Assembly (NCBI GenBank): GCA_947475315.1
Contig: CANJMY010000005.1
Location: 1-64,000, forward strand
Source: Pseudomonadota bacterium
GTDB taxonomy: Bacteria; Myxococcota_A; UBA796; GCA-2862545
Direction of reading: 5' to 3'
DNA length: 64,000 nt
Each line of letters starts with the position of its first letter. Positions within the stretch are counted from its first letter, which is position 1. A program made the translations under genes and the position numbers. The notes below the pieces were generated by a model. The model did not search any database. It was not told where the DNA came from and saw only the letters and a list, made by a program, of their open reading frames with translations. Shown here piece after piece: positions 1-64,000 of this stretch.

Positions 1-2
1 AC

Positions 3-641
3 TGGCTGTTCGCGCACGACGCGATGGTCCGCTGGCTGCGCACGCACCCGCTCGGCACGCTGGGCGAGCACGAGGCGCAGATCGTGCAGGTCTCGTACCC
101 CAATCGCTACTGGGCCGAGATCAAGACCGCGACCGCGCCCTACGCGTGGGAGCCGCGCATGTTCCACGCGCTCGTGCGCGAGGAGTCGCTGTTCAACAAG
201 GACGTGAAGAGCCCCGCGGGCGCGCTCGGGCTCTCCCAGGTGATGCCCGCCACCGGGCGCACCGTCGCGGGCTGGCTGGGCCTGTCGTTCACGACGACCG
301 ACCTGCTGGTGCCCGAGAAGAACCTCAAGATCGGCGCCAAGTACCTCGACACCGTGCTGCGCCAGCAGGGGAACGACCCGTGCCTGGCCTTCGCCAGCTA
401 CAACGCCGGGCCGCAGCGCGTGGACGAGTGGATCGCCAAGCGCGGCAACCTGCCGCTGGACGAGTTCGTGGAGCGCATCCCGTTCCGGGAGACCCGCGGC
501 TACGTGAAGCGCGTGTCGTCGACCTGGCAGACCTTCCGCTACGCCCAGGACCTCAACAGCACCCCGTTCGTGGACCTGTCGGCGTTCAACCACGTCGTGC
601 GGCCCGCGGTGGCGCCGGCGCCCGGCGGCGGAACCCAGTGA
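3..641 (+). CDS. lytic murein transglycosylase, SLT domain (5' partial)
   Basis: The frame is open from the first bases of the window, so the N-terminus lies upstream and only about 212 C-terminal residues are present. An SLT (Slt70-like) catalytic domain fills most of it. The motif ALVREESLF carries the expected catalytic Glu (second Glu of REES), and it is followed by SPAGALGLSQVMPATG and AFASYNAGP, all hallmarks of the family. Known family role: cleavage of the MurNAc-GlcNAc bond in periplasmic peptidoglycan with 1,6-anhydroMurNAc formation. The Pro/Ala/Gly-rich tail ends in a stop codon that overlaps the next start by GTGA, so the two genes are probably co-transcribed. The export signal cannot be seen because the start is missing. 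Confidence 0.9.
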   Translation, partial: WLFAHDAMVRWLRTHPLGTLGEHEAQIVQVSYPNRYWAEIKTATAPYAWEPRMFHALVREESLFNKDVKSPAGALGLSQVMPATGRTVAGWLGLSFTTTDLLVPEKNLKIGAKYLDTVLRQQGNDPCLAFASYNAGPQRVDEWIAKRGNLPLDEFVERIPFRETRGYVKRVSSTWQTFRYAQDLNSTPFVDLSAFNHVVRPAVAPAPGGGTQ

Positions 642-1006
642 CCGACTGGGAGGCGATCGGCGGCGAGCCCGCGGTGAGCGCGATCATGGACGCGTTCGTC
701 GACCGCATGTTCGACGACATGATCGTGGGCTTCCTGTTCCAGGGCAAGGACCGCGAGGGCATCAAGCGGCACGAGGTGGCGCTCGTCAGCAGCCACATGG
801 ACGGCCCGCTCGCTTACGAAGGCCGCCCGCTCGTGTCGCTGCACCGGGGCCTCAAGATCAACCGCGGCCAGTTCCGCAGGCGGATCGCGCTGCTCAAGCT
901 GACGCTGGAGCGCTTCGCGGTGCCGCCGGAGGTCGCCGCGCGCTGGATCGCGTTCGACGAGCGCCTGATCGACAGCTTCACCGACGGGACGGACTGCGTC
1001 GGGTAG
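638..1006 (+). CDS. truncated hemoglobin (2/2 globin)
   Basis: This 122-residue protein starts at GTG 638, inside the stop of the transglycosylase gene (GTGA overlap). It shows the truncated-globin pattern: an N-terminal IGGEPAV turn, a helix B-like AFVDRMF, a DGPLAYEGRPL segment and SLHRGLKI with the expected proximal haem-ligand His69, then a Phe-containing helix. Length fits the 2/2 globin family of about 115-130 residues. Position B10, often Tyr in NO- or O2-binding members, appears to be Val or nearby, so ligand chemistry is not predictable. A role in O2 or NO binding is inferred from the family. The link to peptidoglycan turnover is positional only. No signal peptide is seen, so it is cytoplasmic. 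Confidence 0.8.
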   Translation: MTDWEAIGGEPAVSAIMDAFVDRMFDDMIVGFLFQGKDREGIKRHEVALVSSHMDGPLAYEGRPLVSLHRGLKINRGQFRRRIALLKLTLERFAVPPEVAARWIAFDERLIDSFTDGTDCVG

Positions 1007-1088
1007 GAGCGTGGCTGCGACGCACCCGGTCCGATCCTGACCGCCTGGACCATGCCTCCCGGGGCCGCCCCGATTACCCCCGGAACCG

Positions 1089-4000
1089 ATGGCCTTCGTC
1101 CACCTCCACGTCCACTCCCAGTACAGCGTGCTCGACGGCACGCTGGATCCCAAGTCCGTCGCGGCACGCGCCGCGGCGCTGGGCATGCCCGCCATCGCGC
1201 TGACCGACACGGGCAACCTGTACGGCGCGGTCGCGTTCTACAAGGCGTGCAAGGACAAGGGCGTCCACGCGCTGATCGGCGCTGAGCTGCATGTGCAGCC
1301 TGAGGGCATCGAGTTCGAGGACCACCGCGCCGAGAACGGCGGCTACCAGGTCATCGCGCTGGTCGAGGACGAGGACGGCTACAAGTCGCTGTGCGCCCTC
1401 ATCACCGCCGGCATCTTCGACGGCATGCGGTACAAGCCCCGGGTGGACCTCAAGGCGCTCGCTGCGCGTCACAAGGGCCTGATCTTCCTCACTGGCGGGC
1501 TGCGCGGCGCGTTTGGTCGCGCGGCGATCGCGGGCGACGCGGACGGCGCGCGCGCCCGCGTGCGCGACCTGATGGACGCGGTCGGCGCGGGCCAGCTCTA
1601 CTTGGAGCTTCAGGACGTCGGACTGGAGGGCCAGGAGGCGGTGAACGCCGTCGCGCGAACCCTCTCCCGCGAGCTCGACGTCCCGACGGTTGTGACCAAC
1701 GCGGTGCACTACGACCGCCCGGAAGACGCGCCGGTGCTGGACGTGCTGCACGCCATCTCGGCGGGCGCGCCGCTGTCCGACACCACCCGCGCTCGCAGCC
1801 CGACCGATCAAGCATACCTCAAGACAGAAGCCGAGATCCGTGAGATCTTTCCGGATGATCCTGAGGCCGTAGATCGCACCGCGGAGGTCGCGGCGCGCTG
1901 CCACTACAAGTACCGGCTGGGCGAGTACCTGTTCCCGTCCACCACGCCGCCGGACTTCGTGGAGGGCAAGGACGCCGTCCAGCCCGACACCGACGCCAAC
2001 TGGCAGTACTTCTACGCCGCGTTTCCGCCCCCGCGCTCCTACGAGATGCCCGACCCGACGGTGTTGATCCCGCCGCGTCCGGAGGGCGCCGGAAACTTGC
2101 AGGGCTACTTCGGCTGGTACGCGCGGAGCGGGTTGACGATCCGCTTCCGAGACATCCCAGAGGAGCGCCAAGAGGTCTATTGGCCGCGCCTGGAGCGTGA
2201 GCTCGCCATGATCGGCCAGATGGGCTTCCCGGCCTACCTGCTGATCGTCGCCGAGTTCATCAACTGGTCGAAGGATCACGGGATCCCGGTCGGGCCCGGT
2301 CGTGGATCGGCCGCGGGCTCGTTGGTCGCGTGGGCGATGGGCATCACGGACATCGACCCGATCCGCTTCGACCTGCTGTTCGAGCGCTTCCTGAACCCTG
2401 AGCGCGTGTCGATGCCCGACATCGACGTCGACTTTTGCCAGGACCGGCGCGAGGAGTCGATCGAGCACGTCCGCGCCAAGTACGGCGCGCCGCTGGTCAG
2501 CCAGATCATCACCTTCGGCACGCTCAAGGCCAAGGCCGCGGTGCGCGACGTCGCGCGTGTGCTGGAGCTCCAGTTCGGTGAGGCCGACCGCATCGCCAAG
2601 CTGGTGCCCGAGGCCCTCAACACCACGCTCAAGAGCGCGCTCGCCGACACGGAGATGCTGCGCCGCCTGCACGAGGGCGACCCCAAGGTGCGCCGCGTGG
2701 TCGAGACCGCCATCCGGGTGGAGGGCATGGTCCGGCAGACCGGCGTGCACGCGGCCGGCGTCGTGATCGCCGACCGTCCGTTGGTCGACGTCGCTCCGCT
2801 TTACCGCGACGGCCCCGAGGGCGGTCCGGTCGTTCAGACGGACATGAAGTCCGCCGAGGCGATCGGCCTCATCAAGTTCGACTTCCTGGGCCTCAAGACC
2901 CTCGATCAGATCCGCGACGCGCTGGTCATGATCAAGGAGAACTACGGCTCCGCCCCCGATATGGCGCGGATCCCTGAGGATGATCCCGAGACCTTCACGT
3001 TGCTCCAGGCGGGCGACGCGCTCGGTGTGTTCCAGCTGGAATCGTCGGGCATGCGCGACCTGCTCACGCGCCTGCGCCCGTCTGTCCTCGACGACATCGT
3101 CGCGCTCGTCGCGCTGTACCGCCCCGGCCCGTTGGAGTCGGGCATGGTCGACGACTTCGTCGAGCGCAAGCACGGCCGCCAGAAGGTCACGTTCTTCGTC
3201 CCGGCCTTGGAACCCATCCTGCGCAACACGTACGGCGTCATCGTGTACCAGGAGCAGGTCATGCAGATCGCTCAGGTGCTCGCCGGCTACAGCCTGGGTG
3301 AGGCTGACCTGCTGCGCCGCGCGATGGGCAAGAAGGACGCCCAGGAGATGGACCGCCAGAAGTCGCGGTTCGTGGACGGCGCCATCCAGAACGAGATCGA
3401 CGGCCAGATGGCGTCGGAGATCTTCGACCTGCTCGCCAAGTTCGCGTCCTACGGCTTCAACAAGTCGCACTCGGCCGCGTACGGCGTGGTCTGCTACCAG
3501 ACGGCCTACCTCAAGGCGCACCACCGCCCCGAGTACATGGCGGCGCTGCTCTCCATTGAAGCGGGCGACACCGACAAGCTGCTGCTCTACATCTCGGACT
3601 GTCGCCGCGCGGGCGTGGAGTTGCTGCCGGTCTGCGTGAACAGCTCGATCGAGAGCTTCTCGGTGCCCAAGGCGCTGTCGCAGCAGGGCAAGGCGGCCAT
3701 TCGCTACGGCCTGGGCGCGGTGAAGGGCGTGGGCAGCGGGTCCATCCGGGCCATCGTCGACGAGCGCACGCGCGGTGGCCTGTTTCGCGACGTGCTCGAC
3801 TTCTTCGAGCGGATCGACCCCAAGGCGCTCAACCGGCGCGTGCTGGAGCAGCTGGTCAAGGCCGGCGCCTTCGACACGCTGGGTGTGGGACGCTCCAAGG
3901 TGCTGGCCGCGCTCGACGAGCTGTCCAGCGAGGGCGCGCGGCGTCGGGCGGAGAAGCTGCTGGGGCAGGGCGTCCTGTTCGGCGGCGGCCAGACGGAGAA

Positions 4001-4679
4001 GGCGTCGCGGACCTTCCGGTTCCCCGCGGTCGCTGACTGGTCGATCCTCGAGCGCATGGAGATGGAGCGGGAGGCGCTCGGCTTGTACCTGACCGGCCAC
4101 CCGCTCGAGGCCTACGCGCCCGACGTGAAGCGCCTGGGCGCGCTCAATACGGCGCAGCTTCGAGACATGGAAACGAACTCGGACGTGCGCGTGGTGGGCG
4201 TCGCCGCGGACGTGCGCGTGGTGAAGACCAAGCGCGGCGACAAGATGGCGATCGTGCAGCTGCAAGACGATCGCGGCACGGTGGAGTGTGTGTTCTTCCC
4301 GGACCCCTGGCTGCGCAGCCAGGGCGCGCTCAAGCCCGGCGAGGTGGTGCTGGTGAGCGCCAAGGTGGATTGGGGCGAGGACGGCCCCAAGCTCAAGGGC
4401 AACGCCGCCGAGCCCATCGCCGAGGTCCGCACCCGAACGGTGCGAAAGGTGTTCCTGGACCTGCGCGTCGAGGAGCTGACCGACCCGCGCCTCGAGGCGC
4501 TCAAGGCCGTGTTCGAGCGCGAGCGCGGCAACTGCAGCGCCCACCTTCACGTGGCGGCACAGGGTCGCTTCACGGCGACGTTCGACGTCCCCGGGGTCAC
4601 CATCGCCCCCTCGCGCGCGCTTGAAGACGCCGTGCATGCGCTGTTTGGACGGTCGGACGTGGTGACCTTCGGGGTGTGA
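1089..4679 (+). CDS. dnaE: DNA polymerase III alpha subunit
   Basis: At 1196 residues this is a full-length bacterial C-family replicative polymerase, the catalytic subunit of the polymerase III holoenzyme. The N-terminal PHP domain starts at once with FVHLHVHSQYSVLDG. The palm holds GPGRGSAAGSLVAWA, then PDIDVDF at 443-449, giving catalytic Asp444 and Asp446. The third carboxylate is Asp598 in KFDFLGLKT. The fingers and tau-binding regions follow, with a C-terminal OB fold around VKTKRGDKMAIVQLQD. The PHP domain keeps its first HxH, which is compatible with metal binding. Spacing of 82 bases from the globin gene and a weak GGA element before ATG 1089 support this start. A long reading frame on the opposite strand is a composition artefact. 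Confidence 0.98.
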   Translation: MAFVHLHVHSQYSVLDGTLDPKSVAARAAALGMPAIALTDTGNLYGAVAFYKACKDKGVHALIGAELHVQPEGIEFEDHRAENGGYQVIALVEDEDGYKSLCALITAGIFDGMRYKPRVDLKALAARHKGLIFLTGGLRGAFGRAAIAGDADGARARVRDLMDAVGAGQLYLELQDVGLEGQEAVNAVARTLSRELDVPTVVTNAVHYDRPEDAPVLDVLHAISAGAPLSDTTRARSPTDQAYLKTEAEIREIFPDDPEAVDRTAEVAARCHYKYRLGEYLFPSTTPPDFVEGKDAVQPDTDANWQYFYAAFPPPRSYEMPDPTVLIPPRPEGAGNLQGYFGWYARSGLTIRFRDIPEERQEVYWPRLERELAMIGQMGFPAYLLIVAEFINWSKDHGIPVGPGRGSAAGSLVAWAMGITDIDPIRFDLLFERFLNPERVSMPDIDVDFCQDRREESIEHVRAKYGAPLVSQIITFGTLKAKAAVRDVARVLELQFGEADRIAKLVPEALNTTLKSALADTEMLRRLHEGDPKVRRVVETAIRVEGMVRQTGVHAAGVVIADRPLVDVAPLYRDGPEGGPVVQTDMKSAEAIGLIKFDFLGLKTLDQIRDALVMIKENYGSAPDMARIPEDDPETFTLLQAGDALGVFQLESSGMRDLLTRLRPSVLDDIVALVALYRPGPLESGMVDDFVERKHGRQKVTFFVPALEPILRNTYGVIVYQEQVMQIAQVLAGYSLGEADLLRRAMGKKDAQEMDRQKSRFVDGAIQNEIDGQMASEIFDLLAKFASYGFNKSHSAAYGVVCYQTAYLKAHHRPEYMAALLSIEAGDTDKLLLYISDCRRAGVELLPVCVNSSIESFSVPKALSQQGKAAIRYGLGAVKGVGSGSIRAIVDERTRGGLFRDVLDFFERIDPKALNRRVLEQLVKAGAFDTLGVGRSKVLAALDELSSEGARRRAEKLLGQGVLFGGGQTEKASRTFRFPAVADWSILERMEMEREALGLYLTGHPLEAYAPDVKRLGALNTAQLRDMETNSDVRVVGVAADVRVVKTKRGDKMAIVQLQDDRGTVECVFFPDPWLRSQGALKPGEVVLVSAKVDWGEDGPKLKGNAAEPIAEVRTRTVRKVFLDLRVEELTDPRLEALKAVFERERGNCSAHLHVAAQGRFTATFDVPGVTIAPSRALEDAVHALFGRSDVVTFGV

Positions 4680-4747
4680 GCCCGCGCGGGGTTTCCCCCG
4701 GCTCGCGACCTCGCTATGCGCTGTTCCATCGATGGGTTGCTGCGTTG

Positions 4748-5518
4748 ATGATCCGGCTCCTCCTGCTGACCATGGCCGCGGCCTTCGCGGCGCCCGAACG
4801 TGTTGCGTCGACTGTGCCTGCGCCGCCGAGCAACGTGCGTCGCACGCTCGGGAACGGCGTCGTGGTCGACTGGACCCGGCACCGGCTGGAGGTCCTGGCC
4901 ACGGAGCATGACAACAACCCGGCCCGCGACCTTCGCCCGCTTGAGCAGGCGGCCATGACCCAGATCGACACACGCTTTGAGACCGCGCTGGCCAAGCTGC
5001 CGGTTCGTCCGGGCGTCACCTGGGCGGCGCTCCCGGACCGTCAGGAGCTGCCGTCCATCCCCTGGCGCGTGGCCGAGACGCGCTACCACACGGGCGGATC
5101 GGTCGACGTGATCGGCGCGGTCGATCTGCGTGAGGTGCTGGCGCCGTGGAGCACGTCCCGCGCGGTGCCGCCGCCTGGCCCGTCCGCGTCGGACGCCACG
5201 GGGGTGCTGATCGACGCCCGCGGCATCGCGGTCGAGCCCTGCTACGCGCCGGTGGTGCAGACGGTGTCGGGCGAGGTGCTGTTCGACTCGATCGTCTGGC
5301 AGGACGTCGCCTGGGAGACCACGCCGGTGGTGTGGGTGGCCGACCCGATGCATGCCGAGGCGCGGGCGGCGGGGCTGCGGCCCGAGATGTTCCTCGCGAG
5401 CGGCGCCGACACCTGCACGATCGGCGTGGCCGATGAAGACGGGCCGCGGTGGAAGGAGCGGGTGGCGACGCTGCGGGCCGTCGGCGGTGGAGGCGTGGTG
5501 ATCGTGGTGGATCCGTGA
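4748..5518 (+). CDS. secreted protein of unknown function, LPP20/FlgT-like tail
   Basis: A 256-residue protein with an N-terminal hydrophobic signal (MIRLLLLTMAAAFAA). An in-frame ATG at 4676 would place 24 residues before the signal, so ATG 4748 is preferred, although no strong ribosome site is visible. The middle is mixed alpha/beta. The C-terminal half contains GVLIDARGIAVEPCYAP followed by a SGEVLFDSI stretch, which resembles the tail of LPP20/FlgT-like envelope proteins. That similarity is by eye and tentative. The stop overlaps the lipB start (GTGA), suggesting co-transcription with lipB. No enzymatic motif is recognised. Confidence 0.75.
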   Translation: MIRLLLLTMAAAFAAPERVASTVPAPPSNVRRTLGNGVVVDWTRHRLEVLATEHDNNPARDLRPLEQAAMTQIDTRFETALAKLPVRPGVTWAALPDRQELPSIPWRVAETRYHTGGSVDVIGAVDLREVLAPWSTSRAVPPPGPSASDATGVLIDARGIAVEPCYAPVVQTVSGEVLFDSIVWQDVAWETTPVVWVADPMHAEARAAGLRPEMFLASGADTCTIGVADEDGPRWKERVATLRAVGGGGVVIVVDP

Positions 5519-6153
5519 TCCACGCGCAGTGGCTCGGTCGACTGGAGTACCGGTGGGCCTGGCGACTGCAGCACCTGCGGCGAGAGGCGGTGGAGCGGGG
5601 CACCGCGCCCGAGGTGCTGTGGACGCTGGAGCATGACCCGGTGGTGACGCTCGGGCGGCGGGCGGCGGCCGTGGACGTGGCGGGCTTGGGCAGCCGCGGC
5701 GTGCCCGTGGTCCAGACCGAGCGGGGAGGGCTGGCCACCTGGCACGGCCCCGGACAGCTCACCGGCTACCTGCTCGTGGACATCGGCCGGCGCGGGTGGG
5801 CGATCCGCAAGGTGGTCGAGGGCATCGAGTCCGGCTTGATCGGCTGGCTCGCCACGCAAGGCGTGAGCGCGGGGCGGCGAGACGGCTTGCACGGCGTCTG
5901 GGTGGGGCACGACAAGGTCGGCGCGATCGGGCTGCACGTGCGCCGCGGCGTGACTATGCACGGGTTCGCCCTCAACCTGGACCCAGGCCCCGCCGCGTTC
6001 ACCGGGATCGTGCCGTGTGGCGTCGAGGACGGAGGCGTGACGAGCCTCGCGAGGCTGACGGGGAGGGTGAACCGTCCCGACGAGGTCGCCGACGTGGTCG
6101 GTTCAACGGTGCTCGATGCGATTGCGCGCGCCAATGCCGTCCCGAATGGTTGA
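5515..6153 (+). CDS. lipB: lipoyl(octanoyl) transferase
   Basis: A 212-residue LipB. It moves the octanoyl group from octanoyl-ACP to the lipoyl domains of 2-oxoacid dehydrogenases and the glycine cleavage H protein. Family motifs are present: ERGGLATWHGPGQLTGYLL, KVGAIG with catalytic Lys134, MHGFALNL, and IVPCGVEDGGVTS with catalytic Cys168. The start is GTG 5515, overlapping the stop of the preceding gene by 4 bases. lipA, the lipoyl synthase that follows lipB in many genomes, is not in this window. The stop codon lies inside the -35 element of the tRNA-Val promoter. Confidence 0.95.
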   Translation: MIHAQWLGRLEYRWAWRLQHLRREAVERGTAPEVLWTLEHDPVVTLGRRAAAVDVAGLGSRGVPVVQTERGGLATWHGPGQLTGYLLVDIGRRGWAIRKVVEGIESGLIGWLATQGVSAGRRDGLHGVWVGHDKVGAIGLHVRRGVTMHGFALNLDPGPAAFTGIVPCGVEDGGVTSLARLTGRVNRPDEVADVVGSTVLDAIARANAVPNG

Positions 6154-6176
6154 CACCAAGGCCCCGATGTCATAAA
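6150..6176 (+). promoter_or_regulatory. sigma-70-type promoter of the tRNA-Val gene
   Basis: A perfect -35 TTGACA (6150-6155) is followed after 15 bases by CATAAA (6171-6176) as the -10. The tRNA begins 15 bases after the -10. The -35 overlaps the lipB stop codon. The tRNA-Pro promoter has the same spacing and a closely matching -10, which supports both calls. Confidence 0.6.
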
Positions 6177-6190
6177 AGCGGCCCCGCTGA

Positions 6191-6262
6191 AGGCGCGTAG
6201 CTCAGTGGAAGAGCACTGCCTTGACACGGCAGGGGTCGGAGGTTCAAACCCTCTCGCGCCTA
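6191..6262 (+). tRNA. tRNA-Val (anticodon GAC)
   Basis: A full cloverleaf folds by hand. The acceptor stem AGGCGCG pairs with CGCGCCT. The D arm is GCTC-AGTGGAA-GAGC. The anticodon arm is CTGCC-TTGACAC-GGCAG, with GAC at positions 34-36. The T arm is GGAGG-TTCAAAC-CCTCT with one G-T pair. The discriminator is A and CCA is not encoded. A promoter lies just upstream and a strong terminator 12 bases downstream, so this is a single-gene transcript. Confidence 0.95.
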
Positions 6263-6273
6263 TTCCTTCGGCA

Positions 6274-6310
6274 GAACGGCAGGCTCACCAGAGCCTGCCG
6301 TTCTCGTTTT
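6274..6310 (+). terminator. rho-independent terminator after tRNA-Val
   Basis: A perfect 13-bp stem, GAACGGCAGGCTC (6274-6286) with GAGCCTGCCGTTC (6291-6303), has an ACCA loop and is followed by TCGTTTT. It closes the tRNA-Val transcript and separates it from infC. Confidence 0.88.
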
Positions 6311-6405
6311 CGGGCATCCTTGCTGGAGTCGCGCATTGCGCCGCGCTATCATGGGCTTGGCGTCTTCTGGCGCCGCCCGTTCCCCAAGTCCGGAGTCGAC
6401 ACCAC

Positions 6406-7047
6406 TTGCGCCGTAGACCCTCTGCCCGCCGCCCTGATGCTACCGCTCGGTCCACCACTGACGCCAATGAGCCGCGCGTAGGCGACCGCATCCGGGTCCC
6501 TCGGGTGCTTGTCATCGACGAAGAGGGTGGGAAGCTCGGCGAGTTCATGATCGAAGACGCGCTCCGCATCGCCGAGGAGCGCGGGCTGGACTTGGTTGAG
6601 GTGTCGCCGAACGCGCGCCCGCCGGTCTGCCGCATCACGGACTACGGCAAGCTCAAGTACGAGAAGAAGAAGAAGGAAGCCGTCGCCCGGAAGAACCAGG
6701 TGCTCGTGCTCCTCAAGGAGCTCAAGCTCCGGCCCAAGACCGACGAGCACGACATCGAGGTCAAGGTCGCCCACGCCCGGGAATTCCTGGAAGAGGGCAA
6801 CAAGGTCAAGATCACCGTCCGCTTCCGCGGCCGTGAGATGGCCCACCGTGAGATCGGCGAGGAGCAGTGCTTCGCCGTCTCGGACCGCTGCAAGGACCTC
6901 TGCGTCGTCGAGATGCCTCCCCGCATGGAAGGCAAGGCGATGTTCATGATCCTGGCGCCCACCAAGAAGAAGATGCCCAAGCCCATGAAGGTGCGCGAGC
7001 ATGATGACGCGCGTCCGGAAGGCTCGGACGAAGACGGCGAGGAGTAG
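6406..7047 (+). CDS. infC: translation initiation factor IF-3
   Basis: IF-3 binds the 30S subunit, checks start-codon pairing and keeps subunits apart. The conserved N-domain begins at RVGDRIRVPRVLVID, followed by EVSPNARPPVCRITDYGKLK, a Lys-rich linker, and a C-domain with VKITVRFRGREMAH. The start is inferred as TTG 6406, 10 bases after GGAG (6392-6395). No ATG or GTG lies in frame at a suitable place. infC genes commonly use rare start codons, which ties into IF-3 autoregulation. This gives 213 residues, with an Arg-rich N-terminal extension of about 25 residues and an acidic tail (EGSDEDGEE). It is the first gene of the infC-rpmI-rplT cluster. A TATCAT element at 6347-6352 could be the -10, but no good -35 is seen. 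Confidence 0.93.
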   Translation: MRRRPSARRPDATARSTTDANEPRVGDRIRVPRVLVIDEEGGKLGEFMIEDALRIAEERGLDLVEVSPNARPPVCRITDYGKLKYEKKKKEAVARKNQVLVLLKELKLRPKTDEHDIEVKVAHAREFLEEGNKVKITVRFRGREMAHREIGEEQCFAVSDRCKDLCVVEMPPRMEGKAMFMILAPTKKKMPKPMKVREHDDARPEGSDEDGEE

Positions 7048-7056
7048 ACCCTGGAT

Positions 7057-7089
7057 CCAGCGAGCCCCCCACGTTGCGGGGCTCGCTGG
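7057..7089 (+). promoter_or_regulatory. infC-rpmI intercistronic hairpin, possible L20/L35 leader element
   Basis: A perfect 12-bp stem is formed by CCAGCGAGCCCC (7057-7068) and GGGGCTCGCTGG (7078-7089) with a 9-base loop. No U-run follows, so it is unlikely to be a simple terminator. CCTGGATC/ACCTGGATC copies flank it. In other bacteria this region hosts L20-dependent repression or an attenuator. Here the function is inferred from position only. Confidence 0.5.
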
Positions 7090-7165
7090 GACCTGGATCA
7101 TCACCGCGTCCCTGGACCGCCCGCCCCGGGTCAGTTAACGGGGCCGACCTGCGAGGAGCACCCCC

Positions 7166-7363
7166 ATGCCCAAGATGAAGACGCGTCGCGCCGCGGCCAA
7201 GCGCTTCAAGGTGAACGCGAACGGCAAGGTCCGTTTCAAGCGCGCCCACAAGCGTCATTGCCTCGAGCACAAGAGCAAGGACATGAAGCGCACCACGCGC
7301 CGCGCGGGCGTGTTGCAAGAGCAGGACGCCAAGCACGTCCGTCTCATGATGCCGTACGCGTAG
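7166..7363 (+). CDS. rpmI: 50S ribosomal protein L35
   Basis: A 65-residue basic protein with the L35 signature MPKMKTRRAAAKRFKVN at the N-terminus and HKSKDMKR in the middle. The length is standard. A GAGGAG ribosome site precedes ATG 7166. It lies between infC and rplT, in the usual order. Confidence 0.97.
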   Translation: MPKMKTRRAAAKRFKVNANGKVRFKRAHKRHCLEHKSKDMKRTTRRAGVLQEQDAKHVRLMMPYA

Positions 7364-7487
7364 GTCTCCCGTCGGTCTTCGGACCGGCGATGGTGTCCTG
7401 CAGTCCGACTCATTCCGTTCCCCTACCTGACTCGCCGTCACCACCGTCCATTCCGGGCGGTTGGGATGCGGCAACAAGGAGTCCCCG

Positions 7488-7844
7488 ATGACCCGCATTA
7501 AGCGTGCCCAAATCCGGCACACCCGTATCCGTAAGCTTCGCGAGCGCGTGAAGGGCTTCTTCCAGAGCCGCAAGCGTCTGCGTCAGGCCATGGAAGCGGC
7601 CATGAAGGCGGACCGCTACGCGTTCGCCGGCCGCAAGCAGCGCAAGCGCCAGTTCCGCCGCCTGTGGACGATGCGCATCAACGCCGCCGTCCGTCAGCAG
7701 GGCCTGTCCTACAGCCGCTTCGTGTTCGGCCTCAAGAAGGCCGGCATCGAGATCAACCGCAAGGTCATGGCCGATCTCGCCGTGCGTGAGCCGAACGCCT
7801 TCGCCGCCATCGTCGAGCAGGCCAAGGCCGCGCTCAACGCGTAA
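7488..7844 (+). CDS. rplT: 50S ribosomal protein L20
   Basis: A 118-residue L20 that binds 23S rRNA early in assembly and often represses its own operon. Motifs include [31 protein letters not shown] and LSYSRF. ATG 7488 follows AAGGAG with correct spacing; an upstream in-frame ATG at 7461 has no ribosome site and would add nine non-conserved residues. The gene is not followed by pheS and pheT, which is unusual compared with many proteobacteria. Confidence 0.97.
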
Positions 7845-7925
7845 GGCGTCTCGTTCCGACTCGTTTGCGCGCCGGGCTTTGTTCGGCGCGCTACGAGGAT
7901 CGCCCACACGTGAAACGGGGGATCC

Positions 7926-8396
7926 ATGTTCTCGGCCGCGCGTTTTGCCCCACTGCTGGCGATCTCGCTCTGCGCCAAGAAGTCCACGGAACCAACCCTC
8001 GTCTGGGTGCAGTTCAACGGTGACGAGGACGTCATCGACGTGCCGGTCACGGCGTCGGACGAGCTGGGTCCCGCGGCCACGATCGACCTGACCTCGACCA
8101 CCGGTGAGGTGATCGTCGGATCCGCCACCGTGGATCCGAGCAGCGGTCCGGTCGGGTCCTCGCACCGCATCACCGTCCACGTCCTGGACTCCTTCTCGGA
8201 GACCGTGACCAAGGTGGAGGTGGAAGCCGACGCGGGCGACCGCGGCGTGCAGACGCTGACGCTGGCGCAGGACAGCGCCGACGCGGGCGTCTGGGTGCTT
8301 GACGTGACGTCGCACGGCGTGGCGGGCGAGGAGCGCACCGACTCGTTCACGTTTCTGCTCTGGTCGGCGGAGCCGGAGCCCGCCGCAGTCAAGTGA
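7926..8396 (+). CDS. small secreted protein of unknown function
   Basis: A 156-residue protein with a short N-terminal hydrophobic segment ending near SLCAKKS. A lipobox is possible, but the residue before Cys is Leu, which is atypical. The rest is Thr/Val/Asp-rich and predicted by eye as beta sandwich. It sits where pheS-pheT or ihfA are often found after rplT. Its stop lies 17 bases before the preferred MerR start. An imperfect GC hairpin (7867-7891) lies between it and rplT. No family is recognised. Confidence 0.75.
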
Positions 8397-8413
8397 CGCC
8401 TGAGGAGACCTGG

Positions 8414-8797
8414 ATGAGCGAACCCATCGACGTCCACATCCCCGACAAGATGTTCTTCCGCATCGGGGAGCTCGCGGAGCTCATCGGCGTGGAGCCGCAC
8501 GTGCTGCGCTACTGGGAGCAGGAGTTTCGCATCCGCCCCCAGCGCTCGCAGTCGGGCCAGCGCACCTACCGCCGCAAAGACATCGTCCGGTTTCTACAGA
8601 TCAAGCGGCTGCTCTACGAGCAGGGCTTCACGATCGCGGGCGCGCGTCGGGCGCTGCTCGACCCGGCGAAGGGCGATGTCGCAGAGGAGCCGCGTCAGTC
8701 GGACGTGCGCCAGCGACTCGACGATCTTCGGCAGAAGATCGCGAATACCCGCCTAAAGGTCGCGCGCGCGTGGGAGCCGCACGTCCCGCGGACCTAA
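8414..8797 (+). CDS. MerR-family transcriptional regulator
   Basis: A 127-residue protein with a MerR winged helix: [25 protein letters not shown], then the wing RTYRRKDI and [20 protein letters not shown] short coiled-coil-like tail follows. No C-terminal effector domain or metal-binding Cys is present, so it resembles the compact HspR/MlrA-like regulators that follow ihfA in related genomes. ATG 8414 has GAGGAG six bases upstream and is preferred over GTG 8393. The targets are unknown. Confidence 0.9.
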
Positions 8798-8827
8798 GGA
8801 GAACGCCGCGTGCGCGCCTCAGGATGG

Positions 8828-8854
8828 TTGACGACGGGCCGCTCAGCCCATAGA
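8828..8854 (+). promoter_or_regulatory. sigma-70-type promoter of the tRNA-Pro gene
   Basis: TTGACG (8828-8833), a 15-base spacer and CATAGA (8849-8854) lie 12 bases before the tRNA. Spacing and -10 shape match the tRNA-Val promoter. Confidence 0.55.
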
Positions 8855-8866
8855 TGCGCGGCGACT

Positions 8867-8943
8867 CGGGACGTAGCGCAGCCTGGTAGCGCACCAGCTT
8901 GGGGTGCTGGGGGTCGCAGGTTCAAATCCTGTCGTCCCGACCA
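8867..8943 (+). tRNA. tRNA-Pro (anticodon GGG), CCA encoded
   Basis: The acceptor stem CGGGACG pairs with CGTCCCG. The anticodon arm is CCAGC-TTGGGGT-GCTGG with GGG at 34-36. The T arm is GCAGG-TTCAAAT-CCTGT. The discriminator is A and the CCA tail is encoded, unlike in tRNA-Val. A strong terminator lies 18 bases downstream. Confidence 0.96.
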
Positions 8944-8961
8944 TCATCGAAAAACACCCCA

Positions 8962-9001
8962 AAGAGCCCGCCAAAGCATTGCTTCGGCGGGCTCTTCTTC
9001 T
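8962..9001 (+). terminator. rho-independent terminator after tRNA-Pro
   Basis: AAGAGCCCGCC (8962-8972) pairs perfectly with GGCGGGCTCTT (8986-8996). The loop can extend the stem through AAGC/GCTT. A pyrimidine, T-rich run follows. Confidence 0.82.
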
Positions 9002-9024
9002 TTCTGCTCCCCGGGAGGTCGCCC

Positions 9025-11046
9025 ATGACGTCCAGCCTGCGTGCGTCATTCTCCGCCTTGATCCTGCTCTGTGATGGCGGCGACGCCTTCGCGCAGGACC
9101 GCCGCACGCTCGACGTGGACGACCTGTTCACGATCGAGGACGTGTCCGACCCGCAGATCTCGCCGGAGGGCGACGAGATCGTCTACACCGTGTCGCGGCT
9201 CGACCTGGTGTCGGACAAGGGCCAGGCGGATCTGTTCATGACGAGCTGGGACGGCGCGCGCACCGTGCAGCTCACGCACAGCCCAGGGGCCGAGTCTCAG
9301 CCTCGCTTCAGTCCCGACGGGCGCTGGATCGCCTTCCTGTCCGCGCGCGACGACGCCGACGAGGCCGATCAGGTCTGGCTGCTCGACCGCGCGGGCGGCG
9401 AGGCCGAGCGCGTGACGGACCTCCGTGGCGGGGTGTCGGACTACGTCTGGTCGCCTGACGGCCGCTCTCTGGCGCTGGTGGTGCTCGATCCGGAGACCAA
9501 CCCCTGCGACGCCGACGGCGACAGGCCCTGCACGCCCGCGCCGATCGTGATCGACCGCTACAAATTCAAGGAGGACGAGGTCGGCTACCTGGGCGCGCGC
9601 CGCGAGCACGTCGTCCGCTTTGACCTGGCTGGCCGCGAGGCCACCCCCCTGACCTCGGGCCCCTACGACGACGCGCTTCCGGCGTGGTCGCCCGACGGGC
9701 GCAGCGTGGCCTTCGTCAGCAAGCGGGCGGGGGCCGATCCGGACCGCGGCCTGAACTGGGACCTCTACGTGGTCGACGCGGTCGCGGGGGCGACGCCGCG
9801 CGCGCTCACCACCTTCGACGGCGCGGATGACCACCCGGAGTGGGGCACACGCCCGGCGTGGAGCCCGGATGGCGCGCAGATCGCCTACCTGCAGGGCGGC
9901 CCGCCCAAGTTCTTCTACTACGAGCTGCCCAAGCTGGCGGTCGTCCCGGTGGCGGGCGGCGCGCCGCGGGTGGTCACGGGCGCGCTGGACCGCGCGCTGG
10001 GCCAGGTGCGCTGGTCGCAGGACGGTCGGGCGGTCTACGCGACGTTGGAGGACGACGGCTCCGTGAGCCTGGTTCGCATCTCCGTGTCCTCCGGCAAGGT
10101 GGTGCCCGTCGCGCCGACAGCGCGCGCCGTGGACGCGTTCGATGTCGGCCGCGGCGATCGCTTGGCCGTGCTGAACAGCAGCCCGCAGCGCCCGCCCGAG
10201 GTCTACACCGTGCGGGGGAGCACGCTGCGCCCCGTGTCGCGCCGCAACGACGCCTTGCTGGCCGGCCTGCGCCTCGGCGCCACGGAGCAGGCGCGCGTCA
10301 CCAGTCCGGACGGCACGTCGGTCACCAGCTTCGTCGTCCGCCCGCCGGACTACGAGGAGGGCGAGCGCTACCCGACCTTGCTGCACCTGCACGGCGGGCC
10401 GGTCGGCCAGTTCGGCAACGACTTCGACTTCCAGGCCCAGCTCTTTGCAGCGCACGGCTACGTCGTCGTCAGCCCCAACCCGCGCGGCTCGTCGGGGCGC
10501 GGCCAGGCGTTCACCCGCGCTATCTACGCCGACTGGGGCCACCTGGACGCCCAGGACGTGCTGGCCGCGGTCGATGACGTGGTCGCGCGCGGCGTGGCCG
10601 ACCCAGACCGGCTGGGCATCGGAGGTTGGAGCTATGGGGGCATCCTGACCGACGCGGTGATCGCGCAAGACACGCGCTTCAAGGCGGCGACGAGCGGCGC
10701 GTCCATCGCGAACGTCCTCGCGGGCTACGGCACCGACCAGTACGTCGTCGAGTACGAGGCCGAGCTGGGCACGCCCTGGGCCAACCCCGACGTCTACCTG
10801 CACAACTCGCTCGCCTTCCTCCACGCCGACCGAATCAAGACGCCCACGCTGTTCCTGTGCGGGGAGTCCGACTTCAACGTGCCGCTGATCAACTCGGAGC
10901 AGATGTACCAGGCGCTGCGCAGCCTGGGCGTGGAGACGCAGCTGGTAATCTACCCGGGCCAGCCGCACGTCATCACGACGCCGAGCTACCAGAAGGATAG
11001 GCTGGAGCGCTACCTTGCCTGGTTCGGGAGGTTCCTCGCGCCATGA
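9025..11046 (+). CDS. S9 family prolyl oligopeptidase / dipeptidyl aminopeptidase, secreted
   Basis: A 673-residue S9C-type serine peptidase. An N-terminal signal (ASFSALILL, cleavage near AFAQD) is followed by a seven-bladed beta-propeller with repeated WSPDG blades. The C-terminal alpha/beta hydrolase domain has nucleophile Ser536 in GGWSYGGI, Asp616 in CGESDFNVP and His648 in GQPHVI. Known family role: cleavage of small peptides after Pro or acylated N-termini. ATG 9025 has GGGAGG six bases upstream; longer frames would run through the tRNA gene. It is followed by a secreted-protein gene with an ATGA overlap. Confidence 0.93.
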   Translation: MTSSLRASFSALILLCDGGDAFAQDRRTLDVDDLFTIEDVSDPQISPEGDEIVYTVSRLDLVSDKGQADLFMTSWDGARTVQLTHSPGAESQPRFSPDGRWIAFLSARDDADEADQVWLLDRAGGEAERVTDLRGGVSDYVWSPDGRSLALVVLDPETNPCDADGDRPCTPAPIVIDRYKFKEDEVGYLGARREHVVRFDLAGREATPLTSGPYDDALPAWSPDGRSVAFVSKRAGADPDRGLNWDLYVVDAVAGATPRALTTFDGADDHPEWGTRPAWSPDGAQIAYLQGGPPKFFYYELPKLAVVPVAGGAPRVVTGALDRALGQVRWSQDGRAVYATLEDDGSVSLVRISVSSGKVVPVAPTARAVDAFDVGRGDRLAVLNSSPQRPPEVYTVRGSTLRPVSRRNDALLAGLRLGATEQARVTSPDGTSVTSFVVRPPDYEEGERYPTLLHLHGGPVGQFGNDFDFQAQLFAAHGYVVVSPNPRGSSGRGQAFTRAIYADWGHLDAQDVLAAVDDVVARGVADPDRLGIGGWSYGGILTDAVIAQDTRFKAATSGASIANVLAGYGTDQYVVEYEAELGTPWANPDVYLHNSLAFLHADRIKTPTLFLCGESDFNVPLINSEQMYQALRSLGVETQLVIYPGQPHVITTPSYQKDRLERYLAWFGRFLAP

Positions 11047-11642
11047 GACTCGTCGCCGCGCTCGCGCTGTGTGTCTCCCTCCTCACGTCGGGGTCCGCCA
11101 TGGCCAAGGGCTGGCTGGAGACGCCGTTCACCGCGGATCAGATCCACGCGTCCTGCGCGGACGGCACCAAGATGTCGATCCTGTTCGTCGACGCCAAGGG
11201 CACGCGCACCATCCGCGACTGGCTCTTCCACGCCGCGACGGACAAGGACGTGCTGGTGCAGTCCACCACACGTGACGACGCGGGCAACGAGGTCGACCCG
11301 ACGGCCGACATGAAGCACACGTGGGTGGAGCTGCAGCGCCACGCCCGCTACGCCAACGACGACGCCACGCGCGCGCGCTCCGAGTTCGAGACGCGCCTTG
11401 GGCACTTTCAGGGCTGGGTCTACGACGTGAACGACGCTGGCCCGGACGGATCGCCCACGCATACCCGCCTGTGGTTCGCCGACCTGCTGCCTGGGCCGCC
11501 CCTGCGCATGGAGGTCATGGTCGGGGACGTCACCGTGATGACGATGGAGGTCCTCTCGCGCTCGCCGATGCCCGCGCTCCCGACGCCGGTCGAGCCCGCG
11601 GCGGCCGCGGAAGCGCCGCCTGCGCCTTCGGCCACGCCCTGA
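11043..11642 (+). CDS. secreted protein of unknown function
   Basis: A 199-residue protein with a clear signal peptide (MRLVAALALCVSLLTSGSAMA). The body has no recognisable domain, and the last 25 residues are Pro/Ala-rich. The start overlaps the peptidase stop (ATGA) and its own stop overlaps the LysR start (TGATG), so the three genes form a tight run. Periplasmic location is inferred. Confidence 0.78.
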   Translation: MRLVAALALCVSLLTSGSAMAKGWLETPFTADQIHASCADGTKMSILFVDAKGTRTIRDWLFHAATDKDVLVQSTTRDDAGNEVDPTADMKHTWVELQRHARYANDDATRARSEFETRLGHFQGWVYDVNDAGPDGSPTHTRLWFADLLPGPPLRMEVMVGDVTVMTMEVLSRSPMPALPTPVEPAAAAEAPPAPSATP

Positions 11643-12598
11643 TGCTCGACCGCTACGGCGACCTCGCCACCTTCGTCCGCGTGGTGGACGCGGGCAGCTT
11701 CACCCAGGCCGCCAAGGACCTGGGCGTGTCTACGTCGCAGGTGAGCCGGTCGATCGCCCGCCTGGAGGACCGGCTCGCGACCCGCCTGCTGCACCGCACC
11801 ACCCGCCGCCTGTCGCTCACCGAAGCCGGCCGGGCCCTGCACGAGCGCGCTGGCGCGCTGCTGTCGGAGCTCGACGACGTAGAGGGCGCGCTGCGCGACC
11901 ACGGCGGCGCGGTCCGCGGCACGCTGCGCCTGACCATGCCGATCCACTTCGGCATCCGCTACGTCGCGCCGCTGACCGCGAAGTTCGCGGAGCTCTACCC
12001 GGACATTCGCTTCGACCTGTCGTTCGACGATCGACGCGTGGACCTGATCGCAGAGGGGTACGACCTGGCGATCCGCGTCGCCAACCTGTCCGACTCCTCG
12101 CTGCTGGCGCGCCGGCTGGGCCGCACGCGCTTGCTCACCGTCGCGGCCCCCTCGTACCTGGCGTCGCGTGGCGTGCCGACCCATCCCGCGGACCTCGCGG
12201 GTTGGGACGCGCTGGTCTACTCGCACGATGCGGCGCCCAGCTGTTGGCGCTTCCACGGCCCGGACGGGGAGGCGACCGTGAAGGTCGACAACCGCTTCCT
12301 CGCCAACAACCTCGAGGGCCTGATGGCCGCGGCGATCGCGGGGCTGGGCGTGGCGCGCGTGCCGGACGCCATCGCGACGCCCGAGGTGCGGGCGGGGCTG
12401 CTCACCCGCGTGCTGGCGGAGTGGGAGGACGAGGTGCCGGTCTGGGCCGTGTACCCGCCGGGGCGCCACCTCTCTCCGAAGGTGCGCACGTTCGTCGACT
12501 TCCTGGTCGAGGGCCTGGCCTCGGAGCCGTGGATGCAGTGCACCAAGCGTGAACACGCCGAGTCCGCACCGGACGCCGCCGAGCTCAAGCCGCGCTGA
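11642..12598 (+). CDS. LysR-family transcriptional regulator
   Basis: A 318-residue regulator with an N-terminal LysR winged helix (FVRVVDAGSFTQAAKDLGVS, then SQVSRSIARLEDRL and LLHRTTRRLSLTEAG) and a C-terminal periplasmic-binding-like effector domain. Sequence around the linker resembles the CrgA/DmlR subgroup. The start at ATG 11642 shares its A with the preceding stop. The last 14 bases overlap the 3' end of the convergent esterase gene. LysR proteins often control a divergent neighbour, but none is divergent here, so the target is unclear. Confidence 0.92.
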   Translation: MLDRYGDLATFVRVVDAGSFTQAAKDLGVSTSQVSRSIARLEDRLATRLLHRTTRRLSLTEAGRALHERAGALLSELDDVEGALRDHGGAVRGTLRLTMPIHFGIRYVAPLTAKFAELYPDIRFDLSFDDRRVDLIAEGYDLAIRVANLSDSSLLARRLGRTRLLTVAAPSYLASRGVPTHPADLAGWDALVYSHDAAPSCWRFHGPDGEATVKVDNRFLANNLEGLMAAAIAGLGVARVPDAIATPEVRAGLLTRVLAEWEDEVPVWAVYPPGRHLSPKVRTFVDFLVEGLASEPWMQCTKREHAESAPDAAELKPR

Positions 12599-13622
12599 CG
12601 TGCAGGGTGCGCTTGAGCGCGTCGGTCATGGTGGTCAGGGCGGCGTCCGCCTCGGGCAAAAAGCCGTCCAGGTTGACGAAGCCGTGGATCATGCCCGGCA
12701 GGTCGATCAGCTCCACGGCGACGCCCGCGGCGCGTAGGCGCTCGGCGTACTCGATGCCCTCGTCGTGAAGCGGGTCGAGCCCGGCCACCACCACCAGGGC
12801 CTGCGGGAGCCCGTCCAGGCGCTCCGCGCGCAGCGGCGACAGGCGGATGTCGTCGTGGAGGGGCGCGCCGCCGGTGTAGGTCGACAGGTACCAGTCGACG
12901 TGCGGCGTGCTGAGCAGGAAGCCGTCGGACAGCTCAGCGCGCGAGGGGTGCTCGCCGCGGCTGGTGACCGACGGGTAGATCAGGAACTGCAGGCGCGGCG
13001 CAGGCCCGCCCTCGGCCAGCGCCAGCTGCGACACCACCGCGGCCAGGTTGCCGCCCGCGCTGTCTCCGCCCACGGCGATCCGCCATGCGTCCACGCCCAG
13101 CTCCTGGGCGTGCGCGCACAGCCAGCGCAGCGCGTCGTGGGCGTCGTCGACCGCGGTGGGGAAGGGGTGCTCGGGCGCTAGGCGGTAGTCGACGGACGCG
13201 ACGACGCAGTGGGCGTCCTCGGCCAGCCTGCGGGTCAACGCGTCGTGCGAGTCGACGCTGCCGATCACGAACCCGCCGCCGTGCAGGTAGAGCAGCGCGG
13301 GCAGCACCTCGTCGCGCGTGCCGCGCGGGCGGTAGACGCGGATGCACACGCCGTGCGGGCCCTGATGGTCGGCGACCTCGACCTCGCGCAGGCGACCGGC
13401 GCCTGCGGCGGTGAGCGCGCCAAAGTCCGCGCGCTGGCGTGCGACGCTGTGCTTGTAGCGGGGGCGCGGGTCCAGGCCGATGGTGCGGAGCAGCAGCTGC
13501 GTCCGTAGTGGCACCTTCTGGCCGCGCACCACCCGCTCGCGGCCCGCGAGGATCCGCGCCACGACGTCCGAGGACGACATGATGCGCGTGAGGAACTCGG
13601 TCTGGATCCGGACGTGGAGCAT
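12585..13622 (-). CDS. alpha/beta hydrolase, hormone-sensitive-lipase-type esterase
   Basis: A 345-residue HSL-family carboxylesterase. The oxyanion motif HGGGF is at 114-118, nucleophile Ser188 is in GDSAGG, and the likely acid and base are Asp283 (GLDPLHDEG) and His313 (MIHGF). YRLAPEHPFPTA is also typical of the family. Known role: hydrolysis of short-chain acyl esters, usually in the cytoplasm. The start is set at ATG 13622; an in-frame ATG at 13664 would add 14 residues, and neither has a strong ribosome site. It is the last gene of a minus-strand series. Confidence 0.92.
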   Translation of the reverse strand: MLHVRIQTEFLTRIMSSSDVVARILAGRERVVRGQKVPLRTQLLLRTIGLDPRPRYKHSVARQRADFGALTAAGAGRLREVEVADHQGPHGVCIRVYRPRGTRDEVLPALLYLHGGGFVIGSVDSHDALTRRLAEDAHCVVASVDYRLAPEHPFPTAVDDAHDALRWLCAHAQELGVDAWRIAVGGDSAGGNLAAVVSQLALAEGGPAPRLQFLIYPSVTSRGEHPSRAELSDGFLLSTPHVDWYLSTYTGGAPLHDDIRLSPLRAERLDGLPQALVVVAGLDPLHDEGIEYAERLRAAGVAVELIDLPGMIHGFVNLDGFLPEADAALTTMTDALKRTLHVSAA

Positions 13623-13683
13623 GAGCCAACCTACGCCAGAGGGGCGGTGAGGGGCAAGCCGCATCGCGGCTGAGGCCGCGAAC

Positions 13684-14790
13684 CTAGACCTTGTCGAGGC
13701 GGCTGGTGGGCGTCAGGCCCCAGCCGCTCTCGCGCGCTTCGGGCGCGACGACGTCTACCGCGTCACCGCGACCCAGGGCGCGCCACGCGGCCGTCCAGGG
13801 GGCGGAGGAGTCAGGCGGCGCGCTCAAGCTGAAGCGTCCCTGCGCGCCGCACACCACGAAGCGCTCGCGTCCGGCCTTGTTGCGCAGGCGCTCGCTCACC
13901 ACGCGCACACGGGTCTCCGGGCGCGCGGCCATCGGCGCGCCGGGAGCGCGAAGGACCAGCCAACCATAGGCCAGCGTGGACTTGTCCAGGTGCGCCGCGC
14001 GGGCGAGCGCGCGGACCTGCTCCGGCGCGGACCACACCAGCTCGCCGTGGCAGGCGGCGCCCGCCGCGCGCGCGGGGCACGGGCCGGTGGTGAAGCAGGG
14101 CGCCTCGACCGTGAAGCCGCGGGCGACCATCTCGTCGCGCAGCGCGAGGGTGTCGGCGTTGATCGCGTGGCTGGCCGGCTCGAACGCGATCAGGCGGCCG
14201 CCGGGCGACAGGCGCGCCGACAGCGACTCCAGCAGCGCCGCGCGGCGCTCGATGCGATCGGGCGCGCGCTTGGACAGCTCGTTGAGCACGTGGCCGAACG
14301 TGATCACGTCGAATGGGCCGTCGGGGAGCGCGGTGTCGCCCTCGCCGTCCCAGAAGAAGGGGTGCAGGGCGCCGCGCGCGCCGCGGGCCAGGCCTCGCGC
14401 CACGGTCAGCGCCTCCGTCGCGTGGTCGCCCGCGTGCACCTCATCAAACCCCAGGTCCAGCAGCGCGCGCGACACAGGCCCAGGCCCGCAGCCCAGGTCC
14501 AGCGCGCGCCCGCTGGGCCCAGGCGCGAGCGACACGGCGCGAAACACCGCGTGCGCCTGGGCGTGGCTGATTGGCGCGAAGAACACCAGGTACGCGCCCA
14601 GGCGCGCCGCGTCTTGCAGGTAGCCCTGACCGGCGATGTTGCGGTCGCCGGAGAAGCCCGCCGACAGGCGATGCACCGCGCGCGCGACCGCTGCCTCCTC
14701 CGCGCGGGTGAGGCGATCGGCGGGGCCGTCGGTGTGTCCGGTCAGCTCGCGCCACAGGGGCACGAGGCCTGTCAGGTTGGGGGGGCGCAT
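13684..14790 (-). CDS. Rsm22-like SAM-dependent methyltransferase, small-subunit ribosome-associated
   Basis: A 368-residue protein with a Rossmann methyltransferase core: ALDLGCGPGPVS (96-107), then FGHVLNELSK and SPGGRLIAFEP. A Cys group PCFTTGPCPARAAGAACHGE (Cys232, 238, 247) matches the place where Rsm22/METTL17 proteins bind an Fe-S cluster. Those proteins act in assembly of the (mitochondrial) small ribosomal subunit, and the bacterial relatives are poorly studied. Family assignment rests on the HVLNEL and CxxxxxC patterns read by eye. It lies 28 bases downstream of the radical SAM gene and may be co-transcribed with it. Confidence 0.75.
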   Translation of the reverse strand: MRPPNLTGLVPLWRELTGHTDGPADRLTRAEEAAVARAVHRLSAGFSGDRNIAGQGYLQDAARLGAYLVFFAPISHAQAHAVFRAVSLAPGPSGRALDLGCGPGPVSRALLDLGFDEVHAGDHATEALTVARGLARGARGALHPFFWDGEGDTALPDGPFDVITFGHVLNELSKRAPDRIERRAALLESLSARLSPGGRLIAFEPASHAINADTLALRDEMVARGFTVEAPCFTTGPCPARAAGAACHGELVWSAPEQVRALARAAHLDKSTLAYGWLVLRAPGAPMAARPETRVRVVSERLRNKAGRERFVVCGAQGRFSLSAPPDSSAPWTAAWRALGRGDAVDVVAPEARESGWGLTPTSRLDKV

Positions 14791-14818
14791 GGGCGGCGTC
14801 TATCCGACGTTCGGCGCG

Positions 14819-16381
14819 CTAGCTCTGGACGCGCTTGAGCTCAAGCATCACCATCAGCGTCTTGATCGCCTGGTCCTGCTCTTCGGTGGGGGTGAAGTTG
14901 GGCGTGACGATCCACATGGCGAAGCGGTCGGAGCGCGCCATGGCAGACCCGGGCTGATCCGGCCGTCGCAGGCCAATGTCGATGGTCTCACCAGCGTTGT
15001 TGCGCATGACCAGCATGACCGCGCGCTGCACGTCGTGGACGAGCGCGCCGTCGATGTGCCAGCCGGTCTTGCCCAGCGTGATCTTGCCGCGCTTGGAGAT
15101 CACGTTCGCGAACCGCAGGCGGGTCGACGTGAGCCAGCGGCGCAGATCCTCGGACGGCGGATCGACGCTGGCCACCTCATCACGCGCCAGGCGGTCGCCC
15201 TCGATGTCCCAGTCGATCGACTGCTCGGCGGGGATTGGTCGGATGCGCTTGGCGCTCGGCACGCCGCGCAGCGCGAGCTCGCGCAGCTCGTTCATCGCGG
15301 CCATTTGGCGGCGGTCGAACACGTAGGCGGGGAGCTGGATCGGCGCCGTGCCGGGCCGCTCCTGGTAGGCGTTGTACGACGCCACGTCGAACACGCGACC
15401 GGCCAGGCGCGACAGCTCGAAGTCGTGGTCGGTCTCGTCGCCGAACCCGTAGAGGATGTCGGTGCGCACGAGCAGATCGGGCACCTCGGCCTTGAGGCGG
15501 CGGACCGCGTCGAGGACCGCCTGGATGTCGTAGTCGCGCTCCATCTGATCGAGGATGCGCTGGCTGCCAGACTGGATCGGCAGGCCGATGAACGAGAAGC
15601 GGCCCCGCTTGAACACCTGCAGCAGGCCCTCGAAGTGCTCCAGGAACAGCTTGGGCTCAAACGCCTCGGCGCTGAACAGCACGTCCTCCGACATGTCGGA
15701 GAGCGCGCTGAGCAGGTCGACCACGTTGAGGCCCAGGTCCGCGCCCCACGCGCTCATGTCCGTCGACACCAAGAGCACGTCGGGGTGACCGGCCGCGAGG
15801 CCGCGGCGCACGTCCGCGATCACGCCCTCGATCGGGTTGCTGCGCGGGCGGCCGGTGGCGCGTCGGATCGCGCAGAAGGTGCATGTGCCGAAGCAGCCCG
15901 TGCTCGCGCCCACATGGTACCAGTGGTCGCTGAACGCGGTGCCTGCGTAGCGGTTCTTGAGCGACGTTCGCACCGAGTCGAACTTCACGACCGTTGGCTG
16001 GAACAGCTCGTCGAGGGCGTTGAGGTTGCGCGGGTCCAACATCGCGCTGTCGGCCACGCCGTCGAGCGCCTGGGTCAGCTGCTTGGGCTCGATGCTGTTG
16101 AGGCAGCCGGTGACGACGATCGGCGTGCCCTCGGCCTGATCGCGCACGAGCGTGATCGCGTCGAAGGTCTGCTTCGCGTTGCGGGCGTCGGAGCCGCAGG
16201 TGTTGATCAGCTGCACGTCCGCGAGCGCAGGGTCATCGGCGACGTGGAAGTGGTTCCGCTCGATGTAGTCGTGGATCTGCGACGTGATCATCCCGGCATA
16301 GGGACAGCACTTGAACGCCTGGTGGACGTAGACCGTCGACCCTGGGGGAATCTGGAACCCGGTGTGCTTGCGCATCGACAC
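14819..16381 (-). CDS. MiaB/RimO-like radical SAM methylthiotransferase homologue, atypical C-terminus
   Basis: A 520-residue protein. The N-terminal methylthiotransferase domain is recognisable from its three cluster cysteines: CC at 25-26, INTC at 62 and TGC at 93. The radical SAM motif is CFGTCTFC with Cys163, 167 and 170 for the 4Fe-4S-SAM cluster. MiaB modifies tRNA A37 and RimO modifies ribosomal protein S12. Here the usual short TRAM RNA-binding domain is not seen. About 100 C-terminal residues of unknown type replace it, with WHIDGALVHDVQR and MWIVTPNFTPTEEQ. The substrate is therefore uncertain. It is followed by the Rsm22-like gene and preceded, 11 bases away, by a lipoprotein hydrolase gene. 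Confidence 0.8.
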   Translation of the reverse strand: MSMRKHTGFQIPPGSTVYVHQAFKCCPYAGMITSQIHDYIERNHFHVADDPALADVQLINTCGSDARNAKQTFDAITLVRDQAEGTPIVVTGCLNSIEPKQLTQALDGVADSAMLDPRNLNALDELFQPTVVKFDSVRTSLKNRYAGTAFSDHWYHVGASTGCFGTCTFCAIRRATGRPRSNPIEGVIADVRRGLAAGHPDVLLVSTDMSAWGADLGLNVVDLLSALSDMSEDVLFSAEAFEPKLFLEHFEGLLQVFKRGRFSFIGLPIQSGSQRILDQMERDYDIQAVLDAVRRLKAEVPDLLVRTDILYGFGDETDHDFELSRLAGRVFDVASYNAYQERPGTAPIQLPAYVFDRRQMAAMNELRELALRGVPSAKRIRPIPAEQSIDWDIEGDRLARDEVASVDPPSEDLRRWLTSTRLRFANVISKRGKITLGKTGWHIDGALVHDVQRAVMLVMRNNAGETIDIGLRRPDQPGSAMARSDRFAMWIVTPNFTPTEEQDQAIKTLMVMLELKRVQS

Positions 16382-16392
16382 TCCTCAGGAGG

Positions 16393-17517
16393 TCATGGGG
16401 CCTTGGTCAGCTGCGCGTAGGCGCCAGCCTCCAGGCCCGGGCCCGACTGCTTCAGCTTCTGATCGAAGAACGCGGTGACCGCGTAGTTGAGCACCTGATC
16501 GGAGGTGTCGAGGTCGAGGAAGGCCTCGGACGAGCACGTGTCCGACGCCGTGGGCGTGTAGGAAGGGCAGCCGTCCGTGCCCAGCGTGGACAGCTGCTGG
16601 ATGAACAGCGCGTTGGCGTCGTCGCGCGCGCTCAGCTGCGTGCCCACCGCACCCATGTCGACCTTGCACAGGTCCGAGAACGCCAGGTGGCCCGCGCCCG
16701 CGAGCGACCAGTAGCCGTCGGTGGTCGTGGGGGCGGACGGCACGAGCTGGCTCTCGCCTACGACGCCGTCGCAGCTGCCGCCGATGATCGCGGTCTTGGC
16801 GTCGCCGGTGAAGTCACCGCCGCCTGCGAGCGGCAGCGCGGCGAGGAAGCGCGGGTTGGCGTTGGTGACGGTGGTCGTGGTGAAGCCGCCAGCCGAGTGC
16901 CCGAAGATGCCCATGTTGCCGGTGTCCGCGAGGCCATCGAGCCAGTCGACGCCGGCGTCCAGCCACGCGAGCATGTGGTCGATCTGCGGCGGCGCCGGGT
17001 CATCGCCGAACATGCCGCCGAGCTGGCACTCGCCGGCGGGCGGCGTGAACAGGCACGGCGCGAAGGTCGCGAGGTCACGGCCCGGGTGGTCGACCGAGAT
17101 CACGACGTAGCCGCGCGACGCGAGGTGCGCGCACAGCGCGGCGGACTGGGTGCGGAAGCCGGACACGCCGTGGCTGAACACGACGACCGGCAGCGGTGCA
17201 TCCACGGGACGCGGGGCTGCGTCGCGGATCGCGTGCTGGGTCCAGGTGGGGATGGTCACCTCAGCCAGGAGGGTCGCCACCTCGTCGGGGACGTAGGTGA
17301 GCAGGCTGATCACGTCGTCGTCGCCGGTGGTGTCCTCGTCGGCCGGGTACCAGACCTCGAACGACTCGTCGTTGGCGAGCACGGTGCGGACGCCGACGGG
17401 CACGCCCTCCGCGGCGGGGTCCGCCGGCAGGTCCAGAGGCTGCGGCTCGACGACAGGCTCGGCCTTGCCGCATGCGGTGAGCGTGACAATTGCAGCCATC
17501 AGGACAGAGCGGGGCAT
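16393..17517 (-). CDS. lipoprotein alpha/beta hydrolase, PAF-acetylhydrolase/dienelactone-hydrolase-like
   Basis: A 374-residue lipoprotein with lipobox LTAC after a short hydrophobic stretch (MPRSVLMAAIVTLTAC). GGAG lies five bases before ATG 17517. The fold is alpha/beta hydrolase: VVVFSHGVSGF for the oxyanion strand, GIFGHSAGG with the nucleophile Ser, and GAGHLAFSDLC carrying the likely His. The pattern fits the platelet-activating-factor acetylhydrolase-like group. The natural substrate is unknown. It is probably anchored to a membrane facing the periplasm. It is divergent from the helicase gene, with 54 bases between them. Confidence 0.88.
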   Translation of the reverse strand: MPRSVLMAAIVTLTACGKAEPVVEPQPLDLPADPAAEGVPVGVRTVLANDESFEVWYPADEDTTGDDDVISLLTYVPDEVATLLAEVTIPTWTQHAIRDAAPRPVDAPLPVVVFSHGVSGFRTQSAALCAHLASRGYVVISVDHPGRDLATFAPCLFTPPAGECQLGGMFGDDPAPPQIDHMLAWLDAGVDWLDGLADTGNMGIFGHSAGGFTTTTVTNANPRFLAALPLAGGGDFTGDAKTAIIGGSCDGVVGESQLVPSAPTTTDGYWSLAGAGHLAFSDLCKVDMGAVGTQLSARDDANALFIQQLSTLGTDGCPSYTPTASDTCSSEAFLDLDTSDQVLNYAVTAFFDQKLKQSGPGLEAGAYAQLTKAP

Positions 17518-17571
17518 CGGTTCTCCGGGATTCGGCATGGTATCTGTTCCCACCTACGATGGGGAGGGGAC

Positions 17572-19884
17572 ATGGCCACACCGTCTGGGCTCGACCTCTC
17601 CACCGGGGGGACGATCACCGCCGTCCTGGGCCCCACCAACACCGGCAAGACCCACGTCGCCATCCAGCGCATGCTCGCGCACCGGACCGGGATGATCGGT
17701 CTTCCGCTTCGGTTGTTGGCGCGTGAGGTCTACGACCGGGTGGTGCGGGAGAAGGGTGCGGATCAGGTCGCGCTGCTCACCGGCGAGGAGAAGCGGGTGC
17801 CGCGCGACGCCCGCTACTGGGTGTGCACTGTCGAGAGCATGCCCGTGGACAAGCCGGTCGGCTTTCTGGCGGTCGACGAGATCCAGCTCGCAGGGGATCC
17901 GGCGCGCGGACACGCCTTCACCGACCGCCTCCTGCGCGCGCGCGGCGTGGGCGAGACCTGGTTCCTAGGCTCTGAGACCATCGCGCCGCTGCTCGCGCAG
18001 CTGGTGCCCACCGCGCAGATCCGCACGCAGCCGCGGCTCTCGAACCTGTCCTACGCGGGGCCACGCAAGGTGACGGGCCTGCCGCCGCGCAGCGCCGTGG
18101 TCGCGTTCTCCGCGCGCCGAGTCTACGAGCTCGCCGAGCGGCTGCGCGCGCGCCACGGCGGCGTGGCGGTGGTGCTGGGCGCGCTGTCCCCGCGCACGCG
18201 CAACGCGCAGGTCGCCATGTTCGAGGCGGGCGAGGTGGAGCACCTGGTCGCCACCGACGCGATCGGCATGGGCCTGAACCTCGACGTGCACCACATCGCG
18301 CTGGCGGGCGCGGAGAAGTTCGACGGGCGCGGGACGCGACCGCTGCGCGCCGACGAGCTCGCGCAGATCGCGGGGCGCGCGGGGCGTCACCGACGCGACG
18401 GCACGTTTGGCGAGACGGCGGGCCTCGACCCGCTGGATCCTGGCTTGGTGGACGCGATCGAGCAGCACCAGTTCGAGCCGCTGGCCCGCCTGTACTGGCG
18501 CAGCGCCGATCTCTGCTTCGACACGGTAGGCGCGCTGCGCGACAGCCTGGTGGTGCCTGCGCCGCGCCGCTGCCTGATCGCGGTGCGCGACGCGGACGAC
18601 GCGCAGGTGCTGGACGCGGTCGCGCGCAGCCCGGCCGTGCTGTCGCGCGCCAAGCGACCGGACGCGATCCGCCTGCTGTGGGAGGTCTGTGGCATCCCCG
18701 ACTTCGCCGACGTGCTGCCCGAGCACCACGGCGCGCTGGTCGAGGCGATCTTTGTGCACCTGGTCGACAACGGCGGCGAGCTTCCCGAGGACTGGTTCGC
18801 CGCGCAGATCAAGCGCCTGGACCGCACTGAGGGTGACGTGGACGCGTTGACGTCGCGCTTGGCGGCGGTGCGCACCTGGACCTACGTCTCCAACCGCGCG
18901 GGCTGGCTCAAGGACGGGCGCGGGTGGCAGGCGCGCGTGCGGGACCTGGAGGAGCGGCTGTCGGACGCGCTGCACACCCAGCTCACGGCGCGGTTCGTCG
19001 ACCGTCGCCTTGGCGTGGTGGTGTCGCGCGACGGCGTGGTGATGCCGACGGTGCGACGCGCGGGCGACACGCTCGTCTCGTCGAACGGCGAGGTGGTGGG
19101 CGGCCTGCGGGGCTTTCACGTGGACGTCGACGCGCGGCCTGGCAGCCACCTGGATCGCGCGGTGCGCGCGGCGGTGACGCCTTGGCTCTTGGAGCAGGTG
19201 ACGGGCCTGGAGGCGGCGCCCGACACGGAGATCCTGCTCGGCCTGGACGGCACGCTGCGCTGGCAGGACGTGGCGCTCGCCACGCTGACGGCGGGCCCAG
19301 ACTGGCGACGCCCGACGCTGCGCATTCCACGCACCGACCTGCTGGAGGGCGCGGCGCGCGCGCGCCTGGTCGGGCGGTTGGAGCGCTGGCTCGCGGCCTG
19401 GCTTGGGTCCTGGGCGATCGTCTCGTCGCCGGATCTCACGGCGCCCGAACGCGCGCTGCGTCACGCGCTACACGAGCGCCTGGGCCTGACGCCGCGCGTC
19501 GCGTGGTCGAGCGCGCTGCGTGAGCTGGGGCCCGACGCGCTCGCGCGGCTGGAGCGCGACGGGGTCGTGGTGGGCGAGGTGACAGTGCAGCACGCGCCGT
19601 CCGTCGCGCGGGTGGTGGAGCGGGCTCTGCTGTGGCGCGTGCACCACGGCGCCGTCCCAGACGTCGCCGCGTCCACGCTCGCGGTGCGCGCCGACTGGGC
19701 GCAGGACGTCACTGTGGCGCTGGGCTTTGTGCCGGTGGGCCGCTGGCGGATCCGCGCGGACGCGCTGGAGTGGATGTTGGCGGGCGGGCCATCGGCGGCG
19801 GCGTCGTGGGGCATCTCGGAGGGCGCGTGGGCGGCCGTCGCGCAGCGATGGCGCGCGGCGCCGAACGGTCGCGCGCGACGGTAA
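17572..19884 (+). CDS. SUV3-like superfamily 2 RNA/DNA helicase
   Basis: A 770-residue SF2 helicase. Walker A GPTNTGKT is at 20-27 and the DEIQ box at 102-105. Motif V reads ATDAIGMGLN and motif VI QIAGRAGR. These match SUV3, which unwinds RNA in the mitochondrial degradosome and has bacterial relatives best known in alphaproteobacteria. The C-terminal 380 residues are not a recognisable Suv3 C-domain and contain no clear motif. ATG 17572 follows GGGGAGGGG directly; the upstream open frame lies over the opposite gene and is rejected. It is convergent with ppk. Confidence 0.9.
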   Translation: MATPSGLDLSTGGTITAVLGPTNTGKTHVAIQRMLAHRTGMIGLPLRLLAREVYDRVVREKGADQVALLTGEEKRVPRDARYWVCTVESMPVDKPVGFLAVDEIQLAGDPARGHAFTDRLLRARGVGETWFLGSETIAPLLAQLVPTAQIRTQPRLSNLSYAGPRKVTGLPPRSAVVAFSARRVYELAERLRARHGGVAVVLGALSPRTRNAQVAMFEAGEVEHLVATDAIGMGLNLDVHHIALAGAEKFDGRGTRPLRADELAQIAGRAGRHRRDGTFGETAGLDPLDPGLVDAIEQHQFEPLARLYWRSADLCFDTVGALRDSLVVPAPRRCLIAVRDADDAQVLDAVARSPAVLSRAKRPDAIRLLWEVCGIPDFADVLPEHHGALVEAIFVHLVDNGGELPEDWFAAQIKRLDRTEGDVDALTSRLAAVRTWTYVSNRAGWLKDGRGWQARVRDLEERLSDALHTQLTARFVDRRLGVVVSRDGVVMPTVRRAGDTLVSSNGEVVGGLRGFHVDVDARPGSHLDRAVRAAVTPWLLEQVTGLEAAPDTEILLGLDGTLRWQDVALATLTAGPDWRRPTLRIPRTDLLEGAARARLVGRLERWLAAWLGSWAIVSSPDLTAPERALRHALHERLGLTPRVAWSSALRELGPDALARLERDGVVVGEVTVQHAPSVARVVERALLWRVHHGAVPDVAASTLAVRADWAQDVTVALGFVPVGRWRIRADALEWMLAGGPSAAASWGISEGAWAAVAQRWRAAPNGRARR

Positions 19885-19953
19885 GCACCGCGGCGTCTCC
19901 GGCGCGCCGAACTGCACGAGTCGGATCGCCCGCGGGGCGTCGCGCGCGAGCCG

Positions 19954-22095
19954 CTACTCCAGGTCGGCCAGGAACTGCTCGTGCACGTCGGGCTGCGTCG
20001 CGCCGAGCTCGTCGCGGACCCGGGTCCACGACCCGTCGGCGCGCATCTCGCGCGACCGGCCCACGTCTTCCAGGTAGCGCACCAGGTAGGAGTCCCAGAG
20101 CCACTTGCGCCAGCGCTTGCTCTCGATCGGGACCATCACCTCGACGCGGCGGTGCAGGTTGCGGCCCATCAAGTCCGCGGACCCGATGTAGACCTTGGGG
20201 TCGCCGCCGTGGTGGAACCAAAGCACGCGCGCGTGCTCCAGGAAGCGCCCGATCACGCTGCGCACACGGATGTTCTCGGACAGGCCCGGCACGCCGGGCA
20301 CCAGGCTGCAGATACCGCGCACCAGCAGGTCGACCTTCACGCCGGCCTTGGAGGCGTCATAGAGCGCCGTGATGATCTTGGGCTCGGTCAGGCCATTGAC
20401 CTTGGCGACGATGCGGGCCGGCTTGCCCAGCTTGGCTTGGCGCGTCTCGTGGCGGATGAGCGCGGTCCAGTCGTCCATCATGAAGCGCGGCGCGACGAGC
20501 AGCTTGCGGAAGGTGGCGGGCCTGGCAAACCCGGTGATCTGGTTGAACAGATCGGCGACGTCGGCGCAGATCTCCTCGTCACAGGTGAACAGGCCCAGGT
20601 CCGTGTACACGCGCGCGGTGACCGGGTTGTAGTTGCCGGTGCCGATGTGCACGTAGCGGCGCAGGCCGCGCTCCTCGCGGCGCACGACCATGGCCAGCTT
20701 GGCGTGCGTCTTGAGGCCGGGGACGCCGTAGATCACGTGGACGCCGGCCTCTTCCAGGCGGCGCGCCCACACGATGTTGTTCTCCTCGTCAAAGCGCGCC
20801 TTGAGCTCGACGACCGCCGCGACCTGCTTGCCCAGGCTCACCGCCTCCAGCAGGGCCGCGATCACCGGCGAGTCGCCGCTGGTGCGGTACAGCGTCTGCT
20901 TGATCGCCAGCACGTTGGGATCACGCGCCGCGACGCGGACGAATTCCGCCACCGACGCGAACGCGTCAAACGGGTGGTGCACCATCACGTCGCCCTTGGA
21001 GATGCGACGGAACAGGGACTCGCCCTTGAAGCCGTTTGGCACGGCGGGGATGAAGGCGGCGAAGCGGTGCTGCGGCAGCTCCAGATCGGCCAGGCGGGAC
21101 AGGCCGCTCGGCGCGACCATGCCCGGGACCCTGTACGTGGCCTGCTCGTCGATCTCCAGGCCCTCGTGGAGCTCGCTCACGATCTCGTCGGGCGCGGACG
21201 CGTCGATCTCCAAGCGCACCACGTCGCCGAAGCGCCGCTTGCGCATCTCGGTCTCGATGTACTTGAGAAGGTCGTCGGCCTCGTCCTCGCGGATCTCCAC
21301 GTCGGCGTCACGCGTCACGCGGAAGGTGAACGGGCGCTCGACCTCCATGCCGGGGAACAGGCTCGACAGGTTGGCCTTCACCAGGCTCTCGATCGGCATG
21401 AAGCGAAGCGGCGCGCCGTCGCGGCGCGGGCCGTCATCGAGCGAGAGCAGACGCGGCAGGTGGTCGGGGATCTTGATGCGCGCCAGCCGACGCTCGCCGT
21501 CCGGCGCGTCGACCATCACCGCCATGTTCAGCGAAAGGTTGCTGATGAACGGGAAGGGGAAGGCCTTGCTGATCGCCAGCGGCGTCAGCGTGGGGTGCAC
21601 CTGCTGGTCGTAGTAGCGCTCCCAGCGGGTCTGCTCGCGGCGCGAGAGGTCTTCGTAGCGGACCAGCATGATCCCCGACGCGATCAGCGCGCCGGTGAGA
21701 TCGTGGAGCACCGCGTCCGCGTGCTCCAGCGTCGCGCGCACCTGGTTGGAGAGCGTGTCCAGGCGCTGACGAGGCGTCTGGCCCTGGTGTGAGGGCACCT
21801 CAACGCCGGCCTCCAGCTGATGCCGGATGCCGCTCACCCGGATCATGAAGAACTCGTCGAGGTTCCGATGGAAGATGCTGATGAAGCGCACGCGCTCGAG
21901 CAGCGGGTTGGTCGGGTCCGCCGCCTCGTCCAGGACGCGCTCGTTGAAGCGCAGCCAGCTGGACTCGCGATCGATCATGGGCGGGTCGCCGAACGGCACC
22001 GCAGCGCTGGGCGGGAGGTCCTCTAGGGGCTCGGACAAGATAGCTCCGTCATCGACACCGACGCCGGGCAATGTAACCGGGGGCGCGCTCGCCAT
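19954..22095 (-). CDS. ppk: polyphosphate kinase 1
   Basis: A 713-residue Ppk1 that reversibly transfers the gamma-phosphate of ATP to polyphosphate at the inner membrane. The N-domain reads MIDRESSWLRFNERVLDEA. The catalytic C-domains carry GLKTHAKLAMVVRRE with His464 as the expected phospho-acceptor, HIGTGNYNPVTARVYTD, and NLHRRVEVMVP. Residue count is close to the E. coli enzyme plus a short N-terminal extension. Start ATG 22095 is chosen; a later in-frame ATG at 21978 sits right before the conserved MIDRESSW and is also possible. It is divergent from surE with about 28 bases between starts, so the promoters must overlap coding sequence. Confidence 0.96.
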   Translation of the reverse strand: MASAPPVTLPGVGVDDGAILSEPLEDLPPSAAVPFGDPPMIDRESSWLRFNERVLDEAADPTNPLLERVRFISIFHRNLDEFFMIRVSGIRHQLEAGVEVPSHQGQTPRQRLDTLSNQVRATLEHADAVLHDLTGALIASGIMLVRYEDLSRREQTRWERYYDQQVHPTLTPLAISKAFPFPFISNLSLNMAVMVDAPDGERRLARIKIPDHLPRLLSLDDGPRRDGAPLRFMPIESLVKANLSSLFPGMEVERPFTFRVTRDADVEIREDEADDLLKYIETEMRKRRFGDVVRLEIDASAPDEIVSELHEGLEIDEQATYRVPGMVAPSGLSRLADLELPQHRFAAFIPAVPNGFKGESLFRRISKGDVMVHHPFDAFASVAEFVRVAARDPNVLAIKQTLYRTSGDSPVIAALLEAVSLGKQVAAVVELKARFDEENNIVWARRLEEAGVHVIYGVPGLKTHAKLAMVVRREERGLRRYVHIGTGNYNPVTARVYTDLGLFTCDEEICADVADLFNQITGFARPATFRKLLVAPRFMMDDWTALIRHETRQAKLGKPARIVAKVNGLTEPKIITALYDASKAGVKVDLLVRGICSLVPGVPGLSENIRVRSVIGRFLEHARVLWFHHGGDPKVYIGSADLMGRNLHRRVEVMVPIESKRWRKWLWDSYLVRYLEDVGRSREMRADGSWTRVRDELGATQPDVHEQFLADLE

Positions 22096-22123
22096 TGTGT
22101 TACAAAGCGGGCACGGAGTGCTC

Positions 22124-22885
22124 TTGCGCATCCTCGTGTCGAACGATGACGGGTTCGATTCACCCGGTCTGCACGCGCTCGCCCAGGCGGCCGAGGCTTT
22201 TGGGACCGTGTGGATCGTGGCGCCGGAGCGCGAGCAGTCCGCGCAGAGCCACAGCCTGACGCTCCAGTCGCCCCTGCGCGCCCGCAAGCGCGGCGAGCGT
22301 CGCTTTCAGGTGAACGGCACCCCGGCGGACTGCATCTACCTGGGCATCCACGGCCTGATGGACGGGCCACCGGACCTTGTCCTGTCGGGCATCAACCGGG
22401 GGAGCAACCTGGGCAATGACGTGCACTACTCGGGCACGGTCGCGGCCGCGCGCGAGGCGTCTTTCACCGGGTTGCCGGCGGTGGCGTTCAGCCTGCACCT
22501 CGACCCGAGCGCGGACACCGTCTGCCACTGGGAGACGGCGACCGACGTGGCCCGGCGCGTGATCCCGGTCGTGCTCGACCGCGGCCTGCCGCAGCGCACC
22601 CTGCTCAACGTGAACGTGCCGAACGTGCCCCTCGACGGGCTGCGCGGCGTGCGCGTCACCACGCTCGGGCACCGGCACTACGAGAACCGCGTCACCCGCC
22701 GAGAAGACCCGTGGGGCCGCGACTATTACTGGATCGGCGGCGCGCACCGCGCGTTCGACGCCATCCCCGACTCAGACGGCCCGCTGTGCGAGGCCGGCTG
22801 GGCGACCGTGACCCCGCTGCACTCGGATCCCACGCTCACCTCCTTCCTGGCGCCGCTGCGCGCCCGGCTCTCCCCCGACTCGTAG
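22124..22885 (+). CDS. surE: 5'/3'-nucleotidase SurE
   Basis: A 253-residue SurE, a divalent-metal nucleoside monophosphate phosphatase with exopolyphosphatase activity in some bacteria. Motifs are ILVSNDDGFDSPG with metal ligands Asp8 and Asp9, VNGTPADCIY, SGINRGSNLGNDVHYSGTV and AREASFTGLPAVAFS. The start is TTG 22124, five bases after GGAG (22115-22118); GTG 22118 in the same frame is a weaker alternative. Being next to ppk, it could share phosphate or polyphosphate control, but no operator is visible. Confidence 0.95.
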   Translation: MRILVSNDDGFDSPGLHALAQAAEAFGTVWIVAPEREQSAQSHSLTLQSPLRARKRGERRFQVNGTPADCIYLGIHGLMDGPPDLVLSGINRGSNLGNDVHYSGTVAAAREASFTGLPAVAFSLHLDPSADTVCHWETATDVARRVIPVVLDRGLPQRTLLNVNVPNVPLDGLRGVRVTTLGHRHYENRVTRREDPWGRDYYWIGGAHRAFDAIPDSDGPLCEAGWATVTPLHSDPTLTSFLAPLRARLSPDS

Positions 22886-22893
22886 AGGTCAAC

Positions 22894-23421
22894 ATGACGC
22901 AGGCCTTGATCAACGCGCTGACCACCACCATCCGTGATGTCCAGGACTTCCCCAAGCCCGGCATCCTGTTCAAGGACATCACGCCGGTGCTCGCCAACCC
23001 GCGCCTGTTCCAGGACGTGATCACCTGGGTCGCGGGCGAGTTCGCCGGCCAGCAGGTCGACTACGTCGTGGGCATGGAGTCTCGCGGCTTCATCTTCGGC
23101 GCGCCCGTCGCGCTGCAGCTGCAGGCGGGCTTTGTCCCTGCGCGCAAGCCGGGCAAGCTGCCGGGCCTCACCGAGCGCGTCTCCTACGATCTGGAGTACG
23201 GCTCGGCGTCGCTCGAGATCCACGTCGACGGCATCAAGAAGGGCAGCAAGGTCCTGATCGTCGACGACCTGCTCGCCACCGGCGGTACGGCGGCGGCGAC
23301 CGTGAAGCTGGTCCGCAAGCTGGGCGGCGAGGTGGTCGCCTGCTGCTTCCTGGTGGAGCTCGACTTCCTCGAGGGCCGCAAGCTCCTCGACGTGCCGGTG
23401 CTGAGCCTACTGCACTACTAG
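22894..23421 (+). CDS. apt: adenine phosphoribosyltransferase
   Basis: A 175-residue purine salvage enzyme that makes AMP from adenine and PRPP. It begins with the typical IRDVQDFPKPGILFKDITP. It also has YVVGMESRGFIFGAPVA and the PRPP-binding VLIVDDLLATGGTAAA. The length is standard. ATG 22894 follows AGAGGT. It lies 8 bases after surE and the two probably share a transcript. The stop codon is one base before a long hexanucleotide repeat. Confidence 0.96.
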   Translation: MTQALINALTTTIRDVQDFPKPGILFKDITPVLANPRLFQDVITWVAGEFAGQQVDYVVGMESRGFIFGAPVALQLQAGFVPARKPGKLPGLTERVSYDLEYGSASLEIHVDGIKKGSKVLIVDDLLATGGTAAATVKLVRKLGGEVVACCFLVELDFLEGRKLLDVPVLSLLHY

Positions 23422-23422
23422 G

Positions 23423-23510
23423 CTGCACCTGCACCTGCACCTGCACCTGCACCTGCACCTGCACCTGCACCTGCACCTGCACCTGCACCTGCACCTGCAC
23501 CTGCACCTGC
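23423..23510. repeat. (CTGCAC)14 hexanucleotide tandem repeat
   Basis: Fourteen perfect CTGCAC units (23423-23506) plus a partial CTGC begin one base after the apt stop. They lie between two convergent genes, so both transcripts may read into them. A 7-bp GC hairpin with a CGAA loop follows (CGCCGCG 23518-23524, CGCGGCG 23529-23535) and may end apt transcription. Copy-number change would not shift any reading frame because the unit is 6 bases. A dipeptide-repeat frame on the minus strand is not a gene. Confidence 0.97.
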
Positions 23511-23587
23511 GGCGGCGCGCCGCGCGAACGCGGCGGCGCCGGTCCGTTTCGGTCGATCGCGTGGCCGCCTCGCGGGTGCGTCGCGCC

Positions 23588-24463
23588 CTAGGGGTAGATC
23601 GCGTTGAGGACCGCCGCCAGTCGAACGCCGGCCTGCTGGAGGCGCGCGTCGACGATCGGCCGGGTGAGCAGGTCGTAGCGGCGGGGGAGCGTGGCGTCCG
23701 CGTCAAACCCGAACAGGTCGGCGCGCCGCGCCAGCGTGTAGGACTCTTCTGCCCAGGTGAGGGCGGCGGCGGTGACGGAGTGCTGCACGTCTCCCCCTGT
23801 CAGGTCGGGCCGCGACATGGCGGCGGTGGACGCGTGCACGCCCAGGTCCACCTCCAGCTTCGCCGCCAGATCGGTCCAGGTGGGCGCGGGCGCGCGCAGG
23901 TCGGCGACCTCGGTCGAGATCAGGCGCACGTCCCACACCAGGTGGATGGGCTCCGGCGCGGCGTGGTCGTAGCTCACCGCGGTCAGCGTGCCGCCACGCC
24001 CGTCCACGTGAAAGACGTGGAGCGGCATGTGCAGATCGCCGACGAAGTGCGCGAGGAAGCGGAGCGCCTCGACGTGGTCGTCGCGGGTGAGCGCGGGGTC
24101 GTTCAGGCGCGCCGCGTAGTACCCGATGGCGCCGACGACGCAGGCGGGGCCGTGAACCCCGTCGTCCGCGCAGTTCACGCCCGTGGCGGTGACATGTTCG
24201 CTGCCGGGCGCGGTGCTGATGTAGTGGCGCGGGTTGGCCCACGCGTAGGCTGGGGCCGTGCGCGCGTACACGTCAGGCCAGGTGGCCGCCTCCGCGAGCG
24301 TGCCGAAGTCGCCGGGAGCGAGCAGCGCGGTGACCGCCTCGCGCGCGGTCGGCGTGAGCGCGTCCCAGGCGATCTGACCCACGATGCGGTGGCCGTCGTC
24401 GCCCCACGCGTGGGCCGCGGGCGAGGCCAGAAGGCATGCGAGCAGCGTGAGGGCGAGGCGCAT
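23588..24463 (-). CDS. S1/P1 nuclease-like zinc enzyme, secreted
   Basis: A 291-residue protein. A signal peptide ends at AAHA and the predicted mature protein begins with Trp20, as required in S1/P1 nucleases where the N-terminal Trp is a zinc ligand. Further motifs are WGDDGHRIVGQIA, EAATWPD, NPRHYIS, FVGDLHMPLHVFHVDGRGG and HLVWD. The family hydrolyses single-stranded DNA and RNA and 3'-nucleotides. A nutritional or predatory role is an inference from its secretion. The expected His and Asp zinc ligands are present by eye. Confidence 0.92.
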   Translation of the reverse strand: MRLALTLLACLLASPAAHAWGDDGHRIVGQIAWDALTPTAREAVTALLAPGDFGTLAEAATWPDVYARTAPAYAWANPRHYISTAPGSEHVTATGVNCADDGVHGPACVVGAIGYYAARLNDPALTRDDHVEALRFLAHFVGDLHMPLHVFHVDGRGGTLTAVSYDHAAPEPIHLVWDVRLISTEVADLRAPAPTWTDLAAKLEVDLGVHASTAAMSRPDLTGGDVQHSVTAAALTWAEESYTLARRADLFGFDADATLPRRYDLLTRPIVDARLQQAGVRLAAVLNAIYP

Positions 24464-24583
24464 TCAGGGCTCCAGGTCGCGTGTCCTGCGTAGCGCGCGG
24501 GGTCCGGCGTGGCGCGGCGATCCGGTCGGGCCGCTCTCGGGGACGGGCTCTGGGCGGTGAGCGCGGCTCAATCCGCGCGGCGA

Positions 24584-25330
24584 TCAGCGCTCAACCACGA
24601 CCTCGGCTTCGAAGCCCGACGCGCCGAAGGTGCGCTCGCGCATGCGCAGGTGGCCCGCGGAGAGCGTGAGCACCGTGCTCGCGCGGGTGCCGTAGCTGCC
24701 TCCCTCGATGAACACCGGCGAGAGCATCCGCTCCAACTCCATGCCCACGCCCGTGTCCGGCAGCGCGTCGTCGGACGCGGGGGTGCGATCGGACAGCAGG
24801 GCGAACAGCGCCTCCTCGTCGACGTGCTCGGCGTGTAGCGCTCGGGTGAGCGTGTCTTCGCCGCGTCGCATCTTGGGCCAGCGGTCGTCGATCGGCCCGT
24901 TCGACACGGCGTGAACACCCGGCGCAAGCTCACGGACCGCGGGCTCTCGGTTGGACAGATGCAGCAAACGCTCGCCGTCGCCGAGCAGAAGGTGGAAGCC
25001 GCCGTAGGCGCCGCGCTCGGCCCACACCCGCGCGACGATCGCGTCGAGCGGATCGTCGGAGAGGATCGCGTCGCGGACGAGCACGCCGCGCGAGCGCGCG
25101 CCTTGGGTGAGCGGCGGGCGGCGGAAGTTGGTAACCGCCGCGAAGCGGCCGTCGGGCCGGACCGCGAGCCAGGAGCCGTGCTCGACGAGGTCACGCCCCC
25201 CGATCACGTCGGCGTGCTCCGGCCACGGAGCGATCGGCGCAGAGGGGCGCGCACGGAACTCGTCGCGGTTCGCGGCGACGACGAGGCGGCGCGCGGGGCC
25301 GGGCTGCCAGGCGAGGAAGATCACGCACAT
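24584..25330 (-). CDS. TANGO2/NRDE family protein
   Basis: A 248-residue protein beginning MCVIFLAWQP, so Cys2 is available as an N-terminal nucleophile. The signature VVAANRDEFRARPS is followed by GGRDLVEHGSWLAV and RFAAVTNFRRP, all typical of the TANGO2 (NRDE) family. The function is not firmly known; work on eukaryotic members points to haem or lipid handling and Ntn-hydrolase-like folding. A longer start at 25381 is rejected because it would bury Cys2. It lies 120 bases before the nuclease gene, same strand. Confidence 0.88.
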   Translation of the reverse strand: MCVIFLAWQPGPARRLVVAANRDEFRARPSAPIAPWPEHADVIGGRDLVEHGSWLAVRPDGRFAAVTNFRRPPLTQGARSRGVLVRDAILSDDPLDAIVARVWAERGAYGGFHLLLGDGERLLHLSNREPAVRELAPGVHAVSNGPIDDRWPKMRRGEDTLTRALHAEHVDEEALFALLSDRTPASDDALPDTGVGMELERMLSPVFIEGGSYGTRASTVLTLSAGHLRMRERTFGASGFEAEVVVER

Positions 25331-25467
25331 TCGATCGCGTATCGCGCGGGTGGATGCGGGGGCAGCGGGTGTCATTCGCATCGACAGGTAAACAGACCCT
25401 CCAACATGGGGCGCACCCGAACGAACTCATGTTCACGGCGCCTCCCGCGCCACACACCGAGGCCACC

Positions 25468-25740
25468 ATGAAGCTCTCCAACTTGGCCGTCCTGATCGGC
25501 CTGACCCTCTCCGCACAGGCCGTGGCCGGCGACGAACCCACCCCGGCGCCCGCCGCTGAGCCCGCCCCCGCGGCGGAGTCCGCGCCTGCGCCCGCGCCGC
25601 TCGAGGTCATCGCCCCGCGCGTCAGCGCGCCCGCGACCGAAGACGACGCCTGGGGCAGCAACCCCTGGAACCTGTCGGCCGACATGCTGGAGCGCGTGCA
25701 GAACCGCGCGCCGGCGTCCGACAAGCTCCCGCGTCAGTAG
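25468..25740 (+). CDS. small secreted Ala/Pro-rich protein
   Basis: A 90-residue protein with a signal peptide (MKLSNLAVLIGLTLSAQAVAG) and a Pro/Ala/Glu-rich body that ends DDAWGSNPWNLSADMLERV. No family is recognised. A weak GAGG precedes ATG 25468. It is convergent with coaE, with 72 bases between them, and divergent from the TANGO2-like gene. Confidence 0.6.
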   Translation: MKLSNLAVLIGLTLSAQAVAGDEPTPAPAAEPAPAAESAPAPAPLEVIAPRVSAPATEDDAWGSNPWNLSADMLERVQNRAPASDKLPRQ

Positions 25741-25790
25741 GCGCCGCGAACGGTCGCGACCCGAGCGCCGCGTGGTCGTCCTTCGGGCGG

Positions 25791-25809
25791 GCACGCGTCG
25801 CTCGCGTGC
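25791..25809. terminator. possible bidirectional terminator hairpin
   Basis: GCACGCG (25791-25797) pairs with CGCGTGC (25803-25809) around TCGCT, between two convergent genes. No U-run is present on either strand. Confidence 0.35.
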
Positions 25810-25812
25810 GCA

Positions 25813-26408
25813 TTAGGCCCCGACCAGCTTGCGCCACAGGTCGTCCGCGGCGGCCGTGAGATCGGCGAGCGAGCCCTCGTTGCGCACCACGTAGGTGGCG
25901 ACACGCTCCTTGTCCCCCATGGGGAGCTGCGCGCTGAGCACCGCGCGGGCGGCGTCGTCGCTCACGCCGTCGCGCGCCATCACGCGCGCGATCTGCACGT
26001 CGGGCGACGCGCTGACCACGACCAGGGCGTCCTGCATCCGCCACGAGCCGGTCTCGACCATGAGCGCGGCCTCGATGCCGACGAGCGGCGCCTGTGCGGA
26101 GGCCTGCCGAGCTACCCACGCGCCGATCGACTCGAAGATGCGTGGGTGGGTGATCGACTCCAGGCGACGTCGCGCGGAGGTGTCGGACATCACGATCGTG
26201 CGCATGCGCGCGCGGTCGAGGTTGCCGTCCTCGTCGAGGATCTCGGAACCGAATGCGTCCACGACGGCGGCTAGGCCGTCGGTGCCCTTGGCCACGACCT
26301 CGCGCGCCACCTTATCCGCGTCGAGGATCGGCACGCCGTGCCGCTCGCGCAGCAGCTGCGCGACCGTCGACTTGCCCGTACCGATTCCACCTGTCAGGCC
26401 GAACGTCT

Positions 26409-26412
<4 letters not shown>
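25813..26412 (-). CDS. coaE: dephospho-CoA kinase
   Basis: A 199-residue enzyme for the last step of coenzyme A synthesis: ATP phosphorylation of the ribose 3'-OH of dephospho-CoA. The P-loop GGIGTGKST is at residues 8-16, and ILDADKVAREVV and RLESITHPRIFE follow the family pattern. The start overlaps the stop of the sigma-54 activator gene by 4 bases (26409-26412), implying translational coupling. That pairing is unusual. Confidence 0.95.
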
Positions 26413-28175
<1,763 letters not shown>

Positions 28176-28218
28176 GAACGCCCCCCGGGCGGTGCATAAC
28201 GCGAGCGCGAGGAGGCCG

Positions 28219-29028
28219 TCAGAATCGACCGGCGATCGAAAATTCCAGGCCATCCGAGCGTGGGGCGACGCTGGCGCCAAGCGAGGCGAGACGGTCCTTT
28301 CTCCACGAGACGCCGGCGTCGATGACGCTGGCCCCCCAGCTCACGTAGAACAGGGTGGCCGCGGGAATCGACCATGCGTCCCGGTAGAGCTTGGCGCGGG
28401 CCTGGGCCTGACGGGCGGCCTCCGGATCCGACGTGCTGCTCTGCGCGACGATCCGGCTTTGGTGCTGGATCTCGACCCATGCGCCGACGCTCGCCCCGGC
28501 GGACGCGACCTGCAGCGTGGCGTAGACCGCGCCGCGGACCGGGTGGCCTGCGCGGAACTGGGGCGCGCCGAATGGGGAGTAGCCCCACCAGGGCATGGGG
28601 ACGCGCACGCGGGCAGCGGCCTTGCGCTCGTCGGCGACGGCGGTGCGGACCAGCTCGAACGCGCCCACCACGTCGAGCGGATGATCGTAGGGGCTGATGC
28701 GGAAGTCGGGGTCGTGCTCCAGGACCACGCGGAAGCTCGCGCCGGCTGCGTCGCGGTCGTCGGCCAGGTACTGGATCTCCGCGAGGTAGATCCAGGCGTC
28801 GGCTTCCACCGGCCAAGGGACATCATGCTGCGCTTGCGCGCGGGCGACGAGCGCTTGCAGGGTGGCTCGCGCGCTGACCGCGTCACCCAGCAAATAGGTG
28901 CGGCGTGCGGCTTCGAGCTGGTCGGCTGGATCCGTCGACGCAGACGACGGCGCTGGATCCGGCACATCCGGATCCGCCCACGCGGCGCCCATGGAAGCCC
29001 ACAGGACGAACAGCAGCCGGCTTGTCAT
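28219..29028 (-). CDS. secreted/membrane protein with TPR-like N-domain
   Basis: A 269-residue protein with a signal peptide (LLFVLWASMGAAWA). Residues 35-100 have the periodic Ala/Leu spacing of a tetratricopeptide-like helix pair, including LLGDAVSARATLQAL and AEIQYLADDRDAA. The second half has two hydrophobic segments around LQVASAGASVGAWVEI and SWGASVIDAGVSW, like DUF5683-type membrane proteins. The function is unknown. It is the first gene of a likely three-gene run with the sigma-54 activator and coaE. Confidence 0.75.
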   Translation of the reverse strand: MTSRLLFVLWASMGAAWADPDVPDPAPSSASTDPADQLEAARRTYLLGDAVSARATLQALVARAQAQHDVPWPVEADAWIYLAEIQYLADDRDAAGASFRVVLEHDPDFRISPYDHPLDVVGAFELVRTAVADERKAAARVRVPMPWWGYSPFGAPQFRAGHPVRGAVYATLQVASAGASVGAWVEIQHQSRIVAQSSTSDPEAARQAQARAKLYRDAWSIPAATLFYVSWGASVIDAGVSWRKDRLASLGASVAPRSDGLEFSIAGRF

Positions 29029-29102
29029 GCGCTCCGTCGAAGTCGCCCGATCTCTAGCACCCTCGCGCGCCGACGGAAGGGAATTGGGCTAGGAGTCTGC
29101 AT

Positions 29103-29114
29103 GCAAGCGCTTGC
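29103..29114. promoter_or_regulatory. 12-bp perfect palindrome between divergent genes
   Basis: GCAAGCGCTTGC lies 49 bases before the start of the putative two-HTH protein, in a 134-base divergent region. It is a candidate operator, possibly for that protein itself. No -10 or -35 pair is convincing. Confidence 0.35.
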
Positions 29115-29162
29115 GCGCCGCGCAATTGGCGGTGATGGACGAGGCGCACGAGAGTGGGTCTG

Positions 29163-29765
29163 ATGGCGAACCCTGAGCAACGCGACAACTGGTCGGAACT
29201 TGTCCGCAAGCTGGATGAGCTCCCGCTCGTCGAGCTGGCGCGCCGCTACGGTGGCAAGCCCGGTCAGATCGTGGCGGCGCTGCAGCGCACCGGCGTGGTC
29301 CGCGGCGGCGGTGTGTCGGCCGACGACGACCTTCCGCCGGACATGGGTGAGTCCGTTGAGCCCTTCGTCGCCCCGGGGCCTGCGCCCCAGGACGACTCGG
29401 GCACCCGGGCCGGAAGCAAGGACGCGCTCATCGCGCGGCATGCGTCGGCCTTGGGCAGCGTCCCAGACGCCGAGCTCGCGGACCGGGCTGGCGTCAGCGT
29501 CCGCACGGTCGCCAGCTACCGCGCGCGCCACGGCATCCCCGGCTTTCGCGGCCCCGGTCGGCCCCCGGCCGCGGCGCGGGCTCCGGTCATCGGCTCGGTC
29601 GAGAGCGGCTCGAAGGCGTGGACCGTGACGCTCCGCAAGGGCGGCGTGGTCAGCCAGGCCGTCGTGATCGCCTCGGACATCCAGTCCGCCATCGTCGAAG
29701 CCGAGCGCGCGGGTCAGGGCGCGGTGGAAGGCGTGGCCTACGTCGGGCCGGTCCGCACCGCCTGA
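29163..29765 (+). CDS. putative DNA-binding protein with two HTH-like modules
   Basis: A 200-residue protein. Residues 10-45 (LPLVELARRYGGKPGQIVAA and RTGVVRGGG) and 95-125 (ELADRAGVSVRTVASYRARH, then GIPGFRGPGRPP) both read as helix-turn-helix, the second with a GRPP hook-like tail. A Pro/Asp-rich linker lies between them. About 60 C-terminal residues look beta-rich. No close family is recognised. The start is ATG 29163, though GTG 29154 is possible; neither has a strong ribosome site. It is divergent from the TPR-type gene. A DNA-binding role is inferred from pattern alone. Confidence 0.6.
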   Translation: MANPEQRDNWSELVRKLDELPLVELARRYGGKPGQIVAALQRTGVVRGGGVSADDDLPPDMGESVEPFVAPGPAPQDDSGTRAGSKDALIARHASALGSVPDAELADRAGVSVRTVASYRARHGIPGFRGPGRPPAAARAPVIGSVESGSKAWTVTLRKGGVVSQAVVIASDIQSAIVEAERAGQGAVEGVAYVGPVRTA

Positions 29766-29826
29766 TCGCGGTGCCCGGGCTCCGCCGTTCCAGTGCGGAT
29801 CCAGCACCGGCGGGCGCGATGGACCG

Positions 29827-31311
29827 CTACTGGGCGGGCGGGACGCTGAGCGAGAACTGACCGTCGGCGTTGGTCGCGCCCTGGGCCAGGACCGTGTCGT
29901 CGTCGGCGAGCACGCGCACCACCGCGTAGGCGGAGGGCACGCGCCGCCCGTCGCGGACCAACAGCACCGATCCGCTCACCCGGTCTCCGACGCCCAGCGC
30001 GAAGTCCGTCGCGTCGTCGGGGTGGTCCACCTGCGCGCGCAGCGCGGCCAGCTCGGGTCGGTCGCCAGGCGGCATGACGAGGCAGTCGAGCGCGGTGTTG
30101 GGGAGCGTCACCGAGAGAAGGCCGCTCTCGTCGGCGTCGAAGGACCAACGGCGGTGCGTGCCTCCGAGCTCCGTGCAGGTCGTGACCGCGCCGACCAGCG
30201 GCGCGCCGTCCAGGTCGTGCGTCGTCCAGGTCGCGTTGTTGAAGCCGTCTGCGCCGATCGTGCCCAAGTCCAGCTCGTCGACCACGGCCAGATCACCGAG
30301 CTTGAGCGGCGCCCAGCGGTCGGCCTGGCCGGGCAGCAGCTCCAGCGTGTACACGCCCGCGGGGACGGAGGTCTCAATGAAGCCCTGGCTGTCCGTGGCG
30401 ACGGTGAGCGAGAAGGAGGCCGAGCCGAGCGGGTAGCCCTGCACGGACACGGAGGTCACGGCGACCGTCGCTTGGGTGAGCGAGGCGCCGCCTGCGTCCG
30501 TCAGGTGGACGCGGAGCGTGGCGCGCTCGGGCACCCCCCACGACGTGTCGACGCGCGCGCCGGGCTCGCCGATCTCCACAGAGCCCGTGGTGCGGTTGGG
30601 CAGGCGGCGGCCGGCGGGCGGCTCGACCACCACGCGCCACATGCCGTCGGTGACGTGCAACTCGTACCAGCCGTCGGCGTTGCTGACCGCGGCGGCGGTC
30701 TGCATGCCCGTGTCGTCCGAGGCCACCACCTTGGCGCTCCCGACCGGCGCGCCGTCGCCGTCGACCAGGCGGCCCCACAGCGGGCGGCCCATGTCCATCG
30801 CCACGTCCAGGCGACGCGCGTCCACGATCGGCACGGGCGAAGACCACGGAGGTAGGAGCGGGTCGTTGGGCGTGATGCGGATCTGGTAGAGGTCGGGCGC
30901 GACAGCGAGATCGTACAGGCCTGCGTCGTTGGAGGTCGTGCGCCAGTGCACACCCGCGGTGGCACCCTCCAGCGCGATCTCCGCGGCGACGTCGACCACC
31001 GTCGTCGGCAGGCGTGCGCTGGACCATGAGGTGGTCCGAACACCCTGCAGGTGCCCGGTCAGATGGACCGCCGGGCGCAGCTCCAGGCTCAGGCCGTCCG
31101 CCGCCAGGAACGGGCCGAAGACCGCGGCGAGCACGGGGTTGTCGAGCGTCCCGGCCTCGGCCGGCTCCACCGAGATGCGGAAGGTGGGCGTGGGGCGCGA
31201 CGCCGTGCCGGTGTCCGCGTTGCCGTCCAGGGCGGGCGTGTCGCCCGTCATGGACATGTCGGGCGCGCACGCGGCGGCCCACACCAGCGCGAGGGGGAGG
31301 AGCTTGTTCAT
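29827..31311 (-). CDS. lipoprotein with carboxypeptidase-regulatory-like beta domains
   Basis: A 494-residue lipoprotein with lipobox AAAC at Cys15 or so, then an Asp/Thr-rich linker. Several segments follow the transthyretin/CarboxypepD_reg-like pattern: GRLVDGDGAPVGSAKVVASD, SNADGWYELHV, TDSQGFIETSVPAGVYTLEL and TNADGQFSLSVPP. These are beta-sandwich modules common in surface proteins. The start overlaps the stop of the small lipoprotein gene by ATGA. It is the last gene of a kinase operon. Extracellular or outer-membrane location is inferred. Confidence 0.8.
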   Translation of the reverse strand: MNKLLPLALVWAAACAPDMSMTGDTPALDGNADTGTASRPTPTFRISVEPAEAGTLDNPVLAAVFGPFLAADGLSLELRPAVHLTGHLQGVRTTSWSSARLPTTVVDVAAEIALEGATAGVHWRTTSNDAGLYDLAVAPDLYQIRITPNDPLLPPWSSPVPIVDARRLDVAMDMGRPLWGRLVDGDGAPVGSAKVVASDDTGMQTAAAVSNADGWYELHVTDGMWRVVVEPPAGRRLPNRTTGSVEIGEPGARVDTSWGVPERATLRVHLTDAGGASLTQATVAVTSVSVQGYPLGSASFSLTVATDSQGFIETSVPAGVYTLELLPGQADRWAPLKLGDLAVVDELDLGTIGADGFNNATWTTHDLDGAPLVGAVTTCTELGGTHRRWSFDADESGLLSVTLPNTALDCLVMPPGDRPELAALRAQVDHPDDATDFALGVGDRVSGSVLLVRDGRRVPSAYAVVRVLADDDTVLAQGATNADGQFSLSVPPAQ

Positions 31312-31751
31312 GGGAAGTGGACCTCCCACCGGACCGTGACGAAGTTGTCGTGATGCCCGTCGAACACCGTCGCGCGCAGCACGTCGCCGTCTCGCAGGCC
31401 CGACAGATCGGTGATCTCCGCGCGGCAGACCCAGACGTCGCCGCTCGGGTAGCGGTCGGTCGTCGCCTCCAGGTTGTCCAGGTCCGGCCACTCACAGAAC
31501 ACGGGTTCATCCTCGGGATCGGCGGCGATCGTCGACAGCACCAGCGTGTCGCTCCGCACCTCGATGGGCTGCGGGTCGAGCTCGGGCTGGTAGATGTCCG
31601 GCGGTTCGTTCACCACGACCTCGGGGAGGGGGAGCACGTAGAAGCATCCGTGTCCAAGCACGGTGCAGGCAGCGTACCACCCGACGCGGAGCACACGCTG
31701 GACGCGATCGTGCGGCGCCGCGGACGGCCGCCCCCGCGCAGATCGCGACAT
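31308..31751 (-). CDS. small lipoprotein-like protein of unknown function
   Basis: A 147-residue protein. Its N-terminus has Arg residues, then a hydrophobic VGWYAACTVLGHGCFYVLPLP. The Cys could be lipidated, but no canonical lipobox is present. The acidic body holds VFCEWPD and DVWVCRAEITDLSGL, with two Cys that might pair. ATG 31751 lies directly after an AGG and 5 bases after the kinase stop, so the start is uncertain. Its 3' end overlaps the next start by 4 bases. Confidence 0.6.
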   Translation of the reverse strand: MSRSARGRPSAAPHDRVQRVLRVGWYAACTVLGHGCFYVLPLPEVVVNEPPDIYQPELDPQPIEVRSDTLVLSTIAADPEDEPVFCEWPDLDNLEATTDRYPSGDVWVCRAEITDLSGLRDGDVLRATVFDGHHDNFVTVRWEVHFP

Positions 31752-31756
31752 CCTCG

Positions 31757-33661
31757 TCACGGTCGGGGGCCCGGGGCGAACAGGTTGTCCGGGTAGTCCA
31801 GGCTGCGGACCGACTGGACCGACACGTCGTCGCCGCAGCGGACCGCGATCGTGTGAGGGTGCTCGGGGTGCTCGATCGTCAGCGCGCCGCCCAGGTCGGC
31901 GATCGTGCCCTTCGTGGCGTTGTCGAGCAGCACGACGCAGGACGAGCGCAGGTCGGAGGGGAAGCGCATGCGGGCGGGCAGGCGCTCCAGCGCGACCTGC
32001 TCGTGGTCTCGGACCTCGCCGGGGGCCAGCGTCAGCGTCACCCGCTTCTCGGCGACCATGGGGCCGCGCAGAAGGAAGGTGTGGGCGCCCGGCGGCACCT
32101 GCGTGCAGCCCGGGTCGCGGGTGCTGCGCAGGCGAACGCCGTCGAGCCAGACCTCCGCGGGGGCGTCCAGCGAGCGGAGGGCCACGCAGGCGGGGCGCGC
32201 GTCGGGGGCGGGCGCCGCGTCGGGCGCGACGACGGACGCGACAGGCATCGGGCGTGACACCAGGACCGCCCGATCCGGGTCGGGTGCCTGGCTGGTCGCG
32301 CGCGGTACGGGCAGGTCGGACGCCGACGGGGAGGGTGGCGTGGCCGCGGTCGCCGGCACCACGTCGGTGGGCTGAGCTTCGTCGGCTGCGGGCGGCTCGA
32401 TCCGGGCCACCCCTTCGTCGATCGGCACCACGACGTCGACGCTCGGGGGCGGCGAGGCGGCGGGCTGGCCGACCGCGAGCGACCGGGGCGTCGCCCCGCC
32501 GCGCCACGCCGCCAACGCGCCGAACACCACGATCAGCACGGTCGCCGCCGCCAGCGCGATCGTCCGTGCCCGCGCCGTGTCCGGCGCCGGCATCCCGTGG
32601 AAGGCCTCCAGCAGCGCAAGCGCGTCCGCGTTGCCTTCGTCCATCGACAGCAGGCGGTTGAGGCTGCGAAGCGCCGCCAGGTGATCCCCTTGGGCCGCGC
32701 TCGCCTTGCCGCGCTCCAGCAGGGTGGGCTTGAGCCAGGCGTCCAGCTCGGCCTCATACGCCTCGGGCGTGGCCACGTAGCGGGCCAACGCCCAGCGAGG
32801 CTCGGCGGGGACGAACCCGACCTCGGACAGCGCCTCCATCAGCGCGCCGCGGAGCTCGTCGGCGGTGGTGTAGCGATCCTCGCGCGCGGGGGAGAGCAGG
32901 CGCTCGACGATGTCGGCCAGCGTGGCGCTGGCGCTTGGCACCACCTCGACGAGCGCGGGCCGGTTGCCCTCGATCACGTTCTTCAGCACCACCGAAGGGT
33001 TGGATCCGCCAAACGGAAGCTCGCCCGCCACCAGATGGAAGAGCAGCGTGCCCAGCGCGAACAGGTCGCTGCGGCCGTCGAGCGGCTCCTCGCGGGCCTG
33101 CTCGGGGCTCATGTAGGCGGGCGATCCGACCAGCGCGCCGGTCATGGTGACCTGGGACTCGTCGAGGAAGCGCGCGATCCCGAAGTCCATCAGCTTTACG
33201 ACGCCGTCGCGCCGGAGCATCACGTTCTCGGGCTTCAGGTCGCGGTGCAGGATGCCCGCGTCGTGCGCGTAGGCGAGCGCGTCGGCGAGGGACAGGCCGA
33301 TGGTCGCGGCGACCTCGGACGGGACGCGTCGGCAGCGCGCCAGCAGGTCGGCCAGCGTCTCGCCGTCGACCAGCTCGGTCACGATGTAGCAGTCCTCGGC
33401 GGTCTCGCCCGAGTAGTCGTGGATCTCGAGGATGTTGGGGTGGCGCAGGTGCTCGATCGCGCGCGCCTCACGGGCGAAGCGCTGCCGGTTGCGCGTGGAC
33501 ACCGACAGGTGCGGGTGCAGCACCTTGATCGCCACCTCACGACCGAGCGCGGCGTGACGGCCCCGGTAGACCGTGGCCATCCCGCCCTCGCCGATCCGCT
33601 GGAGGACGTCGTACTTGTCGAGCGTCGTGCCGATCAAAGCTTGCCGGAGCGCAGAGCGCAC
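31757..33661 (-). CDS. Ser/Thr protein kinase with membrane helix and extracytoplasmic tail
   Basis: A 634-residue Pkn-type kinase. GEGGMATV is at 24-31, Lys46 in VAIKVL, HRDLKPEN from 139 and DFG at 159-161. All catalytic elements are intact. The kinase domain ends near 290. A helical region, one membrane segment (about 370-390, TIALAAATVLIVVFGALAAW) and a Pro/Ala linker follow. The C-terminal tail has VWLDGVRLRSTRDPG and VPPGAHTFLLRG, which is PEGA-like. It is the first gene of an operon with two lipoproteins. Its signal is likely sensed outside the membrane, with substrates inside. Confidence 0.93.
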   Translation of the reverse strand: MRSALRQALIGTTLDKYDVLQRIGEGGMATVYRGRHAALGREVAIKVLHPHLSVSTRNRQRFAREARAIEHLRHPNILEIHDYSGETAEDCYIVTELVDGETLADLLARCRRVPSEVAATIGLSLADALAYAHDAGILHRDLKPENVMLRRDGVVKLMDFGIARFLDESQVTMTGALVGSPAYMSPEQAREEPLDGRSDLFALGTLLFHLVAGELPFGGSNPSVVLKNVIEGNRPALVEVVPSASATLADIVERLLSPAREDRYTTADELRGALMEALSEVGFVPAEPRWALARYVATPEAYEAELDAWLKPTLLERGKASAAQGDHLAALRSLNRLLSMDEGNADALALLEAFHGMPAPDTARARTIALAAATVLIVVFGALAAWRGGATPRSLAVGQPAASPPPSVDVVVPIDEGVARIEPPAADEAQPTDVVPATAATPPSPSASDLPVPRATSQAPDPDRAVLVSRPMPVASVVAPDAAPAPDARPACVALRSLDAPAEVWLDGVRLRSTRDPGCTQVPPGAHTFLLRGPMVAEKRVTLTLAPGEVRDHEQVALERLPARMRFPSDLRSSCVVLLDNATKGTIADLGGALTIEHPEHPHTIAVRCGDDVSVQSVRSLDYPDNLFAPGPRP

Positions 33662-33802
33662 CCCCCCCGGGCTCGCAGTCTACACGCCCAGACGTGGGGT
33701 GGACAGGGTGCGCACCACAGGAATGCCCCGCATGGTGGCGGGCACGGCCTGCGGGCGTGTCTCTGGCGTGCTCGGCACGCTAGGGGACGGGCGGAGGGCG
33801 AC

Positions 33803-34903
33803 ATGGGACTGCTGGACGGTGTGCGGGTGCTGGACCTCTCTCGGCTGCTGCCGGGGCCTGCGGCGACCGCCTGGCTGGTGGGGCAGGGCGCCCAGGTGGA
33901 TCGGGTCGAGTCCCCCGGCGCCGGAGACTTCACGCGGCACATCCCACCGTTCGTCGGCGAGGTCGGCGCCTACTACGCGGCTACCGGCCACGGGAAGCGC
34001 AGCCTGGCGATCGACCTGCGCAAGCCCGGCGCCGGCGCGCTCATCAAGCGGATCCTGCCCCGCTACGACGTGCTGGTGGAGGGCTTTCGGCCGGGCGTGA
34101 TGGAGGCGATGGGCCTGGGCCCCGACGAGCTCCTCGCCGAGCGCCCCGGCCTGGTGATCGCGCGCCTGTCGGGCTTTGGACAGACCGGGCCGCTCTCGCA
34201 GCGCCCGGGCCACGACATCAACTACATGGGCTTGGCCGGCGCGCTCCACGGGGCGACGCGCACCGACACGTCGATCCCCATCCCCACGGTGCAGGTCGCG
34301 GACCTGGGCGGCGCGCTGGTGACGGCGGCGGGCATCGCAGCGGCCCTCTTCCAGCGCGAGCGGACCGGTCGGGGCGCGGTGCTCGACGTGTCGCTGGCCG
34401 AGGCCGCGCTGTGGTTCTTCGCGCCGGTGGCGGTGGGCTGCACCGCTGAGGGCACCGACCCCGCGCCGGGCACGCTGGGCTTGGCGGGCGGCCTGCCGTT
34501 CTACGGCACCTACCGCTGCTCGGACGACCGCTGGATCACGGTGGGCGCGCTCGAGGGCAAGTTCCAGCAGGAGCTGTGGGGCCACACCGGCGGCGACCTC
34601 GGCCACGACGCGCTGACGGCGCTGTTTGCGTCCAAGCCGCGCGACCACTGGGCCGAGGTGCTGGCCGAGGCCTGCGTGGGCCCGGTGCTCGCGCCGTCCG
34701 AGCTGGCCGACAACGCGCACTGGCTCGCCCGGGGCGCGGTCGAGCGCATCGCGGGCACCACCTACGTCCGGCCGCCGCTCGGCGTGTTCCCGGACCCAGG
34801 CCCGCTCCCGGGCGTGGGCGAACACACCGACGCCGTGCTCCACGACGCGGGCCTGACCGACGACGAGCTGACCGCGCTGCGCGCCGCCAAGGTCATCGCG
34901 TGA
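33803..34903 (+). CDS. CoA-transferase family III, alpha-methylacyl-CoA racemase-like
   Basis: A 366-residue CaiB/BaiF-fold protein. It begins GLLDGVRVLDLSRLLPGPAA and has YDVLVEGFRPGVMEAMGLG, VIARLSGFGQTGP and GHDINYMGLAGAL. The GHDINY motif is typical of alpha-methylacyl-CoA racemase, which interconverts (2R)- and (2S)-methylacyl-CoA in branched fatty acid breakdown; other members move CoA between acids. Which reaction applies is not certain. ATG 33803 follows GGAGGG. The stop overlaps a 48-residue membrane protein gene. Confidence 0.9.
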   Translation: MGLLDGVRVLDLSRLLPGPAATAWLVGQGAQVDRVESPGAGDFTRHIPPFVGEVGAYYAATGHGKRSLAIDLRKPGAGALIKRILPRYDVLVEGFRPGVMEAMGLGPDELLAERPGLVIARLSGFGQTGPLSQRPGHDINYMGLAGALHGATRTDTSIPIPTVQVADLGGALVTAAGIAAALFQRERTGRGAVLDVSLAEAALWFFAPVAVGCTAEGTDPAPGTLGLAGGLPFYGTYRCSDDRWITVGALEGKFQQELWGHTGGDLGHDALTALFASKPRDHWAEVLAEACVGPVLAPSELADNAHWLARGAVERIAGTTYVRPPLGVFPDPGPLPGVGEHTDAVLHDAGLTDDELTALRAAKVIA

Positions 34904-35046
34904 TCGGGCTCATCCTCGGCACCTGGAACGAGCCCCTCGTGCTCGGACGAGGGGAGTGGTTCTGCGTGGGCCTGACCCACACGATCGTGCTCGGGATCGC
35001 CTTCTTCCGCTGGGTGGTCGCGCCCAGGCTCAGCAGGCCTCGCTGA
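34900..35046 (+). CDS. 48-residue membrane protein
   Basis: It starts at GTG 34900, overlapping the racemase stop (GTGA). It is [15 protein letters not shown] followed by a hydrophobic helix ([17 protein letters not shown]) and a basic end, so one transmembrane segment is predicted. Its last 17 bases overlap the 3' end of the convergent sigma factor gene. The function is unknown, and coding status rests on overlap and helix only. Confidence 0.45.
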
Positions 35047-35905
35047 ACGCTTCCAGCTGCTTGCTGCGGGTGGCGTGGCGCAGCTTGCGGAGCGCCTTGA
35101 GCTCGATCTGACGGATGCGCTCGCGGGTCAGCGCGAAGCGGCTGCCGATCTCCTCGAGCGAGTAGGTGGTGGGCTCACCGATGCCGTAGCGCATGCGGAG
35201 CACCTTCTCCTCGCGGGGGGTGAGCGACGCCAGGACGTGGCCCATCTGCTCGGCGAGCGACTCGGCCTCGACGTTCTCGGACGGCGAGCGGGAGTCGGGG
35301 TTCTCGATGAAGTCCATGATGGTGCTGTCGCCGTCCTCACCGACCTCGGCGTCGAGCGACATGGGCTCGCGGACCAGGTTCATCACCTCGTCGACCTGAT
35401 CGCGGTCGATCTCCAGGTGCTCGCAGATCTCCTCGGGCGTGGGCTCGCGGCCGAAGGTCTGGAGGCAGTGCTTGCGCATCGCGTTGACGCGGTTCACCAC
35501 TTCCAACTTGTAGATCGGGATGCGGATGGTGCGGATCTGCGACTCGATGGCGCGCACGATCGCCTGACGGATCCACCACGACGCGTAGGTCGAGAAGCGG
35601 AAGCCGCGCCGCCACTCGAACTTCTCGACGGCCTTCATCAGGCCCAGGTTGCCCTCCTGGATGAGGTCGGCGAGCGGCAGGCCGCGGTAGGCGTACTGCT
35701 TGCTGATCGACACGACCAGGCGCAGGTTAGCGCGGATGAGCTCGCACTTGGCGGCCTCAGCGTCCGGACCGCCGCGCTCCATGCGCTGCGCGACCGCGAC
35801 CTCCTGGTCACCCTTGAGCAGCTTGATGCGGCCCATGTGGCCGAGGTAACGGTCCAGGAGTTCGCTCGTCTCGTCGCGCGTCGGACGTCCACGTGTGCGG
35901 CTCAT
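35030..35905 (-). CDS. RNA polymerase sigma factor, RpoD/RpoS group 2 type
   Basis: A 291-residue sigma-70-family factor. Region 1.2 reads [21 protein letters not shown] and region 2 [33 protein letters not shown] and [15 protein letters not shown]. Region 3 contains [20 protein letters not shown]. Region 4.2 ([20 protein letters not shown]) contacts the -35. It lacks the long N-terminal region of primary RpoD, so it is a group 2 (stress or development) factor. ATG 35905 has GAGGTG upstream. No anti-sigma gene is adjacent. Confidence 0.93.
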
Positions 35906-36201
35906 GTTCACCTCGGTTGCGGTTCGTGCCCGACTGTCTCTTTGCAGGTGCTGTGCCACCGCTGACGGACTTTGACGGCGGACCGCGGAAATGCCGTGTA
36001 CCCGTAGATTTTTCGCTTTCGTCTGCGGAGGGGCGACTAAGTCGCGTGCCAGTTTTGGGACGAAACCCGGGGTGAAAGCTGGGCGCGCGTGCCAGATCTG
36101 GAACGTGTCGGTCGCCCCGCGAACGGGCCGGGCTGGCCACCGCGTCGGCGCAGGGTAGGGAGCCGTTCGGCCGCCTTGGATGCGGCTCGTGCGGAGGCGC
36201 G
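35906..36201. other. 296-base intergenic region between divergent sigma-factor and exbB genes
   Basis: No gene is seen. A 13-base odd palindrome, GCGACT-A-AGTCGC (36033-36045), lies near the middle and may be an operator. An AT-richer patch (AGATTTTTCGC, near 36007) stands out in the otherwise GC-rich sequence. Promoters for both flanking genes must lie here, but no sigma-70 pair could be assigned. Confidence 0.5.
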
Positions 36202-36816
36202 TTGCTCGAGGACTTCCAGGCCGGCGGGCCGGTCATGTACCCGATCCTGCTCTGCTCCATCATCGCGCTGGCGGTGTGGCTGGAGCGGCAGTGGTCGCTG
36301 CGCAAGGCGCGCATCGTGCCGTACGGGTTCTGCGTGGAGCTGCTCGCGCTGCTGCGCGGGCACCGCTGGGACGATGCGCTGGTCGCGTGCCGCAAGCGGC
36401 CCGCGGCGATCGCGCGCGTGGTGGAGGCGGCCATCGAGGCGCGCCGACATGGCCGCGCGCGCATCTCGGAGCGTGTGGAGGAGGCCGGGCGACGCGAGGC
36501 CGCCGAGATGGAGCGCTTCGTGCCCGTGCTGTCGATCGTGGCGACGGTCGCACCGCTGCTTGGCCTGCTCGGCACGGTCGGAGGCATCATCCTGACCTTC
36601 CGCGAGATCGGCGCGGGCGGGATGGGCAACATGAATCAGGTCGGCGCGGGCATCGCGGTCGCGCTCAACACCACCTTCTTCGGGTTGGTCGTGGCGATCC
36701 CCGCGGTCATCATGGAGAAGCAGCTGCTCACCCGCGTGGACCGCCTGACGCTCGATCTGGAGGAGGTCGCGTCCGAGGCGGTCGACCTGCTCAGTGAGCC
36801 GGAGCACACGCTGTGA
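36202..36816 (+). CDS. MotA/TolQ/ExbB proton-channel family protein
   Basis: A 204-residue inner-membrane protein with three predicted membrane segments. The first is near [17 protein letters not shown]. The last two carry the family core [18 protein letters not shown] and [20 protein letters not shown]. With ExbD/TolR partners this family uses the proton-motive force to energise outer-membrane transport or envelope constriction. The start is TTG 36202, four bases after GGAGG. The stop overlaps the exbD-like start (GTGA). Confidence 0.92.
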
Positions 36817-37250
36817 AGTTCGGCAAGCGCCGGCGCCAGGAGACGCAGCTGATCCTCACGTCGTTGATCGACGTGATGTTCACGATCCTGTTGTTCTTCA
36901 TGGTGTCGACGGAGTTTGTGGCGGACAAGGGCAAGTCCGCGGAGGCGGGCGTGCAGGTCGATCTGCCCCGCGCGAACTCCCAGATGATGCTCGACGAGGT
37001 GAAAGACCTTCGCATCACGGTGACGTTGGCGGGGGAGGTGTCGATCGACGGCGCCATCCTGGATCACGACGCGCTCCGCCAGCGCCTGCGTGCCACCGCC
37101 GCGCAGGACCCGAACACGCTGATCGTGCTCAAGGCGGACTCTGGCGTCGCGCACGGAACGGTGGTCGAGGTCATGGACCTTGCGCGCGACGTGGGCCTCG
37201 CCAGGCTCGCCATCGCCACCGATCCCAAGAATGGTGCGGCTGCCCCTTGA
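36813..37250 (+). CDS. ExbD/TolR biopolymer transport protein
   Basis: A 145-residue partner of the preceding protein. A short basic N-terminus is followed by one membrane helix, LILTSLIDVMFTILLFFMVS, with the family Asp (LIDVMF) needed for proton flow. A periplasmic domain ends with ADSGVAHGTVVEVMDLARDV. The start is GTG 36813, overlapping the exbB stop. No TolA or TonB is next in line. Confidence 0.93.
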   Translation: MKFGKRRRQETQLILTSLIDVMFTILLFFMVSTEFVADKGKSAEAGVQVDLPRANSQMMLDEVKDLRITVTLAGEVSIDGAILDHDALRQRLRATAAQDPNTLIVLKADSGVAHGTVVEVMDLARDVGLARLAIATDPKNGAAAP

Positions 37251-37293
37251 GGATCCGCGCGAATGCGGTATTGTTGCGGAGTGGGAGGCGGTG

Positions 37294-37728
37294 TTGGAGA
37301 ACACCTCACGGCAGGGCGGTCGGGTTCAGCGCGTGTTGGCGCGGGTCATCCCGTCCACGGTGCTGATCGGCGTGGTCGTGTGGACGCTCGTGGGCCCCAA
37401 CGGCCTGCGTGATCTCTACACGCTGTCGGAGCACGCCGACGAGGCGCGCGACCGCTGGGCCAACCTGGAGAAGGCCAACACGCGCCTGCTCCTGGACCTG
37501 CAGCGCCTGGAGCAGGATCCGATCAACCTGGAGCGCCTGGCCGCCGACCAGCTTGGCTTGGTTCGTCCGGGCACCACGCTCTACGCGTTCGATGAGCGCG
37601 ACGGCGCCGCGACCATCGTCCCGTCCACCCCGGCGACCGTGCCGGTGGTTGCCCCCGTGGCGCCCGCGGCTCCGGCAGCGGCCCCGGCCAAGCCTGAGGG
37701 CCCCCCCGCTCCCGAGCCGGCGGACTGA
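37294..37728 (+). CDS. FtsB/DivIC-like septum protein
   Basis: A 144-residue protein with a short N-terminus, one membrane helix (VIPSTVLIGVVVWTLV), a coiled coil (RDRWANLEKANTRLLLDLQR, then LEQDPINLERLA) and the FtsB-type ending AADQLGLVRPGTTLY. A Pro/Ala-rich tail follows. FtsB bridges FtsL and FtsQ in the divisome. TTG 37294, five bases after GGGAGG, is the best start; GTG 37291 is also possible. A link to the ExbB-ExbD pair is positional. Confidence 0.78.
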   Translation: MENTSRQGGRVQRVLARVIPSTVLIGVVVWTLVGPNGLRDLYTLSEHADEARDRWANLEKANTRLLLDLQRLEQDPINLERLAADQLGLVRPGTTLYAFDERDGAATIVPSTPATVPVVAPVAPAAPAAAPAKPEGPPAPEPAD

Positions 37729-37731
37729 CGA

Positions 37732-38334
37732 TTGATCCCTGACGACCTGCTGCAGCGCCTGGTGTTCGACGGGTCCGAGGCGCACCTGCTGCTGCGGATC
37801 CTGGTCGGTGTGGTCGCGTTCGCCGTGCTGTTGCGTCGCGACGCGCTCGGTGAGTCCGCGGCGCGCATGGGGGCGGCGGTGGCGGTGGGCGTGGTGACGT
37901 TCGCCTCGCTCCCGATCGTCGACACCTCGGCGCGCCTGGGGCACCCTGTCGGTGGATTCGGTGTGTTCGCGCTCGCGGCGTCTCTGCCGCTGTGGGTCGA
38001 ACTGGTCTCGCCGGCGCTGATGCTGGGCCTGGGTACCGCGGCCCTGATGCTTCAGCTTGTGGCCGCGCTCGGCGCCGTGGGCGTGGTGCCTCCGGGGGCC
38101 GCGTGGGCCGGGATCGTCGCGGTGGGCGGCGCGTTGGGCGCGGTGCTGCACGGTCGCGCGCCTGGCGTGACGTCCGTGTTGGCGGCGTCGGGTGCCGCGG
38201 CGTGGTCGCTGGGTCTCGGCGCGCAGCCGGTGGCGATCGGCGTCGCGATGGCGCTCGGGCTCGCGGTGAACGACCTGCCCCGTCTGACCCGCCGCGCGAT
38301 CGGCAAGGAGACCTCGTACGAGGTTGGCCGCTGA
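37732..38334 (+). CDS. polytopic membrane protein of unknown function
   Basis: A 200-residue protein made almost wholly of hydrophobic, Ala/Gly/Val-rich segments, about five or six membrane helices, with a basic loop near the end (PRLTRRAIGKETSYEVG). No motif is recognised. The start TTG 37732 follows the preceding stop by 3 bases and lacks a clear ribosome site. It is probably in the same operon as the FtsB-like gene. Confidence 0.65.
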   Translation: MIPDDLLQRLVFDGSEAHLLLRILVGVVAFAVLLRRDALGESAARMGAAVAVGVVTFASLPIVDTSARLGHPVGGFGVFALAASLPLWVELVSPALMLGLGTAALMLQLVAALGAVGVVPPGAAWAGIVAVGGALGAVLHGRAPGVTSVLAASGAAAWSLGLGAQPVAIGVAMALGLAVNDLPRLTRRAIGKETSYEVGR

Positions 38335-38423
38335 AGGCCCGCGCATGACGTCGCGCCGGTGGTCGCGCCGGGGCGCCTGGATTAGAATGGCCGCACGTCG
38401 GTCTACGGTTCGGGGGTTGCAGG

Positions 38424-38756
38424 ATGGACAGCACGATGCTCATGCTCCTTGGTGTGCTCGCAAGCGTTCTGTGCGTCGCCTCGGCCGTGCTGCTGGTCGT
38501 GGTCGCCGTGGTCTACAGCCGTCGCCCCAAGGCGCCGCAGGCCGCGCCGCCCAAGGTCGCGCTTCGCCCGGCGCCGGCGCCGGTGTCTCCGATCGACATG
38601 CCGCTCTCGGACGACGGACCCGTGGACCATGACGAGCCCGTGATCGTCAAGCCGCCGGCGCCTGCGCCCACGAACAACGCCGCCGCGCGTCGCAGCGCGG
38701 GCGCCACCATCATCGCGTTCGACGAGCCGGACGACGAAGACGACGACGGCAAGTAG
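38424..38756 (+). CDS. small single-helix membrane protein with acidic tail
   Basis: A 110-residue protein: one membrane helix near the N-terminus (LLGVLASVLCVASAVLLVVV), an Ala/Pro-rich middle and an acidic end (DEPDDEDDDGK). GGGGGTTGCAGG precedes ATG 38424. TAGAAT at 38383-38388 could be a -10, but no good -35 is seen. The next gene begins 9 bases after its stop. The function is unknown. Confidence 0.65.
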   Translation: MDSTMLMLLGVLASVLCVASAVLLVVVAVVYSRRPKAPQAAPPKVALRPAPAPVSPIDMPLSDDGPVDHDEPVIVKPPAPAPTNNAAARRSAGATIIAFDEPDDEDDDGK

Positions 38757-38765
38757 GCGCACCGC

Positions 38766-39488
38766 GTGATCAGGCTGCACCCGGCGGTGGAGGTCATCCC
38801 CGCGTCTGTCGAGTCTCCGCCAGTGATCCTGTGCTGTGAGCACGCGTCGAACGCGCTGCCCGCGGGCTGGCAGTGGCCACAGCGAGACCTCCGCCTAGTC
38901 GGGATGCACTGGGCGATCGACCTCGGGATCGCCGATCTGACGCGCGCGCTCGCGCTGCGCCTGGGCGCGCCCGCTGTGCTCGCGCGCTTCTCGCGCCTGC
39001 TGATTGACGCCAACCGCCCGCTCGACAGCGACACGCTCATCCGGTCCGTCGCCGACGGCCAGCGGATCGGCCTGAACACCGACGTCACCGCCGAGGACCG
39101 CCAGCGGCGCATCGACGGCTGGTACACGCCCTACCATGAGGCGCTCGACGCCACGATCGCCGCCAACCCCGGCGCCACCGTGCTCGCCATGCATAGCTTC
39201 ACGCCGCTCTACGAGGGCCAGCCCCGCGCGGTCGAGATCGGCGTGCTCTTCGACGACGACGAGGCGCTCGCCCACAAGGCGTTCAAGGCGCTCCAGGGCC
39301 GCGGCTATGATGTGCGCCTGGAAGAGCCCTGGTCCGGCCGCGGCGGCTTCATGTTCAGCCCGCAGAGCCACGCGCGCCGGCACGGTCGGCGAGCGCTGGA
39401 GCTGGAGCTGCGCCAAGACCTGCTGCTCGACGCCGCCAAGGCGCACGATCTCCTGGGCCTGGTCGAAGAGCTCGCCGACGCGCTCTAG
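38766..39488 (+). CDS. N-formylglutamate amidohydrolase-family protein
   Basis: A 240-residue protein. Motifs are ILCCEHASNALPAG, MHWAIDLGIADLT, FSRLLIDANRP, GWYTPYHEAL and AMHSFTPLYEG, the conserved order of the FGase/HutG-like family, which hydrolyses N-formylglutamate or similar amides in His breakdown. No hut genes are nearby, so the substrate is open. Start GTG 38766 is 9 bases after the small membrane protein gene. Confidence 0.88.
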   Translation: MIRLHPAVEVIPASVESPPVILCCEHASNALPAGWQWPQRDLRLVGMHWAIDLGIADLTRALALRLGAPAVLARFSRLLIDANRPLDSDTLIRSVADGQRIGLNTDVTAEDRQRRIDGWYTPYHEALDATIAANPGATVLAMHSFTPLYEGQPRAVEIGVLFDDDEALAHKAFKALQGRGYDVRLEEPWSGRGGFMFSPQSHARRHGRRALELELRQDLLLDAAKAHDLLGLVEELADAL

Positions 39489-39495
39489 GGCGGGG

Positions 39496-39522
39496 GCTGC
39501 GCGGCCTGATCGGCAGCGCAGC
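39496..39522. terminator. possible bidirectional terminator hairpin
   Basis: GCTGCGC (39496-39502) pairs with GCGCAGC (39516-39522), with an inner GCC/GGC pairing, between convergent genes. No U-run is present. Confidence 0.35.
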
Positions 39523-39603
39523 GCCGCGTCGGGCGTCCCGGCGCGCGGCGCGTCGACCGTGGCCTGAGCGCGAGGCTGTGCGCGCGCCGCCCATGGGCTC
39601 TGA

Positions 39604-40605
39604 TCAGCCGCCGATCTGGTCTGCCAGCGCGCGGAGCTTGGTGCCGTCCTTCACGACCGCGCCGATCTGGCCGACGGTGGCGGCGGCGACGGCGGAGGCG
39701 AGCGTGCCACAGCGGGCGGGATCCCAGCCGTGCACCACACCGTACAGGTAGCCGCCGGCGTAGGCGTCGCCCGCGCCGGTGGTGTCGAGCGCGTGGACCG
39801 GCGTGACGCCGATCTCGTAGCGCTCGCCGTTGTGCACGACGATCGACCCGCGCGAGCCGAGCTTCACGATGACCGTGTTGAGCTTGGCGTCGCGGGCGAT
39901 GATCTCAGCGGCGTCCTCGGGGGCCTCGCCGGTCAGCGCGCGGGCCTCCTCGGCGTTGAGGAACACGATGTCGGCGTAGGTGGCCAGGTAGTGCCACAGG
40001 CGCTCGCGGATGGTGACGACGACGAAGGGGTCGGCCGCGTCGATCGAGACGAGCGCGCCGCTGGCCTTGGCGACCTTCATGGCCTCCTCGACCACGGGGA
40101 GCATGGGGCCGTCGAGCATGGTGTAGCCCTCGAAGTGGGCCACGCGCGACGACGCGAGGTCGTCCGCGTACGCGCCCAGCGAGGGGAGCGCCACGGCCGC
40201 GCCCAGGTCGGTGAGCATGGTGCGCTCGGCGTCTTCGGCCGACACGATCGCTAGGCACTTGCCGGTGGGCAACTCGCCGTTGACGTGCAGCCGGTGCACG
40301 CCACACGCGTCGATCATGCGCTCCGCGTAGACCTCGCCGAGCGTGTCCGCGCCGACCTGACCGCAGTAGACCGCGCGCGCGCCGAGGCGGCCCAGCGTGG
40401 CGATGGTGTTGGAGCACGACCCGCCCGACTCGAGCGCGACGCCGTGGTCCTTCACACGCTCATAGGCCGCGTGCCAAGCCTCGTGCTGCACGAGGTGCAT
40501 GGTGCCGCGTACGAGGCCCAGCTCGTCGAGCAGGCTCTCCGCGTTGGGCACTACGACGAGCGCGTCCATCAGCGCATTGCCAAGACCGGCGACGTCCCAC
40601 CGCAT
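39604..40605 (-). CDS. PfkB-family carbohydrate/nucleoside kinase
   Basis: A 333-residue ribokinase-fold enzyme. The N-terminal glycine pair is in SGGSCSNTIATLGRLG, and the C-terminal signature DTTGAGDAYAGGYLYG holds catalytic Asp280. The general layout resembles bacterial adenosine kinase-like proteins (VAGLGNALMDALV, then FLNAEEARALTG), but substrate choice cannot be read from sequence. ATG 40605 has GGAG six bases upstream. It follows trxB by 59 bases on the same strand. Confidence 0.92.
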   Translation of the reverse strand: MRWDVAGLGNALMDALVVVPNAESLLDELGLVRGTMHLVQHEAWHAAYERVKDHGVALESGGSCSNTIATLGRLGARAVYCGQVGADTLGEVYAERMIDACGVHRLHVNGELPTGKCLAIVSAEDAERTMLTDLGAAVALPSLGAYADDLASSRVAHFEGYTMLDGPMLPVVEEAMKVAKASGALVSIDAADPFVVVTIRERLWHYLATYADIVFLNAEEARALTGEAPEDAAEIIARDAKLNTVIVKLGSRGSIVVHNGERYEIGVTPVHALDTTGAGDAYAGGYLYGVVHGWDPARCGTLASAVAAATVGQIGAVVKDGTKLRALADQIGG

Positions 40606-40664
40606 GCGAACTCCAGGGCTCATAAGGTTGACGGGCCCTGGGCTACGGCGGCGGGGGCGTTCCG

Positions 40665-41600
40665 TCAACCGCCGTGCGACTGCGCCTCAAGCCAGCGCTC
40701 GCAGTCGAGCGCCGCCATGCAGCCGGTGCCGGCGGCGGTGATCGCCTGCTTGTATACGTGATCCTGTACGTCGCCCGCCGCGAACACGCCGGGGACGCTG
40801 GTGTAGGTGCTGCCGGGCTTGGTGAGCACGTAGCCGTTCTCGTCGACGTCCAGTTGGCCGGTGAACGGGCCGGTGTTGGGCGTGTGGCCGATCGCCAGGA
40901 AGAAGCCGGTGACGGGCAGGGTGTGGGTCTCGTTGGTGACGAGGTTGCGCAGCGCGAGGCCGCTGACCTTCGCTTCGCCGAGGACGTCCTCGACCACCGT
41001 GTTGTAGATGATCTCGATCTTGGGGTTGGCGAGCGCGCGCTCGATCATGATCTTGCTGGCGCGGAACGAGTCGCGGCGGTGGATCAGGTAGACCTTGGAC
41101 GCGAACTTGGTGAGGAAGGTCGCCTCCTCCATGGCGGTGTCGCCGCCGCCGACCACGGCGATCTCCTGCTGCTGGTAGAAGAAGCCGTCGCAGGTGGCGC
41201 AGGCGCTGACGCCGCCGCCGCTCTGCTGGAGACGCTTCTCGTTGGGCAGGCCGAGGTAGCGGGCGCTGGCGCCGGTCGCCAAGATGATGGCGTCGGCCAG
41301 GATCTCGCCGCCGTACTCGGTCTTGAGCTTGAACGGGCGCTGCGACAGGTCCGCCCTCTGGATGGTGTCGATCACGATCTTGGCGCCGAAGCGCTCGACC
41401 TGGGCGCGCATGGCCTCCATGAGGTCGGGCCCGGTGACGCCGTTGGCGAAGCCGGGGAAGTTGTCCACCTCGGTCGTCGTGGTGAGCTGACCGCCGGGCT
41501 GCTCACCCTCGTAGACGGTCGGCGGCATGTTCGCGCGCGACAGGTAGAGGGCGGCGGTGAGACCGGCGGGGCCGGAGCCGAGGACGACGATGTTGGACAA
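40665..41600 (-). CDS. trxB: thioredoxin reductase
   Basis: A 311-residue flavoprotein that passes electrons from NADPH to thioredoxin. It has the FAD motif VLGSGPAGLTAALYLSRAN, a GGQLT motif, the redox pair in CATC (Cys134, Cys137), the NADPH motif VVGGGDTAMEEATFL and the final PGVFAAGDVQDHVYKQ. The start is TTG 41600, with GGAG five bases upstream. An open frame runs further upstream but contains no TrxB homology. Confidence 0.95.
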   Translation of the reverse strand: MSNIVVLGSGPAGLTAALYLSRANMPPTVYEGEQPGGQLTTTTEVDNFPGFANGVTGPDLMEAMRAQVERFGAKIVIDTIQRADLSQRPFKLKTEYGGEILADAIILATGASARYLGLPNEKRLQQSGGGVSACATCDGFFYQQQEIAVVGGGDTAMEEATFLTKFASKVYLIHRRDSFRASKIMIERALANPKIEIIYNTVVEDVLGEAKVSGLALRNLVTNETHTLPVTGFFLAIGHTPNTGPFTGQLDVDENGYVLTKPGSTYTSVPGVFAAGDVQDHVYKQAITAAGTGCMAALDCERWLEAQSHGG

Positions 41601-41688
41601 GGGGACTCCAAGGGAGGTGCCGAGGGTAAGCACCCCCTCCGCGTGCGGCAATCGCGTGGGATGTGGTACGTTGTGTTCGGAGGTCACG

Positions 41689-42051
41689 ATGCGCTGGTTT
41701 GCCGCCCTGCTGCTGATCTCCATGTCCGGAACGGCGCTCGCGGGCGACGCGCCCAAGCTCCCAGGCGAGTTCCACCTGGCCACCACGCTCGACCGACCGG
41801 CGCCGACGCCGTGCACGGGCCACTTGAGCAACTCGACCGCGCTGTGCGACGTGACCTTTCGGCTGACCACGACCGCGGCGGTGATCCTGCTCGACGGGCT
41901 GCTGCCGGTGGAGCGTCGGCTGACGCCGTTCTCCGGCCTGCTCCCGCCGCCGGGCACGCGCACGGACGCGCCGGGCACGTGGGTGACGGGCTTCTCGTCC
42001 GATCCCACCTTCGTCGGGCTCGGCAAGTTCCAGCTGCGCGACGGGCGATAG
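41689..42051 (+). CDS. small secreted protein of unknown function
   Basis: A 120-residue protein with a signal peptide (MRWFAALLLISMSGTALAG). The mature part has two Cys (PCTGHL, ALCDV) that might form a disulfide. GGAGG lies five bases before ATG 41689. It is divergent from trxB, sharing an 88-base upstream region. No family is recognised. Confidence 0.7.
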   Translation: MRWFAALLLISMSGTALAGDAPKLPGEFHLATTLDRPAPTPCTGHLSNSTALCDVTFRLTTTAAVILLDGLLPVERRLTPFSGLLPPPGTRTDAPGTWVTGFSSDPTFVGLGKFQLRDGR

Positions 42052-42061
42052 CGCCGGACGG

Positions 42062-43969
42062 CTAGGGCGGCGGCGCCACGGCGGGGCCCCACACGGCGGC
42101 CGTCGCCAGATCCAAGGGCAGCGCGCGGCGCGCGGCGATCTCCGCCGGCGTGCGACGGCGACCCTCGACCGCGTCCCACACGAGCTCGGGGAGCGCGCCC
42201 GTGGCGTCGACCTCGATGGACAGGCGACGGGCCTGCCGGGCACGCGCGAGCGAGCGCTCCCCAGGCGCCTTCCACCACGCGATCTCCAGCAGGCCGCGCG
42301 CCTGCTCAGGGCGATCCCAGGCGTCCAGCGTGTCGGCCACGGCGACGACCACCGCGGGTGAGTTGTCGCCGTGCAGCATGCCGTCCAGTCGCGCGTCTCC
42401 ATCGGACACGGCGTCGGGGTACCAAGCCAGGATCTTGGCGAGCAGCGCGCGATCCTTGGCCGGGACGACGGCGTCGGTGGCGGCGTCGGCCAACGCGGCG
42501 ATCGCCTCTCGGCCCAGGCCCTCGTCGGCGAGCGCGGCGGCCAGCGCACGGCGGGCCTCGCGGTTGGACGGGTCGGCGTCGAGCTTGGCCTGGACCGCGG
42601 CCAGGGCGGGCGGGTCCCAGCGGGTGGCCGCGAGCAGCCGATCGCGCAGCGGCTCCAGGTGCCCCGCGTTGGCGACGTCCGACTCCCAGACGGCGTCCAC
42701 CGCGTGTCGGCCGCGGACCGCGCCGAGCCAGCGCAGTACACGCGGCGGCGTGGTCGGCAGTGAGCCGTCGACCCTCAGGGCGGGCTGCCCGGCGAGCTTG
42801 GCGGGGACGGGATCTCCGAGCTTGGCGTCCGGGTAGGCGGCCAAGACGCGATCCCGCCACTTGGCGTGACGGTCTTGGAGCGTCTGCGGTCGGTCGGTCA
42901 GCTCCTCGTTTACGGACCAGGCGCGCGCGGCGAGCGGCGACACCCAGCCCACGTCGCCCGACTCGGTCGCGCCGCGCTCCCATCCGGCGGGGACAAACGC
43001 GTGCACCGGGCCCGCGTCCACGACCGGCGTCACGCGGCCGCCCGACTTGCGGCTGATCGCGAACGCGGTCGCCTCGGCCTCCGGGCGGATCGCCTCGATC
43101 GACGGCCCGAGCAGGCCCAGCCCGAGCAAGACGGCGATCAGGACGGCCGTGGTGCCGCGGCGCCACCGCACGGTGCGCCCGACGTAGCGATCCATGCCCG
43201 GCGGCGACACGACCATCGCCAGCGGGCCGCCGACCAGCGCGCCGCCCAGGTGCGCCCAGTTGTCGGCGCCCTCGTTGCCCATGAAGCCCATCACGAGCAT
43301 CAGCGCGACGTAGGGGAACAGCGCGAAGCCGAACACCCGGCGCGCGCTCTCCGGCAGGATCTCGGCGCGGGTCAGGCCGAACACCACGCAGGCCGCGACC
43401 AACCCGAACGCGCCGCCGGACGCGCCGAGCGACGGCGTGTAGGGCGCAGCCGCCATCGACAGGAAGCTGCCGCCCGCCACCGACATCCCGTACAGCCAGA
43501 TCATCGTGCGCCAGCCGAGGGCGCGCTCCAGCTGGTAGGCGACGTAGGCGAGCCAGACCATGTTCGGGAGCGCGTGCGTGAGCAGGTCCGTGTGGATGAA
43601 GCCCATGGTGATGGGCCGCCAGATCTGCGCGTCCTCCAGCGTGGGTGCGTCCCACTTGGTGAAGCGCGTCTCCAGGAAGTTGGCGAACGACCCCGTCTGC
43701 GCCCACCACACCAGCCGGATCTGCAGGCCGATCAGCAGCGCGGTGGCGATCGGCGGACCGCCCGAGGCCTGCGCGCGCTCAAAGGCGCCCACACCCGACG
43801 ACGCCAGCTGTCGAAACGACTCCAGCGAGTCCGCCCGCACCCACGCGCCGCCCGTCAGCGCCGCGCTCCGCACGAGCGCGTCATGCGGGACCTCGCCGCG
43901 ACGAACGCGGTCCTCCCACGCGCTCCAGTCGAGCGTGAGGACGTGGTCCCCGGTGCGGATCTCGACCAC
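42062..43969 (-). CDS. rhomboid-family intramembrane serine protease with C-terminal extension
   Basis: A 635-residue protein. The N-terminal 65 residues are soluble and basic. A six-helix rhomboid core holds catalytic Ser184 in GASGGAFG and His240 in NWAHLGG, with ALPNMVWL before them. About 340 residues follow, with TPR-like helices (NREARRALAAALADEGLGRE) and other segments outside the membrane. Such length is much greater than a minimal rhomboid. Substrates are unknown. Start GTG 43969 directly follows the pcs stop, so the genes are joined. Confidence 0.9.
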   Translation of the reverse strand: MVEIRTGDHVLTLDWSAWEDRVRRGEVPHDALVRSAALTGGAWVRADSLESFRQLASSGVGAFERAQASGGPPIATALLIGLQIRLVWWAQTGSFANFLETRFTKWDAPTLEDAQIWRPITMGFIHTDLLTHALPNMVWLAYVAYQLERALGWRTMIWLYGMSVAGGSFLSMAAAPYTPSLGASGGAFGLVAACVVFGLTRAEILPESARRVFGFALFPYVALMLVMGFMGNEGADNWAHLGGALVGGPLAMVVSPPGMDRYVGRTVRWRRGTTAVLIAVLLGLGLLGPSIEAIRPEAEATAFAISRKSGGRVTPVVDAGPVHAFVPAGWERGATESGDVGWVSPLAARAWSVNEELTDRPQTLQDRHAKWRDRVLAAYPDAKLGDPVPAKLAGQPALRVDGSLPTTPPRVLRWLGAVRGRHAVDAVWESDVANAGHLEPLRDRLLAATRWDPPALAAVQAKLDADPSNREARRALAAALADEGLGREAIAALADAATDAVVPAKDRALLAKILAWYPDAVSDGDARLDGMLHGDNSPAVVVAVADTLDAWDRPEQARGLLEIAWWKAPGERSLARARQARRLSIEVDATGALPELVWDAVEGRRRTPAEIAARRALPLDLATAAVWGPAVAPPP

Positions 43970-44698
43970 CTAGGCGCCCGCGGAGCGACGCTGCGTCTGC
44001 CGGTGGTGCACGCCGGAGAGGATCCAGTAGTAGGCGGGGTAGGCCATGGAGATCCAGCCGAGCTGCCGCGCCCACGCCGTGGCGGGGTTGAGCGACATGG
44101 CGATCACCATGAACATCCAGATGAAGCCCGCGCCCACCGTCACCGGCATCATCAGCTTGGTGCGTGACGGGTAGACGTAGTGGATGGGGATGAAGATCAT
44201 CGCCGACAGCACGATCAGGCTGCCGACCGTGACCCACATCGGGGCCTGCAGCACGTACAGGTAGAGCACCAGGATGTTCCAGTAGGAAGGGAACCCGACG
44301 AACGCGTCGTCGGTCTTGGCGCGCTCCTGGCAGAAGCCGTAGCCGGAGGCCATGAGCGGCACGACCACGATCCAGCCGATGTCGCGCGGGACCAGGCCGA
44401 GCGCGGGGACCGCCATCATCGGCAGCGCGACGAAGTGCAGGTAGTCGACGATGTCGTCGAGGCGGCGGCCGCTGAACTCGGGCGTGACCTCCTTCACGTT
44501 GAAGCGCCGCGCGAAGAAGCCGTCGGTGGCGTCGATGAAGCAGGCCAGCGTGGCGAGCAGGAAGAACGCCGAGGCGTCTCCGCGCACGAGGGCGTCGCCG
44601 CAGAAGTAGGCGAGCGGCAGGCCGAGCGCGGTGTAGAGGTGCACCGACCAGGCGGCGGCGCGGGCTCCGAGCGAGTGCTGGGCGGCGGAGTCGGCCAT
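43970..44698 (-). CDS. pcs: phosphatidylcholine synthase, CDP-alcohol phosphatidyltransferase family
   Basis: A 242-residue multi-helix membrane enzyme. The CDP-alcohol motif is DG(59-60)FFAR then G77 RRL D81 DIV D85. The wider spacing and the segments RFNVKEVTPEFSG and FVGFPSYWNIL match Pcs, which condenses CDP-diacylglycerol with choline. The pattern is clear by eye, but phosphatidylserine or other synthases are alternatives. ATG 44698 is chosen over a TTG one codon earlier. It sits directly before the rhomboid gene. Confidence 0.82.
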   Translation of the reverse strand: MADSAAQHSLGARAAAWSVHLYTALGLPLAYFCGDALVRGDASAFFLLATLACFIDATDGFFARRFNVKEVTPEFSGRRLDDIVDYLHFVALPMMAVPALGLVPRDIGWIVVVPLMASGYGFCQERAKTDDAFVGFPSYWNILVLYLYVLQAPMWVTVGSLIVLSAMIFIPIHYVYPSRTKLMMPVTVGAGFIWMFMVIAMSLNPATAWARQLGWISMAYPAYYWILSGVHHRQTQRRSAGA

Positions 44699-44760
44699 CA
44701 AGGGATCCGGGGTGGCGGGGGAGGGACCGGCGCGTTTGGCTCGTTAACGTGGGACCTTGA

Positions 44761-44787
44761 GGGCGTCGCCCGAGGGCTCAAACGCCC
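44761..44787 (-). terminator. possible terminator hairpin after queG
   Basis: GGGCGT (44761-44766) pairs with ACGCCC (44782-44787), with inner GCCC/GGGC pairing. It lies right after the queG stop in the direction of transcription. No U-run is present. Confidence 0.38.
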
Positions 44788-44788
44788 G

Positions 44789-45901
44789 TCAGCCGCCGTG
44801 GGGGCGGCCCACGGACGCGGTCGGGACGGCGCCTTCGCGCACGGCCATGATCTCGGCCCGCACGGTGTCGCTCGGGTCGTCCTTCGGGACGGGCGCCCCC
44901 AGCCTCGCGAGCGCCCACACCGCGGCCCCGCGCACCACCTCGTGCGGGTGCTGGAGCGCCACGCGCGCCGAGTCCACGCCGCCCTCGTCGCCCAGGTTGC
45001 CCAGCGCGATGAGCGCGTTTCGCTTGAGCCCGTGCGCCTTCGGCCTGCGCAGCGGGGTGCCGGTGAAGCGTGTCATGAGCGCCTCGTCGGGTGCCGCGAT
45101 CACCTCGTCCAGATCGAGCCAGGCGTGGCGAGGCATCAGGTCCGCCTCCTCCGGATCGGGCGGGGCGGCGTTGTGCGGGCAGACCTCCTGGCACACGTCG
45201 CAGCCGAACACCCAGCGGCCGAACCCCTCGCGCAGCGCGAGCGGCGGCAGGCCCTGGGCCTCGATCGTCCAGTAGGCGAGGCAGCGTCGCGCATCCAAGA
45301 GGTGGGGCCCGGTGAAGGCCTGGGTGGGACAGGCGACCAGGCAGCGCTCGCATTTGCCGCAGTGGTCGCGCAGGGGCGCGTCCGGCTCGATCGCCACGTC
45401 GACGAACACCACCGCCAGGAACATCCAGGACGTGCGCGCGGGCAGGATCTGCACGCCGTTCTTGCCGTTGAACCCGAGCCCCGCCTCGGCGGCCCAGGCG
45501 CGCTCCAGGATGGGCGCGGTGTCGACGCCGCCCCAGTTGCGCACGCCCATCGCGCGCAGGCTGGCCCGCAGCTTGTCGAGGCGCTTGCCGACGAGGTTGT
45601 GGTAGTCGCGACCCCAGGCGTAGCGCGCGACCATGCCCGTCCTGCCGCCTGGATCGGGCGGGCGGACGTGCGCGTGCTCGACGGCCAGGACCATGGCGGT
45701 GAGGACCTCCGGCATCCGCACCCGCGGGTCGTCTCGCACGTCGAGCTGCTCACCCATCCAGCGCATGTCGCCGTGGTGGTTCGCGGCGAGCCAAGCGTGC
45801 AGGACCTCAGCGCGGGGGGTGGGGCCCACGGTGGCGAATCGGACGGTCTTGAAGCCGTGCGCCTTGGCGAGATCGGCGAGCGCGGCGCGGGATGCCGTCA
45901 T
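44789..45901 (-). CDS. queG: epoxyqueuosine reductase
   Basis: A 370-residue cobalamin- and Fe-S-dependent enzyme for the last step of queuosine synthesis in tRNA. Two 4Fe-4S binding motifs are present: CGKCERCLVACP (Cys181, 184, 187, 191) and CDVCQEVCP (Cys234, 237, 241) with Cys207. The C-terminal 60 residues look like a HEAT repeat, also usual in QueG. ATG 45901 starts it. It is divergent from the next membrane protein gene, 35 bases apart. Confidence 0.95.
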   Translation of the reverse strand: MTASRAALADLAKAHGFKTVRFATVGPTPRAEVLHAWLAANHHGDMRWMGEQLDVRDDPRVRMPEVLTAMVLAVEHAHVRPPDPGGRTGMVARYAWGRDYHNLVGKRLDKLRASLRAMGVRNWGGVDTAPILERAWAAEAGLGFNGKNGVQILPARTSWMFLAVVFVDVAIEPDAPLRDHCGKCERCLVACPTQAFTGPHLLDARRCLAYWTIEAQGLPPLALREGFGRWVFGCDVCQEVCPHNAAPPDPEEADLMPRHAWLDLDEVIAAPDEALMTRFTGTPLRRPKAHGLKRNALIALGNLGDEGGVDSARVALQHPHEVVRGAAVWALARLGAPVPKDDPSDTVRAEIMAVREGAVPTASVGRPHGG

Positions 45902-45936
45902 CGGGTTAGGTCCCCTGGAACCGTTTGGACAGGTGC

Positions 45937-46752
45937 ATGTACAACCTCCTCATCGCCGGCGCGATCTCCATTGTCGCGGCCGCGTTCGTCGTGGTCTTTG
46001 GGTTCCCCTGGTACACGGGCATCGTGCCGGGCCTGATCGTCTTCCCGCTGCTCGCGTTCGTGCTGCTCCGTCGGACCACCCAGCAGGTCGAGGCCGCCAT
46101 GCGGCCGATCCAGGCGGTCGCCGCCGAGGCGCCCCCGCGCACGCAGGCCGAGGCGAACGAGCGCATGGCGAAGATCCGCGCCACCATGGAGTCGGTGAAG
46201 GCGCAGTTCGGCTACTGGCAGCCGATGCTGTCCGGCCAGATCGACGCCCAGCTCGGCGTGCTCGACTACCAGCAGGGCCTGTTCGATGAGGCGCTGCCCA
46301 AGCTCCAGGCCAGCTATTGGAAGGATGGCATGACCAACCTCCTGATCGGCTGCATCTACTGGCGCAAGGACCAGAAGGCGGACGCGCGCAAGGCCTTCGC
46401 CGACGCCGTGACCGCCGCCCCCAAGGAGGCCATGAACTACCTGGTCCCCGCGGTGCTCTACTCGCGCGCGGGCGATCGCGACGCCGCGCTGACCTTGCTG
46501 GGCTCGTCGGGCGAGCAGCTCCCGGCCCACCCGCAGATCAAGGCGCTCAAGGCGCGGCTGGCCAACAAGCAGGACGCGGATGTGTCCATGTTCGCGGACG
46601 CCTGGCGCGGCTTCTTCCCCGAGGAGATGCAGCAGGACCTGCTCATCCGTGGTCGCCGTCAGCCGTCGGCCTACGAGGCGCTCCTCCCGAAGCACATGCA
46701 GTCTGGCCCGCCCGCGCCCAAGTCGCGCGGCAAGATGGCGCGACGCCGGTGA
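45937..46752 (+). CDS. membrane protein with TPR-like domain
   Basis: A 271-residue protein. Two N-terminal helices (LLIAGAISIVAAAFVVVFGF, then IVPGLIVFPLLAFVLL) form an anchor. A helical region with repeated Ala/Leu patterns (AQLGVLDYQQGLFDEALPKL, then DARKAFADAVTAAP) reads as tetratricopeptide-like. The tail is basic. ATG 45937 is preferred to a TTG at 45925. It is the first gene of a compact six-gene run; the next gene starts 4 bases after its stop. Confidence 0.75.
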   Translation: MYNLLIAGAISIVAAAFVVVFGFPWYTGIVPGLIVFPLLAFVLLRRTTQQVEAAMRPIQAVAAEAPPRTQAEANERMAKIRATMESVKAQFGYWQPMLSGQIDAQLGVLDYQQGLFDEALPKLQASYWKDGMTNLLIGCIYWRKDQKADARKAFADAVTAAPKEAMNYLVPAVLYSRAGDRDAALTLLGSSGEQLPAHPQIKALKARLANKQDADVSMFADAWRGFFPEEMQQDLLIRGRRQPSAYEALLPKHMQSGPPAPKSRGKMARRR

Positions 46753-46756
46753 TCGA

Positions 46757-47617
46757 TTGAGCACCACGCTCGCGGACACGCTCGCGCGCGACGTCCCGTG
46801 CGCGGCGATCGATCTGGAGATGACTGGGCTCGACCCGGTCCACGATCGCATTTGTGAGATCGGCGTGGTCGGCGGCGACGGCGACGAGGCGACGCGCGCG
46901 TGGTCCACCCTGGTGCGGACCGACGTGCGCATGTCGGACGAGGCCTTCGGCATCCACGGGATCACGCCCGACGAGCTGGAGTCCGCGCCGTCCTTCGCCG
47001 CGGTGGTCGAGCCGCTGATGGCGGCGCTGGACGGGCGGATGGTGGTGGGCCACGGGCTCGACATCGACCGCAAGTTCCTGGCCGCGGCCTGGACGCGCCT
47101 CGGGAAGGAGTGGAACGAGGACGCCTGGATCGACACCGTGGTGGTCGCTCGTCGGGCGCTGGCCCTGTCCAGCCACAAGCTGGTCGACCTGTGCGACGCG
47201 CTCGGCGTGCCGAAGGGCCGCCTGCACCGCGCGCTCGACGACGCACAAGCGGCGTACGGCGTCTGGAGGGCGATCCTCCAGCTGCTCGATCCGGAGGGCG
47301 TGCTCACCGTGCGGGGGGTCCGCGAGCTGATCGACGGGCTGGCGCCGCGCTCGCCGTTTCGCGCCCAGCAGAAGCAGCTGCTCCGCGGCGCGTTCAGTTC
47401 ACGAACTTGTGTGACGGTGGCCTACCTTTCGCAGGACGAGGCCGGTAGACTGAGGCGTACCGAGAGGGAGATCGAGATCTGGAAGCTTGCCTTTCCTCGA
47501 ATCCAGGGCTGGTGTCGGCTGCGCAATGAGGAGCGCGTGTTCCGGCTGGACCGTATGCTCTGCGTGGAGCTGACGAACCGGAGCTACGTGATCCCTGCGT
47601 TCTCGGCCCGGATCTGA
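46757..47617 (+). CDS. DEDDh exonuclease fused to a WYL-like domain
   Basis: A 286-residue protein. Residues 15-175 form an exonuclease of the polymerase III epsilon/RNase T type: AIDLEMTGLDP (Asp19, Glu21), FGIHGIT, VGHGLDIDRKFL (Asp104) and HRALDDAQAAY (His157, Asp162). The C-terminal 80 residues (about 207-280) follow the WYL pattern: VTVAYLSQDEAGRLRRTERE, then WCRLRNEERVFRLDRML. WYL domains bind nucleic acid or ligands and are common in regulators. The combination is unusual. TTG 46757 lacks a strong ribosome site. The next gene starts 3 bases after its stop. Confidence 0.8.
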   Translation: MSTTLADTLARDVPCAAIDLEMTGLDPVHDRICEIGVVGGDGDEATRAWSTLVRTDVRMSDEAFGIHGITPDELESAPSFAAVVEPLMAALDGRMVVGHGLDIDRKFLAAAWTRLGKEWNEDAWIDTVVVARRALALSSHKLVDLCDALGVPKGRLHRALDDAQAAYGVWRAILQLLDPEGVLTVRGVRELIDGLAPRSPFRAQQKQLLRGAFSSRTCVTVAYLSQDEAGRLRRTEREIEIWKLAFPRIQGWCRLRNEERVFRLDRMLCVELTNRSYVIPAFSARI

Positions 47618-47620
47618 CCG

Positions 47621-48724
47621 ATGCGCATCGTCCACCTCTGCCGCGTCGCGCCGCCTTCCATTGGAGGGATGGAGACCATGGTCGCCGGGCTCGCCCGTCA
47701 CCAGGCCGAGGAGGGGCATGACGTCCGCATCGTGACGACGATGGAGGAGCCCCCGCCGAGCAAGAAGCGCAGCCGCCACATCGCCACCACGCACCTCAAG
47801 ATGTTCGGGTCGCCGCGCTACCCGTTCGCCTGGGGTCTGAAGGCGGCCATCGCCGACGCCGACGTGGTGCACGTGCACGGCATCGACGGGCTGGCGGACC
47901 AAGCGCTGACCGTGCGCGGCCCGAACACCGCGGTGGGTGTCTCGACGCACGGCGGCTACCTGCACACCATGGACGACTGGCGGTTCAAACAGATCTTCTT
48001 GCGGACGTGGACCCGCTGGAGCCTGCGCCGCGCCGACGCCATCTGGTACACGTCGCCTGCGGATCGGGACGCGCTCTCGCCGGCGCAGCTGCCGGGGGCG
48101 ATCGTCCCCAACGGCGTGGACATTGCGCCGTACCGTTGGGCGCGGGAGCACCGCGAGCCCGAGCGTGGCCTGTTCCTCTACCTGGGCCGCGTCGATGTCC
48201 ACAAGGGCCTGGACCGGCTGTTCCGCACGCTGGTCGAGATCAAGAAGAAGGACCCGAACCCGTTCACGCTCGAGGTCGTGGGCCCGGTGACGGACGCCAG
48301 CCACATGGAGGCCATGGAGACGTTCGGCCGCGCGCTCGGGCTCCGCGAGAATCTGGTGTGGCGTGGTGCGCTGCACCGCGACGACGTGGTCGAGCTGCTC
48401 GCCCGCTGCGAGCTGGCCTTCTTCCCCTCCACGCACGAGGGCTTCGGCATCGCCTTGGTCGAGACGATGGGCGCGGGCGTCGCGCCGATCGCCCAGGACA
48501 TCCCGGCCCACGCCGAGAAGGTGACGGACGGCGAGCACGGTGATCTGGTCGACTTCGACCACCCCGAGGAGACCGCGAACATCATCCACCAGCTCCGCAA
48601 GCGGGACCGCCGCAAGTTGGAGGCCGCTGCCGCGCGTCGGGCGGAGTGGTTCTCTTGGGAGAGCGTGTACCCGGCGTGGGAGAAGGCCTACGAGCGCATG
48701 CTCGAGGGCCGGAACCCGCGTTGA
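47621..48724 (+). CDS. GT4-family glycosyltransferase
   Basis: A 367-residue GT-B enzyme. The N-domain has RVAPPSIGGMETMVAGLARH and the C-domain LYLGRVDVHKGLDRLF, with the retaining-type E-x7-E in STHEGFGIALVETMGAG. A sugar nucleotide donor is typical, but donor and acceptor are unknown. It is probably cytoplasmic or at the inner-membrane face. It lies in the six-gene run, before the Alg14/Alg13-like pair. Confidence 0.93.
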   Translation: MRIVHLCRVAPPSIGGMETMVAGLARHQAEEGHDVRIVTTMEEPPPSKKRSRHIATTHLKMFGSPRYPFAWGLKAAIADADVVHVHGIDGLADQALTVRGPNTAVGVSTHGGYLHTMDDWRFKQIFLRTWTRWSLRRADAIWYTSPADRDALSPAQLPGAIVPNGVDIAPYRWAREHREPERGLFLYLGRVDVHKGLDRLFRTLVEIKKKDPNPFTLEVVGPVTDASHMEAMETFGRALGLRENLVWRGALHRDDVVELLARCELAFFPSTHEGFGIALVETMGAGVAPIAQDIPAHAEKVTDGEHGDLVDFDHPEETANIIHQLRKRDRRKLEAAAARRAEWFSWESVYPAWEKAYERMLEGRNPR

Positions 48725-48746
48725 GCGCGTCGCGCGCGGTGTCGCG

Positions 48747-49196
48747 GTGAAGGTTCTGCTCGTGGCGAGCAGCGGCGGGCACCTGGCGCACCTTGCGTGG
48801 CTGGAGCCCTGGTGGCGCGATCACGAGCGCCGCTGGGTGACCTTCGACACGGCCGACGCGCGCGGTCGGCTGGCGGGTGAGGCCGTGACCTGGGCCTTCC
48901 ACCCGACCAACCGCAACCTGCCCAACCTGGCGCGCAACCTGATCCTGGCGCGACGGGTGCTCCAAGACGACCGCTACGACCTGCTCGTGACCGCGGGCGC
49001 GGGCGTGGCCATCCCGTTCGTCCTGGCCGCGCGCGCCGCGGGCGTGCCGACGATCGCGCTGGAGGTCTGGGACCGGATGGACGGCCCGTCGCTGACGACG
49101 CGGGTGATCGGGCCGTGGGTCGACGCGCTCGTCTGCCAGTGGCCGTCGCAGGCGGTGCCCGGCGCGAACAACGTGCTGCTCGGGCCGATGCGATGA
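48747..49196 (+). CDS. Alg14/PssD-like glycosyltransferase subunit
   Basis: A 149-residue protein with the Alg14 start VKVLLVASSGGHLAHL and later DLLVTAGAGVAIPFVLAARA. In Alg13/Alg14-type enzymes this subunit anchors the complex and binds acceptor lipid. The start is GTG 48747. Its stop overlaps the Alg13-like start (ATGA), which suits a heterodimer. It is shorter at the C-terminus than many family members. Confidence 0.85.
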   Translation: MKVLLVASSGGHLAHLAWLEPWWRDHERRWVTFDTADARGRLAGEAVTWAFHPTNRNLPNLARNLILARRVLQDDRYDLLVTAGAGVAIPFVLAARAAGVPTIALEVWDRMDGPSLTTRVIGPWVDALVCQWPSQAVPGANNVLLGPMR

Positions 49197-49747
49197 AGAT
49201 CCTCGTCCTGTGCGGCACCCACGCCCAGCCCTTCGACCGGCTGGTCGACGCGGCGGTTGAGCTGGCCGAGGCCGGGCACGCGGTGACCGTCCAGCGGGGC
49301 GTCTCCATGCGCGCCGCGCCGGGCTGCGCCGTCGTCGAGGTGATCGCCCCGGACGCGCTCGACGCGCTCGCGGACGACGCTCAGGTGATCGTCGGGCACG
49401 CGGCGCCAGGCACGGCGTTCCTTGCCTGGGAGCGCGGCCTTCGTCCGATCCTCGTGCCGCGGAGCGCAGAGCATGCCGAGCATGTGGACGATCACCAGTC
49501 CAGGTTCGCGCGGGCGGTGCAGGGCAGGGCGATCGTGGTCGAAGACCCCGCGTGCCTCGCGCTCCGGATCGCCGACATGGCGGGCCGCGCGCCTAGGGTC
49601 GAGCGTGAGGACGTCGCGGTCTCGGCCACCTTCCTGCGCGAATTCACCGCGCTTGCCGACAACGTGGTCTCCAAAGCGCGGCAAGCCGACCGTAAGCGTG
49701 CTAGGGTCCGCGACGTTCTACAAGCCTTAGGACGCCGAGCGCGATGA
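49193..49747 (+). CDS. Alg13/PssE-like glycosyltransferase subunit
   Basis: A 184-residue GT28 C-terminal-type protein. The start MKILVLCGTHAQPFDRLVDA and the later VIVGHAAPGTAFLAWERGL and ILVPRSAEHAEHVDDHQ follow the Alg13/PssE pattern, which binds the UDP-sugar donor. It overlaps both neighbours by 4 bases. Together with the Alg14-like protein it probably adds a sugar to a lipid-linked glycan or exopolysaccharide. Confidence 0.85.
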   Translation: MKILVLCGTHAQPFDRLVDAAVELAEAGHAVTVQRGVSMRAAPGCAVVEVIAPDALDALADDAQVIVGHAAPGTAFLAWERGLRPILVPRSAEHAEHVDDHQSRFARAVQGRAIVVEDPACLALRIADMAGRAPRVEREDVAVSATFLREFTALADNVVSKARQADRKRARVRDVLQALGRRAR

Positions 49748-51501
49748 ACGAATCCCAGACCCTCGGCGGTGGACGCTATGTGCTCGTCAAGCGCCTCGGT
49801 GAGGGCGGCATGGCGACGGTTTGGCGTGCGTTCGACCAGCGCTTGCAGGTCTGGCGCGCGGTCAAGGTCCTGTTGCCCGAGTACTCGGTCAAGCCCAAGA
49901 TCCTGGCGCGGTTCAGCGCCGAAGCCCAGACGATGGCGCTGCTCGAGCACCCCAACATCGTCCGCGTGTACGACGTCGAGATCCCCGTTGAGGGCGTGAA
50001 CGAGAACGGCGACCCGCCCTTCATCGTCATGGAGCTGGTGGAAGGCGGCAGCCTGGTCGATTGGCTGGAGATGAACGGCCCCATGCCCCCGCGCATGGCG
50101 GTCGACGTGGTGGTGGCGTCCTGTCAGGCGCTTGAGGTCGCGCACGCGCGCAACGTCATCCACCGAGACATCAAGCCGCACAACATCATGGTCGATCGGG
50201 ACGGCGTGGTCCGCCTGACCGACTTCGGCATCGCCCGCGCGGCCGACGTCGAGGGCAAGGCCAGCCTGACCCGCACCGGCGCGGTGATGGGCACGCTCGG
50301 CTACATGGCGCCTGAGCAGAAGTCCGACGCCAAGCACTTGGACGCGCGCGCCGACATCTACGCGATGGCGGCCACGCTCTACTCGCTGCTGACCGACCGC
50401 ACGCCGATGGACCTCTTCGCGTCTGAGAAGGACGCGACCCTGCTCGAGGGCATCCCGGACCCGCTGGTGCCCATCCTGGTCAAGGCCACGGAGTACCAGC
50501 CGAACCTGCGTTACAGCACAGCGCGTGAGTTCGCCGCGGCGCTGCTCAAGGTGCGCGAGGAGCTGGAGCCCAACCCCGAGGGCACGCCGCCGCTGGTCCG
50601 GCCGCTGGACGCGCCGCCGCCGCCGCCTGTGTCGGTGCCCGAGGCCACTCGGTACGGCACCAAGCTGACCGGCGCCAAGAGCCAGCCCAGCGGATCGTAC
50701 GCGGCGATCGCGCCGCCCGGCGGCGCGACGCTCCTCCCGGACGACGCGGAGAAGAGCGGCAACTTCCTCACGATGCCGCCCGTCGAGACCGACAACATCA
50801 ACCCCGCCAAGCAGGAGCGCGCCACCTGGACGCCGCCTGCGCCCGCGCCCGCGCCCGCCCAAGGCCGCGGCGGCTTGATCGGGGGCGTGGTCGCCATCGC
50901 CGCGCTGTCGGTCGCGCTCGCGGTCATGGTGTTCCGGCCTGCCGCGCCGGTCGTCGTGACGGTGCCCGCGCCGACCGTCGCGCCGCCTGCGGACCCGGTG
51001 ACTCCGATGCCTGCGCCCGTGCCCGCCCCGGCTGCCGTGGAGGCCCCCGCGCCGACGCCCGCGCCCGTGTTGGGGCGCCCCGGCGGTCGCCGCCCGTCCG
51101 ATCCAGCCCCTGCGCCCAACCCGGGCGTGCCCCGCGTGGACGACCACCTGATCAACCAGGCGCCTGCTCCCGCGCCCACCCCTGCGCCCGCGCCCGCGCC
51201 GGTCGAGGTGGCGCAGTGCTTCACCAGCGTGCCGGTGCCCACCAGCGCCGCCGTCGGCAGCAGCGTCCCGTTCCGCGCCAAGACCTGCAAGGAGGGCTCG
51301 GTCACGCTGTTCTACCGGGCCGCCGGCAGCCCGAGCTGGTTCCAGCGCAACCTGCGCCTCGCGCTCGGCAGCTACTCCACGACCATCACGCTTGACCCTT
51401 CGTTGGGTGAGACGGTCGAGTGGTACCTGGGCGCCGACGGCGTGACCTGGGGCAGCGCTTCCGCGCCCAAGACGCTCAAGGTCACGGGCGGCGCGCCGTA
51501 G
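49744..51501 (+). CDS. Ser/Thr protein kinase with membrane helix and Pro/Ala-rich extracytoplasmic tail
   Basis: A 585-residue Pkn-type kinase. GEGGMATV is at 19-26, Lys41 in RAVKVL, HRDIKPHN at 140-147 and DFG at 160-162, all intact. A single helix lies near 380-400 (GLIGGVVAIAALSVALAVMV). Long Ala/Pro/Thr repeats then lead to a small C-terminal domain with two Cys (AQCFTS, KTCKEG). The start overlaps the Alg13-like stop (ATGA), so kinase and glycosyltransferases are translated together. Control of glycan synthesis is plausible but not shown. Confidence 0.94.
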   Translation: MNESQTLGGGRYVLVKRLGEGGMATVWRAFDQRLQVWRAVKVLLPEYSVKPKILARFSAEAQTMALLEHPNIVRVYDVEIPVEGVNENGDPPFIVMELVEGGSLVDWLEMNGPMPPRMAVDVVVASCQALEVAHARNVIHRDIKPHNIMVDRDGVVRLTDFGIARAADVEGKASLTRTGAVMGTLGYMAPEQKSDAKHLDARADIYAMAATLYSLLTDRTPMDLFASEKDATLLEGIPDPLVPILVKATEYQPNLRYSTAREFAAALLKVREELEPNPEGTPPLVRPLDAPPPPPVSVPEATRYGTKLTGAKSQPSGSYAAIAPPGGATLLPDDAEKSGNFLTMPPVETDNINPAKQERATWTPPAPAPAPAQGRGGLIGGVVAIAALSVALAVMVFRPAAPVVVTVPAPTVAPPADPVTPMPAPVPAPAAVEAPAPTPAPVLGRPGGRRPSDPAPAPNPGVPRVDDHLINQAPAPAPTPAPAPAPVEVAQCFTSVPVPTSAAVGSSVPFRAKTCKEGSVTLFYRAAGSPSWFQRNLRLALGSYSTTITLDPSLGETVEWYLGADGVTWGSASAPKTLKVTGGAP

Positions 51502-51569
51502 CGGGGCGGTGCGAGCGGGCGTCAAAGACCCCAGTGTCGCGACGAGCCTGCGCGCCTTCATGCGGTGGC

Positions 51570-51589
51570 GAGGCGCGTAGGCGCGCCTC
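51570..51589 (+). terminator. possible terminator after the kinase operon
   Basis: GAGGCGCG (51570-51577) and CGCGCCTC (51582-51589) form a perfect 8-bp stem with a TAGG loop, 68 bases after the kinase stop. No U-run is present. Confidence 0.38.
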
Positions 51590-51593
51590 AAGC

Positions 51594-51667
51594 CTACGTG
51601 TCGCGAAGCGCGGAGATCACGCCTCTGCGACTACGTGTCGCGAAGCGCGGAGATCGCGCCTCTGCGA
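51594..51667. repeat. 37-bp tandem duplication
   Basis: Two adjoining 37-base copies (51594-51630 and 51631-51667) differ at a single base (A/G). Both start CTACGTGTCGCGAAGCGC, and a third CTAC begins at 51668 inside the porin stop codon. The sequence lies just past the 3' ends of two convergent genes. Confidence 0.95.
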
Positions 51668-52933
51668 CTACTTCTTGTGCTTGCCTCCGTGGCCACCTGG
51701 CGCATCGTCGTCACCGCCGGGGCCGGACAGCGGCTTCTCGCCCATGCGGCGGAAGACGTCGACCAAGTTGAGCGGGGCGAAGCGGCGGCTCGGGTACTTG
51801 ATGCCGGCCCACACGCGGACGCTGTCGTTCTGCAGGTCAGCGCCCTGGAACTCGAAGCGGTGGATGTAGCCCGCGCCCAGGTCGACGAACGGCACCGGCT
51901 CGCGCCAGGTCACGCCGCCGTGGAGGATGCCCACGTCGCCGTTGTCCTTGAGGTGCTTGGCGTCGTCGTAGTAGCTCATGCGGACGGCCGGCTCGATCGC
52001 GCCCAGCGGGAGCTCCTTGTAGTAGGAGAGCTGCACCAGACCGCCCATACGAACGGTCTTGTTGGGGACCGACGGCGGCAGGTAGGTGGGGTCGCCCTTG
52101 GGGTCGATCTGCTCCCACTCGCCTTCCACGAGCAGGTTGAGGCCGACGATGCGGCCGAGCATGTCGACCTCGGCGCGCTGGGTGACCTCGGCCTGCGAGG
52201 TCTCGTAGATGAAGCTGCCGCCGATGCCGAACGCAGGCGAGCTGGCGTTGGTGCGGTAGGTGTCGCCGCCGACGTGGCCCTCAAGGCGGGCCGCCAGCAT
52301 CACGCCGTTGTCGTTGTTGCCGAACAGGTTGCCGCCGCCGTTGAACACGCCGACGCGGGCGCCCAGCCACTTCCAGTCGTGCGACACGGACGCGCCGAGC
52401 TCACGGACGGGGGAGAGCCACTCGGTGCTGACCGCGCGCTCCTGGAAGATCAGGTCGTTCGACGAGATGCTGGCTTCACGAGAGAAGCCGACGTCGTGCT
52501 GGCCGAGCGTCAGGCGGGTGGTGCCGCCCTTGGTGTCAAAAGTCAGGCGGCCCCAGGCGTCCACCAGCTCAACCGGGGACCGCTTCGACGACAGGGTGTC
52601 GTACGGGCTGGCCGCGCCGAAGCGGATGGCGAAGTCGACGACCTTGTAGCCGCCCTTCAGGCCGAGGCGCGCGCGCTCGATGTTGAAGCCGGTGTCCAGC
52701 TCAGGGTCGCCGTAGCCGCCGGAGTCCGCCTTCGGGTCCTGGTCCTGATCCCAGGCCGTGAACCAGGTCTGGATCTGCGCCGTGGGGGTGGCCCAGGGGG
52801 TCCAACGCGCGGGCTTCTCGGCCTCCTCGTACGGGACGCCCGGCTTGTTGGAGCCTTCTCCTGCGAGCGCGGGAGCGGACAGGGCGAGAGCGGTTAGAAG
52901 GGTCGCGGTATGGCGCGCGCGGGTAAGGAGCAT
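51668..52933 (-). CDS. OprO/OprP-like outer-membrane porin
   Basis: A 421-residue protein with a signal peptide ending ALAGEG. Alternating hydrophobic/aromatic strands, such as AQIQTWFTAWDQ and FNIERARLGLKGGYK, and ARVGVFNGGG are typical of phosphate-selective porins O and P. Such porins form 16-strand barrels for phosphate or other anions. It ends GGHGGKHKK rather than with the terminal Phe usual for outer-membrane barrels, which is odd. It is divergent from the PHP-domain lipoprotein, 41 bases apart. Confidence 0.87.
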   Translation of the reverse strand: MLLTRARHTATLLTALALSAPALAGEGSNKPGVPYEEAEKPARWTPWATPTAQIQTWFTAWDQDQDPKADSGGYGDPELDTGFNIERARLGLKGGYKVVDFAIRFGAASPYDTLSSKRSPVELVDAWGRLTFDTKGGTTRLTLGQHDVGFSREASISSNDLIFQERAVSTEWLSPVRELGASVSHDWKWLGARVGVFNGGGNLFGNNDNGVMLAARLEGHVGGDTYRTNASSPAFGIGGSFIYETSQAEVTQRAEVDMLGRIVGLNLLVEGEWEQIDPKGDPTYLPPSVPNKTVRMGGLVQLSYYKELPLGAIEPAVRMSYYDDAKHLKDNGDVGILHGGVTWREPVPFVDLGAGYIHRFEFQGADLQNDSVRVWAGIKYPSRRFAPLNLVDVFRRMGEKPLSGPGGDDDAPGGHGGKHKK

Positions 52934-52974
52934 CGGTTCCGAGCCTCGTGTCGGGGCGCCATGAGGACAGCGCC

Positions 52975-55900
52975 ATGGTCTCGATTCCCTCCCGCTCTAT
53001 TGCTTCGATCGCCGTCGCGCTCGCGTTGTCCGGCTGTGACCGGGACGTGCCGACGGGGCCCTGGGCGCGCGCCAAGGTGATCGAGCAGCTCGACGACAGC
53101 ATCGGCGGGACCAAGGGCCTGGCGCGTCCGGGCGACTTCGCCCTGGAGAACGACAAGTTCCGGGTCAACGTGCTCAGCGGCCGCACCAGCACCGGCCCCG
53201 GCCTGTACGGCGGCAGCGTGGTGGACGGCGATCTGCAGTGGGCGGATCCGGCGCTGCGCGGCGGCCACGGCCTGGACCAGTTCAACGAGATGTTCCCAAC
53301 CGTGAACATGAACACGCCCAAGTCCGGCAGCCCGCCCGACGTGTTCGTGCTCAAGGACGGCAAGGACGGTGGAGACGCCGTGGTGCGGGTGGAGGGCCCC
53401 GGCGAGCCCTTCCTGAGCATGCTTTCCGTGCTCTGGGGCCTCGTGGGCATGCCCGGCATGTGGACCACCACGGACTACACGGTGCAGCCCGGCGTCCCGT
53501 GGATGAAGGTGAGCACGGTCGTCACGCTGGCCGGCGAGGCCGACATCCCCGTGGTGAAGCCGGTCGTCGGGGACGTGCCGCCCACGCCGATCTCCCCGGC
53601 CACGGGCAGCTTCGACGTGCTCGGCATCGCGCTCTCGACCGGCGTCGCCATGGGCGACTTCTGGCTGGCGGGCGGCAGCGTCGACGTGTTCGGGCCGGGC
53701 ATCGGCTTTGACGAAGACGGCGCGGTCTACCGCAAGATGATCGCCGGCGAGAACACCTTCCAGCAGCCCTTCGAGTTCCCGTTCCTGGCCGCGGTCGGTG
53801 ACGGCGTCAGCTACGGCATCGCGGCGGCGGACGGCAACCTGTTCGTCCCCCTGTTCACCGCGTCGCAGACCGTGGTCATCGGCGGCGGCAACGACGGAAC
53901 GCTGCCGAGCGACAAATTCCGCTTCCCGGCCAACACCCAGTTCTCCTACGACCGCTACTTCTTCGTGGGCGACGGCGACGTGGGCAGCATCGTCGACCAG
54001 TACGTGGAGGCGCGCAAGGTGCCGCACGGCACGGTGACCGGGCACGTGTTCGAGCAGGGCACCAGCGAGCCCCTCTCCAAGATCGACGTGTTCGTGTACA
54101 AGCCGGGCGACGAGTACCCGTTCAGCCAGTGGCGCACGGATCACCGGGCGGACGACGGCCTGGCCGACGGCTCGTTCGGCGGCTCGCTGCCGGTGGGCGA
54201 CTGGGAGCTGATGGTCCACCAGCACGGCCGACCGACGTCCGATCGCCTGCCGATCGCGGTGCGCGAAGGTGAGGAGTCCACGGTCCAGCTCGAGGCCCTG
54301 CGCGGCGGCGTGCTGACCTTCACCGTGCACGACCAGACCGGCGAGAAGCTCCCGGCCAAGGTGACCTTGTTCCGCAAGGACGACAACACGGCGACCAGCA
54401 ACCGCCCCGACCTGGGCGATCCCTACATCGGCGGCCAGCCGGAGTGGGTGCTGTTCGCAGAGACGGGTGAGGGCGAGATCCCGCTGCCGCCCGGCGACTA
54501 CTACGCGGTCGCAAGCCGCGGCCTCGAGTACGAGATCGACCGCTCGGACGACTTCCACATCGACGCGCTCCAGGGCAAGCACCTCGACCTCACGGTGGAC
54601 CGCTCGATCGACACCTCGGGCTGGGTGTCGGCCGACTTCCACGTGCACAGCGCGCCCAGCCATGACTCCGGCGTGTCGCTCCCCATGCGCGTGAAGACCA
54701 TGGCGGCTGAGGGCGTCGAGTTCTTCGCCGCCACCGACCACGACTACATCAGCGACTTCGCGCCGGTCATCCAGGACCTCGGCCTGGAGAACTGGGTCCA
54801 GAGCACGCCCGGCGTCGAGACGACCACCATCGAGATCGGCCACTACCTGGCGTTCCCGCTGCAGAAGCAGTGGCTGGGTGACGTCGGCGGCGCGATGGAC
54901 TGGACCGGCAAGCTGCCGGAGCAGATCATCGCCGAGCTGCGCAAGCAGGGGACGGACGCCGGCTTCGATCCGTTCGTCTTCCTCGCGCACCCGCGCGACG
55001 GCCTGCTCGGCGGCTTCGACCAGTACGGCTTCGACCCGTTCGGGGGCGCGCCCAACGCGGACGGAACGCCCGGCGCCATGGCTTACAGCACGCCCTTGCT
55101 CAACTCGTTCAACCCGCTCATCTCGGACTTTGCCCCGCCGGTCAGCATGGACGGCATCGAGCTGTTCACCGGCAAGCGCCTGGACGTGCACCGCAAGCCC
55201 ACCAAGCCGGAGCAGGACGGCTACGCCGCGGACGACGGCACGGACGCCTTCGACTTCATGTCGCGCACGATGCAGGAGCAGACCGATCTGGTCAACGGCA
55301 CGTACCGCCTGTCGAACGACCTCGACGGCAACGTGGACGACTGGTTCACGCTGCTCAACCTCGGCTACCGGTTCACCGCGCTCGGCAACTCGGACACGCA
55401 CGGCACCTCGTCGATCGAGGCCGGCTGCCCGCGCAACTACGTGCTGTCCGAGACCGACGACCCCGCCTACCTGGACCCGCAGACCATCGCGGACTCCGTG
55501 CGGGATCACCACGTCGTCGCCTCCTACGGGCCCTTCCTGCGCATGTGGATCAACGGCGCGGAGATCGGCTCGTCGATCGAGTCGAAGGGCAAGCCGCTCC
55601 AGATGCAGATCGAGGTGCAGGCGCCGAGCTGGGTCGCGGTCGACCGCGTCGAGCTTTACGAGAACGGCACGCTCGTCCAGGAGTGGGCGGTCCCCGACGC
55701 GCCGTCGAACGAGCGCTTCAACGAGTCCTTCGAGTGGACCCCGACCAAGGACGCCTGGTACGTCGCCATCGCCATGGGCGAGAAGGGGCTGGACCCGGTG
55801 TTCACCCGGGTGGACATCCCGTACCTGCCGCTCGACGAGGTCGTGATCTCGGCGCTCGGAGGGTTGCCTGCGGTGCAGAGCTTCCTGTCCGCGCCGATCC

Positions 55901-56025
55901 CGTTCCCCAAGGAGTACCCGGTCTACCCGTACGCGCTGACCAACCCGATCTGGGTGGACGTGGACGGGGGCGGGTTCATGCCTGCCGGTCGCCCGGCGTG
56001 GCTGATCCCGGCCGCGTCGGAGTAG
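52975..56025 (+). CDS. large lipoprotein with PHP-type metallohydrolase domain (CehA/McbA-like)
   Basis: A 1016-residue lipoprotein with lipobox LSGC after a 20-residue signal. The first 350 residues are beta-rich and unassigned. Two carboxypeptidase-regulatory-like modules follow, around TGHVFEQGTSEPLSKIDVFV and FTVHDQTGEKLPAKVTLF. The PHP domain has DFHVHS (554-559), ATDHDY (586-591) and GNSDTHG (804-810), the metal ligands of CehA/McbA-like hydrolases. The substrate is unknown. GAGGA is 7 bases before ATG 52975. Proximity to a porin suggests surface work on an imported or exported compound. Confidence 0.85.
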   Translation: MVSIPSRSIASIAVALALSGCDRDVPTGPWARAKVIEQLDDSIGGTKGLARPGDFALENDKFRVNVLSGRTSTGPGLYGGSVVDGDLQWADPALRGGHGLDQFNEMFPTVNMNTPKSGSPPDVFVLKDGKDGGDAVVRVEGPGEPFLSMLSVLWGLVGMPGMWTTTDYTVQPGVPWMKVSTVVTLAGEADIPVVKPVVGDVPPTPISPATGSFDVLGIALSTGVAMGDFWLAGGSVDVFGPGIGFDEDGAVYRKMIAGENTFQQPFEFPFLAAVGDGVSYGIAAADGNLFVPLFTASQTVVIGGGNDGTLPSDKFRFPANTQFSYDRYFFVGDGDVGSIVDQYVEARKVPHGTVTGHVFEQGTSEPLSKIDVFVYKPGDEYPFSQWRTDHRADDGLADGSFGGSLPVGDWELMVHQHGRPTSDRLPIAVREGEESTVQLEALRGGVLTFTVHDQTGEKLPAKVTLFRKDDNTATSNRPDLGDPYIGGQPEWVLFAETGEGEIPLPPGDYYAVASRGLEYEIDRSDDFHIDALQGKHLDLTVDRSIDTSGWVSADFHVHSAPSHDSGVSLPMRVKTMAAEGVEFFAATDHDYISDFAPVIQDLGLENWVQSTPGVETTTIEIGHYLAFPLQKQWLGDVGGAMDWTGKLPEQIIAELRKQGTDAGFDPFVFLAHPRDGLLGGFDQYGFDPFGGAPNADGTPGAMAYSTPLLNSFNPLISDFAPPVSMDGIELFTGKRLDVHRKPTKPEQDGYAADDGTDAFDFMSRTMQEQTDLVNGTYRLSNDLDGNVDDWFTLLNLGYRFTALGNSDTHGTSSIEAGCPRNYVLSETDDPAYLDPQTIADSVRDHHVVASYGPFLRMWINGAEIGSSIESKGKPLQMQIEVQAPSWVAVDRVELYENGTLVQEWAVPDAPSNERFNESFEWTPTKDAWYVAIAMGEKGLDPVFTRVDIPYLPLDEVVISALGGLPAVQSFLSAPIPFPKEYPVYPYALTNPIWVDVDGGGFMPAGRPAWLIPAASE

Positions 56026-56072
56026 GCGCGGGCGGTCGGGCCGGGGCGAACGTCACCCCGGCCTGACCCCGC

Positions 56073-58250
56073 TCACTCGGCCTTGAGCCCCAGGTAGTGC
56101 GCGAGGAAGCCGAACTTGTCGGAGGCCTCTTCGATCTGCATGGACACCGGCGTGCTGGCACCGTGTCCGCCACGCGTCTCGATGCGGATCAGCACCGGCG
56201 CGTCACCGCCCTGCGCGTGCTGCAGGGACGCGGCGAACTTGTAGCTGTGCGCGGGCACCACGCGGTCGTCGTGATCGCCCGTGGTGATGAGGGTGGGGGG
56301 GTAGACCACGCCGGGATGCGTGTTGTGCACCGGCGAGTAGGCGGCGAGCGCCTTGAACATCTCGGGGCTGTCGGCCGACGTGCCGTAGTCAGACGCCCAC
56401 GCCCAGCCGATCGTCCAGGTGTGGTACTTCATCATGTCGAGCACGCCGACGCCGGGCAGCGCCGCGCCGAACAGGTCGGGCCGCTGGGTGAGCACCGCGC
56501 CCGTCAGCAGGCCGCCGTTGCTGCGACCATGGATGCCCAGCTGGGCCTTGGTGGTCCAGCCCTTGGCGATCAGCCACTCGGCCGCGCCGATGAAGTCGTC
56601 GAACACGTTCTGCTTCTCGAACTGGCAGCCGGCGAGGTGCCAGTCGCGGCCGTACTCGCCGCCGCCGCGAAGGTTCGCGACCGCGTACACGCCGCCCTTC
56701 TCCATCCACGCCAGGTTGTCGACGCGGAACGCAGGCGTGATCGGGATGTTGAACCCGCCGTAGCCGTACAGCAGGGTGGGCTGCGGCTTGGTGCGGTCCA
56801 GATCCTTGCGGTAGGTGAGGAACATCGGGATCTCGGTGCCGTCCCGCGAGGGGTAGCGCACCTGGACGGTCTCGAAGTCGTCCGGCGAGAACGGCACCTT
56901 GGGCTGCCACACCACCTTGGTCAGGCCGGTCTGCGTGTCCAGATCGTACACGGTGCCGGGGTGGGTGAAGCTGGTGAAGCTGAAGTAGGCGTCGCGCTCG
57001 TCGCCCTCGCCGCTGAAGCCCTCGGCTGACCCCAGGCCCGGCAGCGCGACCTGCGACAGGCGCTTGCCCGCGCGGTCGAAGATCACGACCTCGCTGTGCG
57101 CGTCGCGCAGGTAGGAGACGACGAAGCGGCCGCCCAGGTACGCGGGCGCCTCGATCGTCGCGTCCGACTCGGCGATCACCGTCTTGAGGCCCGCGGGCTT
57201 CTTGAGATCGATCGAGACCACGCGGCCGCGCGGAGCGTCCTTGTCCGTGTACAGGTACGCGGTGTCCTTCACCACGGTGAGTACGGTGTAGTCGGCGTCG
57301 AAGCCGTCGAGCAGCTTGACCAGCTTGCCGCCTGCGGCGCCGCCCTTGTTCCCGAGCTTGAGCGTCGCGGTGTCGAAGTAGTAGATGCGGGCCTTGTGCT
57401 CGGTGCCCTGGCTCACCGACAGGAACACGCGCTTGCCGTCTTCGGTGACCGACGCGCCAAAGCCCCACTCGGGCTGGGTCGGGTCCTCGTAGATCAGGAC
57501 GTCGTCGGACTGCGGCGTGTTCACGCGGTGGAAGTAGACCTTGTTGTAGGCCAGCGTCTCCTCGAACGCGCCGCTCGCGGGCTCGGGGAAGCGTCCGTAG
57601 AAGAAGCCGCTGCCGTCGGGCAGCCAGCTGGCCCCGGAGAACTTCACCCACTTCAGCTCGTCGGGCAGATCCTGACCGGTCGTCACGTCGCGCACCCGCC
57701 ACACACGCCAGTCCGATCCGCCGTCCGAGACGCTGTACGCGAGGTAGCGGCCGTCCTCGCTCGGCGACCACTCGGCGAGCGAGGTGGTGCCGTCAGAGGA
57801 CAGCGCCTTGCTGTCGATGAGCACGGTGGCGGCACCGGTCGGGCCATCCTGCACGAGCAGCTGCGGCTGATCCATGGTGCCGTCGTTGAACGTGTAGAAC
57901 CAGCGTGTCCCGGCCACCACCGGCGATCCCCAGCGGGCGAAGGCCCACAGCTCGGTCATGCGCTTCTGGAAGGCGGCGCGCTCCGGCATCGGGTCGATCA
58001 CGGAGCGGGTGTACTTGTTCTCCGCCGTGACCCAAGAGGTGGTCTCTTCGCTGTCGAGGTCCTCAAGCCACGCGTAGGGGTCGGGGACGGTCAAGCCGGA
58101 CGCGGTGTAGGTGGTGTCGGCGCGGCGGGCGGGCGGAGACATGGGGCCCCTCGGAGGCGGGGCGGTGAGCCCGGTGGTGGGGGCGGCCAGGGGAGGCGAC
58201 GCTTTGGCGCACCCGACGGCGAGCAGGACGGGGAACCACAGGCGACGCAT
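56073..58250 (-). CDS. prolyl oligopeptidase (S9A), lipoprotein
   Basis: A 725-residue enzyme with lipobox AVGC (Cys14), then a Pro-rich linker. PYAWLEDLDSEETTSWVTAE begins the S9A core. A beta-propeller follows, and the hydrolase domain has nucleophile Ser577 in GRSNGG, the acid in GDHDDRVVP and His in RGGHGAS. Known role: cleavage of peptides of up to about 30 residues after proline. ATG 58250 has GGAGG just upstream. It is convergent with the PHP-lipoprotein gene. Confidence 0.94.
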   Translation of the reverse strand: MRRLWFPVLLAVGCAKASPPLAAPTTGLTAPPPRGPMSPPARRADTTYTASGLTVPDPYAWLEDLDSEETTSWVTAENKYTRSVIDPMPERAAFQKRMTELWAFARWGSPVVAGTRWFYTFNDGTMDQPQLLVQDGPTGAATVLIDSKALSSDGTTSLAEWSPSEDGRYLAYSVSDGGSDWRVWRVRDVTTGQDLPDELKWVKFSGASWLPDGSGFFYGRFPEPASGAFEETLAYNKVYFHRVNTPQSDDVLIYEDPTQPEWGFGASVTEDGKRVFLSVSQGTEHKARIYYFDTATLKLGNKGGAAGGKLVKLLDGFDADYTVLTVVKDTAYLYTDKDAPRGRVVSIDLKKPAGLKTVIAESDATIEAPAYLGGRFVVSYLRDAHSEVVIFDRAGKRLSQVALPGLGSAEGFSGEGDERDAYFSFTSFTHPGTVYDLDTQTGLTKVVWQPKVPFSPDDFETVQVRYPSRDGTEIPMFLTYRKDLDRTKPQPTLLYGYGGFNIPITPAFRVDNLAWMEKGGVYAVANLRGGGEYGRDWHLAGCQFEKQNVFDDFIGAAEWLIAKGWTTKAQLGIHGRSNGGLLTGAVLTQRPDLFGAALPGVGVLDMMKYHTWTIGWAWASDYGTSADSPEMFKALAAYSPVHNTHPGVVYPPTLITTGDHDDRVVPAHSYKFAASLQHAQGGDAPVLIRIETRGGHGASTPVSMQIEEASDKFGFLAHYLGLKAE

Positions 58251-58444
58251 CGGACCTCCGAGCTGGCGACGATAACCGAGCGCGGACGCGGGTCCGAACA
58301 CGCTCGCGTCGGAATCGGTCGTGCGGCGCTTGGCTGGCCTGCGCCTAGCGGGCGCGTGGGGCAGCGGACACGAGTTGTCGCTCCCGCTGCAACCCAAGAA
58401 CACCGCTGCGATCGGTGGATATTGGGGGCGCGGAGGCTCACCCG

Positions 58445-59107
58445 ATGTTTGCGTCCCCTGAACCGTCCGGCGTCCGTCGCGGCACGCTATGGCTCGCCGC
58501 GCTCGTGGTCCCCATGGTGGCCGCCGCCACCCTCGTCAGCGCCTACGGCGCGTCCCCAAAGCCCCCTGAGGTTCCCATGACCAGCCCCACCACCAAGTCC
58601 GGCTGCGCCATCGACGGCACTTCGCCCTGCGGCCTGCCCTCCAACGTCGTGATCGACATGAGCCACGCTGCGGTCCAGCGCACCGACGCCGAGTGGCGCT
58701 CGCTGCTCACCCCCATCCAGTTCCGGGTCGCGCGCGAGCAGGGGACGGAGCCGCCGTTCAACAACACCTACTGGGATCACCACGAGGACGGCGTGTACTT
58801 CTCGGTGGGCAGCGACACGCCGCTGTTCGACAGCCGCGACAAGTTCGAGAGCGGCACCGGCTGGCCGAGCTTCACCCAGCCCATCGATCCGGCCTTTGTC
58901 GGAGAGACGCGCGACGTGAGCTACGGCATGATCCGGGTCGAGGTCCACAGCAACGTCGACGGCGACCACCTGGGCCATGTCTTCGACGACGGCCCGCGCC
59001 CCACGGGCAAGCGCTACTGCATCAACTCGGCCTCGCTCAAGTTCATGCCCCGCGCCGAGTACGACAAGTGGGTGGCGGCCCACACGCCGTCGGCGACCAA
59101 GCCCTGA
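58445..59107 (+). CDS. msrB: peptide methionine-(R)-sulfoxide reductase, membrane-anchored
   Basis: A 220-residue MsrB that repairs methionine-R-sulfoxide. A hydrophobic N-terminal segment ([20 protein letters not shown]) suggests an anchor or signal, so it acts outside the cytoplasm. The core has [22 protein letters not shown] and catalytic Cys192 in [11 protein letters not shown]. The two CxxC zinc motifs found in many MsrB proteins are absent. Two extra Cys near the N-terminus (SGCAID, SPCGLP) could resolve the disulfide. GGAGG is 8 bases before ATG 58445. Confidence 0.92.
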
Positions 59108-59184
59108 TCACCGGCCACTTCGGGGCCTCCCGAGGCGGTCAGGGGCCGTGGTTCAGGTTAGGAGGGTAGATCCCTGGAGTCTGT

Positions 59185-60069
59185 GTGCGCACGGTCCTCA
59201 TCCTGTGCCTGCCCGCCGCCGCATGCGCGCCGGTGTTCGAGCTCGACACAGAGCCCGCCTGTCCGCGCGACATCCAGGAGCTGGACGGCGGCCTCACGTA
59301 CCACCTGAGCCAAGGCGCAGACGGCTCTGGCGCGTTCGACTACGACGCCAGCCGTCCGCTGGAGGCGCACGTCAAGGGCAGCTACGACCTGGCCTCGGGC
59401 GCCTTCAATTGGGTGCGCACCTTCACCGACGGCTACTGGATCACCGAGGAGAAGGTCGTCGACGGCGCAGGCACCGCCTACACCGACGGCGATCTGGACA
59501 TCGCGTACACGCGCCAACTCACCGACACCTCCGGTCCGCAGCCCGCTGAGAAGGTCCGCGAGGTCCGGCTCGCCTGCGCGGTGGAGCGCGACTGGTCGAG
59601 CGTAGACGGTGCGCCGGCTCGCTCCGAGCGCGGCAGCTTCGACGACGCTGGCTACGCCTACACGCTCACGCGCGAGAAGCAGGGCTCGCTGATTGAGACC
59701 CAAGGCACCCTGGACCGCGCGTTCACCCGCACGGAATCCGAGTCCTGGCGCATCGGCGACGTGCAGGACGAGCGTGAGACCGTGACCACCCCGGACGGCA
59801 AGGCGGTGACCACCTACGATCGCCTCGACGCCGAGTCGCACGAGTACGGAACGCAGAAGCAGCGCGCGGATGGCGTGCGCACCTACGACTTCACGCTCGA
59901 CACGGTGACGCTGTCCGGCGAGTGGTTCTACACCAAGGACCTCAAGGGCAACGGCGACGGTGACGTGCAGTTCACGCCGCTGCACGGAGACCCGTACACC
60001 TGTGATGTCGTCTTGAAGAAGGGCGCCTGCACCGTGCAGTGCGCTGGCCAAGCCGACGAGGGCTGCTGA
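59185..60069 (+). CDS. lipoprotein of unknown function
   Basis: A 294-residue lipoprotein with lipobox AAAC (Cys14). The mature part is rich in Thr, Asp and Tyr, with strand-like repeats such as GSYDLASGAFNWVRTF and GSFDDAGYAYTL. Cysteines near the end (YTCDVV, GACTVQC) may pair. The start is GTG 59185. Its stop shares a base with the yicC start (TGATG). No family is recognised. Confidence 0.75.
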   Translation: MRTVLILCLPAAACAPVFELDTEPACPRDIQELDGGLTYHLSQGADGSGAFDYDASRPLEAHVKGSYDLASGAFNWVRTFTDGYWITEEKVVDGAGTAYTDGDLDIAYTRQLTDTSGPQPAEKVREVRLACAVERDWSSVDGAPARSERGSFDDAGYAYTLTREKQGSLIETQGTLDRAFTRTESESWRIGDVQDERETVTTPDGKAVTTYDRLDAESHEYGTQKQRADGVRTYDFTLDTVTLSGEWFYTKDLKGNGDGDVQFTPLHGDPYTCDVVLKKGACTVQCAGQADEGC

Positions 60070-60950
60070 TGGGCGCCGTCCGATCCATGACCGGCTACGG
60101 CCGCGGCGAGGCCCGCGCCGGGCGTGTCGGCGTCACGGTCGAGGTGAAGACGGTGAACCACCGCTTCCTCGACCTGTCGATCAAGCTCCCGCGCGAGTCG
60201 GGCAGCTTGGAGGCGATGGTTCAGCGCAAGGTCCGCGAGGCGATCACGCGCGGGCGTGTGGAGCTGACCGTGCGGCGCGAGGTGGACGGCGGCGCGACCG
60301 AGGTCATCGCCGACGCCGCCCTGTTCAACACCATCCTCGCCGCGGTGGAGGGGCTGCTCGGCCCGCACGTGCCCGAGGCCCGCACGCTGGCCCTGACGCA
60401 CGCGCTGGCCCAGCCGGGCGTGCTGTCGACGCGCGCAGCAGACGTCGGCGAGGGGGACGACGAGGCCGCGCTGCGGAGCGCGCTGACCACGGCCCTGCAC
60501 GCCCTGACCGTGATGCGGGAGGTCGAGGGGCAGGCGCTGCTCGACGATCTGAACGCCAACCTCGACACGATCGAGCGGCACGTCGCCGCCATCCGTGAGG
60601 TCGTCGGCGACCTGCGCGAGCGCGCCATGCGCCGGATCTCCGACCGCGTGCGGGCGCTGGTCGGCGACGCCGTGGACCCGGCGCGCATCGCCCAAGAGGC
60701 CGCGCTGCTCGCCGAGAAGGCCGACGTGGCGGAGGAGCTGACCCGGCTGGCCAGCCACACGTCGCAGCTCCGTACCATGCTGGGCCAGGGCGAGGCGGTC
60801 GGCCGCCGCGTCGAGTTCCTGCTTCAAGAGATGGGTCGGGAGACCAACACCATCGGCAGCAAGACCGTGGACGCCGCCGTGTCCCGTGACGTCGTCGAGA
60901 TCAAGGCCCTGCTCGAGCGCCTGCGCGAGCAGGCGGCCAACGTGGAGTGA
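60069..60950 (+). CDS. yicC: YicC/YloC family endoribonuclease
   Basis: A 293-residue protein beginning MGAVRSMTGYGRGEA, the family signature, with VEVKTVNHRFLDLSIKLP and a DUF1732 end (VEFLLQEMGRETNTIGSK). E. coli YicC is an RNase acting on small RNAs. The order yicC-gmk-rel here matches many bacteria. ATG 60069 overlaps the lipoprotein stop. Confidence 0.94.
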   Translation: MGAVRSMTGYGRGEARAGRVGVTVEVKTVNHRFLDLSIKLPRESGSLEAMVQRKVREAITRGRVELTVRREVDGGATEVIADAALFNTILAAVEGLLGPHVPEARTLALTHALAQPGVLSTRAADVGEGDDEAALRSALTTALHALTVMREVEGQALLDDLNANLDTIERHVAAIREVVGDLRERAMRRISDRVRALVGDAVDPARIAQEAALLAEKADVAEELTRLASHTSQLRTMLGQGEAVGRRVEFLLQEMGRETNTIGSKTVDAAVSRDVVEIKALLERLREQAANVE

Positions 60951-60952
60951 GC

Positions 60953-61597
60953 ATGCTGCATCTGCGAGCTGCCGAGCGCGGCGTGCTGTTCGTCGTCTCT
61001 GGGCCTTCGGGCGCCGGCAAGAGCACCCTGATCGAGCACCTGCGCGCCCAGATCCCGGACCTGGCGTTCAGCGTGTCGGCGACCACCCGCCCACCGCGGC
61101 CGGGCGACGTGGAGGGCAAGACCTACCACTTCCTCACCGACGATCAGTTCCAGTCGATGATCGCGTCGGGCGCGCTCTACGAGTACGCCAGCGTCTACGG
61201 TCGTTGGTACGGCACGCCGCGCGCCGGCGTGGACGCCATGCTCGCGGCCGGTCGCTCGGTCGTCCTCGACATCGACACGCAGGGGTCGCAGCAGGTCCGC
61301 GCGATCACCCAGGACGCCGTCCACGTGTTCATCCTCCCCCCGGACGTCGCGACGCTCGCCATGCGCCTGGAGCGCCGCGGCACCGACGCGCCGGAGGTGG
61401 TCGCGCGCCGCCTCGCCGACGCCGGGGAGCAGATCCGCGGCGCCACCACCTACGACTACCTGATCGTCAACGACGACCTGCAGTGCGCCAAGAACGAGAT
61501 CGAGGCCATCTTTGTGGCCGAGACCGCCCGCCTGTCCAGGCGCGCCAACGCGTTGCAGCGGGTCATCTCCGACCTGGACCATCTCCCCAGGCCCTGA
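60953..61597 (+). CDS. gmk: guanylate kinase
   Basis: A 214-residue enzyme that phosphorylates GMP to GDP. The P-loop GPSGAGKST is at 17-25, followed by SATTRPPRPGDVEGKTYHFL and VYGRWYGTP for GMP binding, and VLDIDTQGSQQV. ATG 60953 lies five bases after GGAG; a GTG at 60947 inside the yicC stop is a possible alternative. It is followed by rel, with no rpoZ between. Confidence 0.96.
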   Translation: MLHLRAAERGVLFVVSGPSGAGKSTLIEHLRAQIPDLAFSVSATTRPPRPGDVEGKTYHFLTDDQFQSMIASGALYEYASVYGRWYGTPRAGVDAMLAAGRSVVLDIDTQGSQQVRAITQDAVHVFILPPDVATLAMRLERRGTDAPEVVARRLADAGEQIRGATTYDYLIVNDDLQCAKNEIEAIFVAETARLSRRANALQRVISDLDHLPRP

Positions 61598-61634
61598 TCC
61601 TTGTGCGATAAAGAACTCCCTGAGGCCCCCACGG

Positions 61635-63794
61635 ATGTCGACCAGCATCTCCGACATCGTCGAGCGCATCGCCACTTACTCGCCAGACGCGGACGTCTCG
61701 GCGGTCATGCAGGCGTACCTGATCGCGGCCAACGCGCACCAGGGGCAGTACCGCAACTCCGGTGAGCCGTACCTGTCCCACCCGCTGGAGGTCGCGCGCA
61801 TCCTCGCCGACATGCGCATGGACGTGGACACCATCGCCACGGCGTTGCTGCACGACGCGCTGGAAGACAGCCCGATCACCAAGGCCGAGATGACCGCCCA
61901 GGTTGGGCCGGTGATCGCGGAGCTGGTCGATGGCGTCACCAAGATCGGCAAGCTCAAGTTCCGCAGCAAGGAAGAGCTCCACGCCGAGAACTTCCGCAAG
62001 ATGATGATGGCGATGAGCCGTGATCTGCGGGTCATCCTGGTCAAGCTGGCCGACCGCCTGCACAACATGCGCACGCTCGACGGCCACAAGCAGGAGAAGC
62101 AGGAGAAGATCGCGCGCGAGACGCTGGAGGTCTACGCCCCGATCGCCAACCGGCTCGGCCTGATCTCCATCAAGGCCGAGCTGGAGGACCTCTGCCTGAG
62201 CGTGCTCGACCCCGAGGCGCACGCGGCCATCGTGACCTTCCTGGAGAGCACGTCGGAGGATCGCAACGCGTACATCGCGCGCGTGGTGAAGGAGCTTGCC
62301 GCCGATCTCGCCTCGCGCGGGATCATGGGGACGGTGAGCGGTCGGGCCAAGGCCACCTACAGCATCTACTCGAAGATGAAGTCCAACGGCCTGGACGCCA
62401 ACGCGGTGCAGGACCTGCTGGCCTTCCGCCTGATCGTGCCCGATGAGGTCGCCTGCTACACCATGTTGGGCTTCGTGCACTCGAAGTACCCGCCGGTGCC
62501 CGGCCGAATCAAGGACTACATCGCGCGGCCCAAGACCAACGGGTACCGCTCGCTCCACACCACGGTGGTGGGCCCGGAGAACAAGCGCGTCGAGATCCAG
62601 ATCCGCACGGCCGAGATGCACCGCATCGCCGAGGAGGGCATCGCCGCGCACTGGCGCTACAAGGAGGGCCACCTCGCGCTGGCGCCGAGCGACGTCGTCG
62701 AGATCGCGCGCATCCGTGAGGCGTTCGAGGGCGCGCACGACTCGGGCGACGCCAGCGACTTCATGGAGTCGGTGAAGGTCTCGTTCTACGCGGACGAGGT
62801 GTTTGTCTTCACGCCCACCGGCGAGGTGAAGAAGTTCCCGCTCGGCGCCACGCCGCTGGACTTCGCGTACGCCGTCCACTCCGACGTCGGCGCGCACTGC
62901 ACCGGCGCCAAGGTCAACGGCAAGATGGTGCCGCTCGACTACCGGATGCAGTCGGGCGACGCGCTCGAGATCCTGACGCACCCGAGCCAGCGCCCGCGCC
63001 GTGACTGGCTGGAGATCGCGCACACCGCGCGCGCCATCCAGAAGATCCGCCGCTTCCTCCACCAAGAGGAGGAGCAGTCCGCGCTCCGCATGGGCAAGGA
63101 GATATTGGAGGCCGAGCTTCAGCGCGTCGGCTGGACCTGGGACAAGGCCAGCGCCACCGACGAGTACGACGCCTACCTCAAGCGCCGCGGCATCAAGAAC
63201 GTCGAGAGCCTGTTCGGCGAGCTCGCGCATGGCCACCAGAGCCCCGGCGACGTCGCGCGCGGCATCCTTCCCGAGGCCGTCTGGTACAGCAAGAACGAGG
63301 AGAGCCGTCGCAACCGCATCACCGGCCTGCTCCAGCGCTTCGTCCGCAAGAGCCGCAGCCCCGTACTCATCACCGGAGAGGACGGCCTGCTCGTCAGCTA
63401 CGCCGGCTGCTGCAACCCGCTCCCCGGCGAGGACGTCGTCGGCTTCATCACGCGCGGGCGCGGCATCACCGTACACCGCGCCGACTGTGAGCAGCTGCTC
63501 AAGCTCGAAGAGGACCGTCGCGTCCCGGTCGAGTGGGACCTCACGTCGTCGACCCGTCACAGCCACTCGCTCACCATCTCGTGCGAGGACCGCCCCGGCA
63601 TCCTCGCCGCGATCACCAAGGTCTGCGAAGTGCAGAAGGTCAACATCGAGCGCGCTGAGGCCCGGTCGGGGCCGGGCACCGGCGGCACCGTCATCCTCCA
63701 GGTCGCGGTGAAGGACCTGTCCGAGCTGACCAAGGTCATCCGCAACCTCGAGAAGATCCCCGAGGTCACTCACGTTTCCCGCGGCACCCGCTAG
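61635..63794 (+). CDS. rel: bifunctional (p)ppGpp synthetase/hydrolase
   Basis: A 719-residue Rel/SpoT protein that makes and breaks the stringent-response alarmone. The HD hydrolase has YLSHPLE and LLHDALEDS (His73-Asp74, Glu77-Asp78), which is intact. The synthetase has RIKDYIARPK (291-300); the RxKD form marks bifunctional enzymes. TGS (VFVFTPTGEVKKFPLG) and helical domains follow. Then come a CC motif (AGCCNPLPGEDVVGFI) and an ACT domain (SCEDRPGILAAITKVCE). ATG 61635 starts it. It ends the yicC-gmk-rel run. Confidence 0.96.
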   Translation: MSTSISDIVERIATYSPDADVSAVMQAYLIAANAHQGQYRNSGEPYLSHPLEVARILADMRMDVDTIATALLHDALEDSPITKAEMTAQVGPVIAELVDGVTKIGKLKFRSKEELHAENFRKMMMAMSRDLRVILVKLADRLHNMRTLDGHKQEKQEKIARETLEVYAPIANRLGLISIKAELEDLCLSVLDPEAHAAIVTFLESTSEDRNAYIARVVKELAADLASRGIMGTVSGRAKATYSIYSKMKSNGLDANAVQDLLAFRLIVPDEVACYTMLGFVHSKYPPVPGRIKDYIARPKTNGYRSLHTTVVGPENKRVEIQIRTAEMHRIAEEGIAAHWRYKEGHLALAPSDVVEIARIREAFEGAHDSGDASDFMESVKVSFYADEVFVFTPTGEVKKFPLGATPLDFAYAVHSDVGAHCTGAKVNGKMVPLDYRMQSGDALEILTHPSQRPRRDWLEIAHTARAIQKIRRFLHQEEEQSALRMGKEILEAELQRVGWTWDKASATDEYDAYLKRRGIKNVESLFGELAHGHQSPGDVARGILPEAVWYSKNEESRRNRITGLLQRFVRKSRSPVLITGEDGLLVSYAGCCNPLPGEDVVGFITRGRGITVHRADCEQLLKLEEDRRVPVEWDLTSSTRHSHSLTISCEDRPGILAAITKVCEVQKVNIERAEARSGPGTGGTVILQVAVKDLSELTKVIRNLEKIPEVTHVSRGTR

Positions 63795-63803
63795 GAGCCC
63801 CTC

Positions 63804-64000
63804 ATGCGCCTCTCCCTGATCTCCTTGGCCGCGCTCGCGGTCGCGTGCGGTAACCCGGACAAGTTCGCGGACGACACGGACGCGGTGTGCGGCGGCAACC
63901 CGCCCACGTTCACCACGGTGGACTTCGCCGATCTGGGCACGGCGACGATCGGCGGATCGGACAAGCGCGTCATGCAGATCAGCGTGGAGGCCACGGACCC
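63804..64000 (+). CDS. lipoprotein, 3' end outside window
   Basis: Sixty-five residues are present. A signal with lipobox AVAC (MRLSLISLAALAVAC) is followed by a short polar stretch and a beta-like segment (TFTTVDFADLGTATIGG). AGGAG lies 6 bases before ATG 63804 and 10 bases after the rel stop. The frame is open to the window end, so length and function cannot be judged. Confidence 0.75.
   Translation, partial: MRLSLISLAALAVACGNPDKFADDTDAVCGGNPPTFTTVDFADLGTATIGGSDKRVMQISVEATD

Follow-up and report, generated by a model that had tools for sequence, protein, structure and literature searches.

The gene at 46757..47617 on the forward strand of the window (the whole 64,000-nucleotide stretch analysed here) encodes a 286-residue protein in which a DEDDh exonuclease is fused to a C-terminal WYL domain. 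The protein is probably an exonuclease whose WYL domain grips single-stranded nucleic acid, most likely ssDNA, aiding affinity and/or processivity in housekeeping DNA maintenance. What is established is the presence of both domains, the conservation of the catalytic residues and of the arginines, an Sm-like fold at the level of prediction, and the retention of the gene in its lineage. The exonuclease-WYL pairing is real, already on record, recurs in other bacteria and is fairly ordinary. WYL fused to a "3'->5' exoRNase" is listed as an architecture in the accessible text of the 2014 survey by Makarova et al. (PMC4012209). By name, this is the same domain pair and presumably the same architecture; in the available part of that paper the entry is a list item without sequence, lineage or function for comparison. 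A fusion both widespread and already characterised would, by the preliminary description, have counted against it. The fusion is indeed widespread and listed in print, whereas no experimental study of an exonuclease-WYL fusion was found in the open-licence PMC literature.

Gene structure and the exonuclease domain

The coordinates, frame and length given for the ORF in the preliminary description are correct. The gene opens with a TTG start at 46757, shortly past the stop of the upstream gene (46752), and ends with TGA. The upstream gene (45925..46752, forward strand) encodes a weak TPR-like protein and is likely co-transcribed with the fusion gene. The whole-protein structure prediction has a mean pLDDT of 87; the lowest values of the core, about 61, lie around residues 191-200 in the linker (residues 176-207; 47282..47377, forward strand), which includes the start of the WYL helix. 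With the same-genus ortholog as reference, the gene is under purifying selection: dN/dS is ~0.12 for the whole gene. The exonuclease has a value of 0.105; that of the WYL part, 0.21, rests on only three synonymous and two non-synonymous changes.

The exonuclease domain (RNase_T/DnaQ-like) occupies residues 17-168 (46805..47260, forward strand), as identified by Pfam and by fold matches. The RNase_T (PF00929) match has E=8.2e-29 and 101.7 bits against a gathering score of 24, and the domain was found in all 23 relatives scanned singly (E<=0.001). Asp19, Glu21, Asp104, His157 and Asp162 lie exactly where they had been placed, and all five are invariant in the 23 sequences of alignment A1, from which two of 25 loci (L018 and L019) were left out for in-frame stops. 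In a wider 13-row set, D162 is present in 12 rows and the other four residues in all 13. Judging by these residues, the protein would be a catalytically competent DnaQ-type DEDDh 3'-5' exonuclease, and we infer its enzyme activity from them.

The solved exonucleases nearest to the domain by profile were a PolC-type exonuclease (2.4e-47), PolC (1.4e-37), the DinG exonuclease (1.2e-34) and Pol III epsilon (7.3e-31), and both DNA- and RNA-acting DEDDh enzymes of solved structure matched the profile. Comparison of the predicted model with solved structures agreed with this order (PolC Z 24, DinG 22-23, epsilon 21-22). The PolC-type, Pol III epsilon and DinG domains (2p1j, 1j53, 8zef) share the DEDDh fold and the catalytic residues but are parts of polymerases or helicases, and none of them is known to carry a WYL domain. 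In NCBIfam, only the exonuclease half was matched, by DnaQ-like families; among the best 25 of 29 matches, all were far under cut-off except the general dnaq domain family, which fell just under it (69 of 71.5 bits). Therefore, no curated NCBIfam family among these best 25 of 29 matches names the exonuclease-WYL architecture.

In the WYL-coding part (window 47370-47614), GC3 is about 0.79, down from about 0.95, a drop that the relatives taken together do not show. The same part has diverged little from the same-genus ortholog at synonymous sites, with 3/53 sites changed compared with about 34/149 in the exonuclease and linker (Fisher p 0.006, counts rounded). A recent gain of the WYL part, considered from the lower GC3, was rejected because the fusion is present in much of the order and GC3 is lower in the last 28% of the gene in only 11 of the 22 members tested.

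Identity of the C-terminal WYL domain

Pfam places a WYL domain (PF13280) at residues 208-271 (47378..47569, forward strand), with E=1e-5 and 25.9 bits, above the gathering score of 21.8, and a WYL match was present in 22 of 23 relatives scanned singly (E<=0.001). A C-terminal profile was made of 13 rows, i.e., the window protein and 12 loci from the species scan described below, including L060, which has a weak WYL match. Searched against all PDB chain sequences, this profile gave 18 matches at E<=1. The first 16 (E<=0.0034) were all WYL-domain proteins or PIF1-type helicases matched in their C-terminal WYL region; PafBC (2.7e-15), a PIF1-type helicase (1.2e-13) and PafC (5.5e-11) came first, followed by CapW, BrxR, DriD-type and other WYL proteins. 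PDB entries 8bnv and 8bns were assigned to the PIF1-WYL type by match position. The last two matches (E 0.09 and 0.8) were unrelated.

The whole-chain structure-match list from VIA-align held exonuclease matches only because the exonuclease domain fills the list, and the WYL fold was therefore tested alone. Folded separately, the C-terminal part is predicted to form helices and five strands, with a mean pLDDT of 79. The model matched PafBC (Z 10.9, rmsd 3.2, 87 aligned), RNA polymerase-bound PafBC (10.8), BrxR (10.7), ssDNA-bound CapW (10.6) and DriD (9.6), and matched Sm and Hfq proteins at similar or lower Z. The preliminary description had called this segment WYL-like and proposed that its fold be checked. 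That assignment is borne out by the Pfam score above cut-off, by the WYL matches of the profile in the PDB and by the predicted Sm-like fold, for which WYL proteins are the best structural matches. A chance WYL match was rejected, as 22 of 23 relatives have it and the profile and fold matches agree. Pfam also gave a weak match to HTH_31 (residues 209-240, E 0.019, under cut-off), which was rejected, since this stretch is predicted as a helix and barrel strands.

Within the domain, Y223, R237, C253, R256, R260, F262 and R266 are invariant in all 23 sequences, and R263 is conserved as well. The W-Y-L triplet itself is degenerate (P247-R248-I249): Arg248 stands at the Tyr position, by spacing that of the PafB tyrosine, and 7 of 23 relatives have Tyr there. 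According to the accessible text of Makarova et al. (PMC4012209), the triplet is weakly kept in the family and four basic residues and a cysteine are conserved instead. R237, R256, R260 and R266 together with C253, present in 23 of 23 sequences, are putative counterparts of these residues. R256/R260/R263/R266 have the 4-3-3 spacing of PafB R204/R208/R211/R214 and of DdPif1 R491/R495/R498/R501, as given in the available parts of PMC11804915 and PMC9964779, and the invariant R237 was placed opposite PafB R181 and DdPif1 R464 by eye from profile alignments. In PafB, ssDNA binding is reported to be lost in the mutants R181A, R211A/R214A, R181A/R204A/R208A and Y196A (PMC11804915, available part), and F262 and Y223 are counterparts of residues that are needed in PafBC according to the excerpts of PMC6789036.

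The domain is homologous to the WYL domains of PafBC, DriD, CapW and BrxR and has the same fold, with an arginine ladder common to PafB. DriD, CapW and BrxR carry an N-terminal helix-turn-helix. PafBC differs from our protein in having a helix-turn-helix in place of the nuclease and a C-terminal WCX domain; here the N-terminus is the exonuclease, and the chain ends 15 residues past the WYL match and lacks a WCX extension. PIF1 helicases of Thermotoga elfii and Deferribacter desulfuricans likewise combine an enzyme with a C-terminal WYL domain, but have a 5'-3' SF1 helicase where our protein has an exonuclease. DdPif1 shares the arginine spacing and, in the available text of PMC9964779, lacks the aromatic pair of DriD.

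Distribution and genomic neighbourhood

A search for the same domain order in other genomes, proposed in the preliminary description, showed that the fusion is widespread. It was found at full length (query start <=16, end >=267) in 39 of 58 related genomes, comprising 15 of 21 in the same family (window genome included) and 24 of 37 other members of the order; four of the 39 matches run over an in-frame stop. The other 19 genomes had no full-length match; in G008, which is among these, a fragment of 45% identity lies at the end of a contig and may be a truncated copy. Across the phylum to which the window belongs, full-length matches were found in at least 47 of 282 genomes. With alignment A2 and the seed genome included, full-length matches were also found in 21 of 100 genomes of the class Anaerolineae, where one more is cut at its start, and in 3 of 61 genomes of the Synergistota set. 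The fusion is old and is stably carried in the lineage.

In a one-genome-per-species scan for A1-like loci, the best 80 of 375 confirmed loci were examined. In eleven of these 80, the C-terminal part matched the WYL profile built from the family itself (E<=1.1e-8): three from the window's own lineage, five from Anaerolineae, two from Synergistota and one from Armatimonadota. L060 (Bacteriovoracales) aligns at full length only in the wider alignment A2, and the other 68 of the 80 loci had no match to the family's WYL profile. Ten loci from the scan (L037, L041, L050, L055, L062, L081, L095, L099, L101 and L105) are DnaQ-like exonucleases of Bacillota (Clostridia) with a different, shared C-terminal tail. 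This tail ends in a serine-arginine-rich helix-like motif and represents another DEDDh extension.

A tree of the exonuclease domain was computed from 103 rows, 35 of which are fusions; it is a quick tree with SH-aLRT support only. It needs four changes for the fusion, and the starred branches force only one, so that either one or several origins of the fusion would be compatible with it. The window protein, its same-genus ortholog and one more member of the family share a long branch that is separate from most of that family.

The downstream neighbour (47621..48724, forward strand) encodes a family 4/group 1 glycosyltransferase. The window neighbours further include, besides the weak TPR protein, a rhomboid protein, a CDP-alcohol phosphatidyltransferase-like protein, an epoxyqueuosine reductase-like protein, three glycosyltransferase-like ORFs in all, a Ser/Thr kinase, a porin and a large protein that weakly matches a carboxypeptidase-regulatory domain. 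Neighbourhood counts rest on the 32 of 51 stretches in which a simple gene caller kept the fusion gene (19 missed it), and two of the 32, L029 and L132, are the same contig. Among these stretches, the large protein (cluster 1) lies directly upstream of the fusion gene in 14 of 15 from other families of the order, and the TPR protein does so in 5 of 7 from the window's family; in the window, the same cluster-1 gene is found further along the stretch. This pattern looks like chromosomal order kept by descent, not like an island. Anaerolineae and Synergistota members, read by eye, have other neighbours, and one conserved operon across phyla is unsupported, as the neighbours differ between the Myxococcota-like, Anaerolineae and Synergistota members.

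Two side observations were made in the window. A 1025-residue putative lipoprotein (52948-56025), conserved across the order, is encoded immediately upstream of the fusion gene in other families; its only Pfam match is weak, and its central part, judged by eye, seems PHP-like. At 51594-51667, in the intergenic region between the kinase and porin genes, a 37-base unit is repeated head to tail in two nearly perfect copies (97% identical).

WYL domains had been associated with defence or repair genes in the preliminary description, and no defence link was found around the gene in the window. PADLOC, run on ten window neighbours, matched the kinase alone, with kinase models of defence systems; we read these as matches that any such kinase would meet. 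A test of 20.9 kb found no CRISPR-like array among the 20 largest repeat families, out of at least 60. A defence or CRISPR island was therefore rejected for the window. A mobile gene was rejected as well: tblastn of the protein found no single place covering 80% in 50,697 phage or 72,556 plasmid records, and a scan of viral contigs with the single protein found no relative.

Possible roles of the WYL domain

Our best reading is that the WYL domain is probably an ssDNA-gripping accessory module like that of PIF1-WYL or the SH3-like domain of exonuclease I, rather than a ligand-gated switch. While the 3' end occupies the active site, the domain would grip the single strand upstream of it, which is most likely ssDNA. 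This grip would tether the substrate and raise affinity and/or processivity, and the exonuclease would serve housekeeping DNA maintenance. Both ssDNA binding by the WYL domain and its aiding, rather than gating, of processing are what we infer. This reading is supported by the invariant catalytic set, by the nearness of the exonuclease domain to those of PolC and DinG, by the arginine spacing shared with PafB and DdPif1, and by PIF1-WYL being the second-best match of the C-terminal profile; in Thermotoga elfii PIF1, the WYL domain is reported in the available part of PMC9964779 to be an ssDNA (substrate) binding module, not an allosteric switch. Against it, the triplet Tyr, which as PafB Y196 is essential for ssDNA binding (PMC11804915, available part), is not conserved, and DNA and RNA substrates are indistinguishable from sequence, the accessible 2014 survey text saying exoRNase (PMC4012209). 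No repair or replication gene was found among the conserved neighbours in the window and the 32 stretches, and the pathway is therefore a guess.

The preliminary description had suggested ligand-gated cleavage, in which the WYL domain binds a signal other than the substrate (short ssDNA, an oligonucleotide or a nucleotide) and thereby activates the exonuclease, in the way that ssDNA activates PafBC and DriD. We regard this as a minor possibility. The conserved arginine ladder agrees with it, as do the WYL domains of PafBC, which are true ssDNA sensors in the available text of PMC11804915, and the prediction by Makarova et al. that enzyme-fused WYL domains sense ligands (PMC4012209, accessible part). 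However, the ssDNA tunnel of PafBC is built with the help of its WCX domain (PMC11804915, same excerpts), and our protein ends 15 residues past the WYL match; the T. elfii helicase, the only characterised enzyme fusion that we met, uses its WYL domain for substrate binding (PMC9964779, as above); and no linked signal-producing gene was recognised in the window. Ligand gating is the more interesting reading, yet nothing here favours it and it is not the simplest. A self-sensing exonuclease, in which ssDNA or a damage-derived oligonucleotide on the WYL barrel would allosterically license 3'-end degradation, is unlikely; one polypeptide would then detect and remove the DNA-damage signal that elsewhere drives WYL transcription factors, acting as an off switch or ssDNA-clearing enzyme.

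It is doubtful that the protein is an RNA-processing exonuclease, with a DEDDh/RNase T-like domain acting on RNA and an Hfq-like WYL barrel binding it. The Sm/Hfq fold matches, the wording of Makarova et al. ("3'->5' exoRNase"; PMC4012209, accessible part) and the RNA-acting enzymes that match the exonuclease profile alongside DNA-acting ones are consistent with such a role, but the nearest solved exonuclease domains belong to DNA polymerases and DinG, and the WYL domains of PafBC (PMC11804915) and DriD bind ssDNA in the available accounts. An antiviral effector, with the nuclease set loose on phage infection or by CRISPR signals, is highly improbable. PADLOC DEDDh and WYL models do match the two halves of the protein, but these models are generic domains, and the window neighbours are of housekeeping type, only one of ten giving PADLOC matches at 1e-5, to kinase models. 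The absence of a CRISPR-like array in the part of the window tested, the absence of full-length copies from the phage and plasmid collections, and retention in most of the related genomes, with conserved chromosomal order where tested, also argue against it.

The accessory-module reading has a counterpart in layout. In Escherichia coli exonuclease I, an SH3-like barrel that assists in holding ssDNA comes after the DEDDh exonuclease; the enzyme is longer and has an extra helical domain. Foldseek repeatedly aligned the whole model with it (1fxx; 272-324 columns, TMq 0.5) at an rmsd of 10-12 A. The domains are therefore arranged differently, and the enzyme is cited for its similar layout, with no kinship implied. 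By itself, the exonuclease-WYL fusion opens no new system. Because the gene is stably carried by the lineage, it likely matters for the cell. If the WYL domain does grip the substrate, this exonuclease would be a second enzyme class, after the PIF1 helicase, in which a WYL domain acts directly on the substrate, and it would help to settle whether WYL domains fused to enzymes act as sensors or as grips.
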